Assembly: GCF_020447315.1 (NCBI RefSeq)
Contig: NZ_JAJADQ010000001.1
Coordinates: forward strand, 620,001 to 684,000
Direction of reading: 5' to 3'
From: Hymenobacter nitidus
Lineage (GTDB): Bacteria; Bacteroidota; Bacteroidia; Cytophagales; Hymenobacteraceae
Length of the DNA stretch: 64,000 nt
The notes below the pieces were generated by a model that was not told where the DNA came from, did no database searches, and was given only the letters and a program-made list of their open reading frames with translations. Positions 1 through 64,000 of the stretch are shown piece by piece. How positions within the stretch are numbered: the stretch's first letter is position 1; each line of letters opens with the position of its first letter. Position numbers and translations under genes: made by a program.

Positions 1-69
1 ATTCATTGTTATTCTAACACGGCCAACCGTCGTTTCTGTACTTACCGGTGGCCTAACGCTTTCCTGCTC

Positions 70-279
70 ATGTCAACCCTAAAATTCAAAACCAGCATCA
101 ACTGCGCCAACTGCCTACGGGCCGTCACGCCTTTTCTCGACGCGGAAGCCAGCGTGGAGAAGTGGAGCGTCGACACCAGCAACCCGGATAAAATCCTCAC
201 GGTGGAAGGCGAAAACCCCATTCCCGAGCTGATTATGAAATCCGTCTCCCAGGCCGGCTTCGATATCGAGCCCGCCTAA
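70..279 (+). CDS. HMA-like small metal-binding protein
   Basis: A 69-residue protein with the length and beta-alpha-beta pattern of a free-standing heavy-metal-associated (HMA) domain. A CANC motif at residues 12-15 matches the CxxC metal-binding loop of copper chaperones and of P-type ATPase N-terminal domains. The usual Gly-Met before the first Cys is replaced by Ile-Asn. It would be a cytosolic protein that binds or hands over Cu(I) or a similar thiophilic metal. No transporter or regulator partner lies in the window, so its client is unknown. The gene stands alone on the plus strand and is followed by a strong terminator at 382-427. The family is fairly sure; metal and function are inference. 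Confidence 0.7.
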   Translation: MSTLKFKTSINCANCLRAVTPFLDAEASVEKWSVDTSNPDKILTVEGENPIPELIMKSVSQAGFDIEPA

Positions 280-280
280 T

Positions 281-317
281 AATGTGCGAATGTGGAGGAA
301 TGTGCTGATGTGCTAAC
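281..317. repeat. AATGTG-rich imperfect repeat, copy A
   Basis: AATGTGCGAATGTGG followed by AATGTGCTGATGTGCTAA, beginning 2 bp after the HMA-like gene stop. It resembles copy B at 44671-44707. Confidence 0.5.
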
Positions 318-331
318 CTCGTGTCATTGTG

Positions 332-470
332 AGCAGCGCGAAGCAATCCGTCCTCTGCACAGTACGAAATGTCCTTTTGCCAGAAAGCCCTTTCCCGTTA
401 ACAACGAGAAAGGGCTTTCTATTTTTTGAACACTCAGCACATTTCAGAGGCCGGATTGCTTCGCGCTGCT
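332..470. repeat. REP-like inverted repeat pair around a terminator
   Basis: Arms at 332-356 and 446-470 are inverted copies matching at 24 of 25 positions. The core is AGCAGCGCGAAGCAATCCG. The left arm is preceded by GTCATTGTG, giving the general look of bacterial REP elements of the type GTCATTGCGAG..GAAGCAATCC. The arms bracket the terminator hairpin at 382-427. Confidence 0.6.
382..427. terminator. Rho-independent terminator, likely bidirectional
   Basis: A 13-bp perfect stem (382-394 with 408-420, core GAAAGCCCTTTC) is followed on the plus strand by ATTTTTT. It lies between the HMA-like gene (plus) and the 3' end of purM (minus), so it can serve both convergent transcripts. Confidence 0.8.
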
Positions 471-494
471 TGCAAGGACAGGGCACGCCAGCCG

Positions 495-1610
495 CTACTC
501 GTAGCTAAGCTCGCCGGCACCTACTGCCAGCCGCACGCCGGGCTCGGCCGTGATGCGGCCGGCCACCTGGGCCTGGTAGCCGTGGCCACGCAGATTGTCG
601 GCTACGGCTTCGGCCTGGGCTTCGTCGGTTACGAGCAGCATACCGTTGCCCATGTTCCAGTACAGATAAGCCTCCGTGGGCGTGATGCCGGCCAATTCGG
701 CAAGCTGCTGCATAGCGGGCAGGGGCTCAAACAGGTTGGTCAGCTCAGCGCCCACGCCGTTTTTGAGCACCCGTTTGAAGTTGTCGGCAATACCGCCGCC
801 GGTGATGTGGGCGGCGGCGTGCACGGGGAGGCCCGCATCCAGCACCGCCCCCACGCCGGGTGCGAAAATAAGCGAAGGAGCCAGCATTACTTCGCCCCAG
901 GTCTGGCCCATTTCGGCGGCATCGGGGCCGGAGTAGGGCGCCGTGTGCCAGGCTTCACCGAAGGCTTTGGTAAGGGCGCGGCGGGCCAGGGAGTAGCCAT
1001 TGGAGCGGAACGAAGGCGAGCGAAGCGCCACCACGGCCTGCCCGGCCCGCACGTTGGCCCCGCTCAGGGGGCGCTCCAGGCTGGGGTGCAGCACGCCTAC
1101 CGCCGTCGAGCACCAGTTGAAGTTCATCCGGGCGCCGGGGTAGCCGCCGATGCGGTTGCCGAGCTCAGCAATTTCCCCGCCCGTCACGGCAATCTGGCTG
1201 AACTGGGCCGCGTCGTGCAGGCCGCGCATGAGCTCATCCACCACCTCGTAGTTGAGCGTGTTCACGTCGATGATGTTCGACAGATTGGTGGGGATAAAAC
1301 CGGCTACGATTAGGTCGTCGGCTACCATGGCAATCAGGTCGTAGCCCAGCGTGTCGTAACGGTCGGTGCGCTCGGCCACTTCAATCTTGGTCCCGATGCC
1401 GTCGGAGCCGATGCCCAGCCGCTCGGCTCCAAAGCGGATTTCGTTGGAAAAGCCGCCTGCCAGATCCTGGGCCGGCTCGCCGGGCTTGCCCGCGCGGGTC
1501 GAGAAGGTTTTCTGGGCCCAATGGTACGCATTTTTGGAGGCGGCATTGCCTTCCTCGATGGAATAGCCGGCAGTGGCTTTGATGGTGGTATCGGCGGAGG
1601 TCTGACTCAT
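495..1610 (-). CDS. purM: Phosphoribosylformylglycinamidine cyclo-ligase (AIR synthetase)
   Basis: Catalyses ATP-dependent closure of FGAM to aminoimidazole ribotide, step 5 of de novo purine synthesis, in the cytosol. The start used here gives 371 residues. An in-frame ATG at 1643 would add eleven and cannot be excluded. PurM-type motifs are visible: a glycine-rich SDGIGTK segment near residue 70, a DDL motif near 100, and TGGGIADN near 270 in the C-terminal half. The protein is longer than the roughly 345-residue enterobacterial enzyme, with extra residues near the N-terminus between GNAASKNA and the FGAERLG segment. It is the last gene of the minus-strand purine block, about 70 bp after purF, with the terminator at 382-427 downstream. 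Confidence 0.9.
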   Translation of the reverse strand: MSQTSADTTIKATAGYSIEEGNAASKNAYHWAQKTFSTRAGKPGEPAQDLAGGFSNEIRFGAERLGIGSDGIGTKIEVAERTDRYDTLGYDLIAMVADDLIVAGFIPTNLSNIIDVNTLNYEVVDELMRGLHDAAQFSQIAVTGGEIAELGNRIGGYPGARMNFNWCSTAVGVLHPSLERPLSGANVRAGQAVVALRSPSFRSNGYSLARRALTKAFGEAWHTAPYSGPDAAEMGQTWGEVMLAPSLIFAPGVGAVLDAGLPVHAAAHITGGGIADNFKRVLKNGVGAELTNLFEPLPAMQQLAELAGITPTEAYLYWNMGNGMLLVTDEAQAEAVADNLRGHGYQAQVAGRITAEPGVRLAVGAGELSYE

Positions 1611-1677
1611 GGCAGCAGGAAGGTCGTAGTAAGCAATTGTCATCCTTGGCGAGCGTACGATGACATCTGATGGTGAA

Positions 1678-3186
1678 TTAATGCTCGGTGGGCTCGGGAG
1701 CCTTGGCGCTGACGGAGGGCACCGTGCCGCCGCTGTTTTTTTTGTCGCCGCGGTGGCTCTGGCGCTCTTCCTGGATGTGGCGCAGGTATTTGGTCACGTC
1801 GCCGGTGGGGTACTCGCCGGTGAAGCAGGCAAAGCAGCTGCCGCCGTGGCCCTTATCTTCCGCGAAAAGCTCCTTCAGGTCGTCTATCGACTGGTAGATA
1901 ACCTTGTCGGCCTCGATGTAGCGGCAGATTTCCTCCTCCGTGTAGTTGGCCGCAATCAGCTCGGTGCTCATCGCCATATCGATGCCGTAGATGCAGGGGG
2001 CAATGATGGGCGGGGCCGAGCTGATGAAGTACACCTCCTTGGCCCCGGCCTCGCGCAGAATCCGCACGATGCGCCGCGAGGTAGTACCCCGCACGATGCT
2101 GTCGTCGACCACGGCAATCTTCTTGCCCTCCACAAACTCCCGAATCGGGTTGAGCTTCTTCTTGACGATATCCTCGCGGCCGGCCTGGCTGCTCACGATG
2201 AAGGAGCGGCCCATGTGGTTGTTCTTGACCAGGGCCCGGCGGTAGGGCACGCCAATGGCCTCGGCCAGCCCGGAGGCCGCAAAGTAACCCGACGACGGCA
2301 CGTCAATCACCATATCGGGCTGAATACCCGACTCGATAACCTTGCGGGCCAGCAGCTTGCCCAGGCGCACCCGCTCCCGGGCCACCAGTCGGCCGTGGAT
2401 GGCCGAATCTTCGCGGGCGAAGTAAATGTGCTCGAACACGCAAAAGGCCTTGGGCAGGCTGTACGGATTCTTGTAATGCACCTTGAAGTCCTTATCGATG
2501 AACACCGCCTGGCCCGGGCCCACGTTCTTGATGAACTCGAAGCCCAGGTAGTCGAAGCAGGTGCTTTCGGAGGCAAAGGCGTAGATGGGGCCCCGCTCGG
2601 TGTCGCGGCGGCCCAGCACCAGCGGCCGGATGCCCAGCGGGTCGTTGAAGGCCAGCAGGCCGTGGCCGGCAATGACGGTGATGGTAGCATACGCGCCCTT
2701 TACCAGCTCCTGGGTGGTTTCCACGGCGTCGAAAATGTCGATAACCGACAGCGCATCCAGGTTTTTCAGGCGCAGCTCCGAGGCGAAGGTGTACATGATC
2801 AGCTCCAGGTCGTTGCTGGTCTTGGGCAGCACGTGGTACTTCTCGTGCAGGCGCTTGGCGGCCGAGCGGAAGTTGATAACGTTGCCGTTGTGCACCATCG
2901 ACAGCCCAAACGGGTAGCTCGTGGTGAAGGGTTGGGCCAGCTCGGCGTCGCCGGAGCCCTGGGTGGTGTAGCGGGCATGGCCGATACCGATGTTGCCCTT
3001 GAGCTTCTTGAGCTGCTTGGGCTTGAACACGTCCGAAATCAGGCCGTTGCCCTTGCAGAGGTGAAAGTTGTCGTCGAAGGTGGCTATGCCGGCCGCGTCC
3101 TGGCCGCGGTGCTGAAGCGCCGTCAAGCCAAATACGATGTCGTGGGCGACGTCATCGGGGCCGTAAAAACCTACTATTCCGCACAT
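1678..3186 (-). CDS. purF: Amidophosphoribosyltransferase (glutamine PRPP amidotransferase)
   Basis: Commits PRPP to purine synthesis by transferring the glutamine amide nitrogen to give phosphoribosylamine. The protein has 502 residues and starts MCGIVGFYG. Cys2 becomes the N-terminal nucleophile of the class II glutaminase domain, with no propeptide to remove. HARYTTQG (70-77) and NGNV (100-103) belong to the glutaminase pocket. The PRPP-binding loop VVDDSIVRGTTS is at 359-370 in the phosphoribosyltransferase domain. Cys44, Cys397, Cys451 and Cys454 are present. Whether they hold an Fe-S cluster as in the Bacillus enzyme cannot be judged here. The gene sits between purM and purN on the same strand. 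Confidence 0.96.
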   Translation of the reverse strand: MCGIVGFYGPDDVAHDIVFGLTALQHRGQDAAGIATFDDNFHLCKGNGLISDVFKPKQLKKLKGNIGIGHARYTTQGSGDAELAQPFTTSYPFGLSMVHNGNVINFRSAAKRLHEKYHVLPKTSNDLELIMYTFASELRLKNLDALSVIDIFDAVETTQELVKGAYATITVIAGHGLLAFNDPLGIRPLVLGRRDTERGPIYAFASESTCFDYLGFEFIKNVGPGQAVFIDKDFKVHYKNPYSLPKAFCVFEHIYFAREDSAIHGRLVARERVRLGKLLARKVIESGIQPDMVIDVPSSGYFAASGLAEAIGVPYRRALVKNNHMGRSFIVSSQAGREDIVKKKLNPIREFVEGKKIAVVDDSIVRGTTSRRIVRILREAGAKEVYFISSAPPIIAPCIYGIDMAMSTELIAANYTEEEICRYIEADKVIYQSIDDLKELFAEDKGHGGSCFACFTGEYPTGDVTKYLRHIQEERQSHRGDKKNSGGTVPSVSAKAPEPTEH

Positions 3187-3251
3187 GGCAGTTTCAAAAA
3201 GTCAGCAGCCAGTTTTTCAGGCTGGAAGCTGGGGTGGTGGGTGGTAATGCT

Positions 3252-4019
3252 CTATCGACTAGCCTCCCCTCCTGCTCCCGCTTCCGAAGGGGAAGCGGAA
3301 CCAGACGATAAAGGCACCAGGGGTTCGGGGGTGGTTTCAGCGGCGGTGGCCGTTTCGGGGGTCAGGTTGGGTAGCTCGCCCCGGATAAGGCGGGCCAGGG
3401 TGTCGGCGTAGAGAGAGTGCTCCACGGCCAGGCCGCGGCGTTCTACCTCGGCCAGGCTGTCAGCACCTTGCAGGTCAACCGGATGCTGAGCCAGCACGGG
3501 CCCGGTGTCCAGGCCCTCATCAACCAAATGCACCGTGATTTTGGTTTCCGGCAGCTGATTTTCGAAGGCCCACTCGTAGGCGTGCAGGCCCTGGTGCTGG
3601 TGGGTGTCGGCGGGGTGAATGTTGAGGATGCGCCCGGCAAAGGCCCGAATGAAAGTGGGCGACAGAATGCGCATATACCCAGCCAGCACGATGTAGTCGG
3701 GCCGGTACTGGTTGAGCACTTCCACCACCTCGGCGTCAAACTCGGCCCGCTTACGGCCCTGGCTGCTGAGGCTGGCGGTAGCACAGCCCAGGGCGGCAGC
3801 CGTTTCCAGGCCGGGCGCGTCGGGCTTGTTGCTGAAGACCACGGCTACTTCGGCCAGGTTCTGTAGCACGCCACTGTGCACGGCCTTTACCAGGGCTACC
3901 ATGTTGGAGCCCCGGCCCGACAGCAGAATGGCCAGGCGCGCTTTGCGGACGCTATGATTACCAGTTGCTTGCAAGAGTAGGTTCCGGCCGCTGGCCGATA
4001 TCGGTACGGATGTAGACAT
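3252..4019 (-). CDS. purN: Phosphoribosylglycinamide formyltransferase (folate-dependent)
   Basis: Transfers the formyl group of 10-formyl-THF to GAR, purine step 3. AILLSGRGSNM (about residues 31-41) is the phosphate-binding N-terminus. NIHP carries the catalytic Asn and His, and VDEGLDTGP holds the catalytic Asp. The stretch after NIHP (ADTHQHQGLHA) departs from the usual SLLPxxxGLH. The ATG at 4019 lies inside the end of purD and makes a 62-nt overlap; a non-ATG start nearer the conserved SVRKARLAIL is possible. The C-terminal 30 residues are rich in Thr, Pro, Ser and Gly and look dispensable. Translational coupling to purD is likely. Confidence 0.92.
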   Translation of the reverse strand: MSTSVPISASGRNLLLQATGNHSVRKARLAILLSGRGSNMVALVKAVHSGVLQNLAEVAVVFSNKPDAPGLETAAALGCATASLSSQGRKRAEFDAEVVEVLNQYRPDYIVLAGYMRILSPTFIRAFAGRILNIHPADTHQHQGLHAYEWAFENQLPETKITVHLVDEGLDTGPVLAQHPVDLQGADSLAEVERRGLAVEHSLYADTLARLIRGELPNLTPETATAAETTPEPLVPLSSGSASPSEAGAGGEASR

Positions 4020-5244
4020 CCTGAAATGAAATTCGCTGAGCCTCCCGATACACGTGGTGCACCGCCTCTTCCAGCTCTTCGCCGTGCCCCACCACGACCA
4101 TCACCCGGCCGCCAGTAGTTACCAGCGCCTCGCCCTGGCGCCGCGTGGCACCGTGAAAAGCCAGCACGCTCGGGTGCAGCTGGTCGAGGCCGGAGATGGG
4201 GAAGCCGGTGGGAAAGTCGGCGGCGGGATAGCCGCCCGAGGCCAGCACTACGCCCACGTAGTAGCCGCGCCGCTGCCGCACCACGGTCTGCTGCAGCTTG
4301 CCGTCGAGGGTGGCTTCAATCAGCTCCAGCAGGCTGCTTTCGAGGGCGGGCAAGAGCACTTCGGCTTCCGGGTCGCCGAGGCGCACGTTGTATTCGAGCA
4401 GCTTGGGGCCCTGGGCCGTGAGCATGATGCCAAAGTACAGGAAGCCCTTGAAGTTGAACTGCTCGTTCTGCAGGCCGCGCAAGGTGGGGTCCACGATGCT
4501 GGTGCGGATGGCGGCCAGCACGTTGTCGTCGCAGAACGGGACGGGGCAGTAGGCGCCCATGCCGCCAGTGTTGGGGCCCTGGTCGCCGGCCAGCAGCTGC
4601 TTGTGGTCCTGCGACGGAGCCAGCAGCCGCACCCGGTTGCCATCCGTGACGCCGATAATACTGATTTCGGGACCGATAAGCTTTTCCTCCAGCAAAAAGC
4701 TGAACCAGCCGGTGTGCTGCTGCTGCAAATCATCCAGGGCGGCCTGGGCTTCTTCAATCGACGAGCAGACGTACACACCCTTGCCGGCCGCCAGCCCGTC
4801 GTATTTTACTACCACCTGCCCGTTCAGCTCGGTAGCCTTGGCGCGGGCGTCGGCCAGCTTATCGCTGCGGTACTGCCACGACAGGGCCGTAGCCACGCCG
4901 TGCCGCCGCATAAAGTCCTTGCTCCACACCTTGGAGCTTTCCAGCACCGCCCCAGCCCGGGAGGGGCCAAATACGCGGATGTCGGAACCGGCAAAGTAAT
5001 CGACCGCGCCAGCGGCCAGCGGCGCCTCGGGCCCCACCACGATGAGCTTCACGCCGTGCGTTTCGCAGAACTGCTGAATGGCCGGAAAGTCGGTGGCGCT
5101 GATGTCGGGGTGGCTGTTGGGAATGCCGCCGTTGCCGGGCAGCACGTGCACCGTGGCCCCGTCGCGGGTCAGCTTCCACGCCATGGCGTGCTCACGGGCC
5201 CCGCCGCCGAGAAGAACAATAGGTTTGGGAGAAGAACTAGTCAT
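3958..5244 (-). CDS. purD: Phosphoribosylamine-glycine ligase (GAR synthetase)
   Basis: ATP-grasp ligase joining phosphoribosylamine and glycine, purine step 2. The chosen ATG (5242-5244) begins MTSSSPKPIVLLGGGAREH, placing the conserved GGGAREHA dinucleotide-like loop near residue 13, and gives 428 residues, normal for the family. The frame stays open upstream to 5325, but that extension is the other frame of the GNAT gene. Typical segments are KYDGLAAGKGVYV (ATP-grasp), GPNTGGMGAYCPVPF, and LEYNVRLGDPEAE (metal and ATP site). Its first codons overlap the end of the GNAT gene by 8 nt and its end overlaps purN, so the three are probably co-translated. Confidence 0.95.
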   Translation of the reverse strand: MTSSSPKPIVLLGGGAREHAMAWKLTRDGATVHVLPGNGGIPNSHPDISATDFPAIQQFCETHGVKLIVVGPEAPLAAGAVDYFAGSDIRVFGPSRAGAVLESSKVWSKDFMRRHGVATALSWQYRSDKLADARAKATELNGQVVVKYDGLAAGKGVYVCSSIEEAQAALDDLQQQHTGWFSFLLEEKLIGPEISIIGVTDGNRVRLLAPSQDHKQLLAGDQGPNTGGMGAYCPVPFCDDNVLAAIRTSIVDPTLRGLQNEQFNFKGFLYFGIMLTAQGPKLLEYNVRLGDPEAEVLLPALESSLLELIEATLDGKLQQTVVRQRRGYYVGVVLASGGYPAADFPTGFPISGLDQLHPSVLAFHGATRRQGEALVTTGGRVMVVVGHGEELEEAVHHVYREAQRISFQDVYIRTDIGQRPEPTLASNW

Positions 5245-5734
5245 GAGAAGGTGATTCGGCTGCGTCAGAAAGGAGGAGATGCTTGCCGAAGCAGGCGGAA
5301 TTGTCGCGGCCAACATAGCGCCCATAACTAGGGCGGCGCTGGTAGCCGTTTTTGAGGTAAAAGCGGCAGGCTTCGGTATTGGCCACCCGGGTTTCGAGCC
5401 ACAGCTCAGCGTAGCCAGCCTGTTGGGCTTTGGCTTCGAGCTGCTGCAACACGGCCTCGCCGATGCCCTGGCGGGAATATTTGGCGAACATGCGCTTTAC
5501 TTCGCCTATGCCCGCAGCCAACGGCCGCACCGCCCCGCAGCCGACTGCTTCGCCCTCCATCCGGGCCAGCAGGAAAATATAGCGCGGGTCATTGGCCTGC
5601 CACTCCGTAAACGAGGCCCGCCCGTCGCTGCCGAAGCGCGCGCCCAGCTGCTCCGACAGGGCGTCGAGCAAAGGCTGCGCTTCCGCCGCCTGGGGCGAGG
5701 AAACTTCGAGCTGGATGGCGGTGGCGGTGGACAT
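5237..5734 (-). CDS. GNAT-family N-acetyltransferase
   Basis: A 165-residue single-domain GNAT. Residues about 55-75 (YIFLLARMEGEAVGCGAVRPL) form the central beta strands. RQGIGEAVLQQLEAKAQQAG is the acetyl-CoA pyrophosphate loop (R/Q-x-x-G-x-G/A type) with its helix. LWLETRVANTEACRFYLKNGYQRR is the family's C-terminal strand-helix unit. The substrate is unknown. The stop codon overlaps the purD start (ATGACTAG arrangement, 8 nt), so it is translated with purine genes although no purine step needs it. It may be a hitchhiker or may modify a small molecule or protein linked to the pathway. Confidence 0.85.
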   Translation of the reverse strand: MSTATAIQLEVSSPQAAEAQPLLDALSEQLGARFGSDGRASFTEWQANDPRYIFLLARMEGEAVGCGAVRPLAAGIGEVKRMFAKYSRQGIGEAVLQQLEAKAQQAGYAELWLETRVANTEACRFYLKNGYQRRPSYGRYVGRDNSACFGKHLLLSDAAESPSHD

Positions 5735-5751
5735 TGGGAGGCAGCGCAGGC

Positions 5752-6135
5752 TTAGCTAATATCGGTGATGGAAATTATTTGCCCGTCGGCAAACTCGAAA
5801 ACTGATTTGCCCTGCAGTTGCAGCAGGTCGCCAGCCTTCAGGCCGTTGGGAAAGTCCAGGGCGGCCACGGCCGAGTAGTCGAGCCGCACTTCCACGCGGT
5901 TGTCGGCTATTTGCCAATCCGTAACGCGCTGTTCCCGCTGGGAGAAGTACTGCAGCGCCTGCTCGGCCTGCTGGCGGAAGCTCTCCTTGCCGGTTAGGGT
6001 CAGGTCCACTTCCCCGTTGGTCATGTTGCGGAACACCACGTCCTCGTGCAAATGACGAATCATGCCGGCTACATCAAAGCGGTTGTAGGCTTCGATGTAG
6101 CTTTCCACGAGTTGCTTCTGTTGGGCAGCGTCCAT
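5752..6135 (-). CDS. SnoaL/NTF2-like protein
   Basis: A 127-residue protein with the NTF2-like cone fold signature: an N-terminal helix with a YIEAYNRFDVAGM segment, a 'LHEDVVFRN' turn, and a final run of beta strands ending in FADGQIISITDI. Family members are SnoaL-like cyclases, ketosteroid isomerase relatives or simple ligand-binding domains. No clear catalytic Asp/His pair identifies a reaction. It lies 17 bp upstream of the GNAT gene in the purine block and is probably co-transcribed with it. Function unknown; fold assignment moderately sure. Confidence 0.7.
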   Translation of the reverse strand: MDAAQQKQLVESYIEAYNRFDVAGMIRHLHEDVVFRNMTNGEVDLTLTGKESFRQQAEQALQYFSQREQRVTDWQIADNRVEVRLDYSAVAALDFPNGLKAGDLLQLQGKSVFEFADGQIISITDIS

Positions 6136-6227
6136 TGGCTTAGTTGATTACAGCATCCGTCGTTCCGCTTCGGCGGCGCGCATTACCGTGGGGCTAGCGG
6201 TAGCGGAGGGTATGATTACTGACGAGT

Positions 6228-7160
6228 TCAGGCATCTTTCATGATGCCGGCGCGCACGAGGTTATCCACGAGGCGGGCTTGCACGTCGCCGCCGGCAGTG
6301 GTTTCGTCGCCGGTGGGCAGCGGGGCACCCGTGATACGCTCGTAGATATCGAGGTAGCGGCGGGTGGCTTCAGCGGAAACTTCGGGCGTGAGGGCGCGGG
6401 GGTACTGGCCGTCCTGCTTGTTGGCAATCAGCCACTGGCGCACGTACTCCTTGTCCATCTGCTCGGCTGTCTCCGGGTTCTTGGCGTAGTCCGCGGCGCT
6501 CCAGAACCGCGACGAGTCGGGCGTGTGGATTTCGTCAATCAGAATCAGCTCCCCATTTAGCAACCCGAACTCGTACTTGGTGTCCACGAGGATGATGCCG
6601 CGCTCGGCCATCCACTGCGAAGCGAAATTGAACAGCTCCAGCGACTTCACCCGCATCTGCTCGTAGAGCTCGGCCGACACCCAGCCTTCTGCCACTAGGT
6701 TTGCGGGCGTAATCTCGCGGTCCGACTCCTCCTTGGTTGTCGGCGTCACGATGGGCTCGGGGAATTGCTGGTGCTTGGTCAGGCCGTCGGGCACGGTTAC
6801 ACCCGAGAAGGTGCGCTGGCCTTGCTGGTAGCCGCGCAGCATCGAGCCGGTGAGGTAGTTGCGCACCACCATTTCCACCCGAATCGGCTCGGCTTCCTTG
6901 GCCAAGGTCACGTTGGGGTCGAGCAGGCTGATAACGTGGTTGGGAATGATGTGCTGCGTCTTTTCGAACCAGAAAGCAGCCAGCCCGTTCAGCACCGCGC
7001 CTTTGTGGGCCACGGGCGTTTCCAGCACCGAGTCGAAGGCCGACAAACGGTCGGTTACCACGATGAGCCGCTCACCGGAAGGGGCACGGTACGAGTCACG
7101 AACTTTGCCGCGGTGCAGCAGTTCGAGCTGGGGAGTATCGAAGTGGTTAAGGGTGTTCAT
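6228..7160 (-). CDS. purC: Phosphoribosylaminoimidazole-succinocarboxamide synthase (SAICAR synthetase)
   Basis: Joins CAIR and aspartate with ATP hydrolysis, purine step 7. The 310-residue length matches the longer PurC subfamily seen in many bacteria and yeast. LLHRGKVRDSYR near residue 14 is the PurC glycine-rich loop. DRLSAFD (about 37-43) and the VVRNYLTGSM and LVDTKYEFG segments are the conserved catalytic core; IDEIHTPDSSRFW is the usual C-terminal signature. The gene begins 46 bp after the end of purQ and lies upstream of the NTF2-like gene, with 92 bp between them. Confidence 0.95.
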   Translation of the reverse strand: MNTLNHFDTPQLELLHRGKVRDSYRAPSGERLIVVTDRLSAFDSVLETPVAHKGAVLNGLAAFWFEKTQHIIPNHVISLLDPNVTLAKEAEPIRVEMVVRNYLTGSMLRGYQQGQRTFSGVTVPDGLTKHQQFPEPIVTPTTKEESDREITPANLVAEGWVSAELYEQMRVKSLELFNFASQWMAERGIILVDTKYEFGLLNGELILIDEIHTPDSSRFWSAADYAKNPETAEQMDKEYVRQWLIANKQDGQYPRALTPEVSAEATRRYLDIYERITGAPLPTGDETTAGGDVQARLVDNLVRAGIMKDA

Positions 7161-7206
7161 ACGACGAGTTAGCAGCCGGCACTAGGTCAGCGGAATGCGG
7201 AGGTGT

Positions 7207-8244
7207 CTAGGAGGAAAACTGGTGGGCTTCCTGGGGTGTGGCAGCGGCCGGGCGCTGGCTTTGCACGTGCGCCACGATGTTGCGGAACAGCTTGAGCCCG
7301 TCGCCTTCCTCACTCAGATTTGGGTTTTGGCGCTTGCGCCGGCCCCAGTCGGGGTGGTTGTAGAGCGACAAAAAGGCCTCGGGGTGGGGCATCAGCCCGA
7401 ATACCTGCCCGGTGGTGTCGGTCAGGCCGGCGCAGTTCAGGTCGGCGCCGTTAGGGTTGTGCGGGTACACGTCGGTGGGCGAGCCGTCGAAATCGGTGTA
7501 GGCCAGGCAGTTCAGCGCCCGGGCTTCGATTTCGGCCAGCGTTTCTTCGCCCTTGATAATGAGGCGACCTTCGCCGTGGCGCACCGGCACTTCCAGCGTG
7601 TCAATGCCCTTGAGGAAGGGCGAGTTGGATTCGGGGTTGACCTTCAGCCGCACCCAGCGGTCCTCGTAGCGGCCCGAGGCGTTGTGGGTCAGGGTTACTT
7701 CCGGCGTCACGTTACCGCTCAGGTTGGGCAGCAGGCCCAGCTTTACCAGCACCTGAAAGCCGTTGCAGATGCCCATCACGAACTTGCCGTTGGCCACGAA
7801 CTGCTTGATATCGTCGAGCAGGGTGCGGCCCTCGGCGTTTTTGCGGTAGCGCAGCTTGTTGGCCAGCACCACGCCCGAGCCCAGGTCGTCGCCGAAGCTG
7901 AAGCCGCCGGGGAAGTTCAGGATGTCGTAGTCGTGGATGCTGACGTGGCCGTGCATCACCTCGTTGAGGTGGACGATGGTAGCCTCGGCACCGGCCAAAC
8001 GGTAGGCGGCGGCAAATTCATCCTCGCAGTTGATACCAAAACCAGTCAGAATCAGGGCCTGCACCGGTTTCGTCGGCTCACTTGTGCTGCTGTGCAATGG
8101 CTCGGTGCTTTCGTGGCCGCCGTCGATGCTCTTGTAGCCGAGCACGGTCACCGTGCCGTCGGCATTGGTATGCGCGGGGCCGGTTTCGTCGCGCTGCGGC
8201 TGGGGCGGCACGTTCAAATCAGGAAACAGGGGTTTCTCGTTCAT
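7207..8244 (-). CDS. purQ: FGAM synthase glutaminase subunit (PurQ-like)
   Basis: Class I glutamine amidotransferase that supplies ammonia to the FGAM synthetase encoded just upstream. The Cys nucleophile is in GICNGFQ; the C-terminal PHPEA motif carries the catalytic His and Glu. The ATG at 8242-8244 starts MNEKPLFPDL only 2 nt after the purL stop, so the pair is surely co-translated. At 345 residues it is well above the roughly 225 of Bacillus-type PurQ. The first 55-60 residues are a poorly conserved linker-like stretch. The core and the C-terminal NHPDWGRRKRQNP tail recall the glutaminase end of long fused PurL. This looks like a domain detached from a fused ancestor (inference). Confidence 0.9.
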   Translation of the reverse strand: MNEKPLFPDLNVPPQPQRDETGPAHTNADGTVTVLGYKSIDGGHESTEPLHSSTSEPTKPVQALILTGFGINCEDEFAAAYRLAGAEATIVHLNEVMHGHVSIHDYDILNFPGGFSFGDDLGSGVVLANKLRYRKNAEGRTLLDDIKQFVANGKFVMGICNGFQVLVKLGLLPNLSGNVTPEVTLTHNASGRYEDRWVRLKVNPESNSPFLKGIDTLEVPVRHGEGRLIIKGEETLAEIEARALNCLAYTDFDGSPTDVYPHNPNGADLNCAGLTDTTGQVFGLMPHPEAFLSLYNHPDWGRRKRQNPNLSEEGDGLKLFRNIVAHVQSQRPAAATPQEAHQFSS

Positions 8245-8246
8245 TT

Positions 8247-11200
8247 TTACTGCGCTGCTTCGTGCTGGCCGAAGCCGATAATTCTGTTCACGGGCCCGTT
8301 GGTCCACTCGTGGCGCAACGCCGCGGTATCGGCCGCAATAACGGTTTGGCCGTTGTAACGCACCGTCAGCTGCCCATCCGGCGTCACCACACCGAGGCGG
8401 GTGGCACGGGTACCAAAGTGCTGCTCGAAAGCCACTACATCTTCCGGCGCCACCGTGGCTACGAAGCGGGAGTGCGACTCGGAAAACAGCTGCACGTGGA
8501 CTGGCAGCTCTTGTGGCAATTCGATGGTAGCCCCGAAGCCGTAGCCAAATGTAGCTTCAGCCAGGGCCACGGCCAAACCGCCATCCGACAAGTCGTGGCA
8601 GGACTGGATGAGGCCCTGGTCGTTGGCCTGACCCATGAGGGTGTACAACGTTTTAGCGGCTTCAAAACGCACTTTGGGTACGTTGGCGCCCAGCTCGCCG
8701 AAGAGCTGATAGAACTCCGAACCGCCCAGCTCGTCGTAGGTTTCGCCCAGCAGGTACACCACGTCGCCTTCTTGCTTGAAGTCGGAGGTGATGGTGCGGC
8801 GCACGTCCTCGATTTTGGCGGTCATCGAATACAGGACCGTGGGCGGAACGGAAATCTTCACGCCGTCGGCCTTGAAGTCGTTCTTCATCGAGTCCTTGCC
8901 CGAAGTCAGCGGGATACAGTAGGCGGCCGTGGCGTCGCGCAGGGCCTGGCACATGCGCACCAGCTTGGCCAGCTTGTGCTTGCCGTCGGGGTTGCCAATG
9001 GGGTCGTACACCGAGTCGGGTACGCAGAAGTTGTCGTTCACCGACCAGAAGTTCCCATCACCGTAACTCAGGTTGGGCAGCTTCCCTCCCACCGCTACAA
9101 TCTGGCGCACGGCTTCGTCGAAGGCCCCGGCCGACATATCGTAGGCGTCCAAATCACCGAAACGGGGCAGAATACCGTTGCTCACGGCCACGCCTTCCCA
9201 GCTCTCGAAGTTGAAGCGTACCACGGCGGCATCCTGGGGAGCCTGGCCCGTTGCGCCCATCAGGGGCTTGATAATCGTGCGGCCTTTTACCTCGTGGTCG
9301 TACTGCCGAATGACGGATTCACGGGAGCAGATATTCAGGCTACCCAGCAGGCGACTCAGTACGTCGGTATAGTCAAGTTTGGCAGGCAACGCGGGTTCCT
9401 GGACGGTGGGCTTGCTCCACTCGGCTTCCAGCACTTTACGCGGCACGCCGTTGTGCAAGAACTCCATGTCGATGCGCGCCACCGACTCCCCGTCGAAGCG
9501 CACGTCGAGGCTGCCATCGGCAGTGAAGTAGCCAATATCGGTCAGCTCCACTTCCATTTCCCGGCCCAGCGCCAGCAGCTCGTCCAGCTTGCTTGGCTCT
9601 ACGGCCAACGAAAAACGCTCCTGCGACTCGGAAACAAAGATTTCCCAGGGCCGCAGGCCGGGGTATTTCAGCGGCACTTTCTCCAATTCTACCACCGCGC
9701 CGCCGCTGATAGTCGCCAGCTCGCCGATAGAGGAGGACAAGCCGCCCGCGCCGTTGTCGGTGCTGCACTTGATTAGGCCGCGGCGGGTCGCCAGGATCAG
9801 GAAGTCCATGGCCAGCTTCTGGGTGATGGGTGAGCCAATCTGCACGGCCGTGGCGGGCGAGGTTTCGTCCAGCTCAATGCTGCTAAACGTCGCGCCGTGG
9901 ATGCCGTCCTTGCCCACCCGGCCGCCGGCCATGATAATGCGGTCCTGGGCGTCGATTTTCTTTTCCCACGAATCGAGGCCGGCCAGCTGCATGGGCATCA
10001 CGGCACCGGTGCCGCAGTACACCAGCGGCTTGCCGGCGTAACGGTCATCAAACACAATGGCGCCGTTCACCGTCGGCACCCCCGATTTGTTGCCGCCGTC
10101 CTCAATGCCCTTGCGCACTCCTTCGAAAATGCGGCGCGGGTGGAGCTGGTTGCTCAGCAAAGTGCCCGAAAACTCGGGGTTGCCGAAGCAGAGCACGTTG
10201 GTATTGAACAGCAGCTTGGCGCCCCCGATGCCGGTAGCCAGCGGGTCGCGGTTGTTGCCCAGAATGCCGGTAATGGCCCCACCGTAGGGGTCAATGGCCG
10301 AGGGTGAGTTGTGGGTTTCGACTTTCCACACGAACAGCGACTCGGGGTTGATGCGCACGGCCCCGGCGTTGTCGCTGAACACTTTAATCAGCCAGTCGTT
10401 GCCGTTGGCCCGCAGCTGCCGGTCCACTTCCGAGGTGGCGTCTTTGATATAAGTCTTAAACAAAGAGTCTACTTCGAACTCCTCGCCCGTATCGGCATCC
10501 CGATACTTGATGATGGCCGAGAACTCCTTGTGCTTGCAGTGCTCCGACCAGGTCTGGGCCACAATTTCCAGCTCGCAGTCGGTCGGGTCCTGGGGCAGGC
10601 CGGCGGCTTGGCGCTCGTCGGCAATGCTGGTGTAATGGTCGCGCACGGCGCGCATTTCCTCCAGGTTCAGGGCGTAGAGGTTGTCTTTGGAAAGCTTCAC
10701 CAGCTCCTCATCCGACAGGCCCACTAGTCGCACGGTGTCCGTAATAGATTCGGCCCCACCGCCCGGCCGCGGCGTATAGTCGCGAATCTGGGCTATGGGG
10801 CCGACCTCGAAGCGGTTAATCATCTTGTTGCCGAGCAGGTCTTCGGCCAAGCGGCGCAGACTACTCTCCGGCAGCTCGTGCTCCAGGAAGTAGAGCCGTT
10901 TGCTGAAAATATGCTGGGTATGGGTGTCGAGCGGCTCGTTGAGAAAGTCGCCGAGGGCATTCTGGGCCGATATGCCTTCGTCGTCGGTTACGCCGGGCAG
11001 CTTGGCCACCAGAATGTAGCTTTTATACTGGGAGCCGTGGCGAAACTCGTCGAGGGCCACGTCGTGCAGCACCGGGTCCTGAAGGCAGTGGGTGGCAAAG
11101 TCGCGCAGCTGCGTGTCCGTTACAGGGTAGCGCACCGTGTAGAGGGCGGTGCTTTGCACCCGGCCCGTGGAGAGGCCCAGGTGGCGGGAGGCAGCTTCGG

Positions 11201-11273
11201 CTACACGTTGGCCCTCGCCATCGTGTTGGCCGGGCTTGAGCAGAAGCTGAATGGTTCTTTGGGTAGCGTCCAA
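8247..11273 (-). CDS. purL: FGAM synthetase, PurS-PurL fusion without glutaminase domain
   Basis: ATP-dependent amidation of FGAR to FGAM, purine step 4. The 1008 residues begin with a PurS-like part (TIQLLLKPGQHDGEG and a second similar segment around 115-150), followed by the FGAR-AT linker and two synthetase halves. Conserved features are TWSEHCKHKEF near 245, VETHNSPSAIDPYGGA near 320 and GAGGLSSSIGEL in the first half, with SCHDLSDGGLAVALAE near the end of the second half. The chain stops at IIGFGQHEAAQ, where long-type PurL would continue into a glutaminase; that activity is supplied by the next gene. Usual lengths are about 740 (small PurL) or 1290 (fused), so this is an intermediate architecture. 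Confidence 0.93.
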   Translation of the reverse strand: MDATQRTIQLLLKPGQHDGEGQRVAEAASRHLGLSTGRVQSTALYTVRYPVTDTQLRDFATHCLQDPVLHDVALDEFRHGSQYKSYILVAKLPGVTDDEGISAQNALGDFLNEPLDTHTQHIFSKRLYFLEHELPESSLRRLAEDLLGNKMINRFEVGPIAQIRDYTPRPGGGAESITDTVRLVGLSDEELVKLSKDNLYALNLEEMRAVRDHYTSIADERQAAGLPQDPTDCELEIVAQTWSEHCKHKEFSAIIKYRDADTGEEFEVDSLFKTYIKDATSEVDRQLRANGNDWLIKVFSDNAGAVRINPESLFVWKVETHNSPSAIDPYGGAITGILGNNRDPLATGIGGAKLLFNTNVLCFGNPEFSGTLLSNQLHPRRIFEGVRKGIEDGGNKSGVPTVNGAIVFDDRYAGKPLVYCGTGAVMPMQLAGLDSWEKKIDAQDRIIMAGGRVGKDGIHGATFSSIELDETSPATAVQIGSPITQKLAMDFLILATRRGLIKCSTDNGAGGLSSSIGELATISGGAVVELEKVPLKYPGLRPWEIFVSESQERFSLAVEPSKLDELLALGREMEVELTDIGYFTADGSLDVRFDGESVARIDMEFLHNGVPRKVLEAEWSKPTVQEPALPAKLDYTDVLSRLLGSLNICSRESVIRQYDHEVKGRTIIKPLMGATGQAPQDAAVVRFNFESWEGVAVSNGILPRFGDLDAYDMSAGAFDEAVRQIVAVGGKLPNLSYGDGNFWSVNDNFCVPDSVYDPIGNPDGKHKLAKLVRMCQALRDATAAYCIPLTSGKDSMKNDFKADGVKISVPPTVLYSMTAKIEDVRRTITSDFKQEGDVVYLLGETYDELGGSEFYQLFGELGANVPKVRFEAAKTLYTLMGQANDQGLIQSCHDLSDGGLAVALAEATFGYGFGATIELPQELPVHVQLFSESHSRFVATVAPEDVVAFEQHFGTRATRLGVVTPDGQLTVRYNGQTVIAADTAALRHEWTNGPVNRIIGFGQHEAAQ

Positions 11274-11397
11274 AAGAGGGAGGTTTGTCTATTTTTCGGG
11301 TTTCCCACGCGCAGCAAAATCACCGCCGTGAGGAAGCATACCCGCGCAGGGTACGCCGAAAATGCCTTGCCGCAGCGCCGTTTGCGCCGTAGTAGGT

Positions 11398-12021
11398 TTA
11401 AGAAAACGCTTTATCGGGCCGACTGCCCGGTTTTACCACCGGAATACCTGCCCGGCACAGCGGGCACTCATCGGGTGCGTAGGTAGCCGCCGTGACCGGC
11501 AGCAGGGCAAAGTTCGGAAAAGAAAGTGAGGCTTCCCCACCCGTGCGGTCAATTAAACTGGCCACGGCCAAAACTTTTGCCCCCAGCCCCGTCAGCAGCC
11601 GGGCTACCTCGTTGGTGCTCTTGCCGGTAGTTACCACGTCTTCGGCAATGATAATTTTCTGCCCCGGCTCGATGGTAAAGCCCCGCCGCAGCGTCATCTG
11701 CCCCGTATCGTCGCGCTCGGTAAAAATGCCGGGCACGCCCAACTGCCGGGCCAGCTCGTAGCCGATGACCACCCCGCCCATGGCCGGACCGACCACCACA
11801 TCGGGCTGCAAATCCGCCTGCTGAATCTGCCGGGCCAGCTCGGCCGCGGCGGGGGCCGCCAGATCGGGGCGGCGCAGAAACCGGGCGCACTGCACGTAGG
11901 TATCGGAGTGCAGGCCCGAGGACAGGCGGAAGTGGCCGCGCAGCAGCGCATCTTCCTGCAACAGCTGCTGCTCCAGGGTTTCAGAATTCACGAAAGGTTG
12001 GGTGGAGGTCGGAAGTGACAC
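11398..12021 (-). CDS. pyrE: Orotate phosphoribosyltransferase
   Basis: Converts orotate and PRPP to OMP in pyrimidine synthesis. The protein has 207 residues. HFRLSSGLHSDTYVQCARF (about 30-48) is the orotate-side loop; GPAMGGVVIGYELAR (78-92) the pyrophosphate loop; IIIAEDVVTTGKST (123-136) the PRPP-binding motif. The C-terminus contains CPLCRAGIPVVKPGSRP, typical of the OPRT subgroup ending in a small Cys motif. The ATG at 12021 is used. It is separated from purL by 124 bp and from pyrF by 62 bp, so it may have its own promoter or belong to one nucleotide operon. Confidence 0.94.
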   Translation of the reverse strand: MSLPTSTQPFVNSETLEQQLLQEDALLRGHFRLSSGLHSDTYVQCARFLRRPDLAAPAAAELARQIQQADLQPDVVVGPAMGGVVIGYELARQLGVPGIFTERDDTGQMTLRRGFTIEPGQKIIIAEDVVTTGKSTNEVARLLTGLGAKVLAVASLIDRTGGEASLSFPNFALLPVTAATYAPDECPLCRAGIPVVKPGSRPDKAFS

Positions 12022-12083
12022 TATATAGAAGGGGGTGAAGTCGAAAGGAAGTTTTGTTTTTACCAGGACGGCCCTGACATTTC

Positions 12084-12845
12084 TTATGCCAGCACCGGCC
12101 GGAACCGGTTGATTTGCTCCACCAACTCCCGGGCGGCAGCCCCCGCATCAGTAGCCTGCCACAAGGCGCGGGAGGTATTTATCAACAAACCCGAGCCATC
12201 CGGCCGCAGACCAGCGCGCAACGTAGCCTGCAAATCACCGCCCTGGGCTCCTACTCCGGGCACCAGAAACCACTGCTCGGGGCTTAGGCTGCGCATGCGG
12301 GCCACGGCTTCGGCGTTGGTGGCACCTACGACCAAGCCGATACCGCCGTGCTCTTCATCCAGCTTACGGGCCACCTGGGCAGCACAGTCCGAGAGGTAGC
12401 CGCCACGGGTGAGGGCCACGTCCTGCAGGGAATGCACGGGCTTGTTGGAAGTTTTGGCCAGCACAAATACCATCTTACCGGGCCGGGCGAAAGGCACAAT
12501 GGCGTCGTCGCCCATGTAGGGGTTCACCGTCACGGCATCGGCCCCGATGACGTCGTAGGCAAAGCGGGCGTAGTGGTCGGCTGTGTTGGCAATGTCGCCG
12601 AACTTGCCGTCCAGAATCACCGGAATGCTTTCCGGGATGCGCTGCACCGTTTCGCGCAGGAGCTTTACGCCATCTTCCCGGCTCAGAAAAAAGGCCAGAT
12701 TAGGCTTGAAGGCCGCCGCGTAGGGGCTGGTCTGGTCGATGACTTCGGCCAGGCGGCGGGCTACCTGCTGGTCGTCGCCGGTGGGGTCGAGGCCCACGCA
12801 GAGCAGGGAGTTGGCGTACCGGGCGCGTTGGATGAGCTTTTCCAT
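12084..12845 (-). CDS. pyrF: Orotidine 5'-phosphate decarboxylase (type 2)
   Basis: Decarboxylates OMP to UMP. The chosen ATG (12843-12845) gives 253 residues starting MEKLIQRARYANSLLCVGLDP, the normal beginning of the Mycobacterium/Myxococcus-type (type 2) OMP decarboxylase. The frame runs open to 13187 but that extension lies over the next gene. LDGKFGDIANT carries the catalytic Asp-Lys-Asp array in the type 2 form. DAVTVNPYMGDDAI and LVPGVGAQGGD are the phosphate-side loops. It sits between pyrE and the dihydroorotate-dehydrogenase-like gene. Confidence 0.94.
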   Translation of the reverse strand: MEKLIQRARYANSLLCVGLDPTGDDQQVARRLAEVIDQTSPYAAAFKPNLAFFLSREDGVKLLRETVQRIPESIPVILDGKFGDIANTADHYARFAYDVIGADAVTVNPYMGDDAIVPFARPGKMVFVLAKTSNKPVHSLQDVALTRGGYLSDCAAQVARKLDEEHGGIGLVVGATNAEAVARMRSLSPEQWFLVPGVGAQGGDLQATLRAGLRPDGSGLLINTSRALWQATDAGAAARELVEQINRFRPVLA

Positions 12846-12921
12846 GAGACGGGTGGGAAATGGGAAAACTAAAAATAGGTGGAAGAAACAAAAGCGCCAG
12901 GGGCAGAATGGCCCGTTGCTA

Positions 12922-13767
12922 CTACAGATTGGCCGGCACCAGATGACTGCACTCGGCAGCCAGTCGGGCCGACAAGCCGGGCTCCAGCCATTCACCGCTA
13001 GCCACCTGCACGGCAGTAGCGCCGCAGCGCAGATAGTCGGTGACGTGGGACTGGGTGAAGACGCCGCCGGTACCGAATATCGGCAGCTTGATGCGAGCGT
13101 CATGCGCCAGCTCCCACACGCAGCGCAGGGCCACGGGACGCAGCGCCTCCCCCGATAAGCCCCCCGCCAACGGCTCGGCGGTGGCATCGTCGGGCAGGTG
13201 CAGGGCTTTCAGCACGTTGGTGGCGGCCAGCGCCGTAGCGCCGCCTTCCTGGGCGCCCAGGGCCAGGCCGCGGATATGCTCGGGCCACGGCGGCAGCTTC
13301 ACCACGATGGCCGCAGCTGGACCCAGCTCGTTGCGCACGGCCTGGGTGGCTTCGCGCACAAACTTGGCGTTCAGCTCGGCTCCTTTTTCGGTGTCGGGCT
13401 GGGCAATGTAGACTTCGACGCCGGCAATCTGGGAACCGACTTCGCGGGCCAGGAAGCGGGCAATTTTGCGGAAGCCGGGAATGCCGGGGGCCGTGATGCT
13501 GACGAATACCGGCACGCCGTAGCTGAGCAGGTGGGGCAGGTGCTCCTGCACCAGAATTTCGGCGCTTTCGGTACGCATATTGGTGGCGTTGAGCAGGGTT
13601 TGCTCATTCACCTGCCAGATGCCTTCCTCGTAAAGCCCGGGCTTGGGCTCCATCGTGACGGTCCGGGTAAAGATGGCGCCTAGCCGCTCGTAGCCGGCCC
13701 CATCCAGCTGCCACGGGGCAGCCGCCAGGCAGATGGGGTTTTGCAGGGTGAGGGTTCCTAGTTGCAT
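12922..13767 (-). CDS. Dihydroorotate dehydrogenase-like flavoprotein lacking the catalytic Cys
   Basis: 281 residues with the TIM-barrel layout of class 1 dihydroorotate dehydrogenase: LQNPICLAAAPW at the N-terminus, VTMEPKPG, VVKLPPWPEH (FMN-side Lys), GGLSGEALRPVAL, and IFGTGGV...GATAVQVAS for FMN phosphate binding. The substrate side is degenerate. The family's NxSCPN motif reads YIAQPD, so the catalytic Cys is Gln, and the NSxGLxNxG loop reads LLNATNMRT. FMN binding looks retained but oxidation of dihydroorotate by the usual mechanism looks unlikely. The position beside pyrF and pyrE suggests a pyrimidine link. It may be a divergent paralog with another substrate, or an unusual PyrD. A conventional pyrD may lie elsewhere. 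Confidence 0.75.
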   Translation of the reverse strand: MQLGTLTLQNPICLAAAPWQLDGAGYERLGAIFTRTVTMEPKPGLYEEGIWQVNEQTLLNATNMRTESAEILVQEHLPHLLSYGVPVFVSITAPGIPGFRKIARFLAREVGSQIAGVEVYIAQPDTEKGAELNAKFVREATQAVRNELGPAAAIVVKLPPWPEHIRGLALGAQEGGATALAATNVLKALHLPDDATAEPLAGGLSGEALRPVALRCVWELAHDARIKLPIFGTGGVFTQSHVTDYLRCGATAVQVASGEWLEPGLSARLAAECSHLVPANL

Positions 13768-13981
13768 GATTTGCTCGTTTAAAAGAAAGATGCCATCCAG
13801 AGCTGACGAAGGTACTCTAAGCCAGGGACGGCAGCCTCTTTTTTCACCAAAAACCTACCGCGCCCTTACTCAGAACTTCCTCCGCCAGCTCAGGACGGCA
13901 GGTTATATTTTTCCTGCGGCTGCTATTTGAAAGGCCGGTCCGCCGTAACATGCAGAGCGCCCGGTAGTAGCCGCGCGCCGT

Positions 13982-14101
13982 TCAAAAATCAACCAGATGA
14001 CGCTGTTTTGGTTGCCCCTTGGGCTTCGTGCTCAGGTTCACGTGGCGGGTGTTGGCAGGAGCGGCGGCTACCATCAGTTGGGCGAGGGTGGTGTCGTTCA
14101 T
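13982..14101 (-). CDS. Possible 39-residue small protein
   Basis: ATG at 14099-14101 to TGA at 13982-13984. The peptide starts MNDTTLAQLMVAAAPANTRH and ends in a basic, polar stretch (STKPKGQPKQRHLVDF). It is soluble by composition, with no signal peptide or membrane segment. It lies downstream of the candidate RNA and terminator at 14188-14337 on the same strand. Codon choice resembles neighbouring genes. There is no homology evidence, so it could be chance. Confidence 0.35.
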   Translation of the reverse strand: MNDTTLAQLMVAAAPANTRHVNLSTKPKGQPKQRHLVDF

Positions 14102-14187
14102 GAGGGTTTACCAGTATGGGTGAGAAGAGCTTAGAAGACCCTTAGGCGCAGGCTATTCCTACCCCGCCGGCCGAACCGACCGGGCAT

Positions 14188-14216
14188 AAAAAAACCGCTT
14201 CGGAAACCGGAGCGGT
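14188..14216 (-). terminator. Rho-independent terminator
   Basis: A 10-bp stem (14194-14203 with 14207-14216, one G-T pair) with a 3-nt loop, followed on the minus strand by seven T. It ends the candidate small RNA rather than any protein gene. Confidence 0.8.
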
Positions 14217-14337
14217 GCACGGGACAAAAGCCAGAAAAACGGAAAAGCCAACGGGGAAAACGACCTTCCGATCATCTCGCAGAACATTCTCAGGGAAGGT
14301 TCCGCGCTCCATCAAATGTTGTTGACTGGGGTGAAGC
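14188..14337 (-). ncRNA. Candidate small RNA with own promoter and terminator
   Basis: Bounded by the -7 box TACTTTTG (14344-14351, minus) and the intrinsic terminator at 14188-14216, giving a transcript of about 150 nt. Within it ACCTTCC pairs with GGAAGGT around a loop of about 24 nt, and AGTCAAC can pair with GTTGGCT further out, so a long bulged rod is possible. The only open frame (GTG at 14339) runs through the terminator and is not believable as a protein. The architecture loosely recalls 6S-type RNA, but no family-specific sequence was recognised. Confidence 0.45.
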
Positions 14338-14343
14338 ACGTCG

Positions 14344-14351
14344 CAAAAGTA
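14344..14351 (-). promoter_or_regulatory. Bacteroidota -7 box for the candidate small RNA
   Basis: Reads TACTTTTG on the minus strand, a full match to TAnnTTTG. No clear TTTG -33 element was seen 19-21 bp upstream. The start of transcription would fall near 14337. Confidence 0.45.
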
Positions 14352-14522
14352 CTAATTGTTACCAGCGCCACTCCGGGGGTAACATTAAGTTTATGTTACC
14401 ATAATGTTACGTCGCACACTTTACCGGCCGCTACTCATTATATATAATAGTTGCACAAACACATGAATCTCAAAGAATTAAAGTTTACCGAAATTTAAAA
14501 TACAGGTTTTACCGGGGTTCCG

Positions 14523-14530
14523 TATCTTTG
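14523..14530 (+). promoter_or_regulatory. Bacteroidota -7 box upstream of the DUF4468 gene
   Basis: Reads TATCTTTG, a full match to TAnnTTTG, in an AT-rich stretch. It would give a long leader of about 280 nt before the ATG at 14815, so another promoter nearer the gene may also exist. Confidence 0.4.
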
Positions 14531-14814
14531 CCCAACCTTAACAAAAGTCAAATCTATTGCTTAAGTATATAAACATCTTTACCTCACAAAGTACAATATC
14601 AATTCATAAACTTTCGTTGTTGTTTTTTGGTGAGAGCCCGGTCAAGATGAGCTATGCAGTAAGTAACCCTGATTTCTGGCACAATATTGATGCTCATTAC
14701 GGGCCAGGCTTTTTTCCGGCAGCTCCTGCTCACTACCTTAAAGTTCAACTGTAGTACCACCAAGCTTCTTTGCTTCTGTTATATTTTTACTACCACTTTG
14801 ATTTCGCTGCTGTC

Positions 14815-15387
14815 ATGAAAAAAGTGCTGTTTGGATTGTTGTTGGCCGGCCTGATGTCTACTACTCAGGCGGCTGTTGCTCAGAGTGGTTCCGGGCCTGC
14901 CGTTAGCTATACCGAAACCGTGCTGGCAGCGGAGATTGGCAAGGAAATCCTGTTTCGCCGCGCCCTCGACTGGACGGAAAACCACTTTTCGTACGGCCCC
15001 AAAACGGGGGCTAAGTCGGACGCCGCCGCGGGCACGGTGCGCGTAACCGGTACGGGCAAAGTGACGCCGGTAGCTACCAATGGCAAAGAGCTGACCCGGG
15101 TTATCCGCTTCGACTTCGTATTCCGGGCCACCGATAAAGGCTACGACTACAGCGTCGGCTCCTTCCGCGTCATTCCCGACCCACAGAAGCCCGAAGAGAC
15201 GATGATGCTCAGCGACTACATCGCCCAGCTCGCCACTGAGAAGGGTAACGGCAAGACCTTCAACGACCGGCGCGTGACGGCCCAGGCCAACGCCTTGGCC
15301 AGTGAGGCCGCCATGAGCTTCCGCTCCTTCATGAACACGATGCCGGCGGCCGAAGAGAATACTGTCGGCATTCCGGCCACCGAGTAA
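14815..15387 (+). CDS. Exported DUF4468-type protein
   Basis: 190 residues from the ATG at 14815, chosen because it opens a clean signal peptide (MKKVLFGLLLAGLMSTTQAAVAQ, cleavage near residue 22). The frame is open 45 nt further upstream without a better start. The mature part, beginning VSYTETVLAAEIG, fits the DUF4468 family ('TBP-like fold'), which is common and uncharacterised in exported Bacteroidota proteins. It has a long strand-rich middle and an alpha-helical end (DYIAQLATEKGNG..). No cysteine or catalytic motif. Probably periplasmic. A terminator at 15418-15447 follows. Confidence 0.7.
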   Translation: MKKVLFGLLLAGLMSTTQAAVAQSGSGPAVSYTETVLAAEIGKEILFRRALDWTENHFSYGPKTGAKSDAAAGTVRVTGTGKVTPVATNGKELTRVIRFDFVFRATDKGYDYSVGSFRVIPDPQKPEETMMLSDYIAQLATEKGNGKTFNDRRVTAQANALASEAAMSFRSFMNTMPAAEENTVGIPATE

Positions 15388-15417
15388 GAAGTAAACTACT
15401 CTGCAAAACCTAAAAAA

Positions 15418-15447
15418 GGCTCCTGGCAAACACCAGGAGCCTTTTTT
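15418..15447. terminator. Bidirectional intrinsic terminator
   Basis: A 9-bp perfect stem (GGCTCCTGG, 15418-15426, with 15433-15441) flanked by A-rich sequence on the left and six T on the right. It separates the convergent DUF4468 gene and the OlsF-like gene. Confidence 0.85.
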
Positions 15448-15474
15448 GAACCTGTGCGGCAATAGCCGGGCCGG

Positions 15475-17238
15475 CTACCGCGCCAGCAGGCCTACCGTGC
15501 GGGCGGGCAGCTCGCGCGCATCCAGCACGATGAACCCATCCAGGGCATTGCTGAAATTGGGGTCCACGTTGAAGGCGAGCAGGCGGGCATTCTGCTTGAG
15601 GTAGTGGCGTAGCATTACTGGAATTCCGGCCCCGCCGGGCTCGAAGGTGGCAATAAGCCGGTGGAGGTCCTGCACGCTACCCAGGCCCGTTTGCAGCGTA
15701 GCGGGGCTTTCGCGGGCATCGAGGGGGCGGTAGCGGAACTGCTTGCGGGGCTTTACCAAAGCGGCCAGCGCGGGTTGAAAGTAGTGGGCCGTCAGAAAAT
15801 CGACCATCACGGCCCGCGACACGCTCGAAAACCGGTTGCTGATGCTGACCGGCCCAATCAGGTAGCGGTACTCCGGGTGGCGGGTCAGGTATTCGGCAAT
15901 ACCCTTCCAGAGCAGGGCCAGGGGCTGATTCTGCTTCTGGTACTCGACCCGCACGAAGGAGCGGCCCAGCTCCAGCGACTCGGCCAGGAACGGCTCCAGT
16001 GCTTTTTTCATCCGGAAAAGGGAGTGCAGGTAGAAGCCACGCCGCCCGTGCCGCCGCAGAATCACGCGGCCCCGGCCAATGCGGTAGGCCCCAACCAGCT
16101 GGCCGGCGGCGCGGTCGTAGAGAAACAGGTGCCGGTAGTACTCATCGTAGGCATCGAGGTCGAGGGGCTGCTGGGTGCCTTCGCCCTCCCGCCGAAACGT
16201 CAGCTCCCGCAGCCGCCCTATTTCGCGCAGCACATGGGGCGCTTCGGCCTGGCTGGCAATGTACACTTCCCAGCGCCCCGAACGCACCAGGCACCGGGAC
16301 GGACGGAGCGCGGCAATGTCGGCGGCAATGCGCGCCGCATCGGTTTCGGCCACCACTGCCGGCGCCGTCAGGGTGTCGTCGGGTCCCGCGGCGGCTATAC
16401 CGGAGCCCAGGGCAAAAACCCGGGCCCGCACGTAGGCCAGCCGCTCGCAGGGCGCCAGCTGTCCCAGCAGCACGGGCTGAATCGGCTGGCCTATCCGCAC
16501 CCGAATGGTCTGGCCCCGCTTGTTGAGCAGCTCGGCCGGCAGGCGGGCCGTACGCAGCCAGGGGTGCAGCATGCCCAGTAAGCTAAAACTTTCACTGTTG
16601 TGCCCGCTAAGCCACACCGGTACGACCGGCACGCGGGCCGCGCTCAGCAAACGGCCCGCCGTGGGGTGCCACTGTGCTTCGGTGGCGGGCCGGAAAGGCC
16701 CGGGCCGGCTGGCCACTTCCCCGGCCGGAAACAGGCCAACGGGCACCTCGTTGTGCAGATAGCGCAGCATATGGCGCACCCCGGGCACATTGCGACTGAC
16801 CGTATCTGGCTCGGGGCTTACCAGAATAAGGTGGTTGGCCAGCTGGGGCAGCAGCGGGGCCAGCACCTCGTTGGCTACCATCCGGAAGTCGGGTCGCACC
16901 TCGGTGAGCACGTAAAGCAGCACTAGGCCGTCGAGCAAGCCGCAGGGATGGTTGCTCAGGGCCATGAAGCTGCCGGTGCGGGCTATGCGGCGCAGCTCGG
17001 CGGCATCATAGTCGAGCGTGATATCCAGGCTGCGCAACAGCATACCGATGTAGTCGCGGCCCCGCAGGTGGGCGTGCTGCTCGTGCAGCTGCTGCAGCTC
17101 CCGCACCTGTACCAGCGGGTTGAGGACCGGCCGCAGCAGCTCAAAGGCGCGGCGGCCTGCCAAGGATGAATGCGAAAAGCTGGAGGGAGCGGAGAAATCC
17201 ATCGGCGGGAGGCCGGGGGCCATAACTTGGTTGGGCAC
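15475..17238 (-). CDS. Bifunctional acyltransferase: PlsC-like plus GNAT (OlsF-like)
   Basis: 587 residues in two parts. The N-terminal half is a PlsC/lysophospholipid acyltransferase: SNHPCGLLDG near residue 100 is the HxxxxD motif, and VGLFPAGEVASRPG is the FPEG-like block. The C-terminal half (from about 310) is an Acetyltransf_5/OlsB-type domain with LRELTFRREGEGTQQPLD, YDEYYRHLFLYD and a GAYRIGRG block. In Serratia OlsF such a fusion makes ornithine lipids, with one domain N-acylating ornithine and the other O-acylating the lyso-lipid. The same role is likely here. Probably a peripheral inner-membrane protein. Alternative in-frame ATGs lie at codons 6 and 13. Monocistronic. Confidence 0.82.
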   Translation of the reverse strand: MPNQVMAPGLPPMDFSAPSSFSHSSLAGRRAFELLRPVLNPLVQVRELQQLHEQHAHLRGRDYIGMLLRSLDITLDYDAAELRRIARTGSFMALSNHPCGLLDGLVLLYVLTEVRPDFRMVANEVLAPLLPQLANHLILVSPEPDTVSRNVPGVRHMLRYLHNEVPVGLFPAGEVASRPGPFRPATEAQWHPTAGRLLSAARVPVVPVWLSGHNSESFSLLGMLHPWLRTARLPAELLNKRGQTIRVRIGQPIQPVLLGQLAPCERLAYVRARVFALGSGIAAAGPDDTLTAPAVVAETDAARIAADIAALRPSRCLVRSGRWEVYIASQAEAPHVLREIGRLRELTFRREGEGTQQPLDLDAYDEYYRHLFLYDRAAGQLVGAYRIGRGRVILRRHGRRGFYLHSLFRMKKALEPFLAESLELGRSFVRVEYQKQNQPLALLWKGIAEYLTRHPEYRYLIGPVSISNRFSSVSRAVMVDFLTAHYFQPALAALVKPRKQFRYRPLDARESPATLQTGLGSVQDLHRLIATFEPGGAGIPVMLRHYLKQNARLLAFNVDPNFSNALDGFIVLDARELPARTVGLLAR

Positions 17239-17319
17239 CGGGGCTTCACAAATTTCACCAGCAGATATTGGGTGAGCGTTGCCGGGAGGTTATGAATTCG
17301 TTATCAGCATAGCACAGAG

Positions 17320-17343
17320 AAAGCCGCGTTGCAGCGCGGCTTT
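17320..17343. terminator. Hairpin between OlsF-like and nuclease genes
   Basis: AAAGCCGCG and CGCGGCTTT pair over a short loop. It has A- and T-rich ends but no long T-run. It lies upstream of the OlsF-like gene and may act as a second stop behind the nuclease terminator at 17462-17497. Confidence 0.5.
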
Positions 17344-17461
17344 CAGGCACTTATCACCTTTTCACTTCCTCTTTGATACTGCTTGAGTAAAGGATAGACA
17401 ACTAGTAAGAGCTGGCAATAAGGGCCTGAACAGGCGGGACAGCACAGCTACAATATAGCGA

Positions 17462-17497
17462 AAATGCCCTGACAGCCAACCGGCCATCAGGGCATTT
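17462..17497. terminator. Intrinsic terminator of the nuclease gene
   Basis: An 11-bp perfect stem, AAATGCCCTGA with TCAGGGCATTT, loop 14 nt, about 25 bp past the nuclease stop. It has a short T-run on each side. Confidence 0.75.
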
Positions 17498-17521
17498 CTC
17501 GGAATGATTTACCCGCTATTC

Positions 17522-18403
17522 TCAGCTCGTCGGACCGCTGTCGACGCGGGCCTCGATGGTAGCCTGCACCGTGGAGGAAACGGCCGACAGGATGTTGTAG
17601 CCCGTGGCGCTTTCGATGGCGTCGACCGACGTGCGGTAGGTGCCCCAGGTAGTACCCACCGACTGGTCGTTGGGCGTGTTGATGGCAATAACGCGGGTGG
17701 CGGTGGTAACGCGGCTGGCGTCCGAAGAACCCTCGGGCAGTACCACGATTACCTTCCAGCAGCGGGCGGGCACGGTTACTTTACCACTGGCAATGGTCGT
17801 CTTGTAGCCGTTCAGGCCGGTGCCGCCGGTGCCGTAGCTGCCGCAGATGATGTAGAGCTCATTGCCCTGGTTGATCAGGGTGCGGCAGTAGTTCTCAAGG
17901 TTGGCCCAGGCCTTTTGGTTGTTGTTGGCGGCCTGGGGCATCATGTTGGTCATCAGGAACGTGGCCGAGTTGTCGGCTACCGAGCCGGTGCGGTCGGCTG
18001 AAGGGCAGTTATGGCCCCGGTCGAAGCCCGAGCCGGTGTAGCTGCTGCTCGTGGCCCGGAACCAGCCCGTGGGCAGGGTCGCGTCGGCGGCAAAATTGTC
18101 CTGCCGGGGCGTACTGCCCACCCAGGCACTGCTCAGGTGCCAGCTTACCCAGTTCGGAATGCCCCGGTCGCGGTGATACGACAGCGCAAACTGCGACTTC
18201 GACATCAGGTAGTTGGTGTAGTTGGTGGTGCTGGTGGTAGCTCCGCTGGGGTTACCCATGGTCAGGTGACTGTCCCGGGTGGCATCTAAACTCTGTGAAA
18301 CAGCAGTGGGAGTGCTGGGCGCAATGGCTTCGTCTTTAGAACACGAAACGGCCAGAGTGCCAAGTAGGCCCAAGCTGAGCAAGCGGTAGAGGGTACGCTT
18401 CAT
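17522..18403 (-). CDS. Exported DNA/RNA non-specific endonuclease (DRGH family)
   Basis: 293 residues. The N-terminus MKRTLYRLLSLGLLGTLAVSCSKDE is a lipoprotein signal with a lipobox ending LAVSC (Cys21), so the mature enzyme is probably membrane-anchored facing the periplasm or exposed on the surface. The nuclease core holds the DRGH motif (FDRGHNCPSADR) with its general-base His, followed by the metal-ligand Asn region (MTNMMPQAANNNQKAWANLENYCR), as in Serratia NucA-type sugar-nonspecific nucleases. A role in scavenging nucleotides or digesting extracellular DNA is likely. No immunity gene is adjacent, which argues against a toxin role. A CATCTTTG sequence (18471-18478, minus) is one base off a -7 box. 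Confidence 0.9.
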   Translation of the reverse strand: MKRTLYRLLSLGLLGTLAVSCSKDEAIAPSTPTAVSQSLDATRDSHLTMGNPSGATTSTTNYTNYLMSKSQFALSYHRDRGIPNWVSWHLSSAWVGSTPRQDNFAADATLPTGWFRATSSSYTGSGFDRGHNCPSADRTGSVADNSATFLMTNMMPQAANNNQKAWANLENYCRTLINQGNELYIICGSYGTGGTGLNGYKTTIASGKVTVPARCWKVIVVLPEGSSDASRVTTATRVIAINTPNDQSVGTTWGTYRTSVDAIESATGYNILSAVSSTVQATIEARVDSGPTS

Positions 18404-18793
18404 TCGGAAGAGGTTTGGATGGGAGAAAAGAAAGGAAAGAAAGACGGATGAACGGGCTGAAAACCGGGTGCAAAGATGCCGGAGCCGGTATCCAGTTGTG
18501 TTACCGAAATATTACCATTTATACCCCCTCAAACAAATCCATTTTTATCACTTTATTATTTTATCGGGTATTCTATTGCGTATTTCTCAATAAAACCCAC
18601 CGTACTGCCACCAGAGCCATTATTACAGGTAAGCAGCGTGTACAAGCACAACATAATTTTATACATACTTAATCCTGTATATATCCACTTTATGAAACTT
18701 ATACCACTGCTTTCAGTATACAGCCGGCTTTGGTCGGAAGGTCATTACTCAAATCAAATGCATTATAACAAATCCTAGAATGACTTTCACGCA
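18404..18793. other. AT-rich intergenic stretch
   Basis: About 390 bp between the start of the nuclease gene and the terminator of the T9SS cargo gene. It is clearly AT-richer than the genes around it, and no frame in it looks coding. It carries a near-consensus -7 box for the nuclease gene at 18471-18478 (minus). Confidence 0.5.
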
Positions 18794-18824
18794 AAAGCCC
18801 CGCCACAGGGAGTGGCGGGGCTTT
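18794..18824. terminator. Intrinsic terminator
   Basis: A 13-bp perfect stem (AAAGCCCCGCCAC with GTGGCGGGGCTTT) with a 5-nt loop, about 50 bp past the stop of the minus-strand T9SS cargo gene. Confidence 0.8.
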
Positions 18825-18872
18825 CAATAACGAGGAGGTCAATGGCTCCGGCAGCTCAGTTCACGGGCCGAT

Positions 18873-20843
18873 CTAGCGCCCGGCAACTACCAGCTTCTGG
18901 CTGGCTACCCGCTGACCATTGCCATCGAGCAGAACCACGTGGTAAAGCCCGGCATTCAGCGTAGCGGTAGACAGCTGCACGGTACGCTCCGTAGCAGCCA
19001 CGGTACGAACAAGCTGGCCCAGCATGGTGTAGACCTGCACTTTAGAGCCGGCAGCCGGAGCCGTAGCCAAGGCTACTTCTACGGTGCGGGTGCCGTTGGC
19101 CGGGTTCGGGAACAGCTCCAGACCGCGGGTGCCGGCGCTGAAGCCGCGGGCCTCGGTTTCGCCGCCGCCACCGCCGCCACCGGGAGGCGTCACGACGGGA
19201 GGACCTACTACCGCTGGGAAAGCGGGGCTAGGATCTTCCGCGAAGGCGTAGTAGATGCGGGCGTCTGAGAACAGGCCTACTCCGCCACTCAGCTCCAGCT
19301 CAACCCAGTCGAAATCCTGCTTGGTCAGGAAAGAAACTACGCTGCGGTTGTCGTTGATCAGGCTCAGGTCGAGCAGGCTGGTGCCCGAAGCCGACTCTTC
19401 CAGCTGCGTGCCGGTAGTGCCCGAGTAGGTGTTGATGCGGATGTTCTGCAGCAGCGTGGTGTTGAGCAAGCCTTTGTTGGTGCGCAGCACGATGCCCGCC
19501 CGGTTGCCGGCTTTGCCTTCGCCATTCAGGCGCAGCTTCAGCTTATAAGTACCCAGGGCCAGGATGGGGAACTGCACGCCGGCATAGTCGCCGGGCGTAA
19601 ACACGTTGTCGGCGGCCTTGGCGGTATTGTAGGAGTTGCAGCCAACGCAGAGCAGGCCGTTGGCCGCTTCCTGGTACTCGGTGCCACGTTGGGGCGCTGT
19701 GAAGTTCGACAGCACCGGCGTCACGTCGCGGAAGGCGCGGGGCTCGATGCCGAAGCCGTAGTAGACGTTCAGGTTGTTGAGGACGCTCACCAGAGCACCC
19801 TGCGTGATTTCCACCTGGTCGAAGGCCGTCTTCGACTGGAAGCTCACCTGGTAGCGGTCGTCGGGCAGCAGCGTGAGGCTGAGCAGGTCGGCACCCTGGC
19901 GGGTTTCCTGCAGCTCACCGTTCAGGTAAGTGCGCAGCTGCAGGCCGTCCAGCACGTTCAGGTCGACCACGCTGCTGTTGCCAACCACGAAGCCAGCCTG
20001 GTAGCCGATGGGGGCTTTACCTTCGAGCTTCACCTTCAGGGCCGTAGTGCAGGCATTTACGCCGGCTACCGTCGTGAGCGTGGCGAAGTTGTTCAGGTCA
20101 GTGTCAACGGTGTTTTCGGGATTGGCCACGCCAGTACCGACGCACACCGCGACCGGGCTGCCACCACCCGAGCGCACCACAAAGTCGCCGGCGGCGGGGG
20201 TAGCGCTACGCGACAGGTAGCCCACGGCCCGGTTGAGCTGGGTAGCGCCCGGTACGGCGTAGGCATACAGCACACGTACCGTATTGATGCCATTAACCAG
20301 GCCGCCAACCGACAGCTCAATTTTATCGAACGCCTTGCTCGACAAGAACTCAATGCCGTAGCGGCTGTCGGACAGCAGCGTGGTGCTTACCAGCGCATCG
20401 CTGCCCTTCACTTCCTGCTGGGGAATGCCGTTCAGGGAGGTGCGCAGAGTGAGGGTAGCCAGGGTGCTTACATTCAGCAGGCTGCCGGTGCTGATTACCA
20501 TACCGGCCCGGTAGCCGGGCATGCCGGCTCCGCCGGCCAGGCGCAGCGTCAGCGAAACGTCGCCACCGACCAAACCCAGCGAGTTCTGGACAATGGCATA
20601 GTTGTTCAGGTTAGTATCGGCGGCCCGCTCCGGGTAGGCTACAAAGCAGCCCAGGCATTGGCCCGCATCATCCGTAGAACTCAGCAGCCGGTTTGAATTT
20701 ACGGCGTGCGTTGAGTTATATACGGGCACGTTGAAAGTGGAATAATAGGCCGATCCACTTTGGGCTAAACCAGTGAAACCAGCTAACAGCGCCGGCAGGC
20801 AGGCACCAAGAGCACGAATAGGGAAGCGTAGAGAGTGTTGCAT
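18873..20843 (-). CDS. Secreted triplicated-domain protein with T9SS sorting domain
   Basis: 656 residues from the ATG at 20843, chosen because it opens the signal peptide MQHSLRFPIRALGACLPALL. Three tandem copies of a domain of about 170 residues follow. Each has a C-x-x-C or C-x-x-T start (CLGC, CVGT, CVGC), a D/N-rich 'DTNLNNYA' segment in the first two copies, an 'xGxxAGxVI' strand, an 'LRTxLNG' strand and a closing 'FDxxEL..YYAFA' unit. After a seven-glycine linker comes a type A T9SS sorting domain (LELFPNPANGT .. GLYHVVLLDGNGQRVASQKLVV). The protein is therefore probably exported through PorSS to the cell surface or medium, likely as an adhesin or matrix protein. The domain itself was not recognised. 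Confidence 0.8.
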   Translation of the reverse strand: MQHSLRFPIRALGACLPALLAGFTGLAQSGSAYYSTFNVPVYNSTHAVNSNRLLSSTDDAGQCLGCFVAYPERAADTNLNNYAIVQNSLGLVGGDVSLTLRLAGGAGMPGYRAGMVISTGSLLNVSTLATLTLRTSLNGIPQQEVKGSDALVSTTLLSDSRYGIEFLSSKAFDKIELSVGGLVNGINTVRVLYAYAVPGATQLNRAVGYLSRSATPAAGDFVVRSGGGSPVAVCVGTGVANPENTVDTDLNNFATLTTVAGVNACTTALKVKLEGKAPIGYQAGFVVGNSSVVDLNVLDGLQLRTYLNGELQETRQGADLLSLTLLPDDRYQVSFQSKTAFDQVEITQGALVSVLNNLNVYYGFGIEPRAFRDVTPVLSNFTAPQRGTEYQEAANGLLCVGCNSYNTAKAADNVFTPGDYAGVQFPILALGTYKLKLRLNGEGKAGNRAGIVLRTNKGLLNTTLLQNIRINTYSGTTGTQLEESASGTSLLDLSLINDNRSVVSFLTKQDFDWVELELSGGVGLFSDARIYYAFAEDPSPAFPAVVGPPVVTPPGGGGGGGETEARGFSAGTRGLELFPNPANGTRTVEVALATAPAAGSKVQVYTMLGQLVRTVAATERTVQLSTATLNAGLYHVVLLDGNGQRVASQKLVVAGR

Positions 20844-21186
20844 AGAAAGTGGAATCGTGGAACTGCTCAACCGACTGGCAGCTGACCGATTGTTGGCAAG
20901 AGGTTTGCCAATCGACAGCCAAACGTGCAACTATCTATAAATCAGACAATTATTAATATAATATTTTTACAATACTTTCCCAATCATAGATTGCACTTCC
21001 CATTTTTGGAATTTTTGGCTAAACCCGTTTTTAAGCCTAAATTCGCCCATTCAATGGATAAAATTTAATCTACTACTACATGATTACCCTGAATTAATTG
21101 TACATTTTTTATTTTCCGCTCATTTCTCACTTTGATACAACAGACCAGCTTTCTTTCCGTAGGAAGTAGTCCCCACCGTTCTAGTC
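20844..21186. other. AT-rich divergent intergenic region
   Basis: 343 bp between the T9SS cargo gene (minus) and the sigma-54 activator gene (plus). It contains the sigma-54-like palindrome at 20893-20911. The remainder, from 20930 to 21180, is very AT-rich with many TTTTT/AAAAA tracts and no plausible gene. Confidence 0.6.
20893..20911 (-). promoter_or_regulatory. Sigma-54-like promoter, palindromic
   Basis: TTGGCAAGAGGTTTGCCAA is a 7-5-7 palindrome. On both strands it has the TGGCA-N6-TTGC pattern with GG and GC exactly 10 nt apart, as RpoN promoters need. On the minus strand it would start transcription near 20885, about 40 nt before the T9SS cargo ATG. The neighbouring gene at 21187 encodes a sigma-54 activator. 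It could instead be an operator for another regulator. Confidence 0.5.
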
Positions 21187-22569
21187 ATGCCTATGCCGAC
21201 TTCTACCATTATTACTATTTTTATTGTTGAGGACAATGCCTGGTACGGCGAGCTGCTGGAGTACCGGCTGGCCCAAAACCCCGACCACCATATCCGCCGC
21301 TTTACCACTGCCCAGGCTTGCCTGGATAGTCTGGCAGATAAGCCCGACCTGATTACACTCGACTACTCCCTGCCCGACGGCTCGGGCGACGAGGTGCTAC
21401 GGCTGATTAAGGAGCGGCTGCCGGAAGTGGCCGTTATCGTTATTTCGGGCCAGGAAGACGTGCGCACGGCCATTGGGCTGCTGCACCAGGGCGCCTACGA
21501 CTACCTGGTGAAGGACGAGGAAACCCTGGACCGGCTCTGGAACTCGGTGGGCAACTGGCGTAAGCAGCTGCTGCTCCGGCGCGAAAACGAGCAGCTACGC
21601 AAGCAGATCAACAACAAGCACGACCAGCAGCGCGCCATTCTGGGCGAAAGCCCGCAGATCCAGCAGCTTTTTGCCCTGATCGACAAAGCCGGCCGGGCCA
21701 ACATTTCGGTATCGATAAGCGGCGAAACCGGTACCGGCAAGGAGCTGGTGGCCAAAGCCATTCACTCGCGCTCGGAGCGGCGCGATGCTCCATTTGTGGC
21801 CGTCAACGTGGCCGCCATTCCGGGCGAGCTGCTGGAGAGTGAGCTGTTCGGGCACGAAAAAGGCGCTTTTACCGGGGCCATCAACCGGCGCATCGGCCGG
21901 TTTGAGGAAGCCCATAAAGGCACGCTTTTCCTCGACGAAATCTCGGAGCTTGACCTGAGCCTGCAGGCCAAGCTGCTGCGGGTGCTGCAGGAGCGCGAAG
22001 TGGTGCGCGTGGGCGGCAACACCCGCATTCCCTTCGATGCCCGCCTGATGGTAGCTACCCACCGCGACCTGAACCAGGAAGTGAAGGAAGGCCGCTTCCG
22101 CGAAGATTTATATTACCGGCTCCTGGGCCTGCCCATTGTGCTGCCGCCCCTGCGTGAGCGGGGCCACGACATTCTGCTGCTGGCCGACTCTTTTCTGCAG
22201 AACTTCTGTCGGCAGAACGGCATGACGATCTGCACGCTGTCGGCGGCGGCCCAGAACCGGCTGCTACAGTACCACTTTCCCGGCAACGTGCGCGAACTGA
22301 AAGCCGTGGTGGAGCTGGCCGCCGTGCTGGCCGAAGGTGAGGTGATTCAGCCCCAGGACCTCTCGCTGCGGGGCGAGCAGCCGGGCAGCGCCCTGCTGGA
22401 GCTGCCCGAGCCGGGCCCCGACGAATCGTTGCGCAGCCAGACGGCCGCTATTGTGCAGCGCTACCTGCAGCACTACCAGGGAAATATTATGGAAGTAGCC
22501 GCTCGCCTGCAAATCGGGAAGTCTACCATTTATCGTATGGTTCAGAAAAAGGAGGTTCAGCTTCCCTGA
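21187..22569 (+). CDS. NtrC-type sigma-54-dependent response regulator
   Basis: 460 residues. The receiver domain (about 8-125) has phospho-acceptor Asp59 in TLDYSLPDG. The AAA+ activator domain (about 150-390) shows Walker A GETGTGKE at 179-186, the sigma-54-contacting GAFTGA loop at 226-231, Walker B LFLDE at 247-251, and the RLMVATHRDL and FREDLYYRL segments. The Fis-type helix-turn-helix lies at the C-terminus (NIMEVAARLQIGKSTIYRMV). It should activate RpoN promoters in response to phosphorylation. The hybrid kinase gene begins 22 bp downstream. A sigma-54-like element lies at 20893-20911. In-frame ATGs at codons 1 and 3 cannot be separated. Confidence 0.93.
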   Translation: MPMPTSTIITIFIVEDNAWYGELLEYRLAQNPDHHIRRFTTAQACLDSLADKPDLITLDYSLPDGSGDEVLRLIKERLPEVAVIVISGQEDVRTAIGLLHQGAYDYLVKDEETLDRLWNSVGNWRKQLLLRRENEQLRKQINNKHDQQRAILGESPQIQQLFALIDKAGRANISVSISGETGTGKELVAKAIHSRSERRDAPFVAVNVAAIPGELLESELFGHEKGAFTGAINRRIGRFEEAHKGTLFLDEISELDLSLQAKLLRVLQEREVVRVGGNTRIPFDARLMVATHRDLNQEVKEGRFREDLYYRLLGLPIVLPPLRERGHDILLLADSFLQNFCRQNGMTICTLSAAAQNRLLQYHFPGNVRELKAVVELAAVLAEGEVIQPQDLSLRGEQPGSALLELPEPGPDESLRSQTAAIVQRYLQHYQGNIMEVAARLQIGKSTIYRMVQKKEVQLP

Positions 22570-22591
22570 CCTGCAACCAAGCGTAAGGTAT

Positions 22592-25500
22592 ATGACTTCA
22601 CTGGCTTACCGGCACCTGCGCCGTCGTTTGCAACATGCCCAGCGGCAGCAAATGGCCGCGCAGCTTGAGCTTCAGACCCTACGTGCCCAGACGGAGCAGC
22701 ACCACACCGCCGCCAGCAAGCAGGCGGCGGCCCTGCTCCAGACAGTCAGTACCGGGCTGCTCATTGAAAATCAGCAGGGCATTGTTACGCTCAATGAGCG
22801 GCTGAGCCAGTTGCTGAAGCTGCCGGCCCCGGGCATGACCTACGTGGGCCAGCCTAGCCGGGACGTGCTGACCCAAGCGCCTTTTGCCAACGCCGCTACC
22901 GCTCAGGCCCAGATGCAGGCCGCCGTAGCGGGCCAGGCGCAGGTGAAAGGCCTGCTGCAGGAACTCACCAACGGCACCGTGCTGCAGGTGGATTATCTGC
23001 CCGTGGTGCAAAACGGGGAAACCATACTGCACCTGTGGAGCTACGAGGACGTGACCCGGCAGCAACAGACCCAGCAGCACGTTCAGGAACTCTCGCGCCT
23101 AGCCGAGCAGTGCCCCCACCCCATTATCTGCTTCACCCACAGCGGGCAGGCCCGCTACGCCAACTCCGCCGCCCAGACGGTGCTGCAGATCCTGGAAAGC
23201 CCGGCCGAAGCCGCCTGCCGCCAGGTGTTGTGCGACGAAATCAGGGCGGCGCTGGCCGAGCGGCAGCCCCACGTGTACGAATACAGCCTCGGCCCGGCGC
23301 GCTACCTCTGGACCATTGCCCCCCTGCCGCACCAGGAAGGCGTCAACGTGTACCTCACCGATATTACGGCCCGCTACCAGGCCGAGCGCGCCCTGGAACA
23401 CAGCCGCCTGTTTGCCCAGCGCATCAACGACACCATTCCCAACCTGGTGCTGCTGCTGGACCTGGAGGAAAGCCGGCTGCTGTACTGCAATTCGCAGAGC
23501 CAGGGTCTGCTGGGCTACTCCGAGGTGGAAATGGTGGCCTTGGGCACCCGGGTACTGCCCACTTTTTTGCAGCCCGACGACCTGCGCGCCATCCTGCAAC
23601 GGGTGCCGGAGCTGCAGTGCACTGCCGACGGCCAGACCCTGGAGTCGGAGTACCGGGTGCGGCACCGCGACGGGAGCTGGCGCTGGATGAAATTCAAGAG
23701 CACGCCCTTCCGGCGCCACCCCGACGGCCGGGTGCGCCAGATGGTGGCCAGCGCCGAAGACGTCACTACTCGGCGCTGCATCGAAGCCCGCCTGCGCCAG
23801 AGCCAGCTATTTGTGGAGCGCATTGCCAGCACGGTGCCCAACCTGATATATATTTTCGACATTGAGGAGGGCCATAACGTGTACTGCAACCAGTTCGTGG
23901 AGCAGGTGCTGGGCTATTCCGAGGCCGATTTGCAGTCGATGGGCTCCAGCCTGCTAGCCCAGTTTGCCCCGCCCGACCAACTGCTGCTGCTGCTCGACCA
24001 TTTTGCCCAGATAGCGCAGTGTGCCGACGGCGAAACCCGCTCCCTGGAGCTGTACCTCTGCCACCGCGACGGCAGCCTACGCTGGCTGCGGCTCAACAGC
24101 ACCCCGTTTGAGCGCAATGCATCAGGAGAAGTGAAGCTGGTGCTGGGCGCGGCCGAGGATATTTCGCACTGGAAGGCCGCCGAGGAGCAGCGCCTGGCCA
24201 CCAACCGGCGGCTGGCCGAGCAAAACCACCTGTTTCGCCAGGTGATTGACACCACGCCCCACCTGGTGTACCTTAAAGACGGCGACGGCAACTACCTGCT
24301 GGCCAACCAGGCCACCGCCGACCTCTACGGCCTGAGCGTGGAAGACGTGACGCACACCACCACCACGCGCCTGCCCATTGCCGCTACCGACGCGGCCCGC
24401 TACCTGCGCGCCGACCGTCGCGTGATAAACACCCAGCAGGAGGTGGTTACGGAGGAAACCTTTACCCGCCCCACGGGCGAAGTGCTGTGGTTTCATAGCA
24501 TCAAGCGGCCTTTCCGGCTGGCCGATGGCACCGTCCGGGTGCTGGGCGTCGACAGCAACATTACGGACCTGAAGAAAACCCAGCACGCCCTGCGGCTGGC
24601 TAAGGAAACGGCCGAGGAGAATGCCCAGGTCAAGCAGGACTTTCTGGCCAACATGAGCCACGAGATTCGTACGCCCATGAACGGGATTCTGGGCCTGGCC
24701 GAGCTGCTGCACAAAACTCCGCTCAACGAGCGCCAAAGCCAGTACCTGAGCCACATCCGGCACGCCTCGGAGCAGCTGTTAGTCGTGATAAACGATATTC
24801 TGGCCATAGCCGAGCTGGGCGCGGGCAAAATCAGGCTGGAAAACAGGGCCTTCGACCTGCGGGAAGTGCTGACGGCCAGCTGCCAGCTGCTGCTGCCCAA
24901 AGCCACCGAAAAAGGCATAGCGCTGGAGCTGGAGCTGCCCCCGGCCGAGGAGCCCACCCTGGTTATCGGCGACCCATACCGGCTGCGGCAGATTCTGCTA
25001 AACCTGCTCAGCAACGCGGTAAAGTTTACCGACCGGGGCCAGGTGCGCCTTAGCTGCCGCCGCCTCAGCACCCCTGCCGAGCCCCCGACCTTCGAGTTTG
25101 CCGTCAGTGATACGGGCATTGGCATTCCGCCCCACCAGCTGGAGCAGGTATTTGAGGCCTTCACCCAGGCCACAGCCAGCACGGCGCGCGAATACGGCGG
25201 CTCGGGTCTGGGTTTGAGCATTTCCCGGGGCCTGGCGGAGCTGCTGGGGGGCAATATTCAGGTGGAAAGCCACGTGCAGGTGGGCAGCACTTTCCGCGTC
25301 ACGCTGCCCTTCACCCGCACCGATTCGTTGGCGCCCGTGGCAGTGCAGCCCCCCAGCCCGGTGCCGGCTTTTCCTAGTCTGGGCCCGCGGCGCATTCTGC
25401 TGGCCGAAGACAACGCCGTAAATCAGCTGCTGGTGGAAGCGCAGCTGCGCGGCTGGGGCTGCCAGGTCGACATTGCCGCCACCGGCCGGGAGGCGTGGCT

Positions 25501-26149
25501 GCTGTTTCAGCAGCGGCCCTACGACGCCGTGCTGATGGACATTCAGATGCCGGGCCTCGACGGGGTGGCTACCACCCGCCTGCTGCGCGAGCATCCCGAC
25601 GCGCAGCGGGCCGCTACCCCCATCATTGCCCTCACGGCCCACGCCATGCAGGGCGAGGCCGAGCGTTACCGGGCCGCGGGCTTCGACGGATATTTGTCCA
25701 AGCCATTTCGGGAAGAGGAACTGTTCCGGACGCTGACTCAGGTACTGGCCCGCCCTCACCCTGCTGCCGGGGCGCCGCCACCCACCCTGGCCGAGCCCGG
25801 TGTGGCCTACAACCTGAGCGGCATTCGGCGCATCGCGCACGGCAACGAAACGTTTGTAAAACGCTTAGTGCAGGTATTTATCCAAACTACGCCCCCGATT
25901 ATCACGGAGCTGGAGCAGGCCTTGCAGCAGCAGAACTGGGCCCGGCTAAGTGCCACGGCGCATCATTTGAAAAGCTCTTACACCGGCCTGCAGATCCAGC
26001 CCCTGAGCGACGCCGTGCGCCGCCTCGAAGCCGTAGCCCACGACCCGGGCCCGGCCCTGCCCGAAATTCAGGAGCTGGTAACCCAGGTCCGTACCCTGAC
26101 GACGGCGGTAATTGTGCAGCTGCAGCAGGAATTTCCCACGGTCGGCTAA
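22592..26149 (+). CDS. Soluble multi-PAS hybrid sensor histidine kinase with REC and Hpt
   Basis: 1185 residues with no signal peptide or membrane segment. Order: a short coiled coil (about 5-45); several PAS domains, four or five, up to about 665, two of them with clear PAC motifs (YRVRHRDGSWRWMKF); HisKA with His690 in NMSHEIRTPMNG; HATPase with NLLSNAVKF, DTGIGI and GGSGLGLSI; receiver with Asp983 in LMDIQMPG; Hpt with His1124 in AHHLKSSYTG. All modules for an internal four-step phosphorelay are present. The likely output partner is the sigma-54 regulator 22 bp upstream. The signal is probably cytosolic (redox, ligand or energy), unknown. Confidence 0.92.
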   Translation: MTSLAYRHLRRRLQHAQRQQMAAQLELQTLRAQTEQHHTAASKQAAALLQTVSTGLLIENQQGIVTLNERLSQLLKLPAPGMTYVGQPSRDVLTQAPFANAATAQAQMQAAVAGQAQVKGLLQELTNGTVLQVDYLPVVQNGETILHLWSYEDVTRQQQTQQHVQELSRLAEQCPHPIICFTHSGQARYANSAAQTVLQILESPAEAACRQVLCDEIRAALAERQPHVYEYSLGPARYLWTIAPLPHQEGVNVYLTDITARYQAERALEHSRLFAQRINDTIPNLVLLLDLEESRLLYCNSQSQGLLGYSEVEMVALGTRVLPTFLQPDDLRAILQRVPELQCTADGQTLESEYRVRHRDGSWRWMKFKSTPFRRHPDGRVRQMVASAEDVTTRRCIEARLRQSQLFVERIASTVPNLIYIFDIEEGHNVYCNQFVEQVLGYSEADLQSMGSSLLAQFAPPDQLLLLLDHFAQIAQCADGETRSLELYLCHRDGSLRWLRLNSTPFERNASGEVKLVLGAAEDISHWKAAEEQRLATNRRLAEQNHLFRQVIDTTPHLVYLKDGDGNYLLANQATADLYGLSVEDVTHTTTTRLPIAATDAARYLRADRRVINTQQEVVTEETFTRPTGEVLWFHSIKRPFRLADGTVRVLGVDSNITDLKKTQHALRLAKETAEENAQVKQDFLANMSHEIRTPMNGILGLAELLHKTPLNERQSQYLSHIRHASEQLLVVINDILAIAELGAGKIRLENRAFDLREVLTASCQLLLPKATEKGIALELELPPAEEPTLVIGDPYRLRQILLNLLSNAVKFTDRGQVRLSCRRLSTPAEPPTFEFAVSDTGIGIPPHQLEQVFEAFTQATASTAREYGGSGLGLSISRGLAELLGGNIQVESHVQVGSTFRVTLPFTRTDSLAPVAVQPPSPVPAFPSLGPRRILLAEDNAVNQLLVEAQLRGWGCQVDIAATGREAWLLFQQRPYDAVLMDIQMPGLDGVATTRLLREHPDAQRAATPIIALTAHAMQGEAERYRAAGFDGYLSKPFREEELFRTLTQVLARPHPAAGAPPPTLAEPGVAYNLSGIRRIAHGNETFVKRLVQVFIQTTPPIITELEQALQQQNWARLSATAHHLKSSYTGLQIQPLSDAVRRLEAVAHDPGPALPEIQELVTQVRTLTTAVIVQLQQEFPTVG

Positions 26150-26155
26150 GTACCT

Positions 26156-27253
26156 TTGCCCGCCGCCACCTCTGCTTTTGCCATGCCTCCTTCCCCTGCC
26201 GTTTCCATTGATGCTGTTGTTATCGGGGCCGGCCAGGCTGGGCTGGCGGCGGCCTACTACCTGCAGCAGCACGGCCTGCGCTTCGTGGTGCTGGACGAGC
26301 GGCCCGCCGTGGGCGACGTCTGGGCCACGCGCTACGACAGCCTGCGCTTGTTTTCGCCGGCCTGGGCCAGCGGCCTGCCGGGCTTTCCCTGGCCGGGTAA
26401 GCCGCTGCGCTACCCTACCAAAGCAGAAGCTGCCGACTACCTGCAACGCTACGCGGCTCACTTCAATTTTCCCTTGCAGTTGGGCCAGCGCGTGGTGCAG
26501 GTGGCGCCGCTGGCCGAAAACCAGCCCGGCTACAGCGTGCGTACCGCGGCGGGGCAGCACTTCGAAGCGCGCCTGGTTCTGGTGTGCACGGGCGCTTTCA
26601 ATGCGCCGCGCCTGCCCCTGTTCAGCCCCGAGCTGAGTGCCGGCGTGGTGCAGCTGCACAGCAGTGCCTACCGCCGCCCTGGGCAGCTGCCCGGCTCGGG
26701 GCCGGTAGCGGTGGTGGGCAGCGGCAACTCGGCCCTGCAGATTGCCGCCGACCTAGCTACCACGGGTCGGCCGGTATACGCGGCCTATAACGAGCAGACG
26801 CCGGCCCTGCCCAACAACACAGCCATGTGGGTTTTTCTCAAAGCCACGGGCATGCTGCGCGTGTCGCGGCACACCGCGCTGGGCCGGCGCCTGCTGGGGC
26901 GCCCCGAACCGGTCGTCAGCGCCGACTTGGCCCGGCTGCGCACGTTTGCCAACGTGCAGTTTATCGGCAAAGCCCTGGGCACAGAGGCTGGCAACAGCCT
27001 GCGTGGGCAGCAGGTTACTACGCCCGCCCTGGAGGCCGTGGTGTGGGCTACGGGCTACGGGCCGGACTTCAACTGGATTCAGGTGCCGGTGTTTGATGCG
27101 GCCGGTGCGCCCCTGCACCACCGGGGCCTTACCAGCGCACCGGGCCTGGCTTTTCTGGGGTTGCCCTGGCTGAATACCCGCGCTTCGGCCCTGATGGGAG
27201 GCGTAGGACCCGATGCCCGCTACGTAGTAGAGGCTTTATTGAAAAAGACATAA
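26156..27253 (+). CDS. FAD/NAD(P)-dependent flavoprotein monooxygenase-like (CzcO-type)
   Basis: 365 residues with two Rossmann sites: VVIGAGQAGLAAA (about 21-33) for FAD and VAVVGSGNSALQIA (about 181) for NADPH. The 'GDVWATRYDSLRLFSP' block and the C-terminal VWATGYGPDF motif place it in the class B flavin monooxygenase/CzcO-like family, though it is shorter than true FMOs. The substrate is unknown. An alternative ATG lies at codon 10 (26183). It starts 6 bp after the hybrid kinase stop and may be co-transcribed, but no functional link is evident. Confidence 0.82.
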   Translation: MPAATSAFAMPPSPAVSIDAVVIGAGQAGLAAAYYLQQHGLRFVVLDERPAVGDVWATRYDSLRLFSPAWASGLPGFPWPGKPLRYPTKAEAADYLQRYAAHFNFPLQLGQRVVQVAPLAENQPGYSVRTAAGQHFEARLVLVCTGAFNAPRLPLFSPELSAGVVQLHSSAYRRPGQLPGSGPVAVVGSGNSALQIAADLATTGRPVYAAYNEQTPALPNNTAMWVFLKATGMLRVSRHTALGRRLLGRPEPVVSADLARLRTFANVQFIGKALGTEAGNSLRGQQVTTPALEAVVWATGYGPDFNWIQVPVFDAAGAPLHHRGLTSAPGLAFLGLPWLNTRASALMGGVGPDARYVVEALLKKT

Positions 27254-27374
27254 TTATATAGAAACCCAATGCCAGTTTTTAGGGTTAGCTTAGCAGTAAC
27301 CAATCGCAGGTGAACAACAATAGTCGTTGCTCGTTTCCGCAGGTTGAATTTGTATTGTTCCTAATACTGCTCTT

Positions 27375-27500
27375 ATGTCTTTGCTCATTTTCAGCGGACT
27401 GGCCCTGGCCACTGCACTCATCTCTTTGAATGTTTTCACCAACAAGCAGGAGCGGCTCCAGCCCATCCCGGTTCGGGTCCGCTCGCGCAACCGCGAATAA
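27375..27500 (+). CDS. Possible 41-residue membrane peptide
   Basis: ATG 27375 to TAA 27498-27500. The peptide starts with one hydrophobic helix (MSLLIFSGLALATALISLNV) and ends in a basic tail containing RVRSRNRE. A clean terminator follows at 27531-27564 on the same strand, which supports a real transcript. There is no homology evidence. Such single-helix peptides are often missed in annotation. Confidence 0.45.
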   Translation: MSLLIFSGLALATALISLNVFTNKQERLQPIPVRVRSRNRE

Positions 27501-27530
27501 GCGTTGGGTAATGTCGCCCTGGCATTACAC

Positions 27531-27564
27531 AAAAAAAGCAGCCCCCAGCGGGGCTGCTTTTTTT
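27531..27564. terminator. Bidirectional intrinsic terminator
   Basis: AGCAGCCCC pairs with GGGGCTGCT over a CAGC loop, with seven A on the left and seven T on the right. It serves the small plus-strand ORF and the minus-strand T9SS gene. Confidence 0.85.
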
Positions 27565-27590
27565 GTGGCATAGTGTACAAAACCTAGGTG

Positions 27591-27962
27591 CTAGCGGATA
27601 ACGAGCTTGCGCATTTCGCTGGCGTTTTCACCTTCCAGCTTCACGTAGTAGAGGCCGCTGGCAAACTTGCTTAAGTCCAAGGTCTTGGGACCGTTTAATT
27701 CGGTGATAGCCTCGCGGTAGATAACGGTGCCGATGACGTTGAGAATGCGCAGCTCCAGGCGGCGGCCCTCAAAGCCATTGATGGCAATATGGACGATACC
27801 GCTGCTGGGGTTGGGATATACCAGAAACGACTTTTCATCGGAAACGCGCGAAGGCCCGGTAGGACGCACGGTGGCCTGAGCTGCCGCCGTGGGCAGAGTG
27901 CTGCGGACGAAACCGAAGCCGAGCACCAGTAGTAAACAGAAAAAGCGTAAGCGTTGCATCAT
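27591..27962 (-). CDS. Small protein: signal peptide plus T9SS sorting domain only
   Basis: 123 residues. A signal peptide (MMQRLRFFCLLLVLGFGFVRS) is followed by a short linker and then a complete type A T9SS C-terminal sorting domain: FLVYPNPSSGIVHIAI, ELRILNVIGTVIY, FASGLYYVKLEGENASEMRKLVIR. No cargo domain is present. T9SS substrates usually carry hundreds of residues before this domain, so this is a minimal cargo, a remnant of a larger gene, or a decoy or accessory of the secretion system. A TATCTTTG -7 box lies at 28036-28043. Confidence 0.8.
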   Translation of the reverse strand: MMQRLRFFCLLLVLGFGFVRSTLPTAAAQATVRPTGPSRVSDEKSFLVYPNPSSGIVHIAINGFEGRRLELRILNVIGTVIYREAITELNGPKTLDLSKFASGLYYVKLEGENASEMRKLVIR

Positions 27963-28035
27963 AGCGTACTGTAGGGTGGGACGAAAGCCTGCCAGATAGT
28001 TAAGTAGATTAACGGCCGGCTCTCAATTAGGTTTG

Positions 28036-28043
28036 CAAAGATA
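28036..28043 (-). promoter_or_regulatory. Bacteroidota -7 box for the small T9SS gene
   Basis: TATCTTTG on the minus strand, 73 bp before the ATG at 27962. Full match to TAnnTTTG; no obvious -33 partner. Confidence 0.5.
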
Positions 28044-28138
28044 ATACGGAATATGCATTAGAGTTACGAAATATAACTACGCACTGATAAAAGATTTGTG
28101 TTAGCCCTGTTTTCCACCCCTTTACTACCCGAATTAAG

Positions 28139-29275
28139 TTGGACGTTCTCATTATTGGTGGCGGCTTGGGCGGGCTCACGGCCGCCCTGGATTTGCGGCA
28201 GCGGGGCTACGCGGTGGCCGTGGTGGAACGCAAGCAGTACCCGTTTCATAAGGTGTGCGGCGAGTACGTATCCAACGAAGTGCGGCCTTATCTGGCCCGG
28301 CTGGGCGTAGACCCGGCGCCTTTGCAGCCGGCCGCTATTTCCCGGTTTCTGCTCAGCTCCCCGGCCGGCCGCACCCTCTCCTGCCCGCTCGACCTGGGTG
28401 GCTTCGGGGTGAGCCGCTACGCGCTGGATTATTTCCTGTTCCGGGCAGCCGAGGCGCGCGGGGTGATGTTTTATCAATCTTCCACGGTAAGCGGGGTGAG
28501 CTTCGACGAAACGACCCAGCGGCACATGGTGCAGCTGGCCGACGGGCAGCAGCTGCCGGCGCGCGTGGTTCTGGGCGCCTACGGCAAACGCGCCAACCTG
28601 GACCGGCAGCTGCAGCGGGCCTTTTTTCAGCAACGCTCCCCGTATATCGGCGTGAAGTACCACCTGCGCCTCGACTTCCCGCGCGACACCATTGCCCTGC
28701 ACAACTTCGCGGATGGCTACGCGGGCCTCTCGGCCATTGAGGACGATAAATACTGCTTCTGCTACCTGACCACGCGCCAGAACCTGAAGGCCCACGGCAC
28801 CATTCCCAATATGGAGCAGCAGGTACTGGCCCGCAATCCGCACCTGCGGGCCGTGTTTCGCGACGCGGAGTTTCTCTACGACCAGCCCGAGGTCATCAAT
28901 GAAATATCCTTTGCCCCAAAAAAGCCCGTGGAAAGCCACGTGCTGATGTGTGGCGACGCGGCCGGGCTGATAACTCCGCTCTGCGGCAACGGCATGGCCA
29001 TGGCTATGCACGGGGCCGAGCGGGCTGCCGCTCACATCGACCGGTTTTTGCGCGGCCACTATTCGCGCCCGGTCCTGGAGGCCGCCTACGCCCAAGACTG
29101 GCAGCAGCATTTCGGGCCGCGCCTGTGGGCGGGGCGGGCCGTGCAGCGCCTGTTTGGCCGGCCTTTGCTGAGCGAAGTAGTGGTGGGTGGCATGCGCCAC
29201 TGGCCCGCCGGCGTGCAGGCCCTGATGCGGCGCACCCACGGCCTGCCGTTTGGGGCTGAACAGGCCGCCGATTAG
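28139..29275 (+). CDS. FAD-dependent oxidoreductase of the geranylgeranyl-reductase family
   Basis: 378 residues. The only start that keeps the N-terminal strand is TTG at 28139, directly before the FAD motif DVLIIGGGLGGLTAAL. The second FAD motif is GDAAGLITPLCGNGMAMAM near residue 272, as in geranylgeranyl reductase/tryptophan-halogenase-like flavoproteins. It starts the trio with a type III PKS and a methyltransferase (51 bp then 6 bp gaps). By analogy with the Streptomyces srsABC locus, where a flavoprotein hydroxylates a methylated phenolic lipid, it may oxidise the polyketide product. The exact reaction is inference. Confidence 0.85.
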   Translation: MDVLIIGGGLGGLTAALDLRQRGYAVAVVERKQYPFHKVCGEYVSNEVRPYLARLGVDPAPLQPAAISRFLLSSPAGRTLSCPLDLGGFGVSRYALDYFLFRAAEARGVMFYQSSTVSGVSFDETTQRHMVQLADGQQLPARVVLGAYGKRANLDRQLQRAFFQQRSPYIGVKYHLRLDFPRDTIALHNFADGYAGLSAIEDDKYCFCYLTTRQNLKAHGTIPNMEQQVLARNPHLRAVFRDAEFLYDQPEVINEISFAPKKPVESHVLMCGDAAGLITPLCGNGMAMAMHGAERAAAHIDRFLRGHYSRPVLEAAYAQDWQQHFGPRLWAGRAVQRLFGRPLLSEVVVGGMRHWPAGVQALMRRTHGLPFGAEQAAD

Positions 29276-29325
29276 TTTGTTGGCCTCCTAAGCCGAACCA
29301 CCGGCAATTCCGTATACTGCCAGCA

Positions 29326-30438
29326 ATGACGAGCTACCTCTGTGCCATTGGCACCGCTACCCCGCCCCACCGTATTCCGCAGCCGCAAATTGCCACCTTC
29401 ATGGCCGAGGGCCTCCAGCTCGACGCGGCTGACACGCGCAAGCTGCGGGCGTTGTACCGGGTTACGGGCATCGCGCAGCGGCACTCGGTGCTGGCCGACT
29501 ACGGACGCACCAACGGCTCATTCGACTTCTTTCCCAACACCCCCGACCTGGAGCCGTTTCCGACGGTGGGCCAGCGTATGACGGCCTACCGGCAATACGC
29601 GCTGCCGCTGTCGGTGGAGGCGGTGCAGAACTGCCTGCAGCAGGTGCCGGAGGTAACGGTGGCCGATATCACTCACCTGATAACGGTGAGCTGCACGGGT
29701 ATGTACGCCCCAGGCCTCGATATTGAGCTGGTCGAACAGCTAGGGCTGCGCTCGAACGTGCGCCGCACCTGCGTCAACTTTATGGGCTGCTACGCGGCCT
29801 TCAATGCCCTGAAGGTAGCTCAGGCCTTTTGCCTGGCCGACCCTACGGCCAAGGTTCTGCTGGTGTGCACCGAGCTGTGTACCATTCACTTCCAGAAGAA
29901 TAAGGAAGAAGACCATCTGGTGTCCAATGCCCTGTTTGGCGACGGCTCGGCGGCGGCGCTGGTGCAGGCCCAGCCGGCCAAAAGCGGCTACAGCCTCAGC
30001 CTGGAGGCATTTCACTGCGAGCTGGAACCCGATGGCCGCGCCGATATGGCCTGGCACATCAACGACTTCGGGTTTGAAATGACGCTGTCGTCCTACGTTC
30101 CAAAAATGATCCAAAAGGGTATCCGGCAGCTTACCGAAAGCCTGCTGCATAAGCTACCGGTCAAGCTCAAGGATATTCACGCCTTTGCCATTCACCCCGG
30201 TGGGCGCAAGATCCTGGAAACTATTGAGAAGGAGCTGGGCCTGACCACCCACGACAACCGCTTTGCCTACAACGTACTGCGCGACTACGGCAACATGTCG
30301 TCGGCCACGGTGCTGTTTGTGCTGCGCGACCTGCTCGCCTCCCTCACGCCGGCTGAGAGCGAAGCGCCAGTGCTGAGCTTCGCCTTCGGGCCGGGCCTGA
30401 CGCTGGAAGCCATGCTGCTGCAGGTTCACTTTGCCTAG
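29326..30438 (+). CDS. Type III polyketide synthase (chalcone/alkylresorcinol synthase family)
   Basis: 370 residues. The catalytic triad is visible: Cys155 in NFMGCYAAF, His290 in FAIHPGGRKIL and Asn323 in DYGNMSSATV. These homodimeric enzymes extend an acyl-CoA starter with malonyl-CoA and cyclise the chain. Bacterial members of this type often make alkylresorcinols or alkylpyrones from fatty acyl starters. FGPGLTLEAMLLQ near the C-terminus is the usual end of the fold. It sits between an FAD oxidoreductase and a methyltransferase in one operon, which suggests a tailored phenolic lipid or quinone. Confidence 0.92.
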   Translation: MTSYLCAIGTATPPHRIPQPQIATFMAEGLQLDAADTRKLRALYRVTGIAQRHSVLADYGRTNGSFDFFPNTPDLEPFPTVGQRMTAYRQYALPLSVEAVQNCLQQVPEVTVADITHLITVSCTGMYAPGLDIELVEQLGLRSNVRRTCVNFMGCYAAFNALKVAQAFCLADPTAKVLLVCTELCTIHFQKNKEEDHLVSNALFGDGSAAALVQAQPAKSGYSLSLEAFHCELEPDGRADMAWHINDFGFEMTLSSYVPKMIQKGIRQLTESLLHKLPVKLKDIHAFAIHPGGRKILETIEKELGLTTHDNRFAYNVLRDYGNMSSATVLFVLRDLLASLTPAESEAPVLSFAFGPGLTLEAMLLQVHFA

Positions 30439-30444
30439 CCTGCC

Positions 30445-31146
30445 ATGCCCGATCTGAGCACCCGCGCCACGGAAGAGGAGCTGATGGACGACCTATCGTT
30501 GGCCTCCGACGCGCTGCGGCAAAACCTGGACGAGCTGGAAACTATCAATACCTGGCTGGGTGGCTACCGCGTGGTGCTCGATGGGCTCAGCCGGCTCCGC
30601 TCCCGTTTCCCCGCGGGCCGGGCCCTGCGCCTGGCCGACCTGGGCAGCGGCGGCGGCGACACGCTGCGCCACATTGCGGCCTGGGCCCGCCGCAAAAGCG
30701 TACCGGTGGAGCTGGTTGGTATCGACGCCAACGCCTTTATGATTGCCTACGCCGCTGAAAAAGCTGCCAGCTTTCCGGAAATCAGCTTCGCTCAGCAGGA
30801 TATCTTTTCGGCGGAATTCCGGCGGCAGCACTTCGATATTATCACCTGCAGTCTGTTTTGCCACCACTTTTCCAGCGAAGCCCTGGCCCTGTTGCTGCGG
30901 CAGCTGAAGGCGCAGGCCCAGATAGGGGTTATTATCAACGACCTGCACCGGCAGCCGCTGGCCTACTACAGCATCAAGTGGCTTACGCGCCTGTTTCGGG
31001 GTTCTTACCTGGTGCAGAACGACGCGCCGCTGTCGGTGGCCCGCGCCTTCACCCGGCGCGAGTGGCAGCAGATTCTGGCCGCGGCTGGCATCGAGCAGTA
31101 TACCTTGCGCTGGTGCTGGGCCTTCCGCTGGCAGGTTATTTTCTAG
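30445..31146 (+). CDS. SAM-dependent methyltransferase
   Basis: 233 residues. Motif I LADLGSGGGDTLRHIA near 62-77, an acidic strand end (VELVGIDAN), and a post-I segment QQDIFSAEFRRQHFDIITC are typical of class I small-molecule methyltransferases. The C-terminal AFTRREWQQILAAAGI helix is common in ubiquinone/menaquinone-type and polyketide-tailoring enzymes. Its gene starts 6 bp after the type III PKS stop, so the polyketide is its probable substrate. O- versus C-methylation cannot be told from sequence. Confidence 0.85.
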   Translation: MPDLSTRATEEELMDDLSLASDALRQNLDELETINTWLGGYRVVLDGLSRLRSRFPAGRALRLADLGSGGGDTLRHIAAWARRKSVPVELVGIDANAFMIAYAAEKAASFPEISFAQQDIFSAEFRRQHFDIITCSLFCHHFSSEALALLLRQLKAQAQIGVIINDLHRQPLAYYSIKWLTRLFRGSYLVQNDAPLSVARAFTRREWQQILAAAGIEQYTLRWCWAFRWQVIF

Positions 31147-31155
31147 GCTGAACTG

Positions 31156-32061
31156 CTAGCCGTACAGCTCGGCCGCTAGCCGGAAAGTATTGACGTGGGC
31201 CTCCACGATGTCGGCGATGCGCGGCGAGTAGCCCCCGCCCATGCACACGACCACCGGCATGGCATGCCGGTGGCACAGGCGCAGCACCAGCTCGTCGCGG
31301 CGGCGGCAGCCTTCCCGGGTTAGGCTCAGATGGCCCAGCTTATCGGTAGCCAGCACATCCACGCCAGCCAGGTAAAACACGAAATCGGGCTGCACCTCGT
31401 CGAGCAGGCGCGGCAGGGTTTCGCCCAGCAGCTGCAGGTAGGCCGCATCGTCGGTGCCATCGGCCAGGGGCACATCCAGGTCCGACTGCTCTTTGCGGTG
31501 GGGGTAGTTGCGGGCCCCGTGCATGCTGAAGGTAAAAACCCGCGGCTCGTGCCGGAAAAGCGCGGCCGTGCCATTGCCTTGGTGCACATCGAGGTCCACA
31601 ATCAGGATCTTGCGGATTCCTGGCTCGTGAGCCAGCAGGTAATTGGCCGCCACGGCCTGGTCGTTGAGCAGGCAAAACCCTTCGCCCCGGTCGGCAAAGG
31701 CATGGTGGGTACCGCCGGCAATATTGAGGGCAATGCCGTGCTGCAAGGCCCGACGGGCACATTCAACGGTGCCGTGCAGAATAGTGACTTCGCGCCGGAT
31801 CAGCTGCTCGGACCACGGAAAGCCGGTGGCGCGCTCCTCCTGCCGGGTGAGTTCTCCGGCCACCAGGCGCCGGTAATACTCGGGCTGGTGGGTGCGCAGA
31901 ATCTCGGTTTCGGCCAACGGCTCGGGCACAAACAGGCTGGCTTCCGTGATGATGCCCTCGCGCAGCAGCTGTTCGGGCAGCAACTCATACTTGAGCATGG
32001 GAAACCGGTGGCTATCGGGCAGCGGGTGGGCATACAGCGGAGCCCAGGCAATGGAGAACAT
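31156..32061 (-). CDS. Histone deacetylase-like zinc hydrolase
   Basis: 301 residues from the ATG at 32061; a start four codons upstream (32073) is possible. It has the class II/HDAH-like arginase-deacetylase core: GGTHHAFADRGEGFCLLND carries the His-His dyad, and DLDVHQGNGTA supplies zinc-ligand Asp and His. MHGARNYPHRKEQSDLDVPL and LAGVDVLATDKLGHLSLT carry the third ligand Asp region. Bacterial members deacetylate acetylpolyamines or lysines, or belong to acetoin-utilisation AcuC relatives; the substrate is not predictable. It is convergent with the methyltransferase, 9 bp apart. Confidence 0.88.
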   Translation of the reverse strand: MFSIAWAPLYAHPLPDSHRFPMLKYELLPEQLLREGIITEASLFVPEPLAETEILRTHQPEYYRRLVAGELTRQEERATGFPWSEQLIRREVTILHGTVECARRALQHGIALNIAGGTHHAFADRGEGFCLLNDQAVAANYLLAHEPGIRKILIVDLDVHQGNGTAALFRHEPRVFTFSMHGARNYPHRKEQSDLDVPLADGTDDAAYLQLLGETLPRLLDEVQPDFVFYLAGVDVLATDKLGHLSLTREGCRRRDELVLRLCHRHAMPVVVCMGGGYSPRIADIVEAHVNTFRLAAELYG

Positions 32062-32133
32062 AGCAAAAGGCAAGGGCCGAAAACAGAAATAACTGCCTTG
32101 CGGGCAGTTATTCTGACATTATTGCGTGAAATG

Positions 32134-32208
32134 TGGGACATACTGGGCTCGAACCAGTGACCCCTACCTTGTCGAGGTAGTGCTCTGAACCAACTGAGCT
32201 AATATCCC
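32134..32208 (-). tRNA. tRNA-Val (anticodon GAC)
   Basis: A 75-nt cloverleaf: acceptor GGGATAT with ATGTCCC (one T-G pair), D stem GCTC/GAGC, anticodon stem CTACC/GGTAG, T stem ACTGG/CCAGT with a TTCGAGC loop, discriminator A. The anticodon loop TCGACAA gives GAC, which reads GUC/GUU valine codons. Position 33 is C, not the near-universal U. CCA is not encoded. The organisation matches E. coli tRNA-Val(GAC). Confidence 0.92.
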
Positions 32209-32239
32209 ATCAAACACTCTGGCGGCGGCCGGAAAGCGC

Positions 32240-32247
32240 CAAAGATA
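32240..32247 (-). promoter_or_regulatory. Bacteroidota -7 box of the tRNA-Val gene
   Basis: TATCTTTG on the minus strand, full match to TAnnTTTG, about 32 bp before the mature tRNA 5' end. No clear -33 element. Confidence 0.5.
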
Positions 32248-32408
32248 CGGGCTTCCGCGGTTCATCCTACTGCGGTGCCCAGAATTTTTTCGTCGGAAAA
32301 GCACTCGGGCGTAACCTTCTGCCCACGGGCAAGTATAGTCGCATACAAATGCCCGCCTGTACTTTACCAAGGCTGGCGGCCGTTTCCACCCCAGACCTCC
32401 ATCTCTCC

Positions 32409-33134
32409 ATGAAAAAACTCACCGTACTCCTCGCGCTTTCGCTTGGCAGCCTGTCTGCTTTCGCTCAGAACAATGACACTAACGGCCCTACCGGCCTGCG
32501 TTCCTCCACCGACTATGGCACCGGCACTTCCGACTCGCGCAACACGGGCTTCGGCATCAAGGGCGGCTTTAACCTGGCCGACGTGTATGGCGACGACAAA
32601 AAGAACTTTGGCAACGGCGGCAACTACAAGTCGTTCCACGCCGGTGTTTATGGCCAATACGGCTTCAACAACCGGCTTTCCATCCAGCCCGAGATACTCT
32701 ACAGCCGCCAGGGCTTCGAGGGGAACTCCACCAAAACCACCACTACCGGTACTAGCTCCACCCAGGTAACCGTGAGTGAGCGTCGCCTGGATTACCTGCA
32801 GGTTCCGGTGCTGCTCGTGTTCAACATTCTGGACAACGTGAGCATCCATGCCGGCCCCCAGGTTTCGCTGCTGACCAAAGTAATGGAAGACGGCAAGGAG
32901 CGTAAGATTGCCGACGAAAACAACGCGCACGGCTACAGCTACAGCAGCTTCGACTACGGCGTATCAGCCGGGGCTGAAGCCCGCGTAGGCCCCGCCCGCG
33001 TGGGTGCCCGCTACACGGCCGGCTTTGCCGACGTCATCAAGGACCAGAACCTGACGGCTACGGGCAACAAGGCGCTGAGCGACATCAGAAACAGTGTTTT
33101 CCAGGTCTACCTGGGCATTGGCTTCACCCAATAA
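32409..33134 (+). CDS. Outer-membrane beta-barrel protein, PorT-like
   Basis: 241 residues from the ATG at 32409, which opens a clear signal peptide (MKKLTVLLALSLGSLSAFAQ). The mature protein has alternating amphipathic strands starting GFGIKGGFNLADVYGDD, a 'FHAGVYGQYGFNNRLSIQPEILYSRQGF' hairpin, and closing strands ending VFQVYLGIGFTQ with a terminal aromatic-containing strand. This fits the PorT/OMP_b-brl_2 eight-strand barrel family common in Bacteroidota. Function unknown. Single gene followed by the terminator at 33163-33189. Confidence 0.85.
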   Translation: MKKLTVLLALSLGSLSAFAQNNDTNGPTGLRSSTDYGTGTSDSRNTGFGIKGGFNLADVYGDDKKNFGNGGNYKSFHAGVYGQYGFNNRLSIQPEILYSRQGFEGNSTKTTTTGTSSTQVTVSERRLDYLQVPVLLVFNILDNVSIHAGPQVSLLTKVMEDGKERKIADENNAHGYSYSSFDYGVSAGAEARVGPARVGARYTAGFADVIKDQNLTATGNKALSDIRNSVFQVYLGIGFTQ

Positions 33135-33162
33135 GCTCCGTTTGAGTGCTCATTTAAAACGA

Positions 33163-33189
33163 GGAAGTCTTTCGGGACTTCCTTTTTTT
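33163..33189 (+). terminator. Intrinsic terminator
   Basis: GGAAGTC pairs with GACTTCC, loop TTTCGG, followed by seven T. It lies 28 bp past the beta-barrel gene stop. Confidence 0.85.
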
Positions 33190-33212
33190 ATGGCTCCCTA
33201 TTCTGCCAACTC

Positions 33213-33743
33213 ATGCCCGTTTCCACCTTGTTTCCTCTGGCGTTGCTTGCTGATGCGCTGCCCGTGCTAAACCACAGCCGGGAGCTGATGGCCGAACAGG
33301 GCATGGCCGTGCTCGGCACCTGGGCGCTGCTGAATCTGCTGGTAAGCGGCTACTTGGTAACCAATACCGACGCACGCACCGAAAACCACTACTTCCACCA
33401 GATGAACGTGGGCTGGAACTTCGTGAATGCGGTGCTGGCCGTAGTAGGCATTCTGCGGGCCCATCCCAACCAGGTGGCGGGCCTCACGCTGGCGGCCAGC
33501 CTCACGGCCCAGTTCGACTTCGAGAAGATTCTGCTGCTCAACGTGGGTCTCGACGTGGCTTACCTGGTGACCGGCAGCTGGCTGCGCACCCGGGGCCTGA
33601 CGGCCGAAAAGCGGCCGGAGCGCCTGCTGGGCTTTGGCCGGTCGTTGTGGCTGCAGGGTGGGTTTCTGCTGGTTTTCGACGGGGCTTTTTACCTGCTTTA
33701 TCACCGCTTTGCCGCCCAGCTGCTGGCTTTGGTGCAGCCATAA
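33213..33743 (+). CDS. Four-helix integral membrane protein of unknown function
   Basis: 176 residues. Hydrophobic helices lie near 30-48 (MAVLGTWALLNLLVSGYLV), 68-82, 108-122 (LLLNVGLDVAYLVTGSW) and 143-165 (LWLQGGFLLVFDGAFYLLY). The linker between helices 1 and 2 contains a conserved-looking NTDARTENHYFHQMNVGWNF block with His and Asn. I do not recognise the family with certainty; similar small membrane proteins occur in Bacteroidota. It lies 16 bp upstream of a GNAT gene and probably shares its transcript. Confidence 0.65.
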   Translation: MPVSTLFPLALLADALPVLNHSRELMAEQGMAVLGTWALLNLLVSGYLVTNTDARTENHYFHQMNVGWNFVNAVLAVVGILRAHPNQVAGLTLAASLTAQFDFEKILLLNVGLDVAYLVTGSWLRTRGLTAEKRPERLLGFGRSLWLQGGFLLVFDGAFYLLYHRFAAQLLALVQP

Positions 33744-33759
33744 TTTTTCATCTTTGGGC

Positions 33760-34236
33760 ATGGATACTTTCACCGCCGCCGACCTTGAAATCATTGAGTA
33801 CGCGCCGCACTACCAGGAGGACTTTCGCCGCCTCAACCACGAGTGGATAACGCGCTACTTCGAGCTGGAGCCCGCCGACCACACCACGCTAGGCGACCCG
33901 CAAACCCACATTCTCTACCCCGGCGGCTTTATCCTGCTGGCCCGCTCCCAGGGCGCCATCGTGGGCACCGGGGCCTTGCTCCAAACCGCCGACGGCAGCT
34001 GGAAGCTGGCCAAAATGGCCGTCACGGCCCAGATGCAGGGCCGCGGCATTGGCTACAAGCTCTGTCAGGCCATTCTGGACCGCGCCCGGGCCCTGGGCGT
34101 CAAACGCGTCGAGCTGGTGTCGAACCGCACCCTGCTGCCGGCCCTGCACGTCTACCGCAAGCTGGGCTTCCAGGAAATTCCGCTGGGCACCGTTGCCTAC
34201 AAGCGCGGCGACATCAAGATGGCCGTGGAGCTATAA
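33760..34236 (+). CDS. GNAT-family N-acetyltransferase
   Basis: 158 residues from the ATG at 33760; the frame is open upstream only because it overlaps the previous gene in another frame. N-terminal YAPHYQEDFRRLNHEWI, a central GFILLARSQGAIVGTGAL strand pair, the acetyl-CoA loop MQGRGIGYKLCQAIL, and the C-terminal LHVYRKLGFQEIP unit are standard GNAT features. The substrate is unknown. The terminator at 34261-34291 ends the unit. Confidence 0.87.
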   Translation: MDTFTAADLEIIEYAPHYQEDFRRLNHEWITRYFELEPADHTTLGDPQTHILYPGGFILLARSQGAIVGTGALLQTADGSWKLAKMAVTAQMQGRGIGYKLCQAILDRARALGVKRVELVSNRTLLPALHVYRKLGFQEIPLGTVAYKRGDIKMAVEL

Positions 34237-34260
34237 CCCTCCATGCTACCAACCAAAAAA

Positions 34261-34291
34261 GGCCGCTGTCAGGGCTGACGGCGGCCTTTTT
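34261..34291. terminator. Bidirectional intrinsic terminator
   Basis: A 12-bp stem (GGCCGCTGTCAG with CTGACGGCGGCC, one G-T pair), with A-run to the left and T-run to the right. It separates the convergent GNAT and DJ-1 genes. Confidence 0.85.
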
Positions 34292-34312
34292 CAATGGGTT
34301 TGCCCGTAGTGG

Positions 34313-34885
34313 CTACGAGCGGGGGGCATGCTTGCCTTCCAGAATTTCCTCCACAATTTTCTTGTTGAAGGCGGGTAGGTCGCTGGGGTTGCGGCTGGTG
34401 ATGAGGCCCTTATCGACCACCACTTCACTGTCCTGCCACTGGGCGCCGGCGTTGGTGAGGTCGGTTTTCAGGCTGGGCCAGCTCGTTACGTTGTGGCCGC
34501 GCAGCAGGCCGGTTTCAATCAGCGTCCAGGGGCCGTGGCAGATGGCGGCCACCACTTTGCCCGAGCGCATAAACTCGGCGGCAAAGGCCACCACTTTCGG
34601 CTCGGTGCGCAGCACGTCGGGGTTCATCTGGCCGCCGGGCAGCACCAGCGCGTCGTAGTCGGCCACGCTCACCTCATCGATGGTTTTGTCCACCGACACT
34701 TTATTACCCCAGTCTTTCTCGTCCCAGCCCTTGATAGAGCCGCTTTTCAGGGAAATAACGTGGGTTTCGGCGCCTTCGCCTTCCAGGTACTTCTTAGGCT
34801 CTTCCAGCTCCGACTGCTCGAAGCCGTCGGTGGCTACAATGGCTATTTTCTTGCCTTTTAGTTTATCACTGCCAAAAATGCTCAT
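34313..34885 (-). CDS. DJ-1/PfpI family protein (YhbO-like)
   Basis: 190 residues. ICHGPWTLIE carries the reactive Cys of the nucleophile elbow with the adjacent His. FEQSELEEPKKYL near residue 20 supplies the Glu that pairs with it. DALVLPGGQMNPD is the family's central strand. Members act as general stress proteins and have been reported as proteases, glyoxalase III or deglycases, the last disputed. It is cytosolic and probably monocistronic. Confidence 0.9.
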   Translation of the reverse strand: MSIFGSDKLKGKKIAIVATDGFEQSELEEPKKYLEGEGAETHVISLKSGSIKGWDEKDWGNKVSVDKTIDEVSVADYDALVLPGGQMNPDVLRTEPKVVAFAAEFMRSGKVVAAICHGPWTLIETGLLRGHNVTSWPSLKTDLTNAGAQWQDSEVVVDKGLITSRNPSDLPAFNKKIVEEILEGKHAPRS

Positions 34886-34923
34886 GGGAATAGATGTTAG
34901 GGTTGGGTAGTAGAGTGAGAACG

Positions 34924-34957
34924 AAAAAGCCGGCCTGCGCTAGGCAGAACCGGCTTT
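34924..34957. terminator. Intrinsic terminator
   Basis: AAAAGCCGG and CCGGCTTTT pair around an inner GCCTGCGC-TAGGC hairpin, with A-rich and T-rich flanks. It lies between the DJ-1 gene and the thioesterase gene (both minus) and stops the thioesterase transcript. Confidence 0.75.
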
Positions 34958-34983
34958 TCTAGTACGGATATAGCAGCGCCGAG

Positions 34984-35508
34984 TTACTCGTCGTCCTGCC
35001 CGGCCCGGTCGCGCTTGAGCTGCTTGCGCAGGCGCTTCACCCGGTCGTCGAAACCGTCGGGGTCGTAGCTCACGTCTTCCACGTCGAGCTGGTCGAGTAA
35101 ATCCATCAGGGCGTCGGTGTGGTCGGTGCGGGTGGCGCTGGCCACGCGCACAAAAGCCATTTCCGACCACAGCACCGACTTCAGCCTTTGCCCGTCCTCG
35201 CTGAGCATCTGCATTTCCACCACCAGGTTGGAGTTGTCGAAATGAATGAGCTGGGTGCGGATGCGCACGGTTTCGCCGTGGTTGGCGGGGCGCAGGTAGG
35301 CAATATGGTGCTTGGTAATGACCCAGCCCGCGCCCTGCTCCTGCGCCATCTGGCCCAGATTTAGGGCGTAGTGCTCGGTGGTGTGGTCTTCGCGGGCATT
35401 GAGGAAGTAGTCGAGGTAGCGGGCGTTGTTGAGGTGGCCCAGCATGTCGCAGTCCTGGAAATGAATGCGGTAGGTGGTTTCGGGCGTTTGCAGCGGCTTG
35501 GCGGCCAT
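34984..35508 (-). CDS. Acyl-CoA thioesterase, 4HBT hotdog family
   Basis: 174 residues. HFQDCDMLGHLNNARYLDYF matches the 4-hydroxybenzoyl-CoA thioesterase pattern in which the Asp near the start of the hotdog helix attacks the thioester. ITKHHIAYLRPANHGETVRI is the second conserved strand pair. The last 40 residues are charged and may be a disordered tail. It would hydrolyse cytosolic acyl-CoAs; chain specificity is unknown. About 63 bp separate it from the DUF3616 gene upstream on the same strand. Confidence 0.87.
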   Translation of the reverse strand: MAAKPLQTPETTYRIHFQDCDMLGHLNNARYLDYFLNAREDHTTEHYALNLGQMAQEQGAGWVITKHHIAYLRPANHGETVRIRTQLIHFDNSNLVVEMQMLSEDGQRLKSVLWSEMAFVRVASATRTDHTDALMDLLDQLDVEDVSYDPDGFDDRVKRLRKQLKRDRAGQDDE

Positions 35509-35571
35509 AGGGGTGGCAATTGGTAGAACAGAGGGGCAAAGTAAGCGGATACGGCGCAGATGCGCGGCCGG

Positions 35572-36672
35572 CTAGTCCGGCAGCCGGAAAGCATCGGCCC
35601 GTACCTGGTGGGCAGCGGGCTTGCGGGCGTCGCTGGGGCTGTCGAATACTATCAGAATGTGGTTGTCGTCGGCCATGCCCATGCCTTCGGCCCGGTCTTT
35701 CCCGGCGGTGGGTCCGTGGCCGTGGGGCACGTCGAAGAGGCGGCGGATTTTGTCGGGGCCAATCAGGCTGTCGGTTTCCTGCTTCAGAGCATCGGGCCAG
35801 CAGTACACGGCAATGGTGCCGTCCAGGTCCATGGTGGGACCGGCCAGCAGGTAGAGGTCGTGGCCCGACTGGCGCAACTCGCGCAGGCCCATGCCGCCCA
35901 GGTCCAGGAAGTGCTTTTTGTAGTACTTCTGCTCGCCCCCGATTTTGCTCAGGCGCAGGCGGCCGTGCTTGTCCAGCTCGGGCAGCAGCTCCAGCACCAC
36001 GGCCCATCCCCGCAGCACCGGGCCGCGCAGGCCCACGAACAGGCGGCCGTCGGTGGTGGCAGCCAGGCCCTCAATATCGAAGCCGTTGTCTTTGCCGGGC
36101 AGCTTCATGAAAGGCTTCAGATGCGGATCTTCGGCCAGCAGGTCGGTCAGCTCGTTGGTTTCGGTGCTGCCGTGCAGCTGGGCGGCCTGCAGCAGTTCGT
36201 TGGCTTTGGTGGGGTGCGGGGCCGTTTTGTGCAGCTCATAGTCACCGGTTTTCTCGTTCAGCACCAGCGGAATGCGGGCCAGCAGGTAGCGGTTAGGGTC
36301 ACTTTCCACCTTGGCCAGCTTGGCAATCTGCTTGGCTACATCCTCGTGCTCGTGGTTGGGCTTCTTGCGCTTGAGGCTGTGCGAGCCAATCACCCAGAGG
36401 TAGTGGTCGGCTTCGGCCAGGCCTTCAATGTCAATTTCACTGCCGTCGTCGGCGGGCAAATCGAGCAGTTCGGCCAGCTGGTAGGATACGTGCTGGCCGA
36501 ACTCGTGGGGGCCCGTCAGCCGCAGCCGCTCGATGCTGGTGCGCTCGTCGCAGCTCAGCCAGAGGTTGTCGCCGGTGCGCAGCACCGTGGAAAGGCCGTC
36601 GCGCACGTGCTTGCCGTCGGCATTAAGGCTGAGCTTGGGGGCAAACTGCAGGGTGTAGGGTTGAGGACGCAT
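35572..36672 (-). CDS. DUF3616 family protein
   Basis: 366 residues without a signal peptide. It starts directly with a beta-propeller-like strand pattern. IDIEGLAEADHYLWVIGSHSLKRKKP, DIEGLAATTDGRLFVGLRGPVLRGWAVV and LAGPTMDLDGTIAVY are typical DUF3616 segments, repeating an 'IEGL' motif. The family is uncharacterised. Some members sit with phosphatases or esterase-like phytase propellers. Possibly co-transcribed with the thioesterase. Function unknown. Confidence 0.8.
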   Translation of the reverse strand: MRPQPYTLQFAPKLSLNADGKHVRDGLSTVLRTGDNLWLSCDERTSIERLRLTGPHEFGQHVSYQLAELLDLPADDGSEIDIEGLAEADHYLWVIGSHSLKRKKPNHEHEDVAKQIAKLAKVESDPNRYLLARIPLVLNEKTGDYELHKTAPHPTKANELLQAAQLHGSTETNELTDLLAEDPHLKPFMKLPGKDNGFDIEGLAATTDGRLFVGLRGPVLRGWAVVLELLPELDKHGRLRLSKIGGEQKYYKKHFLDLGGMGLRELRQSGHDLYLLAGPTMDLDGTIAVYCWPDALKQETDSLIGPDKIRRLFDVPHGHGPTAGKDRAEGMGMADDNHILIVFDSPSDARKPAAHQVRADAFRLPD

Positions 36673-36976
36673 CTATAGTGTGGGAGTAAGTAAGGGCAGA
36701 GAACAGAACGCAAACGGCCCAACCCGCGCAGGGTTGGGCCGGCTTTGCAGCGGGGCCCCGGCAGGCAGGCCGCCGACAGTAGATTCAGTGCTGGCACGGA
36801 TAGTTTACCCGCAGTAAATCGAAACCTTGAGGAGAAGTGGCCCGGCTCATAGTCAGCCTTTTACCAGTGGGGCCGCCAGCCGAGCCGCCCAGGCCCGGGA
36901 GTAGGCGCCGGCAGTTTCCGGCTGAGTACTGACGCACGGAATGGTCTGTTAGGTAACACCTTTTCGGGTATGCCGC
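36673..36976. other. Divergent intergenic region upstream of the KAP cassette
   Basis: 304 bp. A hairpin at about 36715-36738 (GGCCCAACCC with GGGTTGGGCC) lacks a T-run. The rest shows no gene and no full TAnnTTTG match toward the plus-strand cassette. Confidence 0.5.
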
Positions 36977-38368
36977 ATGAGTAGCTCACCGCCTGAAGAT
37001 TGGGGCGCCAATTTGGATGATTTGGCCAACGAACACCGCAACCTAAGGGCGCGGGTGCCTCTGCTCTTGCTGCTCGGCACCTTGCTGCTGCTGCCGTTGC
37101 TGTGGGGCTGGCTTACGCGGCCCACCCGCAGCCTGCTCACCGGCTACCAATTTCGGCAAGTGGGCGTACGGGCCGATTCGACCCGGTGGATTCTGGCTCA
37201 CCAAAACGCCAAGGCTGTACTGCTGTTCAACCCCGCCGATACCAGTCAGGGGTGGCAGCGGCGCGAGCTGGGCGTGGCGGCCGCCGGGGCCCAGCACCTG
37301 GCCCTGGACTGGGGCGGCAAAGCCCTGCTAGTGGGCAGCAACGGCGCTGTGCAGGTATATGACTCCCTGTTGCAGCCCATTCCGGCACTGGACACTACGC
37401 TTACTTCCTGGCCACGACAGATGCGTCCTAAAATGCCTCAACTTCCAAAGCAGCCAGGGCCGCTGCCCGCGCAGTTAGTAGTAGCAGACCCAACCGGCAA
37501 CTGCGCTGTTATTGTGGGTATGCATGGGGAGGTCTACGCAACGGGTGACGGCGGCCGGTTTTGGAACCGATGGAACTATCCGGGTGCTTCCGCCCGATCG
37601 GACACCGATACTGTTAGAGCAGCGGTGTACGCAGGACTTCAGCCTTATATTAATACGTCCTGGACGTCGTCAGTGGAGCCCAATAGCCGCTTCCCGAGCT
37701 TTTATTTGGCTACGGCTCAAGGCTACTATACTTTGTATCTATACCAAGGTTATCTGGACTCCGAAGTACGGATTTCCGCTCCGGGCGAATCTTTCACGCA
37801 GTGGAAAGCCGCGCTACCAGCAACAGTGGCGTGGTGCGGAATTGCTGCTAAAAACAATCTACTCGCCATTGACCGGCGCGGCAACTGGGCCAGCATAGAC
37901 ACGGCCGGCACGGATGAAGGCGCCGGAGAGTTCTTCCGCCGTACGGTGTCGGTGATGCCGCTTGATAGCAACGGCAACTTCCTGGGGGTTGGTTCTGAGG
38001 AGCTGTTTCAACACCGTGTGGTCGGTTTTACGACGAGCAAAAAACAGCGGGTGTCCATTGGCGCGCCGCAGCCAGCCAGAATACCTAAGCCAACCGCCGC
38101 AGCCAGGAAAGCTACCAGCCGCGCCTCGGCTAAGCAGACCAAGACGACTACGCCCGTTCGCAACCCGACCAAAAAAGCATCGGCCACGAAAAAAACACCC
38201 CGCCCCCCATTGGAGGTAATCTATACCCAGCCGCAGGAACCCGCTCCTAAGCAACAGGAACAGCCGGTGCCGGCCAAGCAATCCGATTACCCGGTTTATC
38301 AGCAGCAGCAGCAAACAAACAAGGAGCCTAGCCCCAAGCCGGGCCAGGACAAACCCAGGCCCCAGTAG
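36977..38368 (+). CDS. Membrane-anchored Asp-box protein, first gene of the KAP cassette
   Basis: 463 residues. One transmembrane helix (about 27-46, PLLLLLGTLLLLPLLWGW) after a short acidic N-terminus predicts a type II or III anchor. The soluble part to about 370 is strand-rich with propeller-like WILAHQNAKAVLLF, LALDWGGKALLVGS and ADPTGNCAVIVG units. An Asp box TGDGGRFW (189-196, S/T-x-D-x-G-x-x-W) recalls BNR/Ycf48-like propellers. From 370 on it is a low-complexity Lys/Pro/Gln/Thr tail. No family was recognised. It is separated by 17 bp from the KAP NTPase gene. The stretch 37560-37840 looks less GC-rich than its flanks. Confidence 0.6.
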   Translation: MSSSPPEDWGANLDDLANEHRNLRARVPLLLLLGTLLLLPLLWGWLTRPTRSLLTGYQFRQVGVRADSTRWILAHQNAKAVLLFNPADTSQGWQRRELGVAAAGAQHLALDWGGKALLVGSNGAVQVYDSLLQPIPALDTTLTSWPRQMRPKMPQLPKQPGPLPAQLVVADPTGNCAVIVGMHGEVYATGDGGRFWNRWNYPGASARSDTDTVRAAVYAGLQPYINTSWTSSVEPNSRFPSFYLATAQGYYTLYLYQGYLDSEVRISAPGESFTQWKAALPATVAWCGIAAKNNLLAIDRRGNWASIDTAGTDEGAGEFFRRTVSVMPLDSNGNFLGVGSEELFQHRVVGFTTSKKQRVSIGAPQPARIPKPTAAARKATSRASAKQTKTTTPVRNPTKKASATKKTPRPPLEVIYTQPQEPAPKQQEQPVPAKQSDYPVYQQQQQTNKEPSPKPGQDKPRPQ

Positions 38369-38385
38369 AGCTACCGACAACTGCC

Positions 38386-39702
38386 ATGAAAAGCATTCCC
38401 CTCTATCAGGCCGAACCGCCCTTGCTGCCCACCTGGCTGTATTACTTGGCGGCGGCGCTACTCGCGTGGACCATCTATGTGCTCTGGCTGTCATTCAAAC
38501 TAGGACAGCTACGGCGAGCCAGTGAGCGGCAGCACCGGAATGCGGCGAACAAAACGGCCACCGAATCGGCGGCCGGCCAGCCCGATCAGCCCTCCGACAT
38601 CGATGAGCTTCAGCTGGGTGTGGCCCCCGTGCTGGTCGGCCTGCTCACGCACCCACTCACCAACGAGCCCTATACCATTGCGCTATCGGGTGGCTGGGGC
38701 TCGGGCAAAAGCTCGGTTATGCGGCAGATTGAGAAGCAGCTGCGCCAACGGCGGGTTTCCTTCAAGTCCGTGCATATCAATGTGTGGCACTTTCAGCAGG
38801 AAGACCAGCTGCTGACCGAGTTTCTGCGCCGCATCCTGAATAAGTGCGACACGTTCTGGTTCCGCTTTCGGCAGGTGCGCCACAACCTGAGCCATCTGGG
38901 CTTCGGCCGCACGCTCTACCGCGCCACCATGCTGGCCCTGGTGCTGCCCGCGCTGCTGCTGCTGGCCTGGGTGCTGCTGCGCGATGCCGCCCAGTATATC
39001 AGCGCCAATCAGATCCTAAACAGCTATTCCGACGTGGGCCACCGCGTGCTGCAGGACTTCCGCACCAGCGACCTGGGCCTTTGGCTGGCCAAGGTGTTCA
39101 AGGCCCCTTTCTACGTAATCCGGCATCTGCGCCAGGCCCTGTCCGATACGGAGGTGAAAGCTCCCGGTCTGCTGGCCATCGTTACGCTGGCCGGGTCGGT
39201 ACTGGCATCATTATATAAGCTGCCCGAGCTGCTACGCCCCCTGGTCCAGCTTATTCCCTACCAGCAGCAGTACGAAGTAGCCCAAGGGCAGGCCAGCTTC
39301 CGGCAACGCTACCAAGACGATTTCAGCAACATCATCCGCCACGCCAAGAATGAAACGCTGATCATCTTTGTCGATGACATCGACCGGATTTCCGGAGCCC
39401 GGGTACTGGAGCTGCTCGAAACGCTCAACTTCATCGTCACCAGTGCCCAGGACCGGCGGGGTGGCGGGGCCCTGGGAGCCAAGCTCTATTTTGTGCTGGC
39501 CATGAATGTGCCCGAAGTAGTGCGGGTGCTGGGCCCCGTGCTCGACACCCAGCAGCACCTCAAGCCGGAGGCCGCCCAGCAGCTAGCCGCCAACTACCTC
39601 TCCAAGCTGGTTGATTTGACCGTCAATATTCCCAGCCTGCAGGGCCGCGACATTAGCTCACTCTACGTACTAAAGCCGGCCGCGCAAGCCGCCAGCGTCT
39701 GA
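38386..39702 (+). CDS. KAP-family P-loop NTPase, membrane bound, C-terminally short
   Basis: 438 residues. N-terminal helix about 16-38; Walker A GGWGSGKSS at 102-110; INVWHFQQED at 131-140, the KAP 'W-x-F/Y' block; two further hydrophobic helices inserted near 180-200 and 262-280; Walker B LIIFVDDIDRI at 325-335; LYFVLAMNVPEVVR sensor-like strand at 367-380. This order with an inserted membrane hairpin is the KAP NTPase signature. The protein stops about 60 residues after the sensor, without the C-terminal helical region that usually carries a P-R-x-I-K-R-F motif. That motif occurs in the next gene. Some KAP NTPases (PifA) act in phage exclusion. Confidence 0.85.
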   Translation: MKSIPLYQAEPPLLPTWLYYLAAALLAWTIYVLWLSFKLGQLRRASERQHRNAANKTATESAAGQPDQPSDIDELQLGVAPVLVGLLTHPLTNEPYTIALSGGWGSGKSSVMRQIEKQLRQRRVSFKSVHINVWHFQQEDQLLTEFLRRILNKCDTFWFRFRQVRHNLSHLGFGRTLYRATMLALVLPALLLLAWVLLRDAAQYISANQILNSYSDVGHRVLQDFRTSDLGLWLAKVFKAPFYVIRHLRQALSDTEVKAPGLLAIVTLAGSVLASLYKLPELLRPLVQLIPYQQQYEVAQGQASFRQRYQDDFSNIIRHAKNETLIIFVDDIDRISGARVLELLETLNFIVTSAQDRRGGGALGAKLYFVLAMNVPEVVRVLGPVLDTQQHLKPEAAQQLAANYLSKLVDLTVNIPSLQGRDISSLYVLKPAAQAASV

Positions 39703-39706
39703 AATC

Positions 39707-40717
39707 ATGGCTAACATTCCCAAACAGCCAGTTGGCCACACGCGCCCCGACCGGCTCTGGCGCTGGCTGCAGCCGCACGTGAGTTCCGTCGGCCGCGGGG
39801 CCGCAGAGTGGTTTGGCTTTGGCGCGGGCCTGGTGCTGGGCGTGCTGCTGGCCTTCGTCGTCTACGCCGGGTTGCAGCCCCGCGTGCAGCAGAGCCTGGA
39901 GGCCCAGGAAAAGGCAAAAGCCAAGGAATCAGCCCCTCAGGACGAGAAAACAGATGCTATCCGACCACTAAAAACTGCCCCGGCGGCCGCGGCCGGGCCA
40001 GCGGCACGCCAGGCCACGCCGGTGCCCGTTTCCACAGCCGTGCCTGCGGCGGCCCCGCCCACCGTTTCGGGCCGACCAGCAGTGGCCACCGCGGCGCGCC
40101 TCACTCGCCTGGCGCCCTCGTCTACCAGCGGCCCAGCCCGCCAGAGTTGGCCGGCCCTGCTGGCGGCAGCTATTTCGGCGGCGCTGGTGGCCGGCTTTGC
40201 CGCCCTGTATCAGTCCCGCCGGTGGCCACAGCCGGATATAGTGAAATCCCGAGTGCTGGAAGCCCTGCTAACGCTGCAGGCCCACCAACACATGCAGCAG
40301 CGCCTGGGCATGACGCCCCGCCAGATCAAGCGTTTCAATAGCAAAGCCCGCGTGCAGCACAGCCAGCTGCAAGCCCTGGCCCAGGCTACGGGTAAAGGCG
40401 GCACGCCCCCCATGGCCTTTCCCATCAGCTGCCAGATTCAGGCCTTTCAGCTGTTACTGGTGATAGAGGAAAGCCGCCCGCAGCGCAGCAACTTCATGCG
40501 CGTTGCTCCCGACGAATTTAAGCGCCAGTTGCTAAAGGCGTATCAAAACCATGTTGATCTGACCCGGGCCCGCCAGGAAGCGCAGGGCAGCTCGACCTTT
40601 ACCGACGGCCTGGACAACAGCCTTATCCAGAACTTCATCAAGCTTGATCAGGAGGCGCAGATCAAGCCTGAATTATTGGGTCATTTGTACGAGATGAACG
40701 TCGGACTCTTGGCGTAA
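39707..40717 (+). CDS. Membrane protein with KAP lid-like motif, third gene of the cassette
   Basis: 336 residues. Helix 1 at about 37-55 (FGAGLVLGVLLAFVVYAG), an Ala/Pro/Thr-rich low-complexity stretch about 65-145, helix 2 at about 149-168, then a helical cytosolic domain. TPRQIKRFNSKARV at 203-216 resembles the (N/S)PRxIKRFLNxxR motif near the C-terminus of KAP NTPases, absent from the neighbour gene. The rest (SCQIQAFQLLLVIEE, APDEFKRQLLKAYQNHVD) fits the winged or helical end of such proteins. It starts 4 bp after the KAP stop in another frame. It may be the detached regulatory lid of the NTPase (inference). Confidence 0.6.
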   Translation: MANIPKQPVGHTRPDRLWRWLQPHVSSVGRGAAEWFGFGAGLVLGVLLAFVVYAGLQPRVQQSLEAQEKAKAKESAPQDEKTDAIRPLKTAPAAAAGPAARQATPVPVSTAVPAAAPPTVSGRPAVATAARLTRLAPSSTSGPARQSWPALLAAAISAALVAGFAALYQSRRWPQPDIVKSRVLEALLTLQAHQHMQQRLGMTPRQIKRFNSKARVQHSQLQALAQATGKGGTPPMAFPISCQIQAFQLLLVIEESRPQRSNFMRVAPDEFKRQLLKAYQNHVDLTRARQEAQGSSTFTDGLDNSLIQNFIKLDQEAQIKPELLGHLYEMNVGLLA

Positions 40718-40723
40718 CACCAT

Positions 40724-40786
40724 GGCAAGACGATGCCCCCGGCCGCGCGCCACGAAATGCAGCGCGGCCGGGGGCATCGTCTTGCC
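40724..40786. terminator. Long perfect hairpin between convergent genes
   Basis: 25-bp perfectly complementary arms (40724-40748 and 40762-40786) with a 13-nt loop, very GC-rich, no T-run. It sits 6 bp after the cassette and 14 bp before the adaptor gene end, so it probably stops both transcripts. Confidence 0.65.
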
Positions 40787-40799
40787 TGGAACCGTATAT

Positions 40800-42029
40800 T
40801 TAGTCTTTCTTCTCGCCTTCGGCGGGCGGGCCGAGCACCTTCACCTTGTCGGTTTTGGTCAGGCCCGACAGCACCTCCACGTTGATACCGTCGGAAAGGC
40901 CGGTTTTGATCAGGCGCTTCTGAAACTGCTGGGGCGCGGTTTCGACCTCCACAAACACGCTGTCCTTGTTGACTTTCCCGAACTGCAGCAGGCTTTCCCG
41001 GATGGCCAGCACCTGGCTGCGGCGGCCCAGCACGATGTCGCCGTTGGCCGAGTAGCCGGCCCGCAGAAACTGCCCGGGCTTAAGGCGCACGTTGGCCCGC
41101 ACCTGAAACTTGATGGCGCCTTCCTCCGTGATACCCTTGGGAGCAATGTATTCGAGCGTGGCCGGGAAGTTCTCGCCTTCCAGCGCCCCCACGGTCAGGT
41201 TCAGGTCCATGCCTTCGCGCACCTTGCCCACTTCGCTTTCGTCGACTTTACCTTCAAACACGAGGCTTTTCATATCGGCAATGGCGGCAATGGTAGTTCC
41301 CTCGTTGAAGTTGTTGCGCTCTACTACCGACGAGCCGACCTTGATGGGCACATCCAGCACTAGGCCCGTGATGGTGGAGCGCACGGTGTTGGAAGCGCCG
41401 CCGGTGTTGCGCGAGGCGCCGCGCTGGGCAATCTGCAAGTCGTTCTGGGCCGCGTCGAGGGCCTGCTTTTTGGCGCGCACATCGGCCAGCAGGCGGTTAA
41501 ATTCCTGCTCGGCAATGACTTTTTGCTCGAACAAGGGCCGCTGCCGGTCCAGCTCCACCTGGGAGGTTTCCAGGGCTACGCGGGCCGCCTGAATGTTGTT
41601 CTGGGCGTTGTTTACGTTGGCCGCGTTAGCCACCGTACGGATGCGGGCAATAAGCTGGCCTTCCTTAATCGGCTCCCCGGCCTCCACGAACAGCTCCTCC
41701 ACGATGCCCGACACCTGGGGCTTGATCTGCACCTCGCGGCGCGGTACGATGCTGCCCGTGGCCACCGTTTTCTTCACGATGTCGGTCAGGAAGGGCGTTT
41801 CGGTCTTGTAGGTAACGGGGTTGGTGTGGGCCTGCTTCCAGAAGTAGTTGGCCAGCCAGCCGAAACCGGCCAGCAGCAGCAGCACCAGAATGCCGAGGAA
41901 AATTCGTTTCATGGTAATTAACGGTGGTTTGGGCGGCTGATACGGCGCCTGATAGTCGTGGGGCATGCGCGCCGGAGCCGTCAGGGGCTCCACTTCGACA
42001 GCTTCGTCTGGCAGTGCTTGGTTGTTCAT
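40800..42029 (-). CDS. Periplasmic adaptor of a MacAB/RND-type efflux system
   Basis: 409 residues from ATG 42029; an ATG at 41912 (MKRIFLGILVLLLLAGFG) would remove a proline-rich 39-residue N-terminus and place the membrane anchor first. I cannot choose between them. Order: anchor helix, barrel-sandwich half (VATGSIVPRREVQIKPQVSG), coiled-coil hairpin (about 125-215), second lipoyl half, beta barrel, and membrane-proximal domain. This is the HlyD/MacA membrane-fusion architecture. It is the last gene of the minus-strand export operon and would bridge the two permeases to an outer-membrane channel encoded elsewhere. Confidence 0.9.
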   Translation of the reverse strand: MNNQALPDEAVEVEPLTAPARMPHDYQAPYQPPKPPLITMKRIFLGILVLLLLAGFGWLANYFWKQAHTNPVTYKTETPFLTDIVKKTVATGSIVPRREVQIKPQVSGIVEELFVEAGEPIKEGQLIARIRTVANAANVNNAQNNIQAARVALETSQVELDRQRPLFEQKVIAEQEFNRLLADVRAKKQALDAAQNDLQIAQRGASRNTGGASNTVRSTITGLVLDVPIKVGSSVVERNNFNEGTTIAAIADMKSLVFEGKVDESEVGKVREGMDLNLTVGALEGENFPATLEYIAPKGITEEGAIKFQVRANVRLKPGQFLRAGYSANGDIVLGRRSQVLAIRESLLQFGKVNKDSVFVEVETAPQQFQKRLIKTGLSDGINVEVLSGLTKTDKVKVLGPPAEGEKKD

Positions 42030-42060
42030 GGCCGGGCCCTTGCGGGGTTAGTGTGAAATG

Positions 42061-42161
42061 GTGATTTAGTGATTTAGCGACTTAGTGAGTTCGATGTCTG
42101 AGAAGAGCAAAACCAGGCGATTTAAACGACAACTCACTAAGCCGCTAAATCGCTAAGCCAC
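42061..42161. repeat. Inverted 8-nt-period repeat between permease and adaptor genes
   Basis: Left copy 42061-42091 and inverted right copy 42131-42161 match at 27 of 31 positions. Each is built of 8-nt units like CACTAAGT-CGCTAAAT. A third copy lies at 45297-45328 in the same operon. Confidence 0.7.
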
Positions 42162-42164
42162 TGA

Positions 42165-43406
42165 TTATTCGTCTTTAAGAGCTACCACGGGCTGCACCCG
42201 GGCGGCAATGGCGGCCGGCACCAGGCCGGCCACGCCGCCGGCTACCACCAGCAGCACCACGGCCGTGAGGGCCACGCCCAGATCTACCTGTGGATTGGCG
42301 AAGAAGCCCACGTCCTGCCCGGCAATCATAGAATTGATGCCCGCCATCAGGGCCGTACCGCACAGCAGCCCGATCAGGCCGGCGGCGGCGGTAATGACGA
42401 TGCTTTCCTGCACAATCAGGCTGATAATGCTCCAGGGAGTAGCGCCCAGGGCCTTGCGAATGCCGATTTCCTTGGTGCGCTCCTTCACCACGATGAGCAT
42501 GATGTTGCTCACCCCGATGATGCCGGCCAGAATGGTACCGATGCTGACCAGCCAGCTGAAGCCCGAAATGCCGGTAAACAGGCCCTGCACCCGCTCGAAC
42601 TCCTCTTCCACGTTGGCCGAGCCAAAGGCCCGGTCGTCGGTGGGCGCCACTTTGTGCTGCCGGGCCAGCAGCTGCTTCACCTTGGTTTCGACCACGGCGG
42701 CCGGAATACCGGGCTTGGGAATGAAGGCGAAGTAGCCCACCTTGTTTACCTGGTTGAAGGTAACCTGCAGGGCCGTAAGCGGAATCATGATGGTCTGGGC
42801 GTCCTGCTGGGCATTTTCAGGCTTGCCCTCGGCCTTGAACAAGCCCACCACCCGGAAGAAAATGCCCTTGATGCGGATTTCCTTACCTAGCGGGTTGTCG
42901 GTGCCGAAGAGCACCTCGGCTACCCGGTCGCCGATGACGGCCACCTTGCGCCGCTCGTCGATGTCGATGTCGTTGATGAAGCGGCCAGAGGTCAGGTGCA
43001 GGGCCTTTACGGCGGGGTAGCCGGGGTATTCGCCGTTCACCGTGAAAGCCGAGCTTTTGGTGCCGTACTGTACTGTGAAAGCACCGTCGAGGGAGCCGCG
43101 GGGCAGCACGAAAGCCGCCTCGGGGACTTCGCGCAGCAGGGCCGCCACGTCGTCGTTGGTAAACTGAATGAAGCGGCCCACCTTGAGGCCGGCGTAGGGC
43201 ACGCTGGTGCGCTGACTCCAGACGAACACGGCGTTTTTGGCCACGTCAAATTCTCTTTCGACCCCGTTGCGGAAGCCTTTGCCCGAGCCCAGCAGCACCA
43301 CGAGCATGAAAATTCCCCAGAACACGCCAAACGCCGTGAGCCCCGTGCGCAGCTTATGCCGCCGCACCGTGCTCCAGATTTCGCTCCATTTGTCGAGGTC
43401 AAACAT
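42165..43406 (-). CDS. ABC transporter permease, MacB/FtsX type
   Basis: 413 residues. N-terminal helix after IWSTVRRHKLRTGLTAFGVFWGIFML, a large periplasmic domain (about 50-280), then three helices with the coupling segment KERTKEIGIRKALGATPWSI and VPAAIAARVQPVVALKDE at the end. This is the MacB_PCD plus FtsX layout, but without an ATPase domain, which is supplied in trans by the gene at 45324. It is paralogous to the 413-residue permease 14 bp upstream. The two likely form a heterodimer that drives periplasmic export by mechanotransmission. Confidence 0.92.
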   Translation of the reverse strand: MFDLDKWSEIWSTVRRHKLRTGLTAFGVFWGIFMLVVLLGSGKGFRNGVEREFDVAKNAVFVWSQRTSVPYAGLKVGRFIQFTNDDVAALLREVPEAAFVLPRGSLDGAFTVQYGTKSSAFTVNGEYPGYPAVKALHLTSGRFINDIDIDERRKVAVIGDRVAEVLFGTDNPLGKEIRIKGIFFRVVGLFKAEGKPENAQQDAQTIMIPLTALQVTFNQVNKVGYFAFIPKPGIPAAVVETKVKQLLARQHKVAPTDDRAFGSANVEEEFERVQGLFTGISGFSWLVSIGTILAGIIGVSNIMLIVVKERTKEIGIRKALGATPWSIISLIVQESIVITAAAGLIGLLCGTALMAGINSMIAGQDVGFFANPQVDLGVALTAVVLLVVAGGVAGLVPAAIAARVQPVVALKDE

Positions 43407-43420
43407 TGGGCAAAGAATAG

Positions 43421-44662
43421 TTAGTCAGCGCGTAAGGCTTCAATGGGTTTCACGTTGGCGGCTTTCATGGCCGGAATCAGGCCGGCCACGGCCCCGGAGA
43501 TGACCAGCAGCAGCGTCGCACTCACGGCCACGCTGAGGTTGACTTCCGGGTGGTCGAAATACGAGGATGAGCCGCCGGCTTTTTCGAGCATGTAGCGCAC
43601 AAAATCCAGCAGGGCCACGCCAAACAGCAGCCCCAGGTAGCCCGAGAAGCTGGTGATGACCACCGACTCCTGCACAATCATGCTGATGATGCTCCAGGGC
43701 GTGGCGCCCAGGGCCTTGCGCACCCCGATTTCCCGGGTCCGCTCCTGCACGATGATGAGCATGATATTGCTCACGCCCACCACACCGGCCACCAGGGTCA
43801 GCACTCCGATAACACTCACAAACAGCTTGATACCGGTAAACAGGCCCTCAAACCGCTTCACTTCCTCCTCGTTGTTGTCCAGCTCCAGAGCCTGCTTGTC
43901 GGCCGGGTCGAACTGGTGGCGGCGGGCCAGCAGCGTCCGCACCTGGTCTTCGAGCTGCTTTACGGGCGTGCCCTTGGTGCTGCTGATGCCGATGCGCTGC
44001 ACCTGGTTGTACTGGTTGAACGTGGTCTGGAAGGTGCTGAAAGGCACGAAGGCCCGCTCCTCGTTGCGGCCGTTGTTGCCGGTGTGGGTGAAGATGCCAA
44101 CGACTTTGAAGAAAACACCCTTCACCTGCACGTACTGCCCAATGGCCGGGGCGTCGCCGAACAGCACCTTGCGCACCTTCTCCCCCATGATCATCACTTT
44201 GCGCCGCTCGATGCCATCCAATGGACTCAGCAGGCGGCCCTGGGTGAGTTTTTCGCCGTTAAGCTGAAAGAACTCGGCCGTGGCGCCAAACACCTGGTAG
44301 GAGCCGTTCTTGGTTTTGTTCACGATGGTGTACTCGCCAAACAGGCGGTTGCGCGAGGCCAGCAGCTCCACGCCATCTACCTGGTGGCGAATGGCTTCCA
44401 GATCGTCGTTGGTAAACTTCAGCTCCCGGCCCGGTTTCAGACCCTGCCACGGCAGGGAGGTTTTGCCCGCACTCACAAACAGGCTGTTCATGGCCCCGCC
44501 GCCAAACTCTTTCCAGATGCCGTTCTCGATACCCTTGCCCGCACCCAGCAGCAGCACTAGCATGAAGATGCCCCAAAACACCCCGAAAGCCGTCAGAAAC
44601 GTGCGCAGCTTGTTGCGGCGCATGGTTCCTAGGATTTCCTGCCATTTGTCGAGGTCAAACAT
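43421..44662 (-). CDS. ABC transporter permease, MacB/FtsX type (paralog)
   Basis: 413 residues, same architecture as its neighbour: EILGTMRRNKLRTFLTAFGVFWG N-terminal helix, periplasmic domain, then QERTREIGVRKALGATPWSI and IPAMKAANVKPIEALRAD. The periplasmic parts differ markedly while the membrane parts stay alike, so the pair arose by duplication and probably forms the two non-identical halves of one exporter. It is separated by 14 bp from the next permease. Confidence 0.92.
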   Translation of the reverse strand: MFDLDKWQEILGTMRRNKLRTFLTAFGVFWGIFMLVLLLGAGKGIENGIWKEFGGGAMNSLFVSAGKTSLPWQGLKPGRELKFTNDDLEAIRHQVDGVELLASRNRLFGEYTIVNKTKNGSYQVFGATAEFFQLNGEKLTQGRLLSPLDGIERRKVMIMGEKVRKVLFGDAPAIGQYVQVKGVFFKVVGIFTHTGNNGRNEERAFVPFSTFQTTFNQYNQVQRIGISSTKGTPVKQLEDQVRTLLARRHQFDPADKQALELDNNEEEVKRFEGLFTGIKLFVSVIGVLTLVAGVVGVSNIMLIIVQERTREIGVRKALGATPWSIISMIVQESVVITSFSGYLGLLFGVALLDFVRYMLEKAGGSSSYFDHPEVNLSVAVSATLLLVISGAVAGLIPAMKAANVKPIEALRAD

Positions 44663-44670
44663 GGATTTCT

Positions 44671-44707
44671 AATGTGCTGATGTGAAGAATGTGGGCAATG
44701 TGCTAAT
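44671..44707. repeat. AATGTG-rich imperfect repeat, copy B
   Basis: Repeats of AATGTG spaced by CTG, AAG, GGGC and similar, just upstream of the permease ATG. A similar stretch (copy A) lies at 281-317 behind the HMA-like gene. Confidence 0.5.
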
Positions 44708-44772
44708 GGGGGAAGGCAGTTGAGATGGGTAATATGCTGCTGGTAAAATGTGACAGGCTACTATCCTCACTC

Positions 44773-45273
44773 TTATTCTCTGCAGCTGTTTCGCAGTTTC
44801 TCCAGGCGGCGCACCACGTCTTTCACCGTGGCCTCACTGCTGGTATAAAGCGGCAGCTCGAAGGTGATGTTGCTGCCCTTTCTGCTCTTGCTGATTTTAA
44901 TCTGGTAGTGCTGCTGCCCGTCGTCGTTGGTGGCCGGCGCATACGTCAGGGCCTGCACATCGGCCCAGTCGAAGCTCATCTTTAGCTCGAAAAAGCCGTC
45001 GGCCATGCGCATGGCCCAGCCCCCGGAGTCGCCGCCCCCGTAGCTCATGGCCAGCGGCTTGCTCATCTGTACCTCCGCGCCCCGGTCCCGGATGATCTGC
45101 TCGGCGTGGCAGCCTCTCAGGGCCAGATGCACGTCCTGCTTGGGCTTTTTGGGGTCCTGCATCAGCTGGTCGAGCTGCTGCATCAGAGCCTGCTGCTCGG
45201 CCGCCGCGGTTTGGGCCTGACTGACGGTAACAGTACTGCCAACCAGCAGCCCAGCAAAAAGGAAGGTCTTCAT
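44773..45273 (-). CDS. Exported protein of unknown function inside the export operon
   Basis: 166 residues with a signal peptide (MKTFLFAGLLVGSTVTVSQAQ). The mature part begins with a Gln-rich helix, then RGCHAEQIIRDRGAEVQM, a GGGDSGGW turn and beta strands (FFELKMSFDWADVQALTYAP, YQIKISKSRKGSNITFELPLY). It ends in a charged helix with a Cys near the C-terminus (LRNSCRE). Two cysteines could form a disulphide. No family recognised. Its place between ATPase and permease genes suggests a periplasmic accessory or a chance insertion. Confidence 0.65.
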   Translation of the reverse strand: MKTFLFAGLLVGSTVTVSQAQTAAAEQQALMQQLDQLMQDPKKPKQDVHLALRGCHAEQIIRDRGAEVQMSKPLAMSYGGGDSGGWAMRMADGFFELKMSFDWADVQALTYAPATNDDGQQHYQIKISKSRKGSNITFELPLYTSSEATVKDVVRRLEKLRNSCRE

Positions 45274-45296
45274 AGCAACGCCCGATTAGAACGACA

Positions 45297-45328
45297 AACT
45301 CACTAAATCACTAAGTCGCTAAATCACT
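45297..45328. repeat. 8-nt-period repeat, third copy
   Basis: Units CACTAAAT-CACTAAGT-CGCTAAAT-CACT in direct succession. It is of the same family as 42061-42161, and reaches into the last codons of the ATPase gene. Confidence 0.65.
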
Positions 45329-45992
45329 CCCGCACAATCAGCCCGTCACGAATGCGGATCAGCCGGTCGGTCTGGGCAGCAATGTCGTTTTCGTGGGTCA
45401 CGATGACGACCGTCATGCCTTCCTTGTTCACCGCCTTGAAAATGTCCATCACCTCCTGCGTGGTGTGCGTATCGAGGGCGCCGGTGGGCTCATCGGCCAG
45501 AATCAGCTTGGGCTGGCTGATCAGGGCGCGGGCAATGGCCACGCGCTGCCGCTGCCCGCCCGAAAGCTCGCTGGGCAGGTGGTCGGCGCGGTCGGCCAGG
45601 CCCACCCGGTCGAGGTATTCGAGCGCCAGCTTGTTCCGCTCCCGCCGGCTCACTTTCTGGTAGTACAGCGGCAGGGCCACATTTTCCAGCGCGTTCTTAA
45701 AGTTCAGCAGGTTGAAGGACTGAAACACAAAGCCCAGAAACTGATTGCGGTACTGCGCGGCCCGGGTCTGCGACAGGTTCCGGTCGATGCGGGTACCAGC
45801 CAGCGTGTAGTCGCCCTGGTCGAAGTCGTCGAGGATGCCCAGAATGTTGAGCAGCGTGCTTTTGCCCGAGCCCGACGAGCCCATGATGCTGACTAGCTCT
45901 CCCTCCCGGATGTGCATGTCGATGCCCTTGAGCACCTCCAGCCGGTTGGCTCCCACCTCGTACGTCTTCCGAATATTGCGCAGCTGTATCAT
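45324..45992 (-). CDS. ABC transporter ATPase, MacB/LolD type
   Basis: 222 residues from ATG 45992 ([14 protein letters not shown]), preferred to the upstream ATG at 46052 because it matches the family start and lies just after a promoter. Walker [11 protein letters not shown]-loop FVFQSFNLL, signature [15 protein letters not shown], Walker [13 protein letters not shown], switch His VTHEND. This is the LolD/MacB ATPase class. It is the first gene of the operon with the secreted protein, two permeases and adaptor. Promoter elements at 46042-46072. Confidence 0.95.
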
Positions 45993-46041
45993 AAAGCAGA
46001 TAGCAAACCAGTTAGCTTGTTTAACCGAGTAGCATGCAATA

Positions 46042-46072
46042 CAAAGTAGCACGATTTCTCAGAAAAAGCAAA
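46042..46072 (-). promoter_or_regulatory. Promoter of the export operon
   Basis: On the minus strand TTTG (46069-46072) and TACTTTG (46042-46048) are separated by 20 bp, near the Bacteroidota -33/-7 arrangement; the -7 box is one T short of TAnnTTTG. Transcription would begin about 43 nt before the ATPase ATG. Confidence 0.5.
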
Positions 46073-46251
46073 GTGAAGCCCGTTATTTTTTCATTGCCCC
46101 GCACTAACTGCGCGGCCAGCAACGTGCGGATAGATGGTAGCCCCCAGCGAAAGGTTGCCTGAGCTTTTATTAATATAGCAAAAGTTGATTTTGGCTGGGT
46201 ACTATTTTGCCTTGCTTAACTTCTACCTTACCTGAGTACCCGGTGCAAGCA

Positions 46252-47052
46252 ATGCCGCAAGTCATGCCCTTCACAAACCAAGTTATCTGGATTACGGGTG
46301 CCTCCGCCGGCATTGGCGAGGCCCTGGCTAAGGAATTTGCCCGCGCCGGGGCCCGCCTGATACTCTCGGCCCGCAATGTGGCCGAGCTGGAGCGGGTGCG
46401 CGCCGCCTGTGCCCCGGCCGAAGTACTGGTCCTGCCCCTGGATCTGGCCCACAGCTCCGATTTTCCGGCCCACGTAGCGCAGGTGCTGGCGCACTACGGC
46501 CGCCTCGACATACTCGTGAACAACGGCGGCATCAGCCAACGCTCCCTGACCCTGGACACCAGCCTCGACGTGCACCGGCGGCTGATGGAGGTCAACTACT
46601 TTGGCACCGTGGCCTTAACCAAAGCGGTGCTGCCCCACCTCATAGCGCAGGGTCAAGGGCAAATCGTGGTAGTAAGCAGCCTGGTGGGCAAATTCGGCTC
46701 GCCCTACCGCAGTGCCTACGCGGCCTCCAAGCATGCCCTGCACGGCTTTTTTGACTCATTACGAGCCGAAATATGGGCGTCAGGCGTGGGCATTACCATC
46801 ATCTGTCCGGGGTTTGTCCGCACGGGCGTGTCCGTCAACGCCCTTACCGCCGACGGCAGCCCGCAGCGTACGATGGACGAAGCCACGGCCCGGGGCCTGG
46901 CGCCCGAGGAGCTAGCGCTACAGGCGGTGCGTGCCATTGTGCGGCGCCGGCAGGAAGTGTATATCGGGGGCCGCGAAACGCTGGGCGTCTACCTGAAACG
47001 GTTTCTGCCCGGCCTGTTCAGCCGGGTGTTGCGCAGGGCGCAGGTTCGCTAA
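46252..47052 (+). CDS. Short-chain dehydrogenase/reductase
   Basis: 266 residues from ATG 46252; ATGs at 46207 and 46264 are alternatives. Rossmann motif TGASAGIGEALA, NNGG after the fourth strand, catalytic Ser in SSLVGKFG, YRSAYAASKHAL with the catalytic Tyr-x-x-x-Lys, and PGFVRTGVSV. It resembles the DHRS7-like/SDR subgroup with a basic C-terminal tail that may touch membranes. The substrate is unknown. It is convergent with the small lipoprotein gene, 6 bp apart. Confidence 0.9.
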   Translation: MPQVMPFTNQVIWITGASAGIGEALAKEFARAGARLILSARNVAELERVRAACAPAEVLVLPLDLAHSSDFPAHVAQVLAHYGRLDILVNNGGISQRSLTLDTSLDVHRRLMEVNYFGTVALTKAVLPHLIAQGQGQIVVVSSLVGKFGSPYRSAYAASKHALHGFFDSLRAEIWASGVGITIICPGFVRTGVSVNALTADGSPQRTMDEATARGLAPEELALQAVRAIVRRRQEVYIGGRETLGVYLKRFLPGLFSRVLRRAQVR

Positions 47053-47058
47053 GAGCGG

Positions 47059-47472
47059 CTACTTGCCGGAGCGGCGAGCTTGCATCTGAGCCTGCATCTG
47101 GCGCTTTTTGGCCTGGTACTGCTTGTACTGCGTGGGCGTCAGCACGGCTTTGAGCTGGCCTTCCGAATCGGCGTTAATAGCCTTCAACTCGGTCATCAGG
47201 GCCGTTTGGTTGCCGGCGTTCTGTTTGCGGGCCTCATTCACCTTCTCCACCGTACCGCTCAGAATAGCGCGGACCTTCCCCTGCTGGTCGGGCAGCAGCT
47301 TCAGCTCGTCGGTCATCACGTCGGTCAGGTCGCGGGCGGCGGCCTTGGGCACGGGCGCCGGGGCTACCGTCACCGACTTGGCCTCGGGAATATCCGCCTT
47401 CTGGCGGCGGGCACAACCAAACGTGACGGTGCTAAGCACGCCGAGAACAAGCAGGGAGCGGGTAAAAAGCAT
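47059..47472 (-). CDS. Small lipoprotein, Spy/CpxP-like helical
   Basis: 137 residues from ATG 47472, chosen for the signal MLFTRSLLVLGVLSTVTFGC with a lipobox Cys at 20. The mature part is helical. KLLPDQQGKVRAIL and LTPTQYKQYQAKKRQMQAQMQ resemble the LTPEQ..K repeat logic of Spy/CpxP-type periplasmic proteins. Likely tethered to a membrane facing the periplasm; role unknown. A 7-bp inverted repeat (GCGCAGT/ACTGCGC, 47477-47496) lies just before the start. Confidence 0.65.
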   Translation of the reverse strand: MLFTRSLLVLGVLSTVTFGCARRQKADIPEAKSVTVAPAPVPKAAARDLTDVMTDELKLLPDQQGKVRAILSGTVEKVNEARKQNAGNQTALMTELKAINADSEGQLKAVLTPTQYKQYQAKKRQMQAQMQARRSGK

Positions 47473-47567
47473 AGGAGCGCAGTGGGTGAACTGCGCTTGC
47501 ATACGCGAAAACCATACCCGGCGGTTATGCCCGCCCGGAAATGGGCCCTCCCACCGTTTTTTGGCCT

Positions 47568-49613
47568 TTATAAGCCCAGAGTCGCCACCCGATTGGTCGC
47601 CAGGCTAACGGTGCTGCTGCTCGCCTTCATCTCTTGGGCCGTATGGTGGGCCAGGGCCATAATCGTCAGCATGGGATTTACGCCGCTGCAGGCCGGAAAC
47701 GCCGAGCCGTCGGCCACGAACAGGTTACGAACCTCGTAGGTTTCGCCGTTAGGCTTCACTGGGTGCGTGGCTGCCTCGCCGCCCATGCGGCAGGTGCTCA
47801 TCTGGTGGGCGCTGTAGAGGCTGAACTGGTTGGGTTTCCACCCCAGATACGGCAGCTGATCGAGCACCTCGGGGTTTTGCAGTACGCCCTGGGCTGCGTG
47901 CAGCGTGGGCAGAGTGCCGTGGGGCAGATAGACCTTCCCGGCCCCGGCGGCCACATGAATTTCGGCGGCCGCCCGCACGCCCCGCAGCATGCTGGCCCGG
48001 TCGAAGTCGCTGAGCACGTAGTCGATGAGGGGCGCGCCGTGCTTGTCGATGCTGACGCGGCCCCCGTCCCGGTCCCGGGTCAGCACGATGAAGCTGCCCA
48101 AGCGGGCCGCGTCCAGCATCATCTGCTTATGCTGCTCGCCCGACAGCCAGGGCAGCACCATGGCCATGAGGCCGGCGTGGGCGGGCGGCGTTTCGAGCTT
48201 GGCCCCGAAGTTGGTGCCGTTCAGCCGCGTGAAACTGTCATTCACCACCGACATGCTCGGACCGTGCCAGGGGTCCATGCGGTGCGGGTATACGCCCGAA
48301 ACCACCACCGTCGGGTGCAGATGCAGATGCTGCCCAATATGCGGATGCCGCAGGCCGCTACGCAAGAGCAGGGCCGGCGTTTGGACCGCGCCCCCGGCCA
48401 CTACCACGCGCTTGGCCCGTACCGTGATGCGCACCGGCCGGCCGTCGGCGGTGGTATGCACGGCTTCGGCTCCGGTAGCTACGCCGGCCTGTACACTCAC
48501 GTGTTCTACCCGCGTGTCGGCCAGAATCCGGGCGCCGTGCTGGAAGGCTTGCAGCAAATAGGTGTTCAGAGTGCCCTGCTTGATGCCGTACCGGTCGCCC
48601 ATGGTGGAGTAGCCCAGGCCCTGAAAGTGCTGGTCCGACTCGGTGAGGCCTTTTTCGTTGCGCGGAATCAGCTTCACGTCCTGGCCCAGCTTAGTGGAGC
48701 CGTCCCACAACGCTTGGTTTTGACCGTTGTGGCGCGTGTAGCTGGTATTCACGCTCAGGGCCTGCTCCACGGCATCGAGGCTGTACTTGAACTGCTGCGA
48801 CGTGAAATGCGGCACCTGATGCTCCCGGGCCCATTCTTCGAGCACGTAGTCGGGAGTGCGGAACGAGCCGGCCCAGTTCACGGTGGTGCCCCCGCCGAGG
48901 CAGCTGCCGGCCAGCAGCGCCACGCCGCCGTCCTGGGTGGTCAGGGCGCCTTTGGCGTCGTAGAGCTTGCCCAGCATATCCACTTCGCGCTGGGTAAACT
49001 CGCAGCCGTGGCAGTACGGGCCTTTTTCGATAACCAGCACGTCGTGACCTGCGGCGGCCATTTCGCCCGCCACCACCCCGCCGCCGGCCCCACTGCCGAT
49101 AACCAGCACGTCGCAGTCGTAGGTGGTATCGGCCGTCGGCTGCAGGGTGCGGATGGGCTTGGGCGTGGCCACCACCTCATCGGGCAGCGGGCCGGGGTAG
49201 CCCATTCCCTCCCAGGCCCCGTTGGCCTGCCCGGCTGCCGACGAGCCGTAGTAGAGAAATACCAGCAGCTTGCGCAGGGCATGAAAGCCTTTACGCAGCT
49301 GGGGCAGGTTACTTTGGGCCCAGCTGCGCAGCATGTGGTGGCGCTGCTCGGGCTCGAGGCGCACGAAGGGTTTCAGGGGGCCAAACCAGGTGAGGCCCAG
49401 CATGGGGTTGGCCAACAGGCCCAGCAGCTTCTCAAACTCCTGCTGCGCCCCCAGCGGCTGGGCGCTCAGCACTTCCGCTATTTTCTGCCACTCAATACCC
49501 TGCGAGCCGCTGCGGGCCCAAAAGGCCGACTGCTCTCCCCGGGCCGGAAAACCCGGAATAAACGTATCGGCCAGGGCCTGCAACAAGGGTTGGTGGGCAG
49601 CAGTGAGAATCAT
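47568..49613 (-). CDS. GMC oxidoreductase, long-chain alcohol oxidase-like
   Basis: 681 residues. The first 130 residues (LLQALADTFIPGFPARGEQ, ending FLYYGSS) are the N-terminal module of plant and bacterial fatty-alcohol oxidases. The FAD motif is VLVIGSGAGGGVVAGEMA near 172. SCLGGGTTVNWAG is the GMC signature. GVNPMLTIMALAHHTA is the C-terminal active-site part. It would oxidise long-chain alcohols to aldehydes with FAD. An aldehyde dehydrogenase is encoded directly upstream on the same strand, with a terminator between them. Confidence 0.87.
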   Translation of the reverse strand: MILTAAHQPLLQALADTFIPGFPARGEQSAFWARSGSQGIEWQKIAEVLSAQPLGAQQEFEKLLGLLANPMLGLTWFGPLKPFVRLEPEQRHHMLRSWAQSNLPQLRKGFHALRKLLVFLYYGSSAAGQANGAWEGMGYPGPLPDEVVATPKPIRTLQPTADTTYDCDVLVIGSGAGGGVVAGEMAAAGHDVLVIEKGPYCHGCEFTQREVDMLGKLYDAKGALTTQDGGVALLAGSCLGGGTTVNWAGSFRTPDYVLEEWAREHQVPHFTSQQFKYSLDAVEQALSVNTSYTRHNGQNQALWDGSTKLGQDVKLIPRNEKGLTESDQHFQGLGYSTMGDRYGIKQGTLNTYLLQAFQHGARILADTRVEHVSVQAGVATGAEAVHTTADGRPVRITVRAKRVVVAGGAVQTPALLLRSGLRHPHIGQHLHLHPTVVVSGVYPHRMDPWHGPSMSVVNDSFTRLNGTNFGAKLETPPAHAGLMAMVLPWLSGEQHKQMMLDAARLGSFIVLTRDRDGGRVSIDKHGAPLIDYVLSDFDRASMLRGVRAAAEIHVAAGAGKVYLPHGTLPTLHAAQGVLQNPEVLDQLPYLGWKPNQFSLYSAHQMSTCRMGGEAATHPVKPNGETYEVRNLFVADGSAFPACSGVNPMLTIMALAHHTAQEMKASSSTVSLATNRVATLGL

Positions 49614-49753
49614 GGGAGCGGGCGAAAAAAGAGCGGAAGCGTCCCGGCTGGTGTGGCAAGCCGGCGGCCTGAAAAGTTCGTCAATTTCTCCGATATAGTC
49701 GGCATGCCGCCTATTGTTTCCGGTCGGGTTCTATTGTTTTGGCCGTCAACGGA

Positions 49754-49780
49754 AAAGGAGCACCGGTTGGATGCTCCTTT
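49754..49780. terminator. Intrinsic terminator between ALDH and GMC genes
   Basis: AAAGGAGCA pairs with TGCTCCTTT over a 9-nt loop. It stops the minus-strand ALDH transcript before the GMC gene. Confidence 0.7.
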
Positions 49781-49800
49781 CCTGTTGGTAATTAACAGCC

Positions 49801-51249
49801 TTAAAACAGCCGCATCAGCCAGTCGATCAGCTTCTGCACCTTGGGCGTATAAGGCGGGTACATCAGCTTGATGGCCGTGCGGCCGGTACGCTGCCGGAGC
49901 ACGGCCTTTTCGTTGGAGAAAGCCAAAAAGCCGTAGTGCCCGTGGGCCTTGCCCATGCCGCTGTTGCCCACGCCGCCGAAGGGCAGCTCGGGGTGGGCCA
50001 GGTGCAGAATGGTTTCGTTTACGCAGCAGCCCCCGGCCGACACGTTCTGGAGCACATACTGCTGGTTATCATTGCTTTTGGTGAACAGGTACAGCGCCAG
50101 GGGCCGGGGCCGGGCATTCACGAAGTCGGCGGCTTCGGGCAGGGTGCGGAAGGGCTGAATGGGCAGCAGCGGCCCGAAAATTTCCTCCTGCATCACGCGG
50201 CTGTCGGGGGCGGCGTTGAGCAGCAAGGTGGGCTCGATAAAGCACTGGCTGCTATCCACGATGCCGCCCTGAGCTACCTGCGCGCCGTCGCGCTGGGCAT
50301 CTTCCAGCAAGCTTGAAATCCGCCTGAAATGGTGGCCGTTGACGATGCGGGCGTACGATTTAGAGTGGATGATGCCCTCGTGCTGCGGGTCGTAGAAGCG
50401 GGTGATGGCCTGGCCGACTTCGCGCACAAACTGCTCCTGCACGCTTTCGTGCACTAGCACGTAGTCGGGGGCCACGCAGGTCTGGCCGGCATTGATATAC
50501 TTACCCCATACGATTTTCTCGGCCGCGTCGCGCAGGTCGGCCGTGGCATCGACTACTACCGGCGACTTGCCGCCCAGCTCCAGCGTCACGCTGGTCAGGT
50601 GCTCGGCGGCGGCGCGCATCACCACCTTGCCAATGGCCGGGCTGCCGGTGAAAAAGATATGGTTGAAGGGCAGGCGCAACAGCTCGGTGGCCACGTCCTT
50701 GTCGCCTTCCACCACGGCCACTTCGGCGGGGTCGAACAGCTCGTGGGCCATGCGGCTGAGCAGGGCGGCCACGGCGGGCGTCATCTCTGAGGGCTTGATG
50801 ATGCAGCAGTTGCCGGCGGCCAGGGCCGAAGTCAGCGGGTCGATGGCTAGGTAGAACGGGTAGTTCCAGGGCGCCACAATCAGGCACACGCCTTTGGGCT
50901 CGTAATGCACCCAGGAACTGGTGCCCACCAGCGACAGGGGCGTGCCCACGCGGCGCGGGCGCATCCACTGCTTCAGGTGCTTAATGGTATGCTTGATTTC
51001 GACCTGCGAAGACCAGATTTCGGTGACGTCGGTTTCAGCCGCGGGCTTGCGAAAATCGGCGTAGAGGGCCTGCTGAATGGGCTGGCGGTTTTGCTCGATC
51101 CACTGGCTGAGCTTGCGCAGGCGCGCAATCCGCTCCCGCACCGATTCGCGCTGCAGGGCCGGAGCCCGCAGCTGTTGCTGCTTGAATAGCGCGGCCAGGC
51201 CGGTAGAAGACGTAGCGGCAGGAGCCGCCGAAGCCGAAGAAACAGTCAT
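49801..51249 (-). CDS. Aldehyde dehydrogenase, fatty-aldehyde (ALDH3-like)
   Basis: 482 residues. Catalytic Cys258 in NAGQTCVAPDYV, Glu in LELGGKSP near 224, cofactor segment FFTGSPAIGK, and PLLPIQPF. Shorter than ALDH1/2 and ending in a hydrophobic segment after KLMYPPYTPKVQKLIDWLMRLF, it matches the class 3 fatty-aldehyde dehydrogenase group, whose C-terminus can associate with membranes. It oxidises fatty aldehydes to acids, a step that follows the GMC oxidase reaction encoded next to it. TATCTTAG (51279-51286, minus) is a near -7 box. Confidence 0.92.
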   Translation of the reverse strand: MTVSSASAAPAATSSTGLAALFKQQQLRAPALQRESVRERIARLRKLSQWIEQNRQPIQQALYADFRKPAAETDVTEIWSSQVEIKHTIKHLKQWMRPRRVGTPLSLVGTSSWVHYEPKGVCLIVAPWNYPFYLAIDPLTSALAAGNCCIIKPSEMTPAVAALLSRMAHELFDPAEVAVVEGDKDVATELLRLPFNHIFFTGSPAIGKVVMRAAAEHLTSVTLELGGKSPVVVDATADLRDAAEKIVWGKYINAGQTCVAPDYVLVHESVQEQFVREVGQAITRFYDPQHEGIIHSKSYARIVNGHHFRRISSLLEDAQRDGAQVAQGGIVDSSQCFIEPTLLLNAAPDSRVMQEEIFGPLLPIQPFRTLPEAADFVNARPRPLALYLFTKSNDNQQYVLQNVSAGGCCVNETILHLAHPELPFGGVGNSGMGKAHGHYGFLAFSNEKAVLRQRTGRTAIKLMYPPYTPKVQKLIDWLMRLF

Positions 51250-51625
51250 ACAAGAATGCGTGGTGGAAACAGAACAGCCTAAGATACGGAATCGGGCGGG
51301 CTAGTTGCGGGGAGGGAAGTTTGCGCCCTGCGGGAATAACAAGGCAGCCGGCAAATCGGACTTCGGGTGCCCGTCTCATGCTTGGTCTGCTACCGCGCAG
51401 CCGAAGTTTCCCGCAGGCTCCCATTGCCACACTACTTGTCATGGCGGGAGAGATGCCTCGACAAGTGGGCCAAGAATGACGAGTTGCGTGGCAACGTCAG
51501 CACGCGAAATGCCGAGCGCTGCTCGACAGGACGTTCTTTTGTCTTGCCTGTATAGCCTTGCTCAAAAAAAAGGAGCCACTGTACTAGGTACAGTGGCTCC
51601 TTTCGGTTGTAGCAAGCTACGAACA
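51250..51625. other. Intergenic region with REP-like remnants and terminator
   Basis: 376 bp. 51360-51540 contains degenerate pieces such as TCATGCTTGG.., CGCAGCCGAAG and TTGTCATGGCGGGAGAGATG that resemble dispersed REP-type sequences. No coding frame is credible. A strong terminator occupies 51569-51603. Confidence 0.5.
51569..51603. terminator. Bidirectional intrinsic terminator
   Basis: AAAGGAGCCACTGTAC pairs perfectly with its complement across a 3-nt TAG loop (51569-51584 and 51588-51603), with an A-run on the left. It lies behind the minus-strand SDR gene. Confidence 0.85.
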
Positions 51626-52489
51626 TTAGGTATTCAGCACCTCACCGCCGTTGGGATGCAGGGCCTGCCCGGTGATGTAGGACGCATCGTCGGAGGCCAG
51701 AAACACGTAGCACGGGCCCACTTCCGAGGGTTGGCCGGGGCGCTTCATGGTGGTGTCTTTGCCAAAGGAGGCTACTTTCTCGGGTGGAAAAGTAGCCGGA
51801 ATCAGGGGCGTCCAGATGGGGCCGGGCGCCACGCTGTTCACCCGGATTTTCTTCTCGGCCAGTTGCTGGGCAATGGAGCGGGTGTAGGCCGTAATAGCAC
51901 CTTTGGTGGAGGTATAATCGACCAGCTGCTGGTTGCCGCGGTAGGCGTTGATGGAGGACGTGTTGATAATCGAGTCGCCTTCCTTGAGGTGGGCCAGGGC
52001 CGCCCGCGTGACGCGCACGAAGGAGAAGAAGTTGACCTGGAAGGTATCGAGCCACTGCTGGTCGGGAATTTCCGTCACGTCCTGGCTCACGAACTGCTCG
52101 GCGGCGTTATTCACCAGCACGTTCAAACCGCCCAGCTCCTGCACGGTACGCTCTACTATTTCCTGGCAGAAGCTGGCCTCGCGCAGGTCGCCGGGCAGGG
52201 TGAGGCAGCGGCGGCCCTCCTGCTCAATCAGCTGGCGCGTGTCGTAGGCATCCTGCTCTTCGTCGGGCAGGTAGGTAATGGCCACATCGGCCCCTTCGCG
52301 GGCAAAGTGCACCGCCACCGAGCGGCCGATGCCACTGTCGCCACCCGTGATGAGGGCTACTTTGCCTGCCAGCTTGCCGCTGCCCTTGTAGGTGGCGCGG
52401 ATATACTCGGGCTGGGGCGTCATTTCGGTTTCGAGGCCCGGCTGCTGGTCTTGCTGCTGGGGAGGCAGGGAGGTTGGTTTGGTTTCCAT
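51626..52489 (-). CDS. SDR-family oxidoreductase, general-stress type (YdaD/YhdG-like)
   Basis: 287 residues from ATG 52489 (METKPTSLPPQQQDQ), chosen because the conserved Pro/Gln-rich lead and YKGSGKLAGKVALITGG follow it. Rossmann motif TGGDSGIGRSVA, DLPDEEQDA-like loop, NNAAEQF, SSINAYRG with catalytic Ser, and YTSTKGAI with the Tyr-x-x-x-Lys. C-terminal GQALHPNGGEVLNT is typical of the 'glucose dehydrogenase-like' stress SDRs. Cytosolic and NAD(P)-dependent; substrate unknown. An operator-like palindrome lies 133 bp upstream at 52622-52643. Confidence 0.88.
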   Translation of the reverse strand: METKPTSLPPQQQDQQPGLETEMTPQPEYIRATYKGSGKLAGKVALITGGDSGIGRSVAVHFAREGADVAITYLPDEEQDAYDTRQLIEQEGRRCLTLPGDLREASFCQEIVERTVQELGGLNVLVNNAAEQFVSQDVTEIPDQQWLDTFQVNFFSFVRVTRAALAHLKEGDSIINTSSINAYRGNQQLVDYTSTKGAITAYTRSIAQQLAEKKIRVNSVAPGPIWTPLIPATFPPEKVASFGKDTTMKRPGQPSEVGPCYVFLASDDASYITGQALHPNGGEVLNT

Positions 52490-52621
52490 AGAAGTGCGGG
52501 ATAAGTCGTGCGTAAGCTCTAAAAAACGCAGACCCACCGGCGGGGTTATAGCCCAGCTGCCAATTTGCCCGCTTCGGACGGGCGCTACAGCGGAATTTAG
52601 TAAGCCGTTTCGGGGGCTGCA

Positions 52622-52643
52622 CAATACCTACTTGTAGGTATTG
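52622..52643. promoter_or_regulatory. Operator-like perfect palindrome
   Basis: Arms CAATACCTAC and GTAGGTATTG are perfect complements with a 2-nt TT spacer. The core TACCTAC..GTAGGTA is like many TetR-family operators. It overlaps the -33 element of the adjacent plus-strand promoter. Confidence 0.6.
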
Positions 52644-52671
52644 CGGACGGCGCCCCCCGAGTATAATTTTG
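52641..52671 (+). promoter_or_regulatory. Bacteroidota-type promoter
   Basis: TTG at 52641-52643 and TAATTTTG at 52664-52671 are 20 bp apart, a full match to the -33/-7 pattern. A start near 52678 would lie just before the hairpin at 52683-52721. Confidence 0.55.
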
Positions 52672-52682
52672 CATGGAAAACC

Positions 52683-52721
52683 GCCTGCTACACAGCCGCG
52701 CTTCGGGAGCTGGTAGCAGGC
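52683..52721 (+). terminator. Hairpin with terminator or attenuator features
   Basis: GCCTGCTAC (52683-52691) pairs with GTAGCAGGC (52713-52721), and an inner CAGC/GCTG extends the stem with one bulge. TTGCTTTTGG follows. It begins about 5 nt from the predicted start of transcription. Confidence 0.45.
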
Positions 52722-52802
52722 TTGCTTTTGGCGGCATTACCAGGGCCTACGCCGGCCCGGCTGCGCCAGCACAAACATTTCATTAACAAGCATCTAGCTC
52801 GC

Positions 52803-52810
52803 TATTTTTG
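52803..52810 (+). promoter_or_regulatory. Bacteroidota -7 box for the DUF5723 gene
   Basis: TATTTTTG, full match to TAnnTTTG. TTTC at 52778-52781 is a possible weak -33. The leader would be about 125 nt to the ATG at 52944. Confidence 0.5.
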
Positions 52811-52943
52811 TTTTTTATCCACTAGTGTGCCCGCCAAGGGCTTTGCAGTACCAGTACCCCTGTAGCGGCCGGCTGCAATATTCCTATTTCCGGCGGCTCT
52901 CTTTTCCTCGCTCTTACCTCCGAACCTAACGCAACACGACTAC

Positions 52944-54737
52944 ATGAATACTTCTCGCCTGGCTGGGCTGCTGCTCACCCTGCTTCCCGGCACGGTGGCC
53001 GGCCAACAGCTTTTTAACAGTGCCCGGGGCAACTACTCGGGCCTGGGTGGTGCCTCCTGGAACCCGGCCAACATCGTCGACAACCGCTACTTCTTTCAGC
53101 TGCAGCTGGTTAGCTTCGATGTGCACGCCACCAACACGGCCTACCAGTACACCGGCCCCTGGAGCCCCCAGAACAGCAGCGCCGAGCTGGACCTGGACAA
53201 GGAATTTCTGACCCGCCGCGCCAGTGACAAGCCCAAGCTACTGAGCACCGGCCTGAACGTGCGCGGTCCGGGCGTGATGGTGCGCATCAGCCCCACCCAG
53301 AGCGTGGCCTTCAGCACCCGGGTGCGCGGGGCCCTGCAGGGCAACTCGGTATCGGAAAACCTGATTCAGAACGCCGTGGACGAGTTTAAGGTGAAGGGCC
53401 GCTCGGCCGACAACACCTTCAACCTGAACCTGAACGCCTTTGCCCAGTACGACCTGACCTACGGCCGCGTGATTCTGGACAAGAGCCTGCACTTTCTCAA
53501 GGCCGGCGTCACGGCCCGGCGCTATATCGGCTTCGGCTCGGGCTACCTGCAAAGCAAGAAGGCCGACTACGAAATCATTGACAAGGCGGCTACCAACGAC
53601 ACCATTGTGCGCATCAACGCCCTGGACGCAGCCTTTGGCTACTCCAACCCCGATGCCTTCGACAACGTGGACGCCAACCAGGCCCTGAAATGGCTGAGCG
53701 GCGGCGGCGGGGCCGGCGGCGGCTGGGGCATGGACATCGGGGCGGTGTATGAGTTCCGGCCCGACATGGGCCAGTACCGCTACATCGACAAAAAGGGCGT
53801 GGACCGGCTCGACTACTCGCGCAACAAGTACCTGTTCCGGGTGGCTGCCTCCATTACGGACATCGGCTACATCCGCTACAAGGACAACGCCACGGCTTTC
53901 AACAACATCAAAACCAACAAAACCGGCGTCAGTGAGTCTGACCTCGACGGTATCGACGAGGACAACTACGAGCAGCGGCTCAACAAGATTCTGCGCACTG
54001 ATAAGCAACAGCGCGAAAACCAGTTCACGACCGGCGTGCCCACGGCCCTGAACCTGGACGTGGACTACCACGTGTATAAGTGGATTTATGCCAACGCCTC
54101 GGTCAGCCAGAGCCTGCGCGGCACCTACGCCATCGGCATGCGTAGCTTCTCGTTTGCCTCCGTCACGCCCCGCATCGAGAGCAAGTGGCTGGAAGTAGCC
54201 GCGCCCATCACTCTGATGAACGGCTACCAGACCTTCGCCTACGGCCTGATGCTGCGGCTGGGTCCGCTCACGGTGGGTTCCAACGACCTGTCGGGCTACT
54301 TCGATTCGAGCAGTCCCTACGGCTTCAATGGCTATGCCGAGCTGGCCTTTTCCCTGGCCAACGGCGGCAAAAAGAGCAAGCACGGCCCGTCCCGCCTGAA
54401 GGACAGCAACAACTCGACACCCAAAGCGTCGAAAGCGCCGAAAGCCTCTAAGGAGGCCAAAACGCCGAAAGCAACGGAAACGCCAGCAGCGCCACAAACG
54501 CCCGCACCAACGGAAACGCCAACGGCACCACAAACGCCGGCACCAACGGAAACTCCGGCACCAACAGCAACGCCAACACCAGAAACGCCAGCTGCAACGG
54601 AAACTCCGGCCCCACAAATAGCGCCGGAAACCTCAACGCCGGCAGCGCCGGCAGCAGCGGAAACCACGGCGTCGCCCACTGCCACGGAAACGCCAGCCCC
54701 ACCAACGCCGGCTCCGGCGGAAACTCCGAAGCCCTAA
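52944..54737 (+). CDS. DUF5723-type exported beta-barrel protein with Pro/Ala/Thr tail
   Basis: 597 residues. Signal peptide MNTSRLAGLLLTLLPGTVAGQ, then an outer-membrane-type beta-rich region (about 25-475) with SARGNYSGLGGASWNPANIVDNRYFFQL typical of DUF5723 proteins, a GGGGAGGGWGMD loop, and closing strands GLMLRLGPLTVGSNDLSGYF. From about 475 the chain becomes a low-complexity tail, first Lys/Ala/Ser (KASKAPKASKEAKTPK), then many TETPAxP repeats. Such a tail after a beta-barrel is unusual and may extend to peptidoglycan or be surface-exposed. Function unknown. Terminator at 54744-54775. Confidence 0.78.
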   Translation: MNTSRLAGLLLTLLPGTVAGQQLFNSARGNYSGLGGASWNPANIVDNRYFFQLQLVSFDVHATNTAYQYTGPWSPQNSSAELDLDKEFLTRRASDKPKLLSTGLNVRGPGVMVRISPTQSVAFSTRVRGALQGNSVSENLIQNAVDEFKVKGRSADNTFNLNLNAFAQYDLTYGRVILDKSLHFLKAGVTARRYIGFGSGYLQSKKADYEIIDKAATNDTIVRINALDAAFGYSNPDAFDNVDANQALKWLSGGGGAGGGWGMDIGAVYEFRPDMGQYRYIDKKGVDRLDYSRNKYLFRVAASITDIGYIRYKDNATAFNNIKTNKTGVSESDLDGIDEDNYEQRLNKILRTDKQQRENQFTTGVPTALNLDVDYHVYKWIYANASVSQSLRGTYAIGMRSFSFASVTPRIESKWLEVAAPITLMNGYQTFAYGLMLRLGPLTVGSNDLSGYFDSSSPYGFNGYAELAFSLANGGKKSKHGPSRLKDSNNSTPKASKAPKASKEAKTPKATETPAAPQTPAPTETPTAPQTPAPTETPAPTATPTPETPAATETPAPQIAPETSTPAAPAAAETTASPTATETPAPPTPAPAETPKP

Positions 54738-54743
54738 GCAGCA

Positions 54744-54775
54744 AGGCCGCCCCAGTGGGGCGGCCTTATTTTTTG
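54744..54775. terminator. Bidirectional intrinsic terminator
   Basis: AAGGCCGCCCC pairs with GGGGCGGCCTT over AGT, then ATTTTTT. It overlaps the end of the TPR gene by 3 nt and serves both convergent genes. Confidence 0.85.
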
Positions 54776-56010
54776 TGGTTCTTCAGGTAAAGCTTGGCCT
54801 CCCGGTACTGGGGCGACTTTTTCTCGGCCTTTTCCACCACCGTGGAGTAGTAGCGGCGGGCGGCCTTCACGTCGTTTTCGTCTTCGGCCAGGCGGCCCAG
54901 GTTCACGTTGGCCGACAGGTAAAAGCCGCTGCTGGTGTCGCCGGTCAGCTCCGAAAACACGAGGCAGCGCTGGAAGTAGTCTTTGGCCTTGGTCAGGTCC
55001 TTGTAGCTGTTCTGCACGATGGAGCCCAGGAAATAGGTGGCGTAGCGCCCGCTGATGCCCTCGTAGCCGGCGTAGCCCCGGTTGAGCTTGTCCAGAATTT
55101 CGCGGCTCACCCGCTCGCACTCTATCATGTCGCCCTGGTGGTAGCAGAGCAGGGCGTAGAAGCGCTGGAAGTAGGCATTGTCGGGGTAATTGTTGGCCAG
55201 GTAGCGGGCCACGGGCAGGGCCGCGTCCAGCTTATTTTCCTCCGTGTACAGGATGCGCATCAGGTAAGCCTTGGCTTCCAGACCGGTGTAGAAGCCGTTG
55301 CTGGCCACGTTGCGCAGCTGCTGCAAGCCCAGGGCGCGGTTGCCCTTGGGAAAGAGCAGCAGTACGGGCCGCAGCAGCGGGTAATTATCCGAAATCCAGA
55401 CGGCGTAGTAGTTGAACAGGGCCTGGCCGAGCAGAAACTCGGGGCTCAGGCCGTTGGCTTCCTTGCTTTCCTGCAGGTAGCGCAGGGCTTTGCGGCTGCT
55501 GAGCGTGGCGGCCGTCCAGTTTTTGCGCTCGGCGTTCAGCTGGGCATCGAAGCCGTAGGCGGCCGACAGGAAAAAGCAGGCTTCGTAGTTCTTGTTGTCG
55601 GCCTCGTAGAGCTTCTCGGCCTTGCGCACGGTGGTATCCATGTAGGCGAAGAGCTGCTTGTCGTACTGCTTGGCCTGTAGGTTGGTGGGCACGATTTTCC
55701 ACCACTGGCTCAGGCCCATCAGCAGGTAGGGCAAGGGGTGCTCGGGGTAGCGGCGGCGCAGGGAGCGGAATTGCTTTTCGGCCTTGTCGTACTTGAAGTT
55801 GTAGAGGTTGTGCATGGCCCCTTCCAGCTCCAGCTGAATGTCCTTGTCGAGCATAAGCCAGCCTTTGCCGTCGCGGGCACCGGGGGCAATGTCCACGTTT
55901 TCCAGCTCGATCTTGCGGATGGGCCGGGGCGTTTTGGTGGAATCGGGGCGCTGGGCGGCAACCGGCAGCGAGCAAACAACAAGGCTCAGAATAAGCAGTA
56001 ACTGCCGCAT
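54766..56010 (-). CDS. Exported TPR-repeat protein
   Basis: 414 residues. Signal peptide MRQLLLILSLVVCSLPVAAQ, a short strand-like lead (KIELENVDIAPGARDGKGW), then helical repeats through the end with TPR consensus features: YNFKYDKAEKQFRSLRRRYPEHPLPYLL, YEACFFLSAAYG, LLCYHQGDMIECERVSREIL, ANVNLGRLAEDENDVKAARRYY. Periplasmic scaffold, role unknown. Convergent with the DUF5723 gene. Confidence 0.8.
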   Translation of the reverse strand: MRQLLLILSLVVCSLPVAAQRPDSTKTPRPIRKIELENVDIAPGARDGKGWLMLDKDIQLELEGAMHNLYNFKYDKAEKQFRSLRRRYPEHPLPYLLMGLSQWWKIVPTNLQAKQYDKQLFAYMDTTVRKAEKLYEADNKNYEACFFLSAAYGFDAQLNAERKNWTAATLSSRKALRYLQESKEANGLSPEFLLGQALFNYYAVWISDNYPLLRPVLLLFPKGNRALGLQQLRNVASNGFYTGLEAKAYLMRILYTEENKLDAALPVARYLANNYPDNAYFQRFYALLCYHQGDMIECERVSREILDKLNRGYAGYEGISGRYATYFLGSIVQNSYKDLTKAKDYFQRCLVFSELTGDTSSGFYLSANVNLGRLAEDENDVKAARRYYSTVVEKAEKKSPQYREAKLYLKNHKK

Positions 56011-56314
56011 AAAATCTACTTCGTGGATAAGCTATGCCCCGCAGCCCAACCGTACAATCGGGGCCAGAAGCTCGGCATTCAACAGCAATAACGCGCTAAT
56101 ACCCGCCCGGTTGGCAAGACGCCGGCCGGAGCCCACCAAAATAACGGGTTTCTTCCCAATTGCCTCGCCCGCTCGGCGTAGTCTTTACGCGCCGGAAGAC
56201 CGATGCTGCAGTAGCATCGGCCTTCTCTAACTACTTCACTTACAATCCGGGCCACCTGTTTTAAGCAGGCGCCACTGCACGAGCAATAGAATAAAACTGC
56301 CGGGGGCCAGGGGC
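56011..56314. other. Intergenic region
   Basis: 304 bp between two minus-strand genes. One hairpin (about 56200-56222, CCGATGCT/AGCATCGG) with TTCTC after it may end a transcript. Nothing else recognised. Confidence 0.45.
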
Positions 56315-58732
56315 TTAGTTGTCCATGCGCGACTTCTCGGCTTCGATGCCGGTGTCGCGGCGCTGGCTGGCTTTCACGGTCTTCTTGCCAAACTTGTAGC
56401 TGAAGTTGAGTTTCACGAAGCGGCTTTCCACCTTGTTGTTGTGGCGGGAGTTGAGGCCGCCGGCCAGCACTTCGTAGCGGTTCTGCTGGGTGTTCAGCAC
56501 GTCCGAGACGTTGAGCGTGAGCGTGCCAGCCTCTTTAAGTACCGTTTTGGAGATGCCGAAGCTGGTGAAGAACTGTGACTGAAAGGCCAGGCCCCCGAAG
56601 GTCATCGGCGACATGTACATGCCCGACACTTCGGCTTTCAGGCCCTTGCCCAGCGTCAGGGTGTGGTTGGAGGACAGCATGGCCGAGGGCCGGGCGCTGC
56701 CGAGGCCCACGTTGCCGCCGTTGACTTTGGCAAACGAGAAGCCCGCGGTGGTAACGGTCATCCACTTGCCGCCCAGGTAAGGCTTCATCAGCGTCAGGCT
56801 ACCGTCGAGCGACTCGGCGCTGCGGAAGTTGCGGAAGGAGTTGACTACCACCTGCGTGCCCTCCACTTTCTGGTAGCTGTCGATGAGCACGTCGGTGTGG
56901 TGGCCGTAGCTGATGGCCGTGCTCAGCATGTTGTTATAAGAGTGGGTGAATTCGAAGTTGTGGGAGAAGGACGGGCGGATGTTGGGGTTGCCCTGGGTGT
57001 AGCGGTACTGGCTGATATAGGTCACGAAGGGGTTCACGATGCCGAACTGAAACCGGTCAATCTTGCGGCGGTAGGCAAAGCCCAGCTGCACCTTCTCCGA
57101 CTGATTGTACTGGGCCGACAGCGTCGGAAACAGGTTCAGGTAGTGGCGGCGGGTGATTTGGTCCATTGTGAGGGAAGTGCCGGTGGTGTTGGTTTGCTCG
57201 GCGCGCAGGCCCACCTGCAGGTCCAGCTTCTGCACCGTGCGCTGGAAGGTGGCGTAGGCCGCGTTGATATTCTCGCGGTAGATGAAGTGGTTGGTCTTGC
57301 CTAAATCCGTAGCCCAGTCCTGGCCGGCCGTGGCCTGCTCCCAGCGAATGTCGTTGTCGGTGGTGGTGAAAGTTGTTTTCAGGCCGGCTTCGAGCGTGCC
57401 TTTGTAGAGCGGCTGGGAGTAGTCGGCCGAGGCCGACTGCACCGAGTTGCGGGCCGGCGAGTTGTCGCTGCGCAGCTCGGCACCGTCGTTGCCGAACGTG
57501 GTGGCGTACTCGTTCCGCCAGTTTTTCTGGTAGCCGAAGTAGTCGGCATTCAGGCGCAGGGTGCGGCCGGTGGTGTCGAGCGTGGTTTTGTAGTACACGT
57601 TCACCGACGAATTCAGGAAGCGGGCCTCCCCCACCGTGCGCAGCTCTGACGACTCCAGGGCCGCGCCGTTCGGGCCCGCCAGCAAGGCGCTGTTGCGGCC
57701 GTCCCGGTCCCGGTAGTTGAGCATGCCCTTCACCAGTACGCCCACCGAGCTGGTTTTGCTCAGGTCGTAGTCGAGGCCGAGGCGGGCGGAGTTGTTCTGG
57801 CTGTGGCGCACTTCGCGGCCGTTTTCGGTAAGGCGGGTTTCGGCGGTAGCGGCCCGCTCCGAGCGGGTGGTGCTGTAGGTCTGGTTTTCGAGCCGGTCGA
57901 GGCCGCCGTACACGTTGAGCTTGGCCGTGCGGTGGTTCAGGCTCAGGCCGGCGTTGTAGCGGCCGTACTGCCCGGCGCCGGTGCCCAGCGTGGCGGTGCC
58001 GTTGGTGCCCAGCTTGCGGCTTTTGGTGGTAATGATGTTGACCACGGCCCCGCCCTGGGCGTCGTACTTGGCCGAGGGGTTGCTGATGACTTCGACCTTA
58101 TCCAGGGTGCTGCCGGGCAGGGCGCTGAGCATGTTTTTGAGCTCCTCGCCGCTCAGATTTGTGTATTTGCCGTCGAGCAGCACCACTACCGATTTGCCGC
58201 GCAACGAGTAGCCGTTACTCTGCTCCACCACGCCCGGCGCCCGGCCGATAACGTCGTAGGCAGTGCCGCCGGCGGCAATGGGGCTGGCCGCCACGTTGAG
58301 CACCAGCTTGCCGGCCTGCTGCTCGATAAAGGCTTTGGTACCCGTCACGGTCACGCCCTTGAGCAGTTTCCGGTCGGCGGCCAGGGCTACGGCGGGGGCG
58401 GCATTCGGGCCGGCGGCTACCGTCAGCGGGGCTAGGGCCGAAGTTTTGTAGCCCACGTAGTTTACCAGCAGGGAATAGGAACCGGCAGGCACCGCGTCGA
58501 AGCGGAAGGCGCCCTGCTCGTTGGTCATGGTGCTCAGGGCGGCTTTTGCATCAGCGGCGGGCCGCAGAATTACGGTGGCAAAGGCCAGGGGCTGGCGCGA
58601 GAGGCTGTCGGCTACCAGGCCGGTAAGCTGGCCGGTGGTGTGGGCGGTGGCGGGGGTGGTTTGGGCCGCAACCAGAGCAGGGGCGGCGGCCAGCGTACCA
58701 ACGAGAAGCAGGGAGGAGAAGGCGTTTTTCAT
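56315..58732 (-). CDS. Outer-membrane beta-barrel receptor with carboxypeptidase-like domain
   Basis: 805 residues from ATG 58732, which opens the signal peptide MKNAFSSLLLVGTLAAAPALVAAQ; the open frame further upstream reads into the spacer. Order: carboxypeptidase-regulatory-like domain (about 35-110, LTGLVADSLSRQPLAFATV), plug-like domain (about 125-235, VVLLDGKYTNLSGEELKNML.. and GGAVVNIITTKSRK), then a barrel of the OMP_b-brl_3 type to the C-terminus. This is the TonB-receptor-like group often found next to LytS/LytTR pairs in Bacteroidota. The divergent pair at 58959 is its probable regulator. The ligand is unknown. Confidence 0.88.
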   Translation of the reverse strand: MKNAFSSLLLVGTLAAAPALVAAQTTPATAHTTGQLTGLVADSLSRQPLAFATVILRPAADAKAALSTMTNEQGAFRFDAVPAGSYSLLVNYVGYKTSALAPLTVAAGPNAAPAVALAADRKLLKGVTVTGTKAFIEQQAGKLVLNVAASPIAAGGTAYDVIGRAPGVVEQSNGYSLRGKSVVVLLDGKYTNLSGEELKNMLSALPGSTLDKVEVISNPSAKYDAQGGAVVNIITTKSRKLGTNGTATLGTGAGQYGRYNAGLSLNHRTAKLNVYGGLDRLENQTYSTTRSERAATAETRLTENGREVRHSQNNSARLGLDYDLSKTSSVGVLVKGMLNYRDRDGRNSALLAGPNGAALESSELRTVGEARFLNSSVNVYYKTTLDTTGRTLRLNADYFGYQKNWRNEYATTFGNDGAELRSDNSPARNSVQSASADYSQPLYKGTLEAGLKTTFTTTDNDIRWEQATAGQDWATDLGKTNHFIYRENINAAYATFQRTVQKLDLQVGLRAEQTNTTGTSLTMDQITRRHYLNLFPTLSAQYNQSEKVQLGFAYRRKIDRFQFGIVNPFVTYISQYRYTQGNPNIRPSFSHNFEFTHSYNNMLSTAISYGHHTDVLIDSYQKVEGTQVVVNSFRNFRSAESLDGSLTLMKPYLGGKWMTVTTAGFSFAKVNGGNVGLGSARPSAMLSSNHTLTLGKGLKAEVSGMYMSPMTFGGLAFQSQFFTSFGISKTVLKEAGTLTLNVSDVLNTQQNRYEVLAGGLNSRHNNKVESRFVKLNFSYKFGKKTVKASQRRDTGIEAEKSRMDN

Positions 58733-58831
58733 ATCGGAAGTGGAAAGGAAGGGCTGAGGTGAACTCCCGCCGCCAACCGGCTGGGAATGGGACAAAACAA
58801 CTGCTTCCAATCCGCTTCCATTCGCCATATT

Positions 58832-58904
58832 CGACCATTTTGGGCCCGGCGCCGACCAATTCCGACCCCGCTTTTTTTAGTCGAAAAAAACACCCCATTG
58901 GTCG
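58832..58904. repeat. CGACCAAT motifs in the receptor/LytS spacer
   Basis: CGACCATT (58832), CGACCAAT (58853-58860) and its inverted copy ATTGGTCG (58897-58904) lie within 73 bp between the divergent receptor and kinase genes. They may be binding sites for the LytTR regulator. Confidence 0.4.
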
Positions 58905-58958
58905 AAAGTTGGTCCCGGCGGCGCGGCAAGCGGACCGAAAAACCGCCAACTTGCCCCC

Positions 58959-60056
58959 ATGCAACACGACGCTGCCGACCGGCCCAGCCGCTTTCCCCTC
59001 ATCTTCGAAATCCTGATCTGGGCCTTGTATGTGGGCTTGTATAAGTATGCCCAGTACATGGAGCAGGCCATGAGCTTTCACCGCCTGGCCGGGCACAGCA
59101 ACTTTCCCTACCCGCAGCTCATGGGCTTTGCCCTGGTGGCCACGCTCTACATCATTCCCTACTACCGGTGGCTGGTGCCGCGGCTGGTGCGGCGGCAGCG
59201 CTACGTGCTGCTGGGCCTACTCACGGTGCTCTACCCCTGGTGGGCCATCAAGCTGAACGCGGTGCTGGCCCACGGTCTGTTCCGCTTCTTTGCCGAGCCT
59301 CCGGTGCTGGCCGGGTACTACCAGCGCAGATACGCCCTGGACCTGGCCCAGCTGCCCGGCATTGCCAATGGCTACATCAGCCTGCTCTTCACCGATTTGC
59401 TGGCCTTTGGCTGCGTGGCCTTCGTGCGGCTGGCCTTCGAGAATGAGTACCGCCGCCGCCACCTGGAAAAAGACCACCTGGCTTTGCAGCTCGACCAGCT
59501 CAAAAGCCAGCTCCAGCCCCACTTTCTGTTCAATACGCTCAACAGCATCTACGGCCTAAGCCTGGTGGGCTCGCCCGAAACGCCGCGCTTCATTTTGCTC
59601 CTCTCCGAGCTGATGCGCTACGTGCTCTACGACAGCGGCAAGGACTACATTGGTCTGCCCGAGGAAGTCACGTTTCTGGAAAACTACTTCGAAATGGAGC
59701 AGCGCAAATACCCCGGCGCCAGCATCCGCTTCGCGGCCCACGAGCTACCCGAGGGCCTGCAAGTGCCGCCGCTACTGCTCCTGCCCCTGGTCGAAAACAG
59801 CTTCAAGCACGGCCGCCACCATTTTTCGGATGCCGCCATGGTACAGGCCACCCTCTCGGCCCGGCCCGGGCAGCTCCACTTTGTGATTGAAAACGACATG
59901 CTGCCCGCCCCGCCCCCGGCCTCGCCCCGGCGCAGCGGTGGCATCGGCCTAGTCAACATCCGCCAGCGCCTGAACCTGTATTACCCCGCTGCCCACGAGC
60001 TGCAAGTAACCGAACACGACGGCCGCTACCGCGCCGAACTCACCCTCTCGCTATGA
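58959..60056 (+). CDS. LytS-type sensor histidine kinase
   Basis: 365 residues. Four transmembrane helices in the first 155 residues (for example PLIFEILIWALYVGLY, MGFALVATLYIIPYY, VLLGLLTVLYPWWAIKL, ISLLFTDLLAFGCVAFV), then a short coiled coil, the His_kinase domain with His188 in LQPHFLFNTLNS, and the HATPase part with LLLPLVENSFKHG and GGIGLVNIRQRL. It senses an unknown membrane-level signal and phosphorylates the LytTR regulator, whose ATG overlaps its stop (ATGA, 4 nt). Confidence 0.92.
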   Translation: MQHDAADRPSRFPLIFEILIWALYVGLYKYAQYMEQAMSFHRLAGHSNFPYPQLMGFALVATLYIIPYYRWLVPRLVRRQRYVLLGLLTVLYPWWAIKLNAVLAHGLFRFFAEPPVLAGYYQRRYALDLAQLPGIANGYISLLFTDLLAFGCVAFVRLAFENEYRRRHLEKDHLALQLDQLKSQLQPHFLFNTLNSIYGLSLVGSPETPRFILLLSELMRYVLYDSGKDYIGLPEEVTFLENYFEMEQRKYPGASIRFAAHELPEGLQVPPLLLLPLVENSFKHGRHHFSDAAMVQATLSARPGQLHFVIENDMLPAPPPASPRRSGGIGLVNIRQRLNLYYPAAHELQVTEHDGRYRAELTLSL

Positions 60057-60757
60057 CCAACACGTCCGCCCCCGTCCGCTGCCTGATTGTGGACGACGAG
60101 CCCCTGGCCCACCAGGTACTCACCCAGTTTATCGGCCAGACGCCCGGCCTTACGCTCAGCGGCCAGTGCCGCAACGCCATGGAAGCCCACGACCACCTGC
60201 TCCAGCACCCCGTGGATTTGCTGTTTCTCGACATCGAAATGCCGCTGATTACGGGCCTGCACTTCCTCAAAACGATGAAGAATCCGCCCAAAACGGTGCT
60301 TACCACGGCCTACCGCGAATACGCCTACGAGGGCTACGAGCTGGATATTCTCGACTACCTGCTCAAGCCCTTCAGCTACGAGCGGTTCATGAAGGCTATT
60401 TCCCGCTTGCCCGCCGTGCAGCCCGCCCCCGCCGCCGACACCGACGAGGAGAAATTTCTGCTGGTAAAGGAGCGCCAGGGTTTGCTCAAAGTCAGCCACC
60501 GCGAAATCGTGTACGTGGAGGGCTGCAAGGACTACGTGAAGATCGTGACGGGCAGCAAAACCTACCTGCTGCACCAGACCATGAAGGAAATGGTCGAAAC
60601 CCTGGGCGCGGCGTTTCTGCGGGTACACCGCTCCTTTATTGTGGCCGTGGCCCACATCAAGCTGCTGCAGCCCGAAAACGTGATTCTCAACGACGGCACC
60701 TACATTCCCATCGGCAACTCCCACAAAGCCGAGCTGCTAGCCTTTTTCAGGAAGTAA
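60053..60757 (+). CDS. LytTR-family response regulator
   Basis: 234 residues. Receiver domain with Asp60 in LLFLDIEMP and the KPF motif in LLKPFSYERF. The LytTR DNA-binding domain occupies about 140-234 (FLLVKERQGLLKVSHREIVYVEGCKDYVKI, FLRVHRSFIVAVAHIK, IPIGNSHKAELLAFF). Translationally coupled to the kinase. Likely target is the divergent OMP receptor. Its stop codon forms part of the long hairpin at 60756. Confidence 0.93.
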   Translation: MTNTSAPVRCLIVDDEPLAHQVLTQFIGQTPGLTLSGQCRNAMEAHDHLLQHPVDLLFLDIEMPLITGLHFLKTMKNPPKTVLTTAYREYAYEGYELDILDYLLKPFSYERFMKAISRLPAVQPAPAADTDEEKFLLVKERQGLLKVSHREIVYVEGCKDYVKIVTGSKTYLLHQTMKEMVETLGAAFLRVHRSFIVAVAHIKLLQPENVILNDGTYIPIGNSHKAELLAFFRK

Positions 60758-60821
60758 GGCGGCCATATGCTGCCTGTCATCCTGAGGGTGCGAAGGATGA
60801 CAGGCAGCATATGGCCGCCTT
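60756..60821. terminator. Long perfect hairpin between convergent genes
   Basis: 28-bp perfect arms (60756-60783 and 60794-60821), loop 10 nt, beginning inside the stop codon of the LytTR gene and ending 5 bp before the pectate lyase stop. Contains TGTCATCCT..AGGATGACA, like REP-type elements. No T-run. Confidence 0.65.
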
Positions 60822-60826
60822 GAGCC

Positions 60827-62305
60827 TCACTTGCCCACCAAGCTGTTCAGATATACTTCCAGCATAGTGTAGCCATCAGACCCGATTCTATTCCGGTCAG
60901 CGGCATCCTTGGGGTTGAGCTTCTGCCGGGTTTCCCAGGCGTCGGGCATGCCGTCGTGGTCGGTATCGGGCGGGGCGGGCTGGGTTTTCAGCTCGGGCCA
61001 GGCGCGCTGCGAGACGCTATAGGGCGTGCCGTGGGCGTAGCCGCCCTGCACGTCGATGAGGCGGCCGGTGCGGCGGCGCACGTCGCGCACGATGCGCTGG
61101 TCGAGCGTGTCGCGCTCCGGCCGAATGGCGCCGGCACCGGCCAGCACCGCTTCGTAGGCGGCTTCCGCGGTGTGGGTCGTGACGGGGCCCAGGTCGAAGG
61201 GCGCGGGAGCCTGGGCCAGCGCGGTGTCGGCGACGGTGCCGTTGTTCATCGTCACGCCCCGCCAGTTGTGGCGCGTCACCTCGGCGCTGGCGTCGGAGTA
61301 GTTGCCGCGCAGGTAGAACTTGCCGTAGGGCAGCAGGTTCTTGCCTTCCGTAATCCGGTAGGGGTTCAGGACCCGCGCTTTCACGCTTTCTTTGGTGCTG
61401 GGGCCGTATTTATAGTAGTTGTTCACCACGTTATAGTTGCCGCCCTCGCCGGCATACACGTTGTTTTCGCCCCAGTTGTAGATGACGTTGTTGCGGAAAT
61501 CGACGTTTTCGTAGCCCGCCGCGTGGGTGTAACGGCTGCCGTTGAAGCGCGGCGTGCGGTTGTTGCAGTGGGCAAACAGGTTGTGGTGCATCGTGGCGTG
61601 CTGTCCGCCCCAGATACCGCCGAAGCCGTGGCGCTCGAAGTCCTTGTCGCCCTTCTCGAAGTGGTAGGAGTAGTTCAGCGGCTCACTAATCAGGTTCCAC
61701 TGTAAGGTCGTGCTGTCGCCCTCGTATACCGAGAAGGCCTCGTCGGTGCTCCAGCTCATCGAGCAATGGTCGATGATGATGTGCTTCTGGCGCATGCCGC
61801 CCCCGAAGGCATCGTCGCCCCCGGCCCCCGGCACGAAGCCCTGATTCTGGTTTTTGTCGCCCATGCGGAAGCGCACGAAGCGCACGATGACGTTGCTGGC
61901 CTTGATGCTCACCGGGTAATCGGCCAGGCAGATGCCCCCGCCCGGGGCCGTCTGGCCCGCCAGGGTAGTATTGCTGTTCTCCAGCACCAGCGGGGAAGTC
62001 AGGTGAATGGTGCCCGACACCCGGAACACGATGGTGCGGGCCGCGGCCGGCTGGCGCAGGGCGTAGCGCAGGCTGCCCGGCTTAGTATCGTCGCTCAGGC
62101 TCGTGACTTCAAACACCGTGGTCGGCTGCTTGGCGGTGCCCCGGCCGCCACTGGTAAAGCGCCCCGCTCCTTCCGCGCCCGGAAAGGCCAGCTGCTGCGC
62201 CCGGCTGGAAACCGGCCCGGCCAGCAGGGCCGCCAAGGCCAGAAGCGGGGCTTTGCGAGAAGAAAAAAAGCGGCTGGAGCGGCCGGAGCGAACGAATGGG
62301 AACAT
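60827..62305 (-). CDS. Pectate lyase-like beta-helix protein
   Basis: 492 residues. After a basic N-terminal stretch (MFPFVRSGRSSRFFSSRK) a hydrophobic signal segment ends SSRAQQ. LAFPGAEGAGRFTSGGRGT starts the enzyme. A right-handed beta-helix of the polysaccharide lyase 1 group follows, with IIIDHCSMSWSTDEAF, GHQ-like turns and FNNVIYNWGENN-like coils. The C-terminus PDTDHDGMPDAWETRQKLNP is a calcium-binding thrombospondin-3/dockerin-like loop. It cleaves polygalacturonate or related uronates outside the cell. A start at a later codon is possible. Confidence 0.87.
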   Translation of the reverse strand: MFPFVRSGRSSRFFSSRKAPLLALAALLAGPVSSRAQQLAFPGAEGAGRFTSGGRGTAKQPTTVFEVTSLSDDTKPGSLRYALRQPAAARTIVFRVSGTIHLTSPLVLENSNTTLAGQTAPGGGICLADYPVSIKASNVIVRFVRFRMGDKNQNQGFVPGAGGDDAFGGGMRQKHIIIDHCSMSWSTDEAFSVYEGDSTTLQWNLISEPLNYSYHFEKGDKDFERHGFGGIWGGQHATMHHNLFAHCNNRTPRFNGSRYTHAAGYENVDFRNNVIYNWGENNVYAGEGGNYNVVNNYYKYGPSTKESVKARVLNPYRITEGKNLLPYGKFYLRGNYSDASAEVTRHNWRGVTMNNGTVADTALAQAPAPFDLGPVTTHTAEAAYEAVLAGAGAIRPERDTLDQRIVRDVRRRTGRLIDVQGGYAHGTPYSVSQRAWPELKTQPAPPDTDHDGMPDAWETRQKLNPKDAADRNRIGSDGYTMLEVYLNSLVGK

Positions 62306-62576
62306 AACTCGGGGGGTGTAGCGCAGAACCGCAAACCGGCTTCACACGGGGGAGTAAGCCCTCCGAAAACAGCTACGGCAACCTGATATTACCGAATTGC
62401 CGAGGCGGCCCGAAGCGTTGGCGCCTATTTCTTTATGCAATCGATGTCGGCAACGTTGCCGATGGTCCGAGCCCCGGGAATGCCTCACATGATTGGGTGA
62501 GCGGTGCAACCGGCCCCGGCTATATTTCTCTTTTGGGATGTAACGCTACCGTCTACCCCCGTCCTTCCTCCCGACC

Positions 62577-63905
62577 ATGAAAATCCGGCTTCTCTTCCTG
62601 CTGCTCTTTTCGCTGGCACTCCACTCCCTGCAGGCCCAGGAGCTGCCGCGCCGCGTATTCGTCGGCATCGAGCTACAGGGTATCAACGACAGTATTCAGC
62701 AGCGCTACCGGCTGCCCAACAAGAACGGCATTCTGGTGCGCGGCGTGCGGCCCGGCTCGTCGGCGCAGGCGGCCGGACTGCAGGCCAGTGACGTGATTCT
62801 GAAAATGGGCCCTACCGAAGTGGGGGCCAACGTGGGCGAATTCGTGGGCCAGCTGCGCCAGTATAAAGTCGGCGACAAAGCGCCGTTCGTGGTGCTGCGC
62901 AACGGCCGCCAAGTACGCCGGCAGGTCACATTTATGGCTTTTCCGAAGGAAACCAGCCCGTTCTACGAGGTGCAGTACGCCAGCGTCAGCCACGGCCCCA
63001 ACCGGTTGCGCACCATCATTACCCGGCCCAAAACGGCTAAAGCCCAGGTGCCGATGGTGCTGTTTGTGCAGGGCGTGGGCTGCTTTTCGGTGGATAACCC
63101 ACTCGACCGCGCCGACGTCACCAACCGCATCATCGACTCTTTGTCGCGCCACGGCTACGCCACCATGCGCATCGATAAAACCGGCATGGGCGACAGCCAA
63201 GGCACGCCCTGTGCCGAGTCGGACTTCTGGATGGAGGCCGGCGGCTACAAGGCCGGGCTGGCCGCCATCCGGCAGCTACCCTTCGTCGACCAGCAGAATA
63301 TCTTCATTACCGGCTTCAGCATCGGCGGCATTATGGCCCCGGTGGTGGCCCAGGGCGAGGCGGTAAAGGGAATAGTGGTCTACGGCACGGCCAGCCGCAA
63401 CTTCATCGAGTACCAGCTCTACAATGCCCGCCGCCAGGCCGAATTGCGCCAGATGCCCTACGACTCCATCAGCCGCCGCCAGCAAGTGCTGGCTGCGGCC
63501 CTGCACCTGCTGCTCACCGAAAAGCAGACACCCGCCCAGGTGCTGGCCCGCTACCCGCAGGCCCGGGAGCTGATCGACTTTCCGCAGAGCTACCGCTACA
63601 TGCAGCAGTGGGAAGAAACCAACCTGGCTGCCGCCTGGAAAAGCCTCAACACCCGGGTGCTGGCCCTGCGCGGCGCCGCCGACTACATCTCCTACGACGA
63701 AGACCACCAGCTTATTGCGGGCATCGTGAACCGGGAGCACCCCGGCCAGGCCCGCTTTGAGGTGCTGCCCGAGGTCGACCATTTTTTCACCAAGGCCCGC
63801 ACGCCCCAGGAAAGCCTGCAGCTTAGCGACGTGCCCAACCCGGAGAAAAACTTCGAGTTTATGCGCGTGATTCTGCGCTGGCTCGACGAGCAGCAGAAGG
63901 CCTAG
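62577..63905 (+). CDS. Exported PDZ-domain alpha/beta hydrolase
   Basis: 442 residues. Signal peptide MKIRLLFLLLFSLALHSLQAQ. A PDZ domain (about 25-115: FVGIELQGINDSI, GILVRGVRPGSSAQAAGLQASDVILKMG). Then an alpha/beta hydrolase core with nucleophile Ser248 in GFSIGGIMAP, a Gly-rich oxyanion strand (MVLFVQGVGCFSVDN), Asp in LRGAADYISYDEDH, and the catalytic His in EVDHFFTK. Periplasmic esterase or peptidase; the PDZ may recruit a protein C-terminus. The fusion PDZ-hydrolase is uncommon. It is convergent with the gene at the window edge. Confidence 0.87.
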   Translation: MKIRLLFLLLFSLALHSLQAQELPRRVFVGIELQGINDSIQQRYRLPNKNGILVRGVRPGSSAQAAGLQASDVILKMGPTEVGANVGEFVGQLRQYKVGDKAPFVVLRNGRQVRRQVTFMAFPKETSPFYEVQYASVSHGPNRLRTIITRPKTAKAQVPMVLFVQGVGCFSVDNPLDRADVTNRIIDSLSRHGYATMRIDKTGMGDSQGTPCAESDFWMEAGGYKAGLAAIRQLPFVDQQNIFITGFSIGGIMAPVVAQGEAVKGIVVYGTASRNFIEYQLYNARRQAELRQMPYDSISRRQQVLAAALHLLLTEKQTPAQVLARYPQARELIDFPQSYRYMQQWEETNLAAAWKSLNTRVLALRGAADYISYDEDHQLIAGIVNREHPGQARFEVLPEVDHFFTKARTPQESLQLSDVPNPEKNFEFMRVILRWLDEQQKA

Positions 63906-63913
63906 CCCGCGGC

Positions 63914-64000
63914 TTACTTCTGGTAGCCGGCCAGGGCGCGCATGGCGGCCGGGTCGTAGGGCTGGCCGTCTTTCACCACCAGCTTCACCCGGCGCAGGAC
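63914..64000 (-). CDS. C-terminal end of a probable amidohydrolase (partial)
   Basis: Only the last 28 residues lie in the window; the start is beyond 64000. They contain LRRVKLVVKDGQPYDPAAM, and the closing 'VxLVVKDGxxYDP' pattern is typical of the composite beta-sandwich end of imidazolonepropionase-like amidohydrolases. TTA at 63914-63916 is the stop on the minus strand. Convergent with the PDZ-hydrolase. Confidence 0.55.
   Translation of the reverse strand, partial: VLRRVKLVVKDGQPYDPAAMRALAGYQK

Follow-up and report, generated by a model that had tools for sequence, protein, structure and literature searches.

The window, i.e. the whole stretch of 64,000 nucleotides of Hymenobacter nitidus DNA that was analysed, carries a cassette of three genes on the plus strand, which are separated in the list of open reading frames (ORFs) by gaps of 17 bp (gene 1 to gene 2) and 4 bp (gene 2 to gene 3). 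Hydropathy analysis gave one membrane segment for gene 1, three for gene 2 and two for gene 3; the membrane topology of the three proteins is predicted. Coordinates, gaps and hydropathy agree with the sequence-only reading, which had described three close-packed genes each carrying a membrane segment. The features of the locus, of which those marked "no strand" have no strand assigned, are as follows.

36715..36741, no strand: left hairpin, seen by eye 3' of the DUF3616 gene, part of the host flank and not of the cassette
36742..40799, no strand: inserted stretch of about 4.06 kb, from blastn against empty-site loci
36977..38368, plus strand: gene 1, ORF of 463 aa
38386..39702, plus strand: gene 2, ORF of 438 aa, KAP NTPase core
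38689..38712, plus strand: Walker A, GGWGSGKS, residues 102-109 of gene 2, from a motif scan
39367..39384, plus strand: Walker B, FVDDID, residues 328-333 of gene 2, from a motif scan and alignment
39707..40717, plus strand: gene 3, ORF of 336 aa
40316..40336, plus strand: lid-like motif, PRQIKRF, residues 204-210 of gene 3, from sequence comparison
40724..40786, no strand: right inverted repeat with perfect 25-bp arms, terminator-like, shortly after gene 3 and inside the insert

Occurrence and insertion of the cassette

The cassette was found in 3 of 120 Hymenobacter genomes, the window's own included, and the order of the genes is identical in all three carriers (the window, G092 and G080). 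The KAP protein of gene 2 in the window is 63% and 38% identical to those of the other two carriers. The recurrence of the three genes in G092 and G080 indicates that they are more than a chance grouping, and the co-occurrence of the partners, which had been proposed as a check on the cassette, was thereby established.

The genes flanking the cassette lie 87-252 bp apart in 12 of the 19 relatives having both of them, and 4130 bp apart in the window; the cassette is an insertion at a conserved site. Its borders were located by blastn of window positions 33001-45000 against 10 empty-site loci. For 7 of these loci, the left homology stops at 36741-36748 and the right homology restarts at 40800-40807, and for the other 3 the corresponding positions are 36671-36672 and 40804-40806. 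The sequence-only reading had held that a mobile defence system would be unlikely if presence/absence variation were lacking; such variation is seen between conserved flanks. The same reading had called the neighbours housekeeping genes, and the four flanking genes scanned with Pfam are indeed ordinary. It had also described the cassette as bounded by a hairpin. Of the two bounding hairpins, the right inverted repeat lies inside the inserted stretch and, judged by eye, is absent from ten empty-site spacers, and the left hairpin belongs to the host flank, since it was also seen by eye in 7 of the 10 cassette-free relatives.

In Hymenobacter citatus, the cassette lies at a site different from that of the window and is accompanied by a trypsin/subtilase gene, which is part of the same insert, and by an M19-like gene. 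This site is empty in a close relative, as observed in G114 only; in G068 the two citatus-flanking genes do not adjoin. No relative of the M19-like partner was detected in the window's genome at E 1e-10, and no citatus-type protease ORF was seen by eye around the window cassette or in 20 kb of G080. For the DUF4269 neighbour of the G080 copy, a counterpart was reported in 9 of 58 relatives, with an identity of only 41-49%.

By its overall composition the insert is not marked as foreign, the GC content being 61.6% against 61.2-61.7% in the flanks. The GC3 values are 65.9% for gene 1, 78.6% for gene 2 and 74.8% for gene 3, and range from 77.0% to 86.3% in six flanking genes. No relatives of gene 3 were found in viral contigs, and none of gene 2 in plasmids.

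The KAP core of gene 2 and the lid-like segment of gene 3

Gene 2 matches the Pfam profile KAP_NTPase (PF07693) with 79.7 bits against a cut-off of 20, which upholds its earlier description as a KAP P-loop NTPase. The match covers positions 8-234 of the 293 in the profile; that of the canonical KAP in this genome extends from position 3 to 290 and takes in its PRLAKR motif. The membrane segments predicted by hydropathy are at residues 18-36, 180-198 and 259-277, the latter two falling between Walker A and Walker B. Residues W104 to M112 are invariant in the three-genome alignment, and both Walker motifs are intact in all 19 stand-alone members of the gene 2 family (the window's own included).

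The C-terminal lid motif 'NPRxxKRF' is absent from the same 19 members, some of which are on short contigs and may be incomplete. In the 12 canonical KAPs compared, out of a set of 18, the lid motif is situated 46-134 residues past the '[FY]L.K' element, and gene 2 stops 34 residues past it. A PRxxKR lid in the same chain, a criterion which we derived from the canonical KAPs compared here and which is no published membership rule, is not found in gene 2; judged by its sequence, we file gene 2 as a KAP core and not as a complete KAP NTPase.

Two further relatives have additional N-terminal parts. In the single chain of P0030, which is longer than gene 2 and has no lid motif, a membrane-anchored N-terminal domain is joined to a lid-less KAP core; P0031 combines an Asp-box stretch with a KAP core. 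P0031 is also without the lid motif, and its end looks frameshifted by eye, so it was left out of the count. Neither N-terminal part was accepted as a gene 1 homologue: that of P0030 scored 17.9 against 23.3 for the best of 60 shuffles, and that of P0031 scored 23.7 against 23.0 for the shuffles, by way of one Asp-box hairpin. The layout of these proteins may serve as an analogy for the linkage of gene 1 with gene 2 and is no proof of it. When P0030 was compared with 395 genomes of the class, the sole match was the window's own gene, and there was no match in the plasmid collection. Two other loci, L049 and L050, appeared as lid-less fusions in the motif scan and were rejected as such, being read on inspection as KAPs of full length in which a divergent lid, NPRQLIR, follows a long insert. 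This insert is of low complexity and lies at the place where the KAP of the window is proposed to be split, which suggests that the site tolerates interruption.

Gene 3 matched no known family. Its membrane segments, at residues 38-56 and 150-168, are separated by a Pro/Ala-rich linker and followed by a predicted helical domain with the lid-like segment, and the C-terminal helices are predicted to face the cytoplasm. Its sequence 'TPRQIKRF' lies where a predicted helix begins; in a weak structure model (mean pLDDT 60.5, structural matches helical and all of low Z), this helix starts at residue 204, the first of the motif. P204, R205, Q206, K208 and R209 are invariant in all 7 aligned members of the gene 3 family, in which the identity falls to 26%. 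Among 1619 partly redundant ORFs, the pattern PR.[IVL]KR[FYLM] is restricted to the gene 3 family and canonical KAPs. The lid's invariant N40 of the canonical alignment is out of register in gene 3, and an alanine-serine stretch is found there in the G080 copy.

Profile comparisons were performed in both directions. A lid HMM was run on a set of 1612 ORFs to which the 7 gene 3 members had been added. Directly behind the KAP ORFs ranked 6 of the 7, interspersed with one noise ORF; the remaining member, from G080, reached only 3.8 bits, below a second noise ORF. Alignment of the lid with gene 3 by hhalign gave a P value of 2.3e-4 (2.6e-4 in a repeat run) and a score of 32.5, while 100 column shuffles reached 20.2 at most and the reversed profile 12.4; the alignment is short (31-43 columns), its own probability is 42-58% and its weight lies in one motif. 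With the gene 3 profile as the query, the best hit outside the family was a KAP, but only at an E value of 0.27, and noise ORFs stood between further KAPs. When the whole genome was searched with the lid profile, the canonical KAP was detected but gene 3 was not, up to an E value of 10. These comparisons modestly support a match between gene 3 and the lid, and it is likely, as far as the sequences can tell, that gene 3 supplies the lid which gene 2 lacks. The sequence-only reading had missed both the missing lid segment of gene 2 and its candidate supplier; the two genes together resemble a single ATPase that is divided between them.

The predicted propeller and comparison with known systems

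Gene 1 has one N-terminal membrane helix, a low-complexity tail and two Asp-box-like hairpins. Pfam BNR and PSII_BNR each weakly match 2 of 4 gene 1 family members (best E values 0.026 and 0.048, respectively), the family does not reach the Pfam cut-off for YCF48/PSII_BNR, and P0001 itself matches neither profile. The structure model is of low confidence (mean pLDDT 44.2); its structural matches, which we take to be beta-propellers, include four YCF48 entries, with many other propellers within 1 Z unit. YCF48 is an assembly factor. Based on this model, gene 1 is predicted to encode a membrane-anchored extracytoplasmic beta-propeller, which would be YCF48-like. The former description of gene 1 as an Asp-box propeller-like protein is in keeping with the hairpins and the propeller-like model matches, but finds no Pfam match in P0001. 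Unlike YCF48 and Asp-box propellers, gene 1 is membrane-anchored, adjoins an ATPase gene and matches Pfam weakly.

No NCBIfam cut-off was passed by the cassette. The PADLOC matches are confined to short stretches of one gene in the P-loop region, namely QatA with 50.8 bits and PifA with 43.1 bits, the profiles having 593-720 positions. The PifA match to gene 2 is made up of two stretches, the better of which covers positions 33-99 of 720, and similarity over the full length was not found; PifA membership was rejected in view of the score and of the partner genes scanned. Membership in QatA/qatABCD was likewise rejected, as the NCBIfam score is 60.1 against a cut-off of 600 bits and no QatB, QatC or QatD is present among the neighbours scanned. 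What PifA, which acts in phage exclusion, and QatA of qatABCD share with gene 2 is that they are KAP NTPases with local similarity to it in the P-loop region; for QatA, the assignment to the KAP-family NTPases is given as predicted (PMC13279940).

According to the parts of the respective reports considered here, Tmn is a KAP-family NTPase with two transmembrane domains that inhibits phages, by a mechanism called unexplored (PMC11846954), and in certain conflict systems a KAP ATPase can replace the STAND NTPase and goes with trypsin-like effectors (PMC8195603, PMC7159879, PMC10907252). As far as these excerpts describe it, Tmn may resemble gene 2 in being a KAP NTPase with two membrane segments, gene 2 being predicted to have two inserted segments plus one N-terminal; it differs in that, in the window cassette, the lid segment is encoded separately, by gene 3, and the gene for the predicted propeller comes first. 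The conflict systems, as outlined there, are alike in the KAP ATPase and in the trypsin/S8 protease gene in the same insert of H. citatus, and different in that no MoxR, vWA or STAND partner is present among the Pfam-scanned genes. MoxR and vWA had no Pfam match in seven window genes and seven neighbour genes from G092 and G080. In our literature search of titles and abstracts, no two-gene KAP ATPase was described and no paper linking a KAP family NTPase with Hymenobacter was found; among the matches listed for lid domains and split AAA+ proteins, the KAP family NTPase was not mentioned.

Possible function of the cassette

We propose, at about even confidence, that the cassette encodes a split KAP ATPase, with the core on gene 2, the lid provided in trans by gene 3 and a predicted outward propeller, which would act as an envelope-sensing switch and probably against phages. 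A more tentative proposal, for which our confidence falls somewhat below even, is that it may represent the first two-protein membrane KAP ATPase, a mobile anti-phage switch in which hydrolysis would be gated by assembly under the control of the outer propeller. In such a complex, the propeller would sense an envelope event, i.e. phage adsorption, damage or a misassembled protein; sensing would join the two halves, the gene 3 segment docking on gene 2 as the lid and supplying residues that read the bound nucleotide; ATP would then be hydrolysed and the membrane complex would change its state. Phage defence by the cassette is plausible; against it speak the NCBIfam cut-offs, none of which was passed, the brevity of the PADLOC matches, the ordinary nature of the flanking genes scanned and the lack of relatives in viral contigs (gene 3) and plasmids (gene 2).

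Naturally separate core and lid proteins would make it directly testable how KAP NTPases with membrane segments inside the ATPase domain turn recognition into an outcome, as each half could be expressed, mixed and mutated alone. If the proposal is true, it shows that the lid which senses the nucleotide may come from another protein of a membrane complex. The locus is also a further accessory cassette, of which the defence libraries used recognise no more than short stretches of a single gene.

It is possible, with a lower probability than the split anti-phage switch, that a split KAP ATPase serves to organise or remodel the envelope, in stress sensing, receptor clustering or protein quality control, being an accessory trait that is passed around and unrelated to phages. 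The inclusion of the assembly factor YCF48 among the propeller matches, the ordinary genes scanned on both sides of the cassette in the window and the peptidase genes adjoining the citatus copy are in keeping with such a role, but the patchy rarity (3 of 120) and the different insertion sites fit accessory conflict genes better than housekeeping, and Tmn, likewise a KAP protein into which membrane segments are inserted, acts against phages as far as the excerpt describes it (PMC11846954). It is rather improbable that gene 3 is an independent helical membrane adaptor, in which PRQIKRF is a coincidence or local similarity, and that gene 2 works lid-free. The short alignment with its hhalign probability of 42-58%, the whole-genome lid-profile search without gene 3 and the low-confidence gene 3 model speak for an adaptor; yet P, R, Q, K and R of the motif are invariant even though the family goes down to 26% identity, the motif is the piece that gene 2 lacks, and no other non-KAP protein among the 1619 ORFs has it. 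Finally, the notion that gene 2 is a decaying truncated KAP pseudogene, or a truncation artefact, beside two unrelated genes is very improbable and was rejected, for although its C-terminus is shorter than in canonical KAPs, all 19 stand-alone members terminate in the same region and have kept both Walker motifs, and the order of the three genes is kept at 38% identity.

A rare, inserted three-gene cassette

The ORF reading of the window placed the three plus-strand genes of the cassette as listed below, separated by 17 and 4 bp, exactly as the sequence-only reading had described.

Genes of the cassette from the ORF reading of the window
36977-38368, plus strand, gene 1 ORF (predicted propeller)
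38386-39702, plus strand, gene 2 ORF (KAP NTPase core)
39707-40717, plus strand, gene 3 ORF (lid-like segment)

Among 120 genus genomes, the gene 3 family profile matched over nearly the full length in 3 (the window's own, G000; Hymenobacter citatus BT507, G092; and H. cavernae, G080), a count that excludes three more genus genomes, whose weak matches contain internal stops. The partners co-occur, as both relatives carry the three genes in the order seen in the window, with gene 2 identities to the window copy of 63% and 38%. Long gene 2 matches were found in the same three genomes among 390 genomes of the order (7 others matched in the P-loop region only) and solely in the window's genome among 395 genomes of the phylum, where 10 others gave partial matches; the two samples overlap. 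When the best 7999 candidates from the protein database were scored, the gene 2 profile gave at least 21 matches, comprising 19 stand-alone proteins (411-489 aa, the window's own included) and two long relatives, P0030 and P0031. We concluded that the three genes form a unit.

Both flanking genes, a DUF3616 gene on the left (E up to 1e-20) and an HlyD-type gene on the right (E up to 1e-60), were found in 20 genus genomes, the window's included. They lie 87-252 bp apart in 12 of the 19 relatives, compared with 4130 bp in the window, which shows the presence/absence variation that the sequence-only reading's refutation test had asked about; in the other 7 they are far apart or on separate contigs. 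For boundary mapping, 10 of the 12 close-flank loci were compared with the window. Homology stops at 36741-36748 and restarts at 40800-40807 in seven of them, and its left end is at 36671-36672 in three. Of the hairpins at the two ends, the right one, with 25-bp perfect arms, lies within the insertion; the left one is visible in those seven cassette-free loci and therefore belongs to the host DNA.

In H. citatus, the cassette and two preceding genes are flanked on one side by an alpha/beta-hydrolase gene, which looks homoserine-acetyltransferase-like by eye, and on the other by an S66 peptidase gene. In the relative G114, the hydrolase and S66 open frames are separated by 34 bp (by eye), the S66 gene is 91% identical, and the gene 3 profile found no match; thus, the citatus site is empty there. 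There are two distinct insertion sites, in the window and in H. citatus, each empty in close relatives. The overall GC content of the insert equals that of its flanks, the GC3 of gene 1 being the sole outlier. The three-gene membrane cassette is a genuine and rare insertion.

The spacer is longer, at 252 bp, in the empty site of G026 (L067) and contains inverted-repeat-like sequence (by eye), suggesting that other small inserts may enter at this intergenic position. Two tandem ORFs of 413 aa each (42165-44662) follow the HlyD-type gene on the minus strand; they are ABC-transporter permease-like by eye, and cross-matches indicate that their DNA is partly alike.

The KAP core and the lid-like segment

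Gene 2 scored 79.7 bits against the Pfam KAP_NTPase profile (cut-off 20), of which it covers positions 8-234 of 293; the other clear KAP of the same genome covers 3-290. Walker A and Walker B are intact, with two membrane segments in between. In the canonical KAPs compared, a [NTS]PRxx[KI]R segment lies 46-134 residues past a '[FY]L.K' element (12 listed of 18), and the gene 2 protein ends 34 residues past this element. We borrow the name lid for this segment from the AAA+ ATPases, in which a lid has a role in nucleotide sensing. The segment is missing in all 19 stand-alone family members, some of them on short contigs and possibly incomplete, and likewise in P0030. Judged by its sequence, gene 2 represents a KAP core lacking the lid segment.

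The layout of the two long relatives is consistent with joint action of genes 1 and 2. In P0030 (793 aa), a single chain runs from a membrane segment through about 330 residues to a second membrane segment and then the lid-less KAP core, and in P0031 an Asp-box stretch (PSII_BNR, E 0.0099) is followed by a membrane segment and the KAP core; the N-terminal parts of both showed no clear sequence similarity to gene 1. Two full-length KAPs, L049 and L050, carry a long low-complexity insert where gene 2 stops. These proteins (L057, L058), from two genomes elsewhere in the phylum, are extended by about 300 residues at the N-terminus, and the insert separates their core from the lid segment.

Gene 3 had no match in Pfam or PADLOC, and its family profile matched none of the solved structures. 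Identity to the window protein goes down to 26% in the family, and P204, R205, Q206, K208 and R209 are kept in all seven aligned members. Among 1619 ORFs scanned (window, loci and gene 3 family, partly redundant), the motif PR.[IVL]KR[FYLM] is confined to gene 3 homologues and canonical KAPs. When a lid HMM built from 20 canonical KAPs was searched against 1612 ORFs and the 7 family members, six of the seven ranked directly below the KAP ORFs (E 0.04-0.22) with one noise ORF interspersed, and the G080 member, at 3.8 bits, was outscored by a second noise ORF. Profile-profile comparison of lid and gene 3 gave P 2.3e-4, a score of 32.5 and a probability of 44% (57.5% in the other direction), against a maximum of 20.2 for 100 column shuffles and 12.4 for the reversed alignment; with a second alignment, P was 2.6e-4 and the probability 42.5%. 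The first match of the gene 3 profile outside its family was a KAP (E 0.27), with noise among the further KAPs. Gene 3 was not reported when the lid profile was run against the whole genome at E up to 10, and the asparagine invariant in canonical lids is out of register in gene 3. The structure model of gene 3 (mean pLDDT 60.5) shows a disordered linker flanked by one long helix per side, and a helix begins at residue 204. We consider it quite probable that gene 3 carries the lid that gene 2 lacks.

Proposed working and use

Most probably, the cassette encodes a split KAP ATPase together with a propeller sensor. Gene 1 would be the outer propeller and predicted sensor, gene 2 the cytoplasmic ATPase core within a membrane complex, and gene 3 would supply the lid to that core. 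Sensing would lead to assembly or rearrangement, which would complete the active site and elicit a membrane-level response. Defence appears the likeliest use, and a plausible one, given that the cassette is an insertion of patchy occurrence and that there are precedents. In the passages cited, Tmn is a phage-inhibiting KAP protein with two transmembrane domains (PMC11846954), STAND NTPases of conflict systems are replaceable by KAP ATPases (PMC8195603), and QatA, part of qatABCD, influences phage range and is not required for all defence (PMC13279940).

The protease/M19-like pair of H. citatus

The genes co-inserted in H. citatus encode a protein of 970 aa that combines trypsin-like and S8 subtilase domains, and an M19-like protein of 571 aa.

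Loci of the conserved two-gene protease/M19-like module
L024:4924-9652, H. citatus
L118:7844-12569, G140
L119:5806-10474, G041

Of 96 genus genomes, 3 encode close relatives of the M19-like protein, namely H. citatus itself, G140 (75%) and G041 (50%), and three more gave weak partial matches. A similar protease ORF adjoins the M19-like gene in G140 and G041 (by eye). The setting of the pair varies, its neighbours being the KAP cassette, ORFs that look amidase-like by eye and, about 3.4 kb beyond the pair in G041, a type IIG restriction gene. Since it is found in G140 and G041 beside other genes, the pair is a separate module able to travel with the cassette, not part of the window's system; it may be a protease-based conflict module in its own right. 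Two stretches next to the G140 pair (L118:3421-4290 and L118:12607-14608) encode, by eye, a membrane protein, an IS3-like protein of integrase type, and an amidase-like protein whose end looks peptidoglycan-binding.
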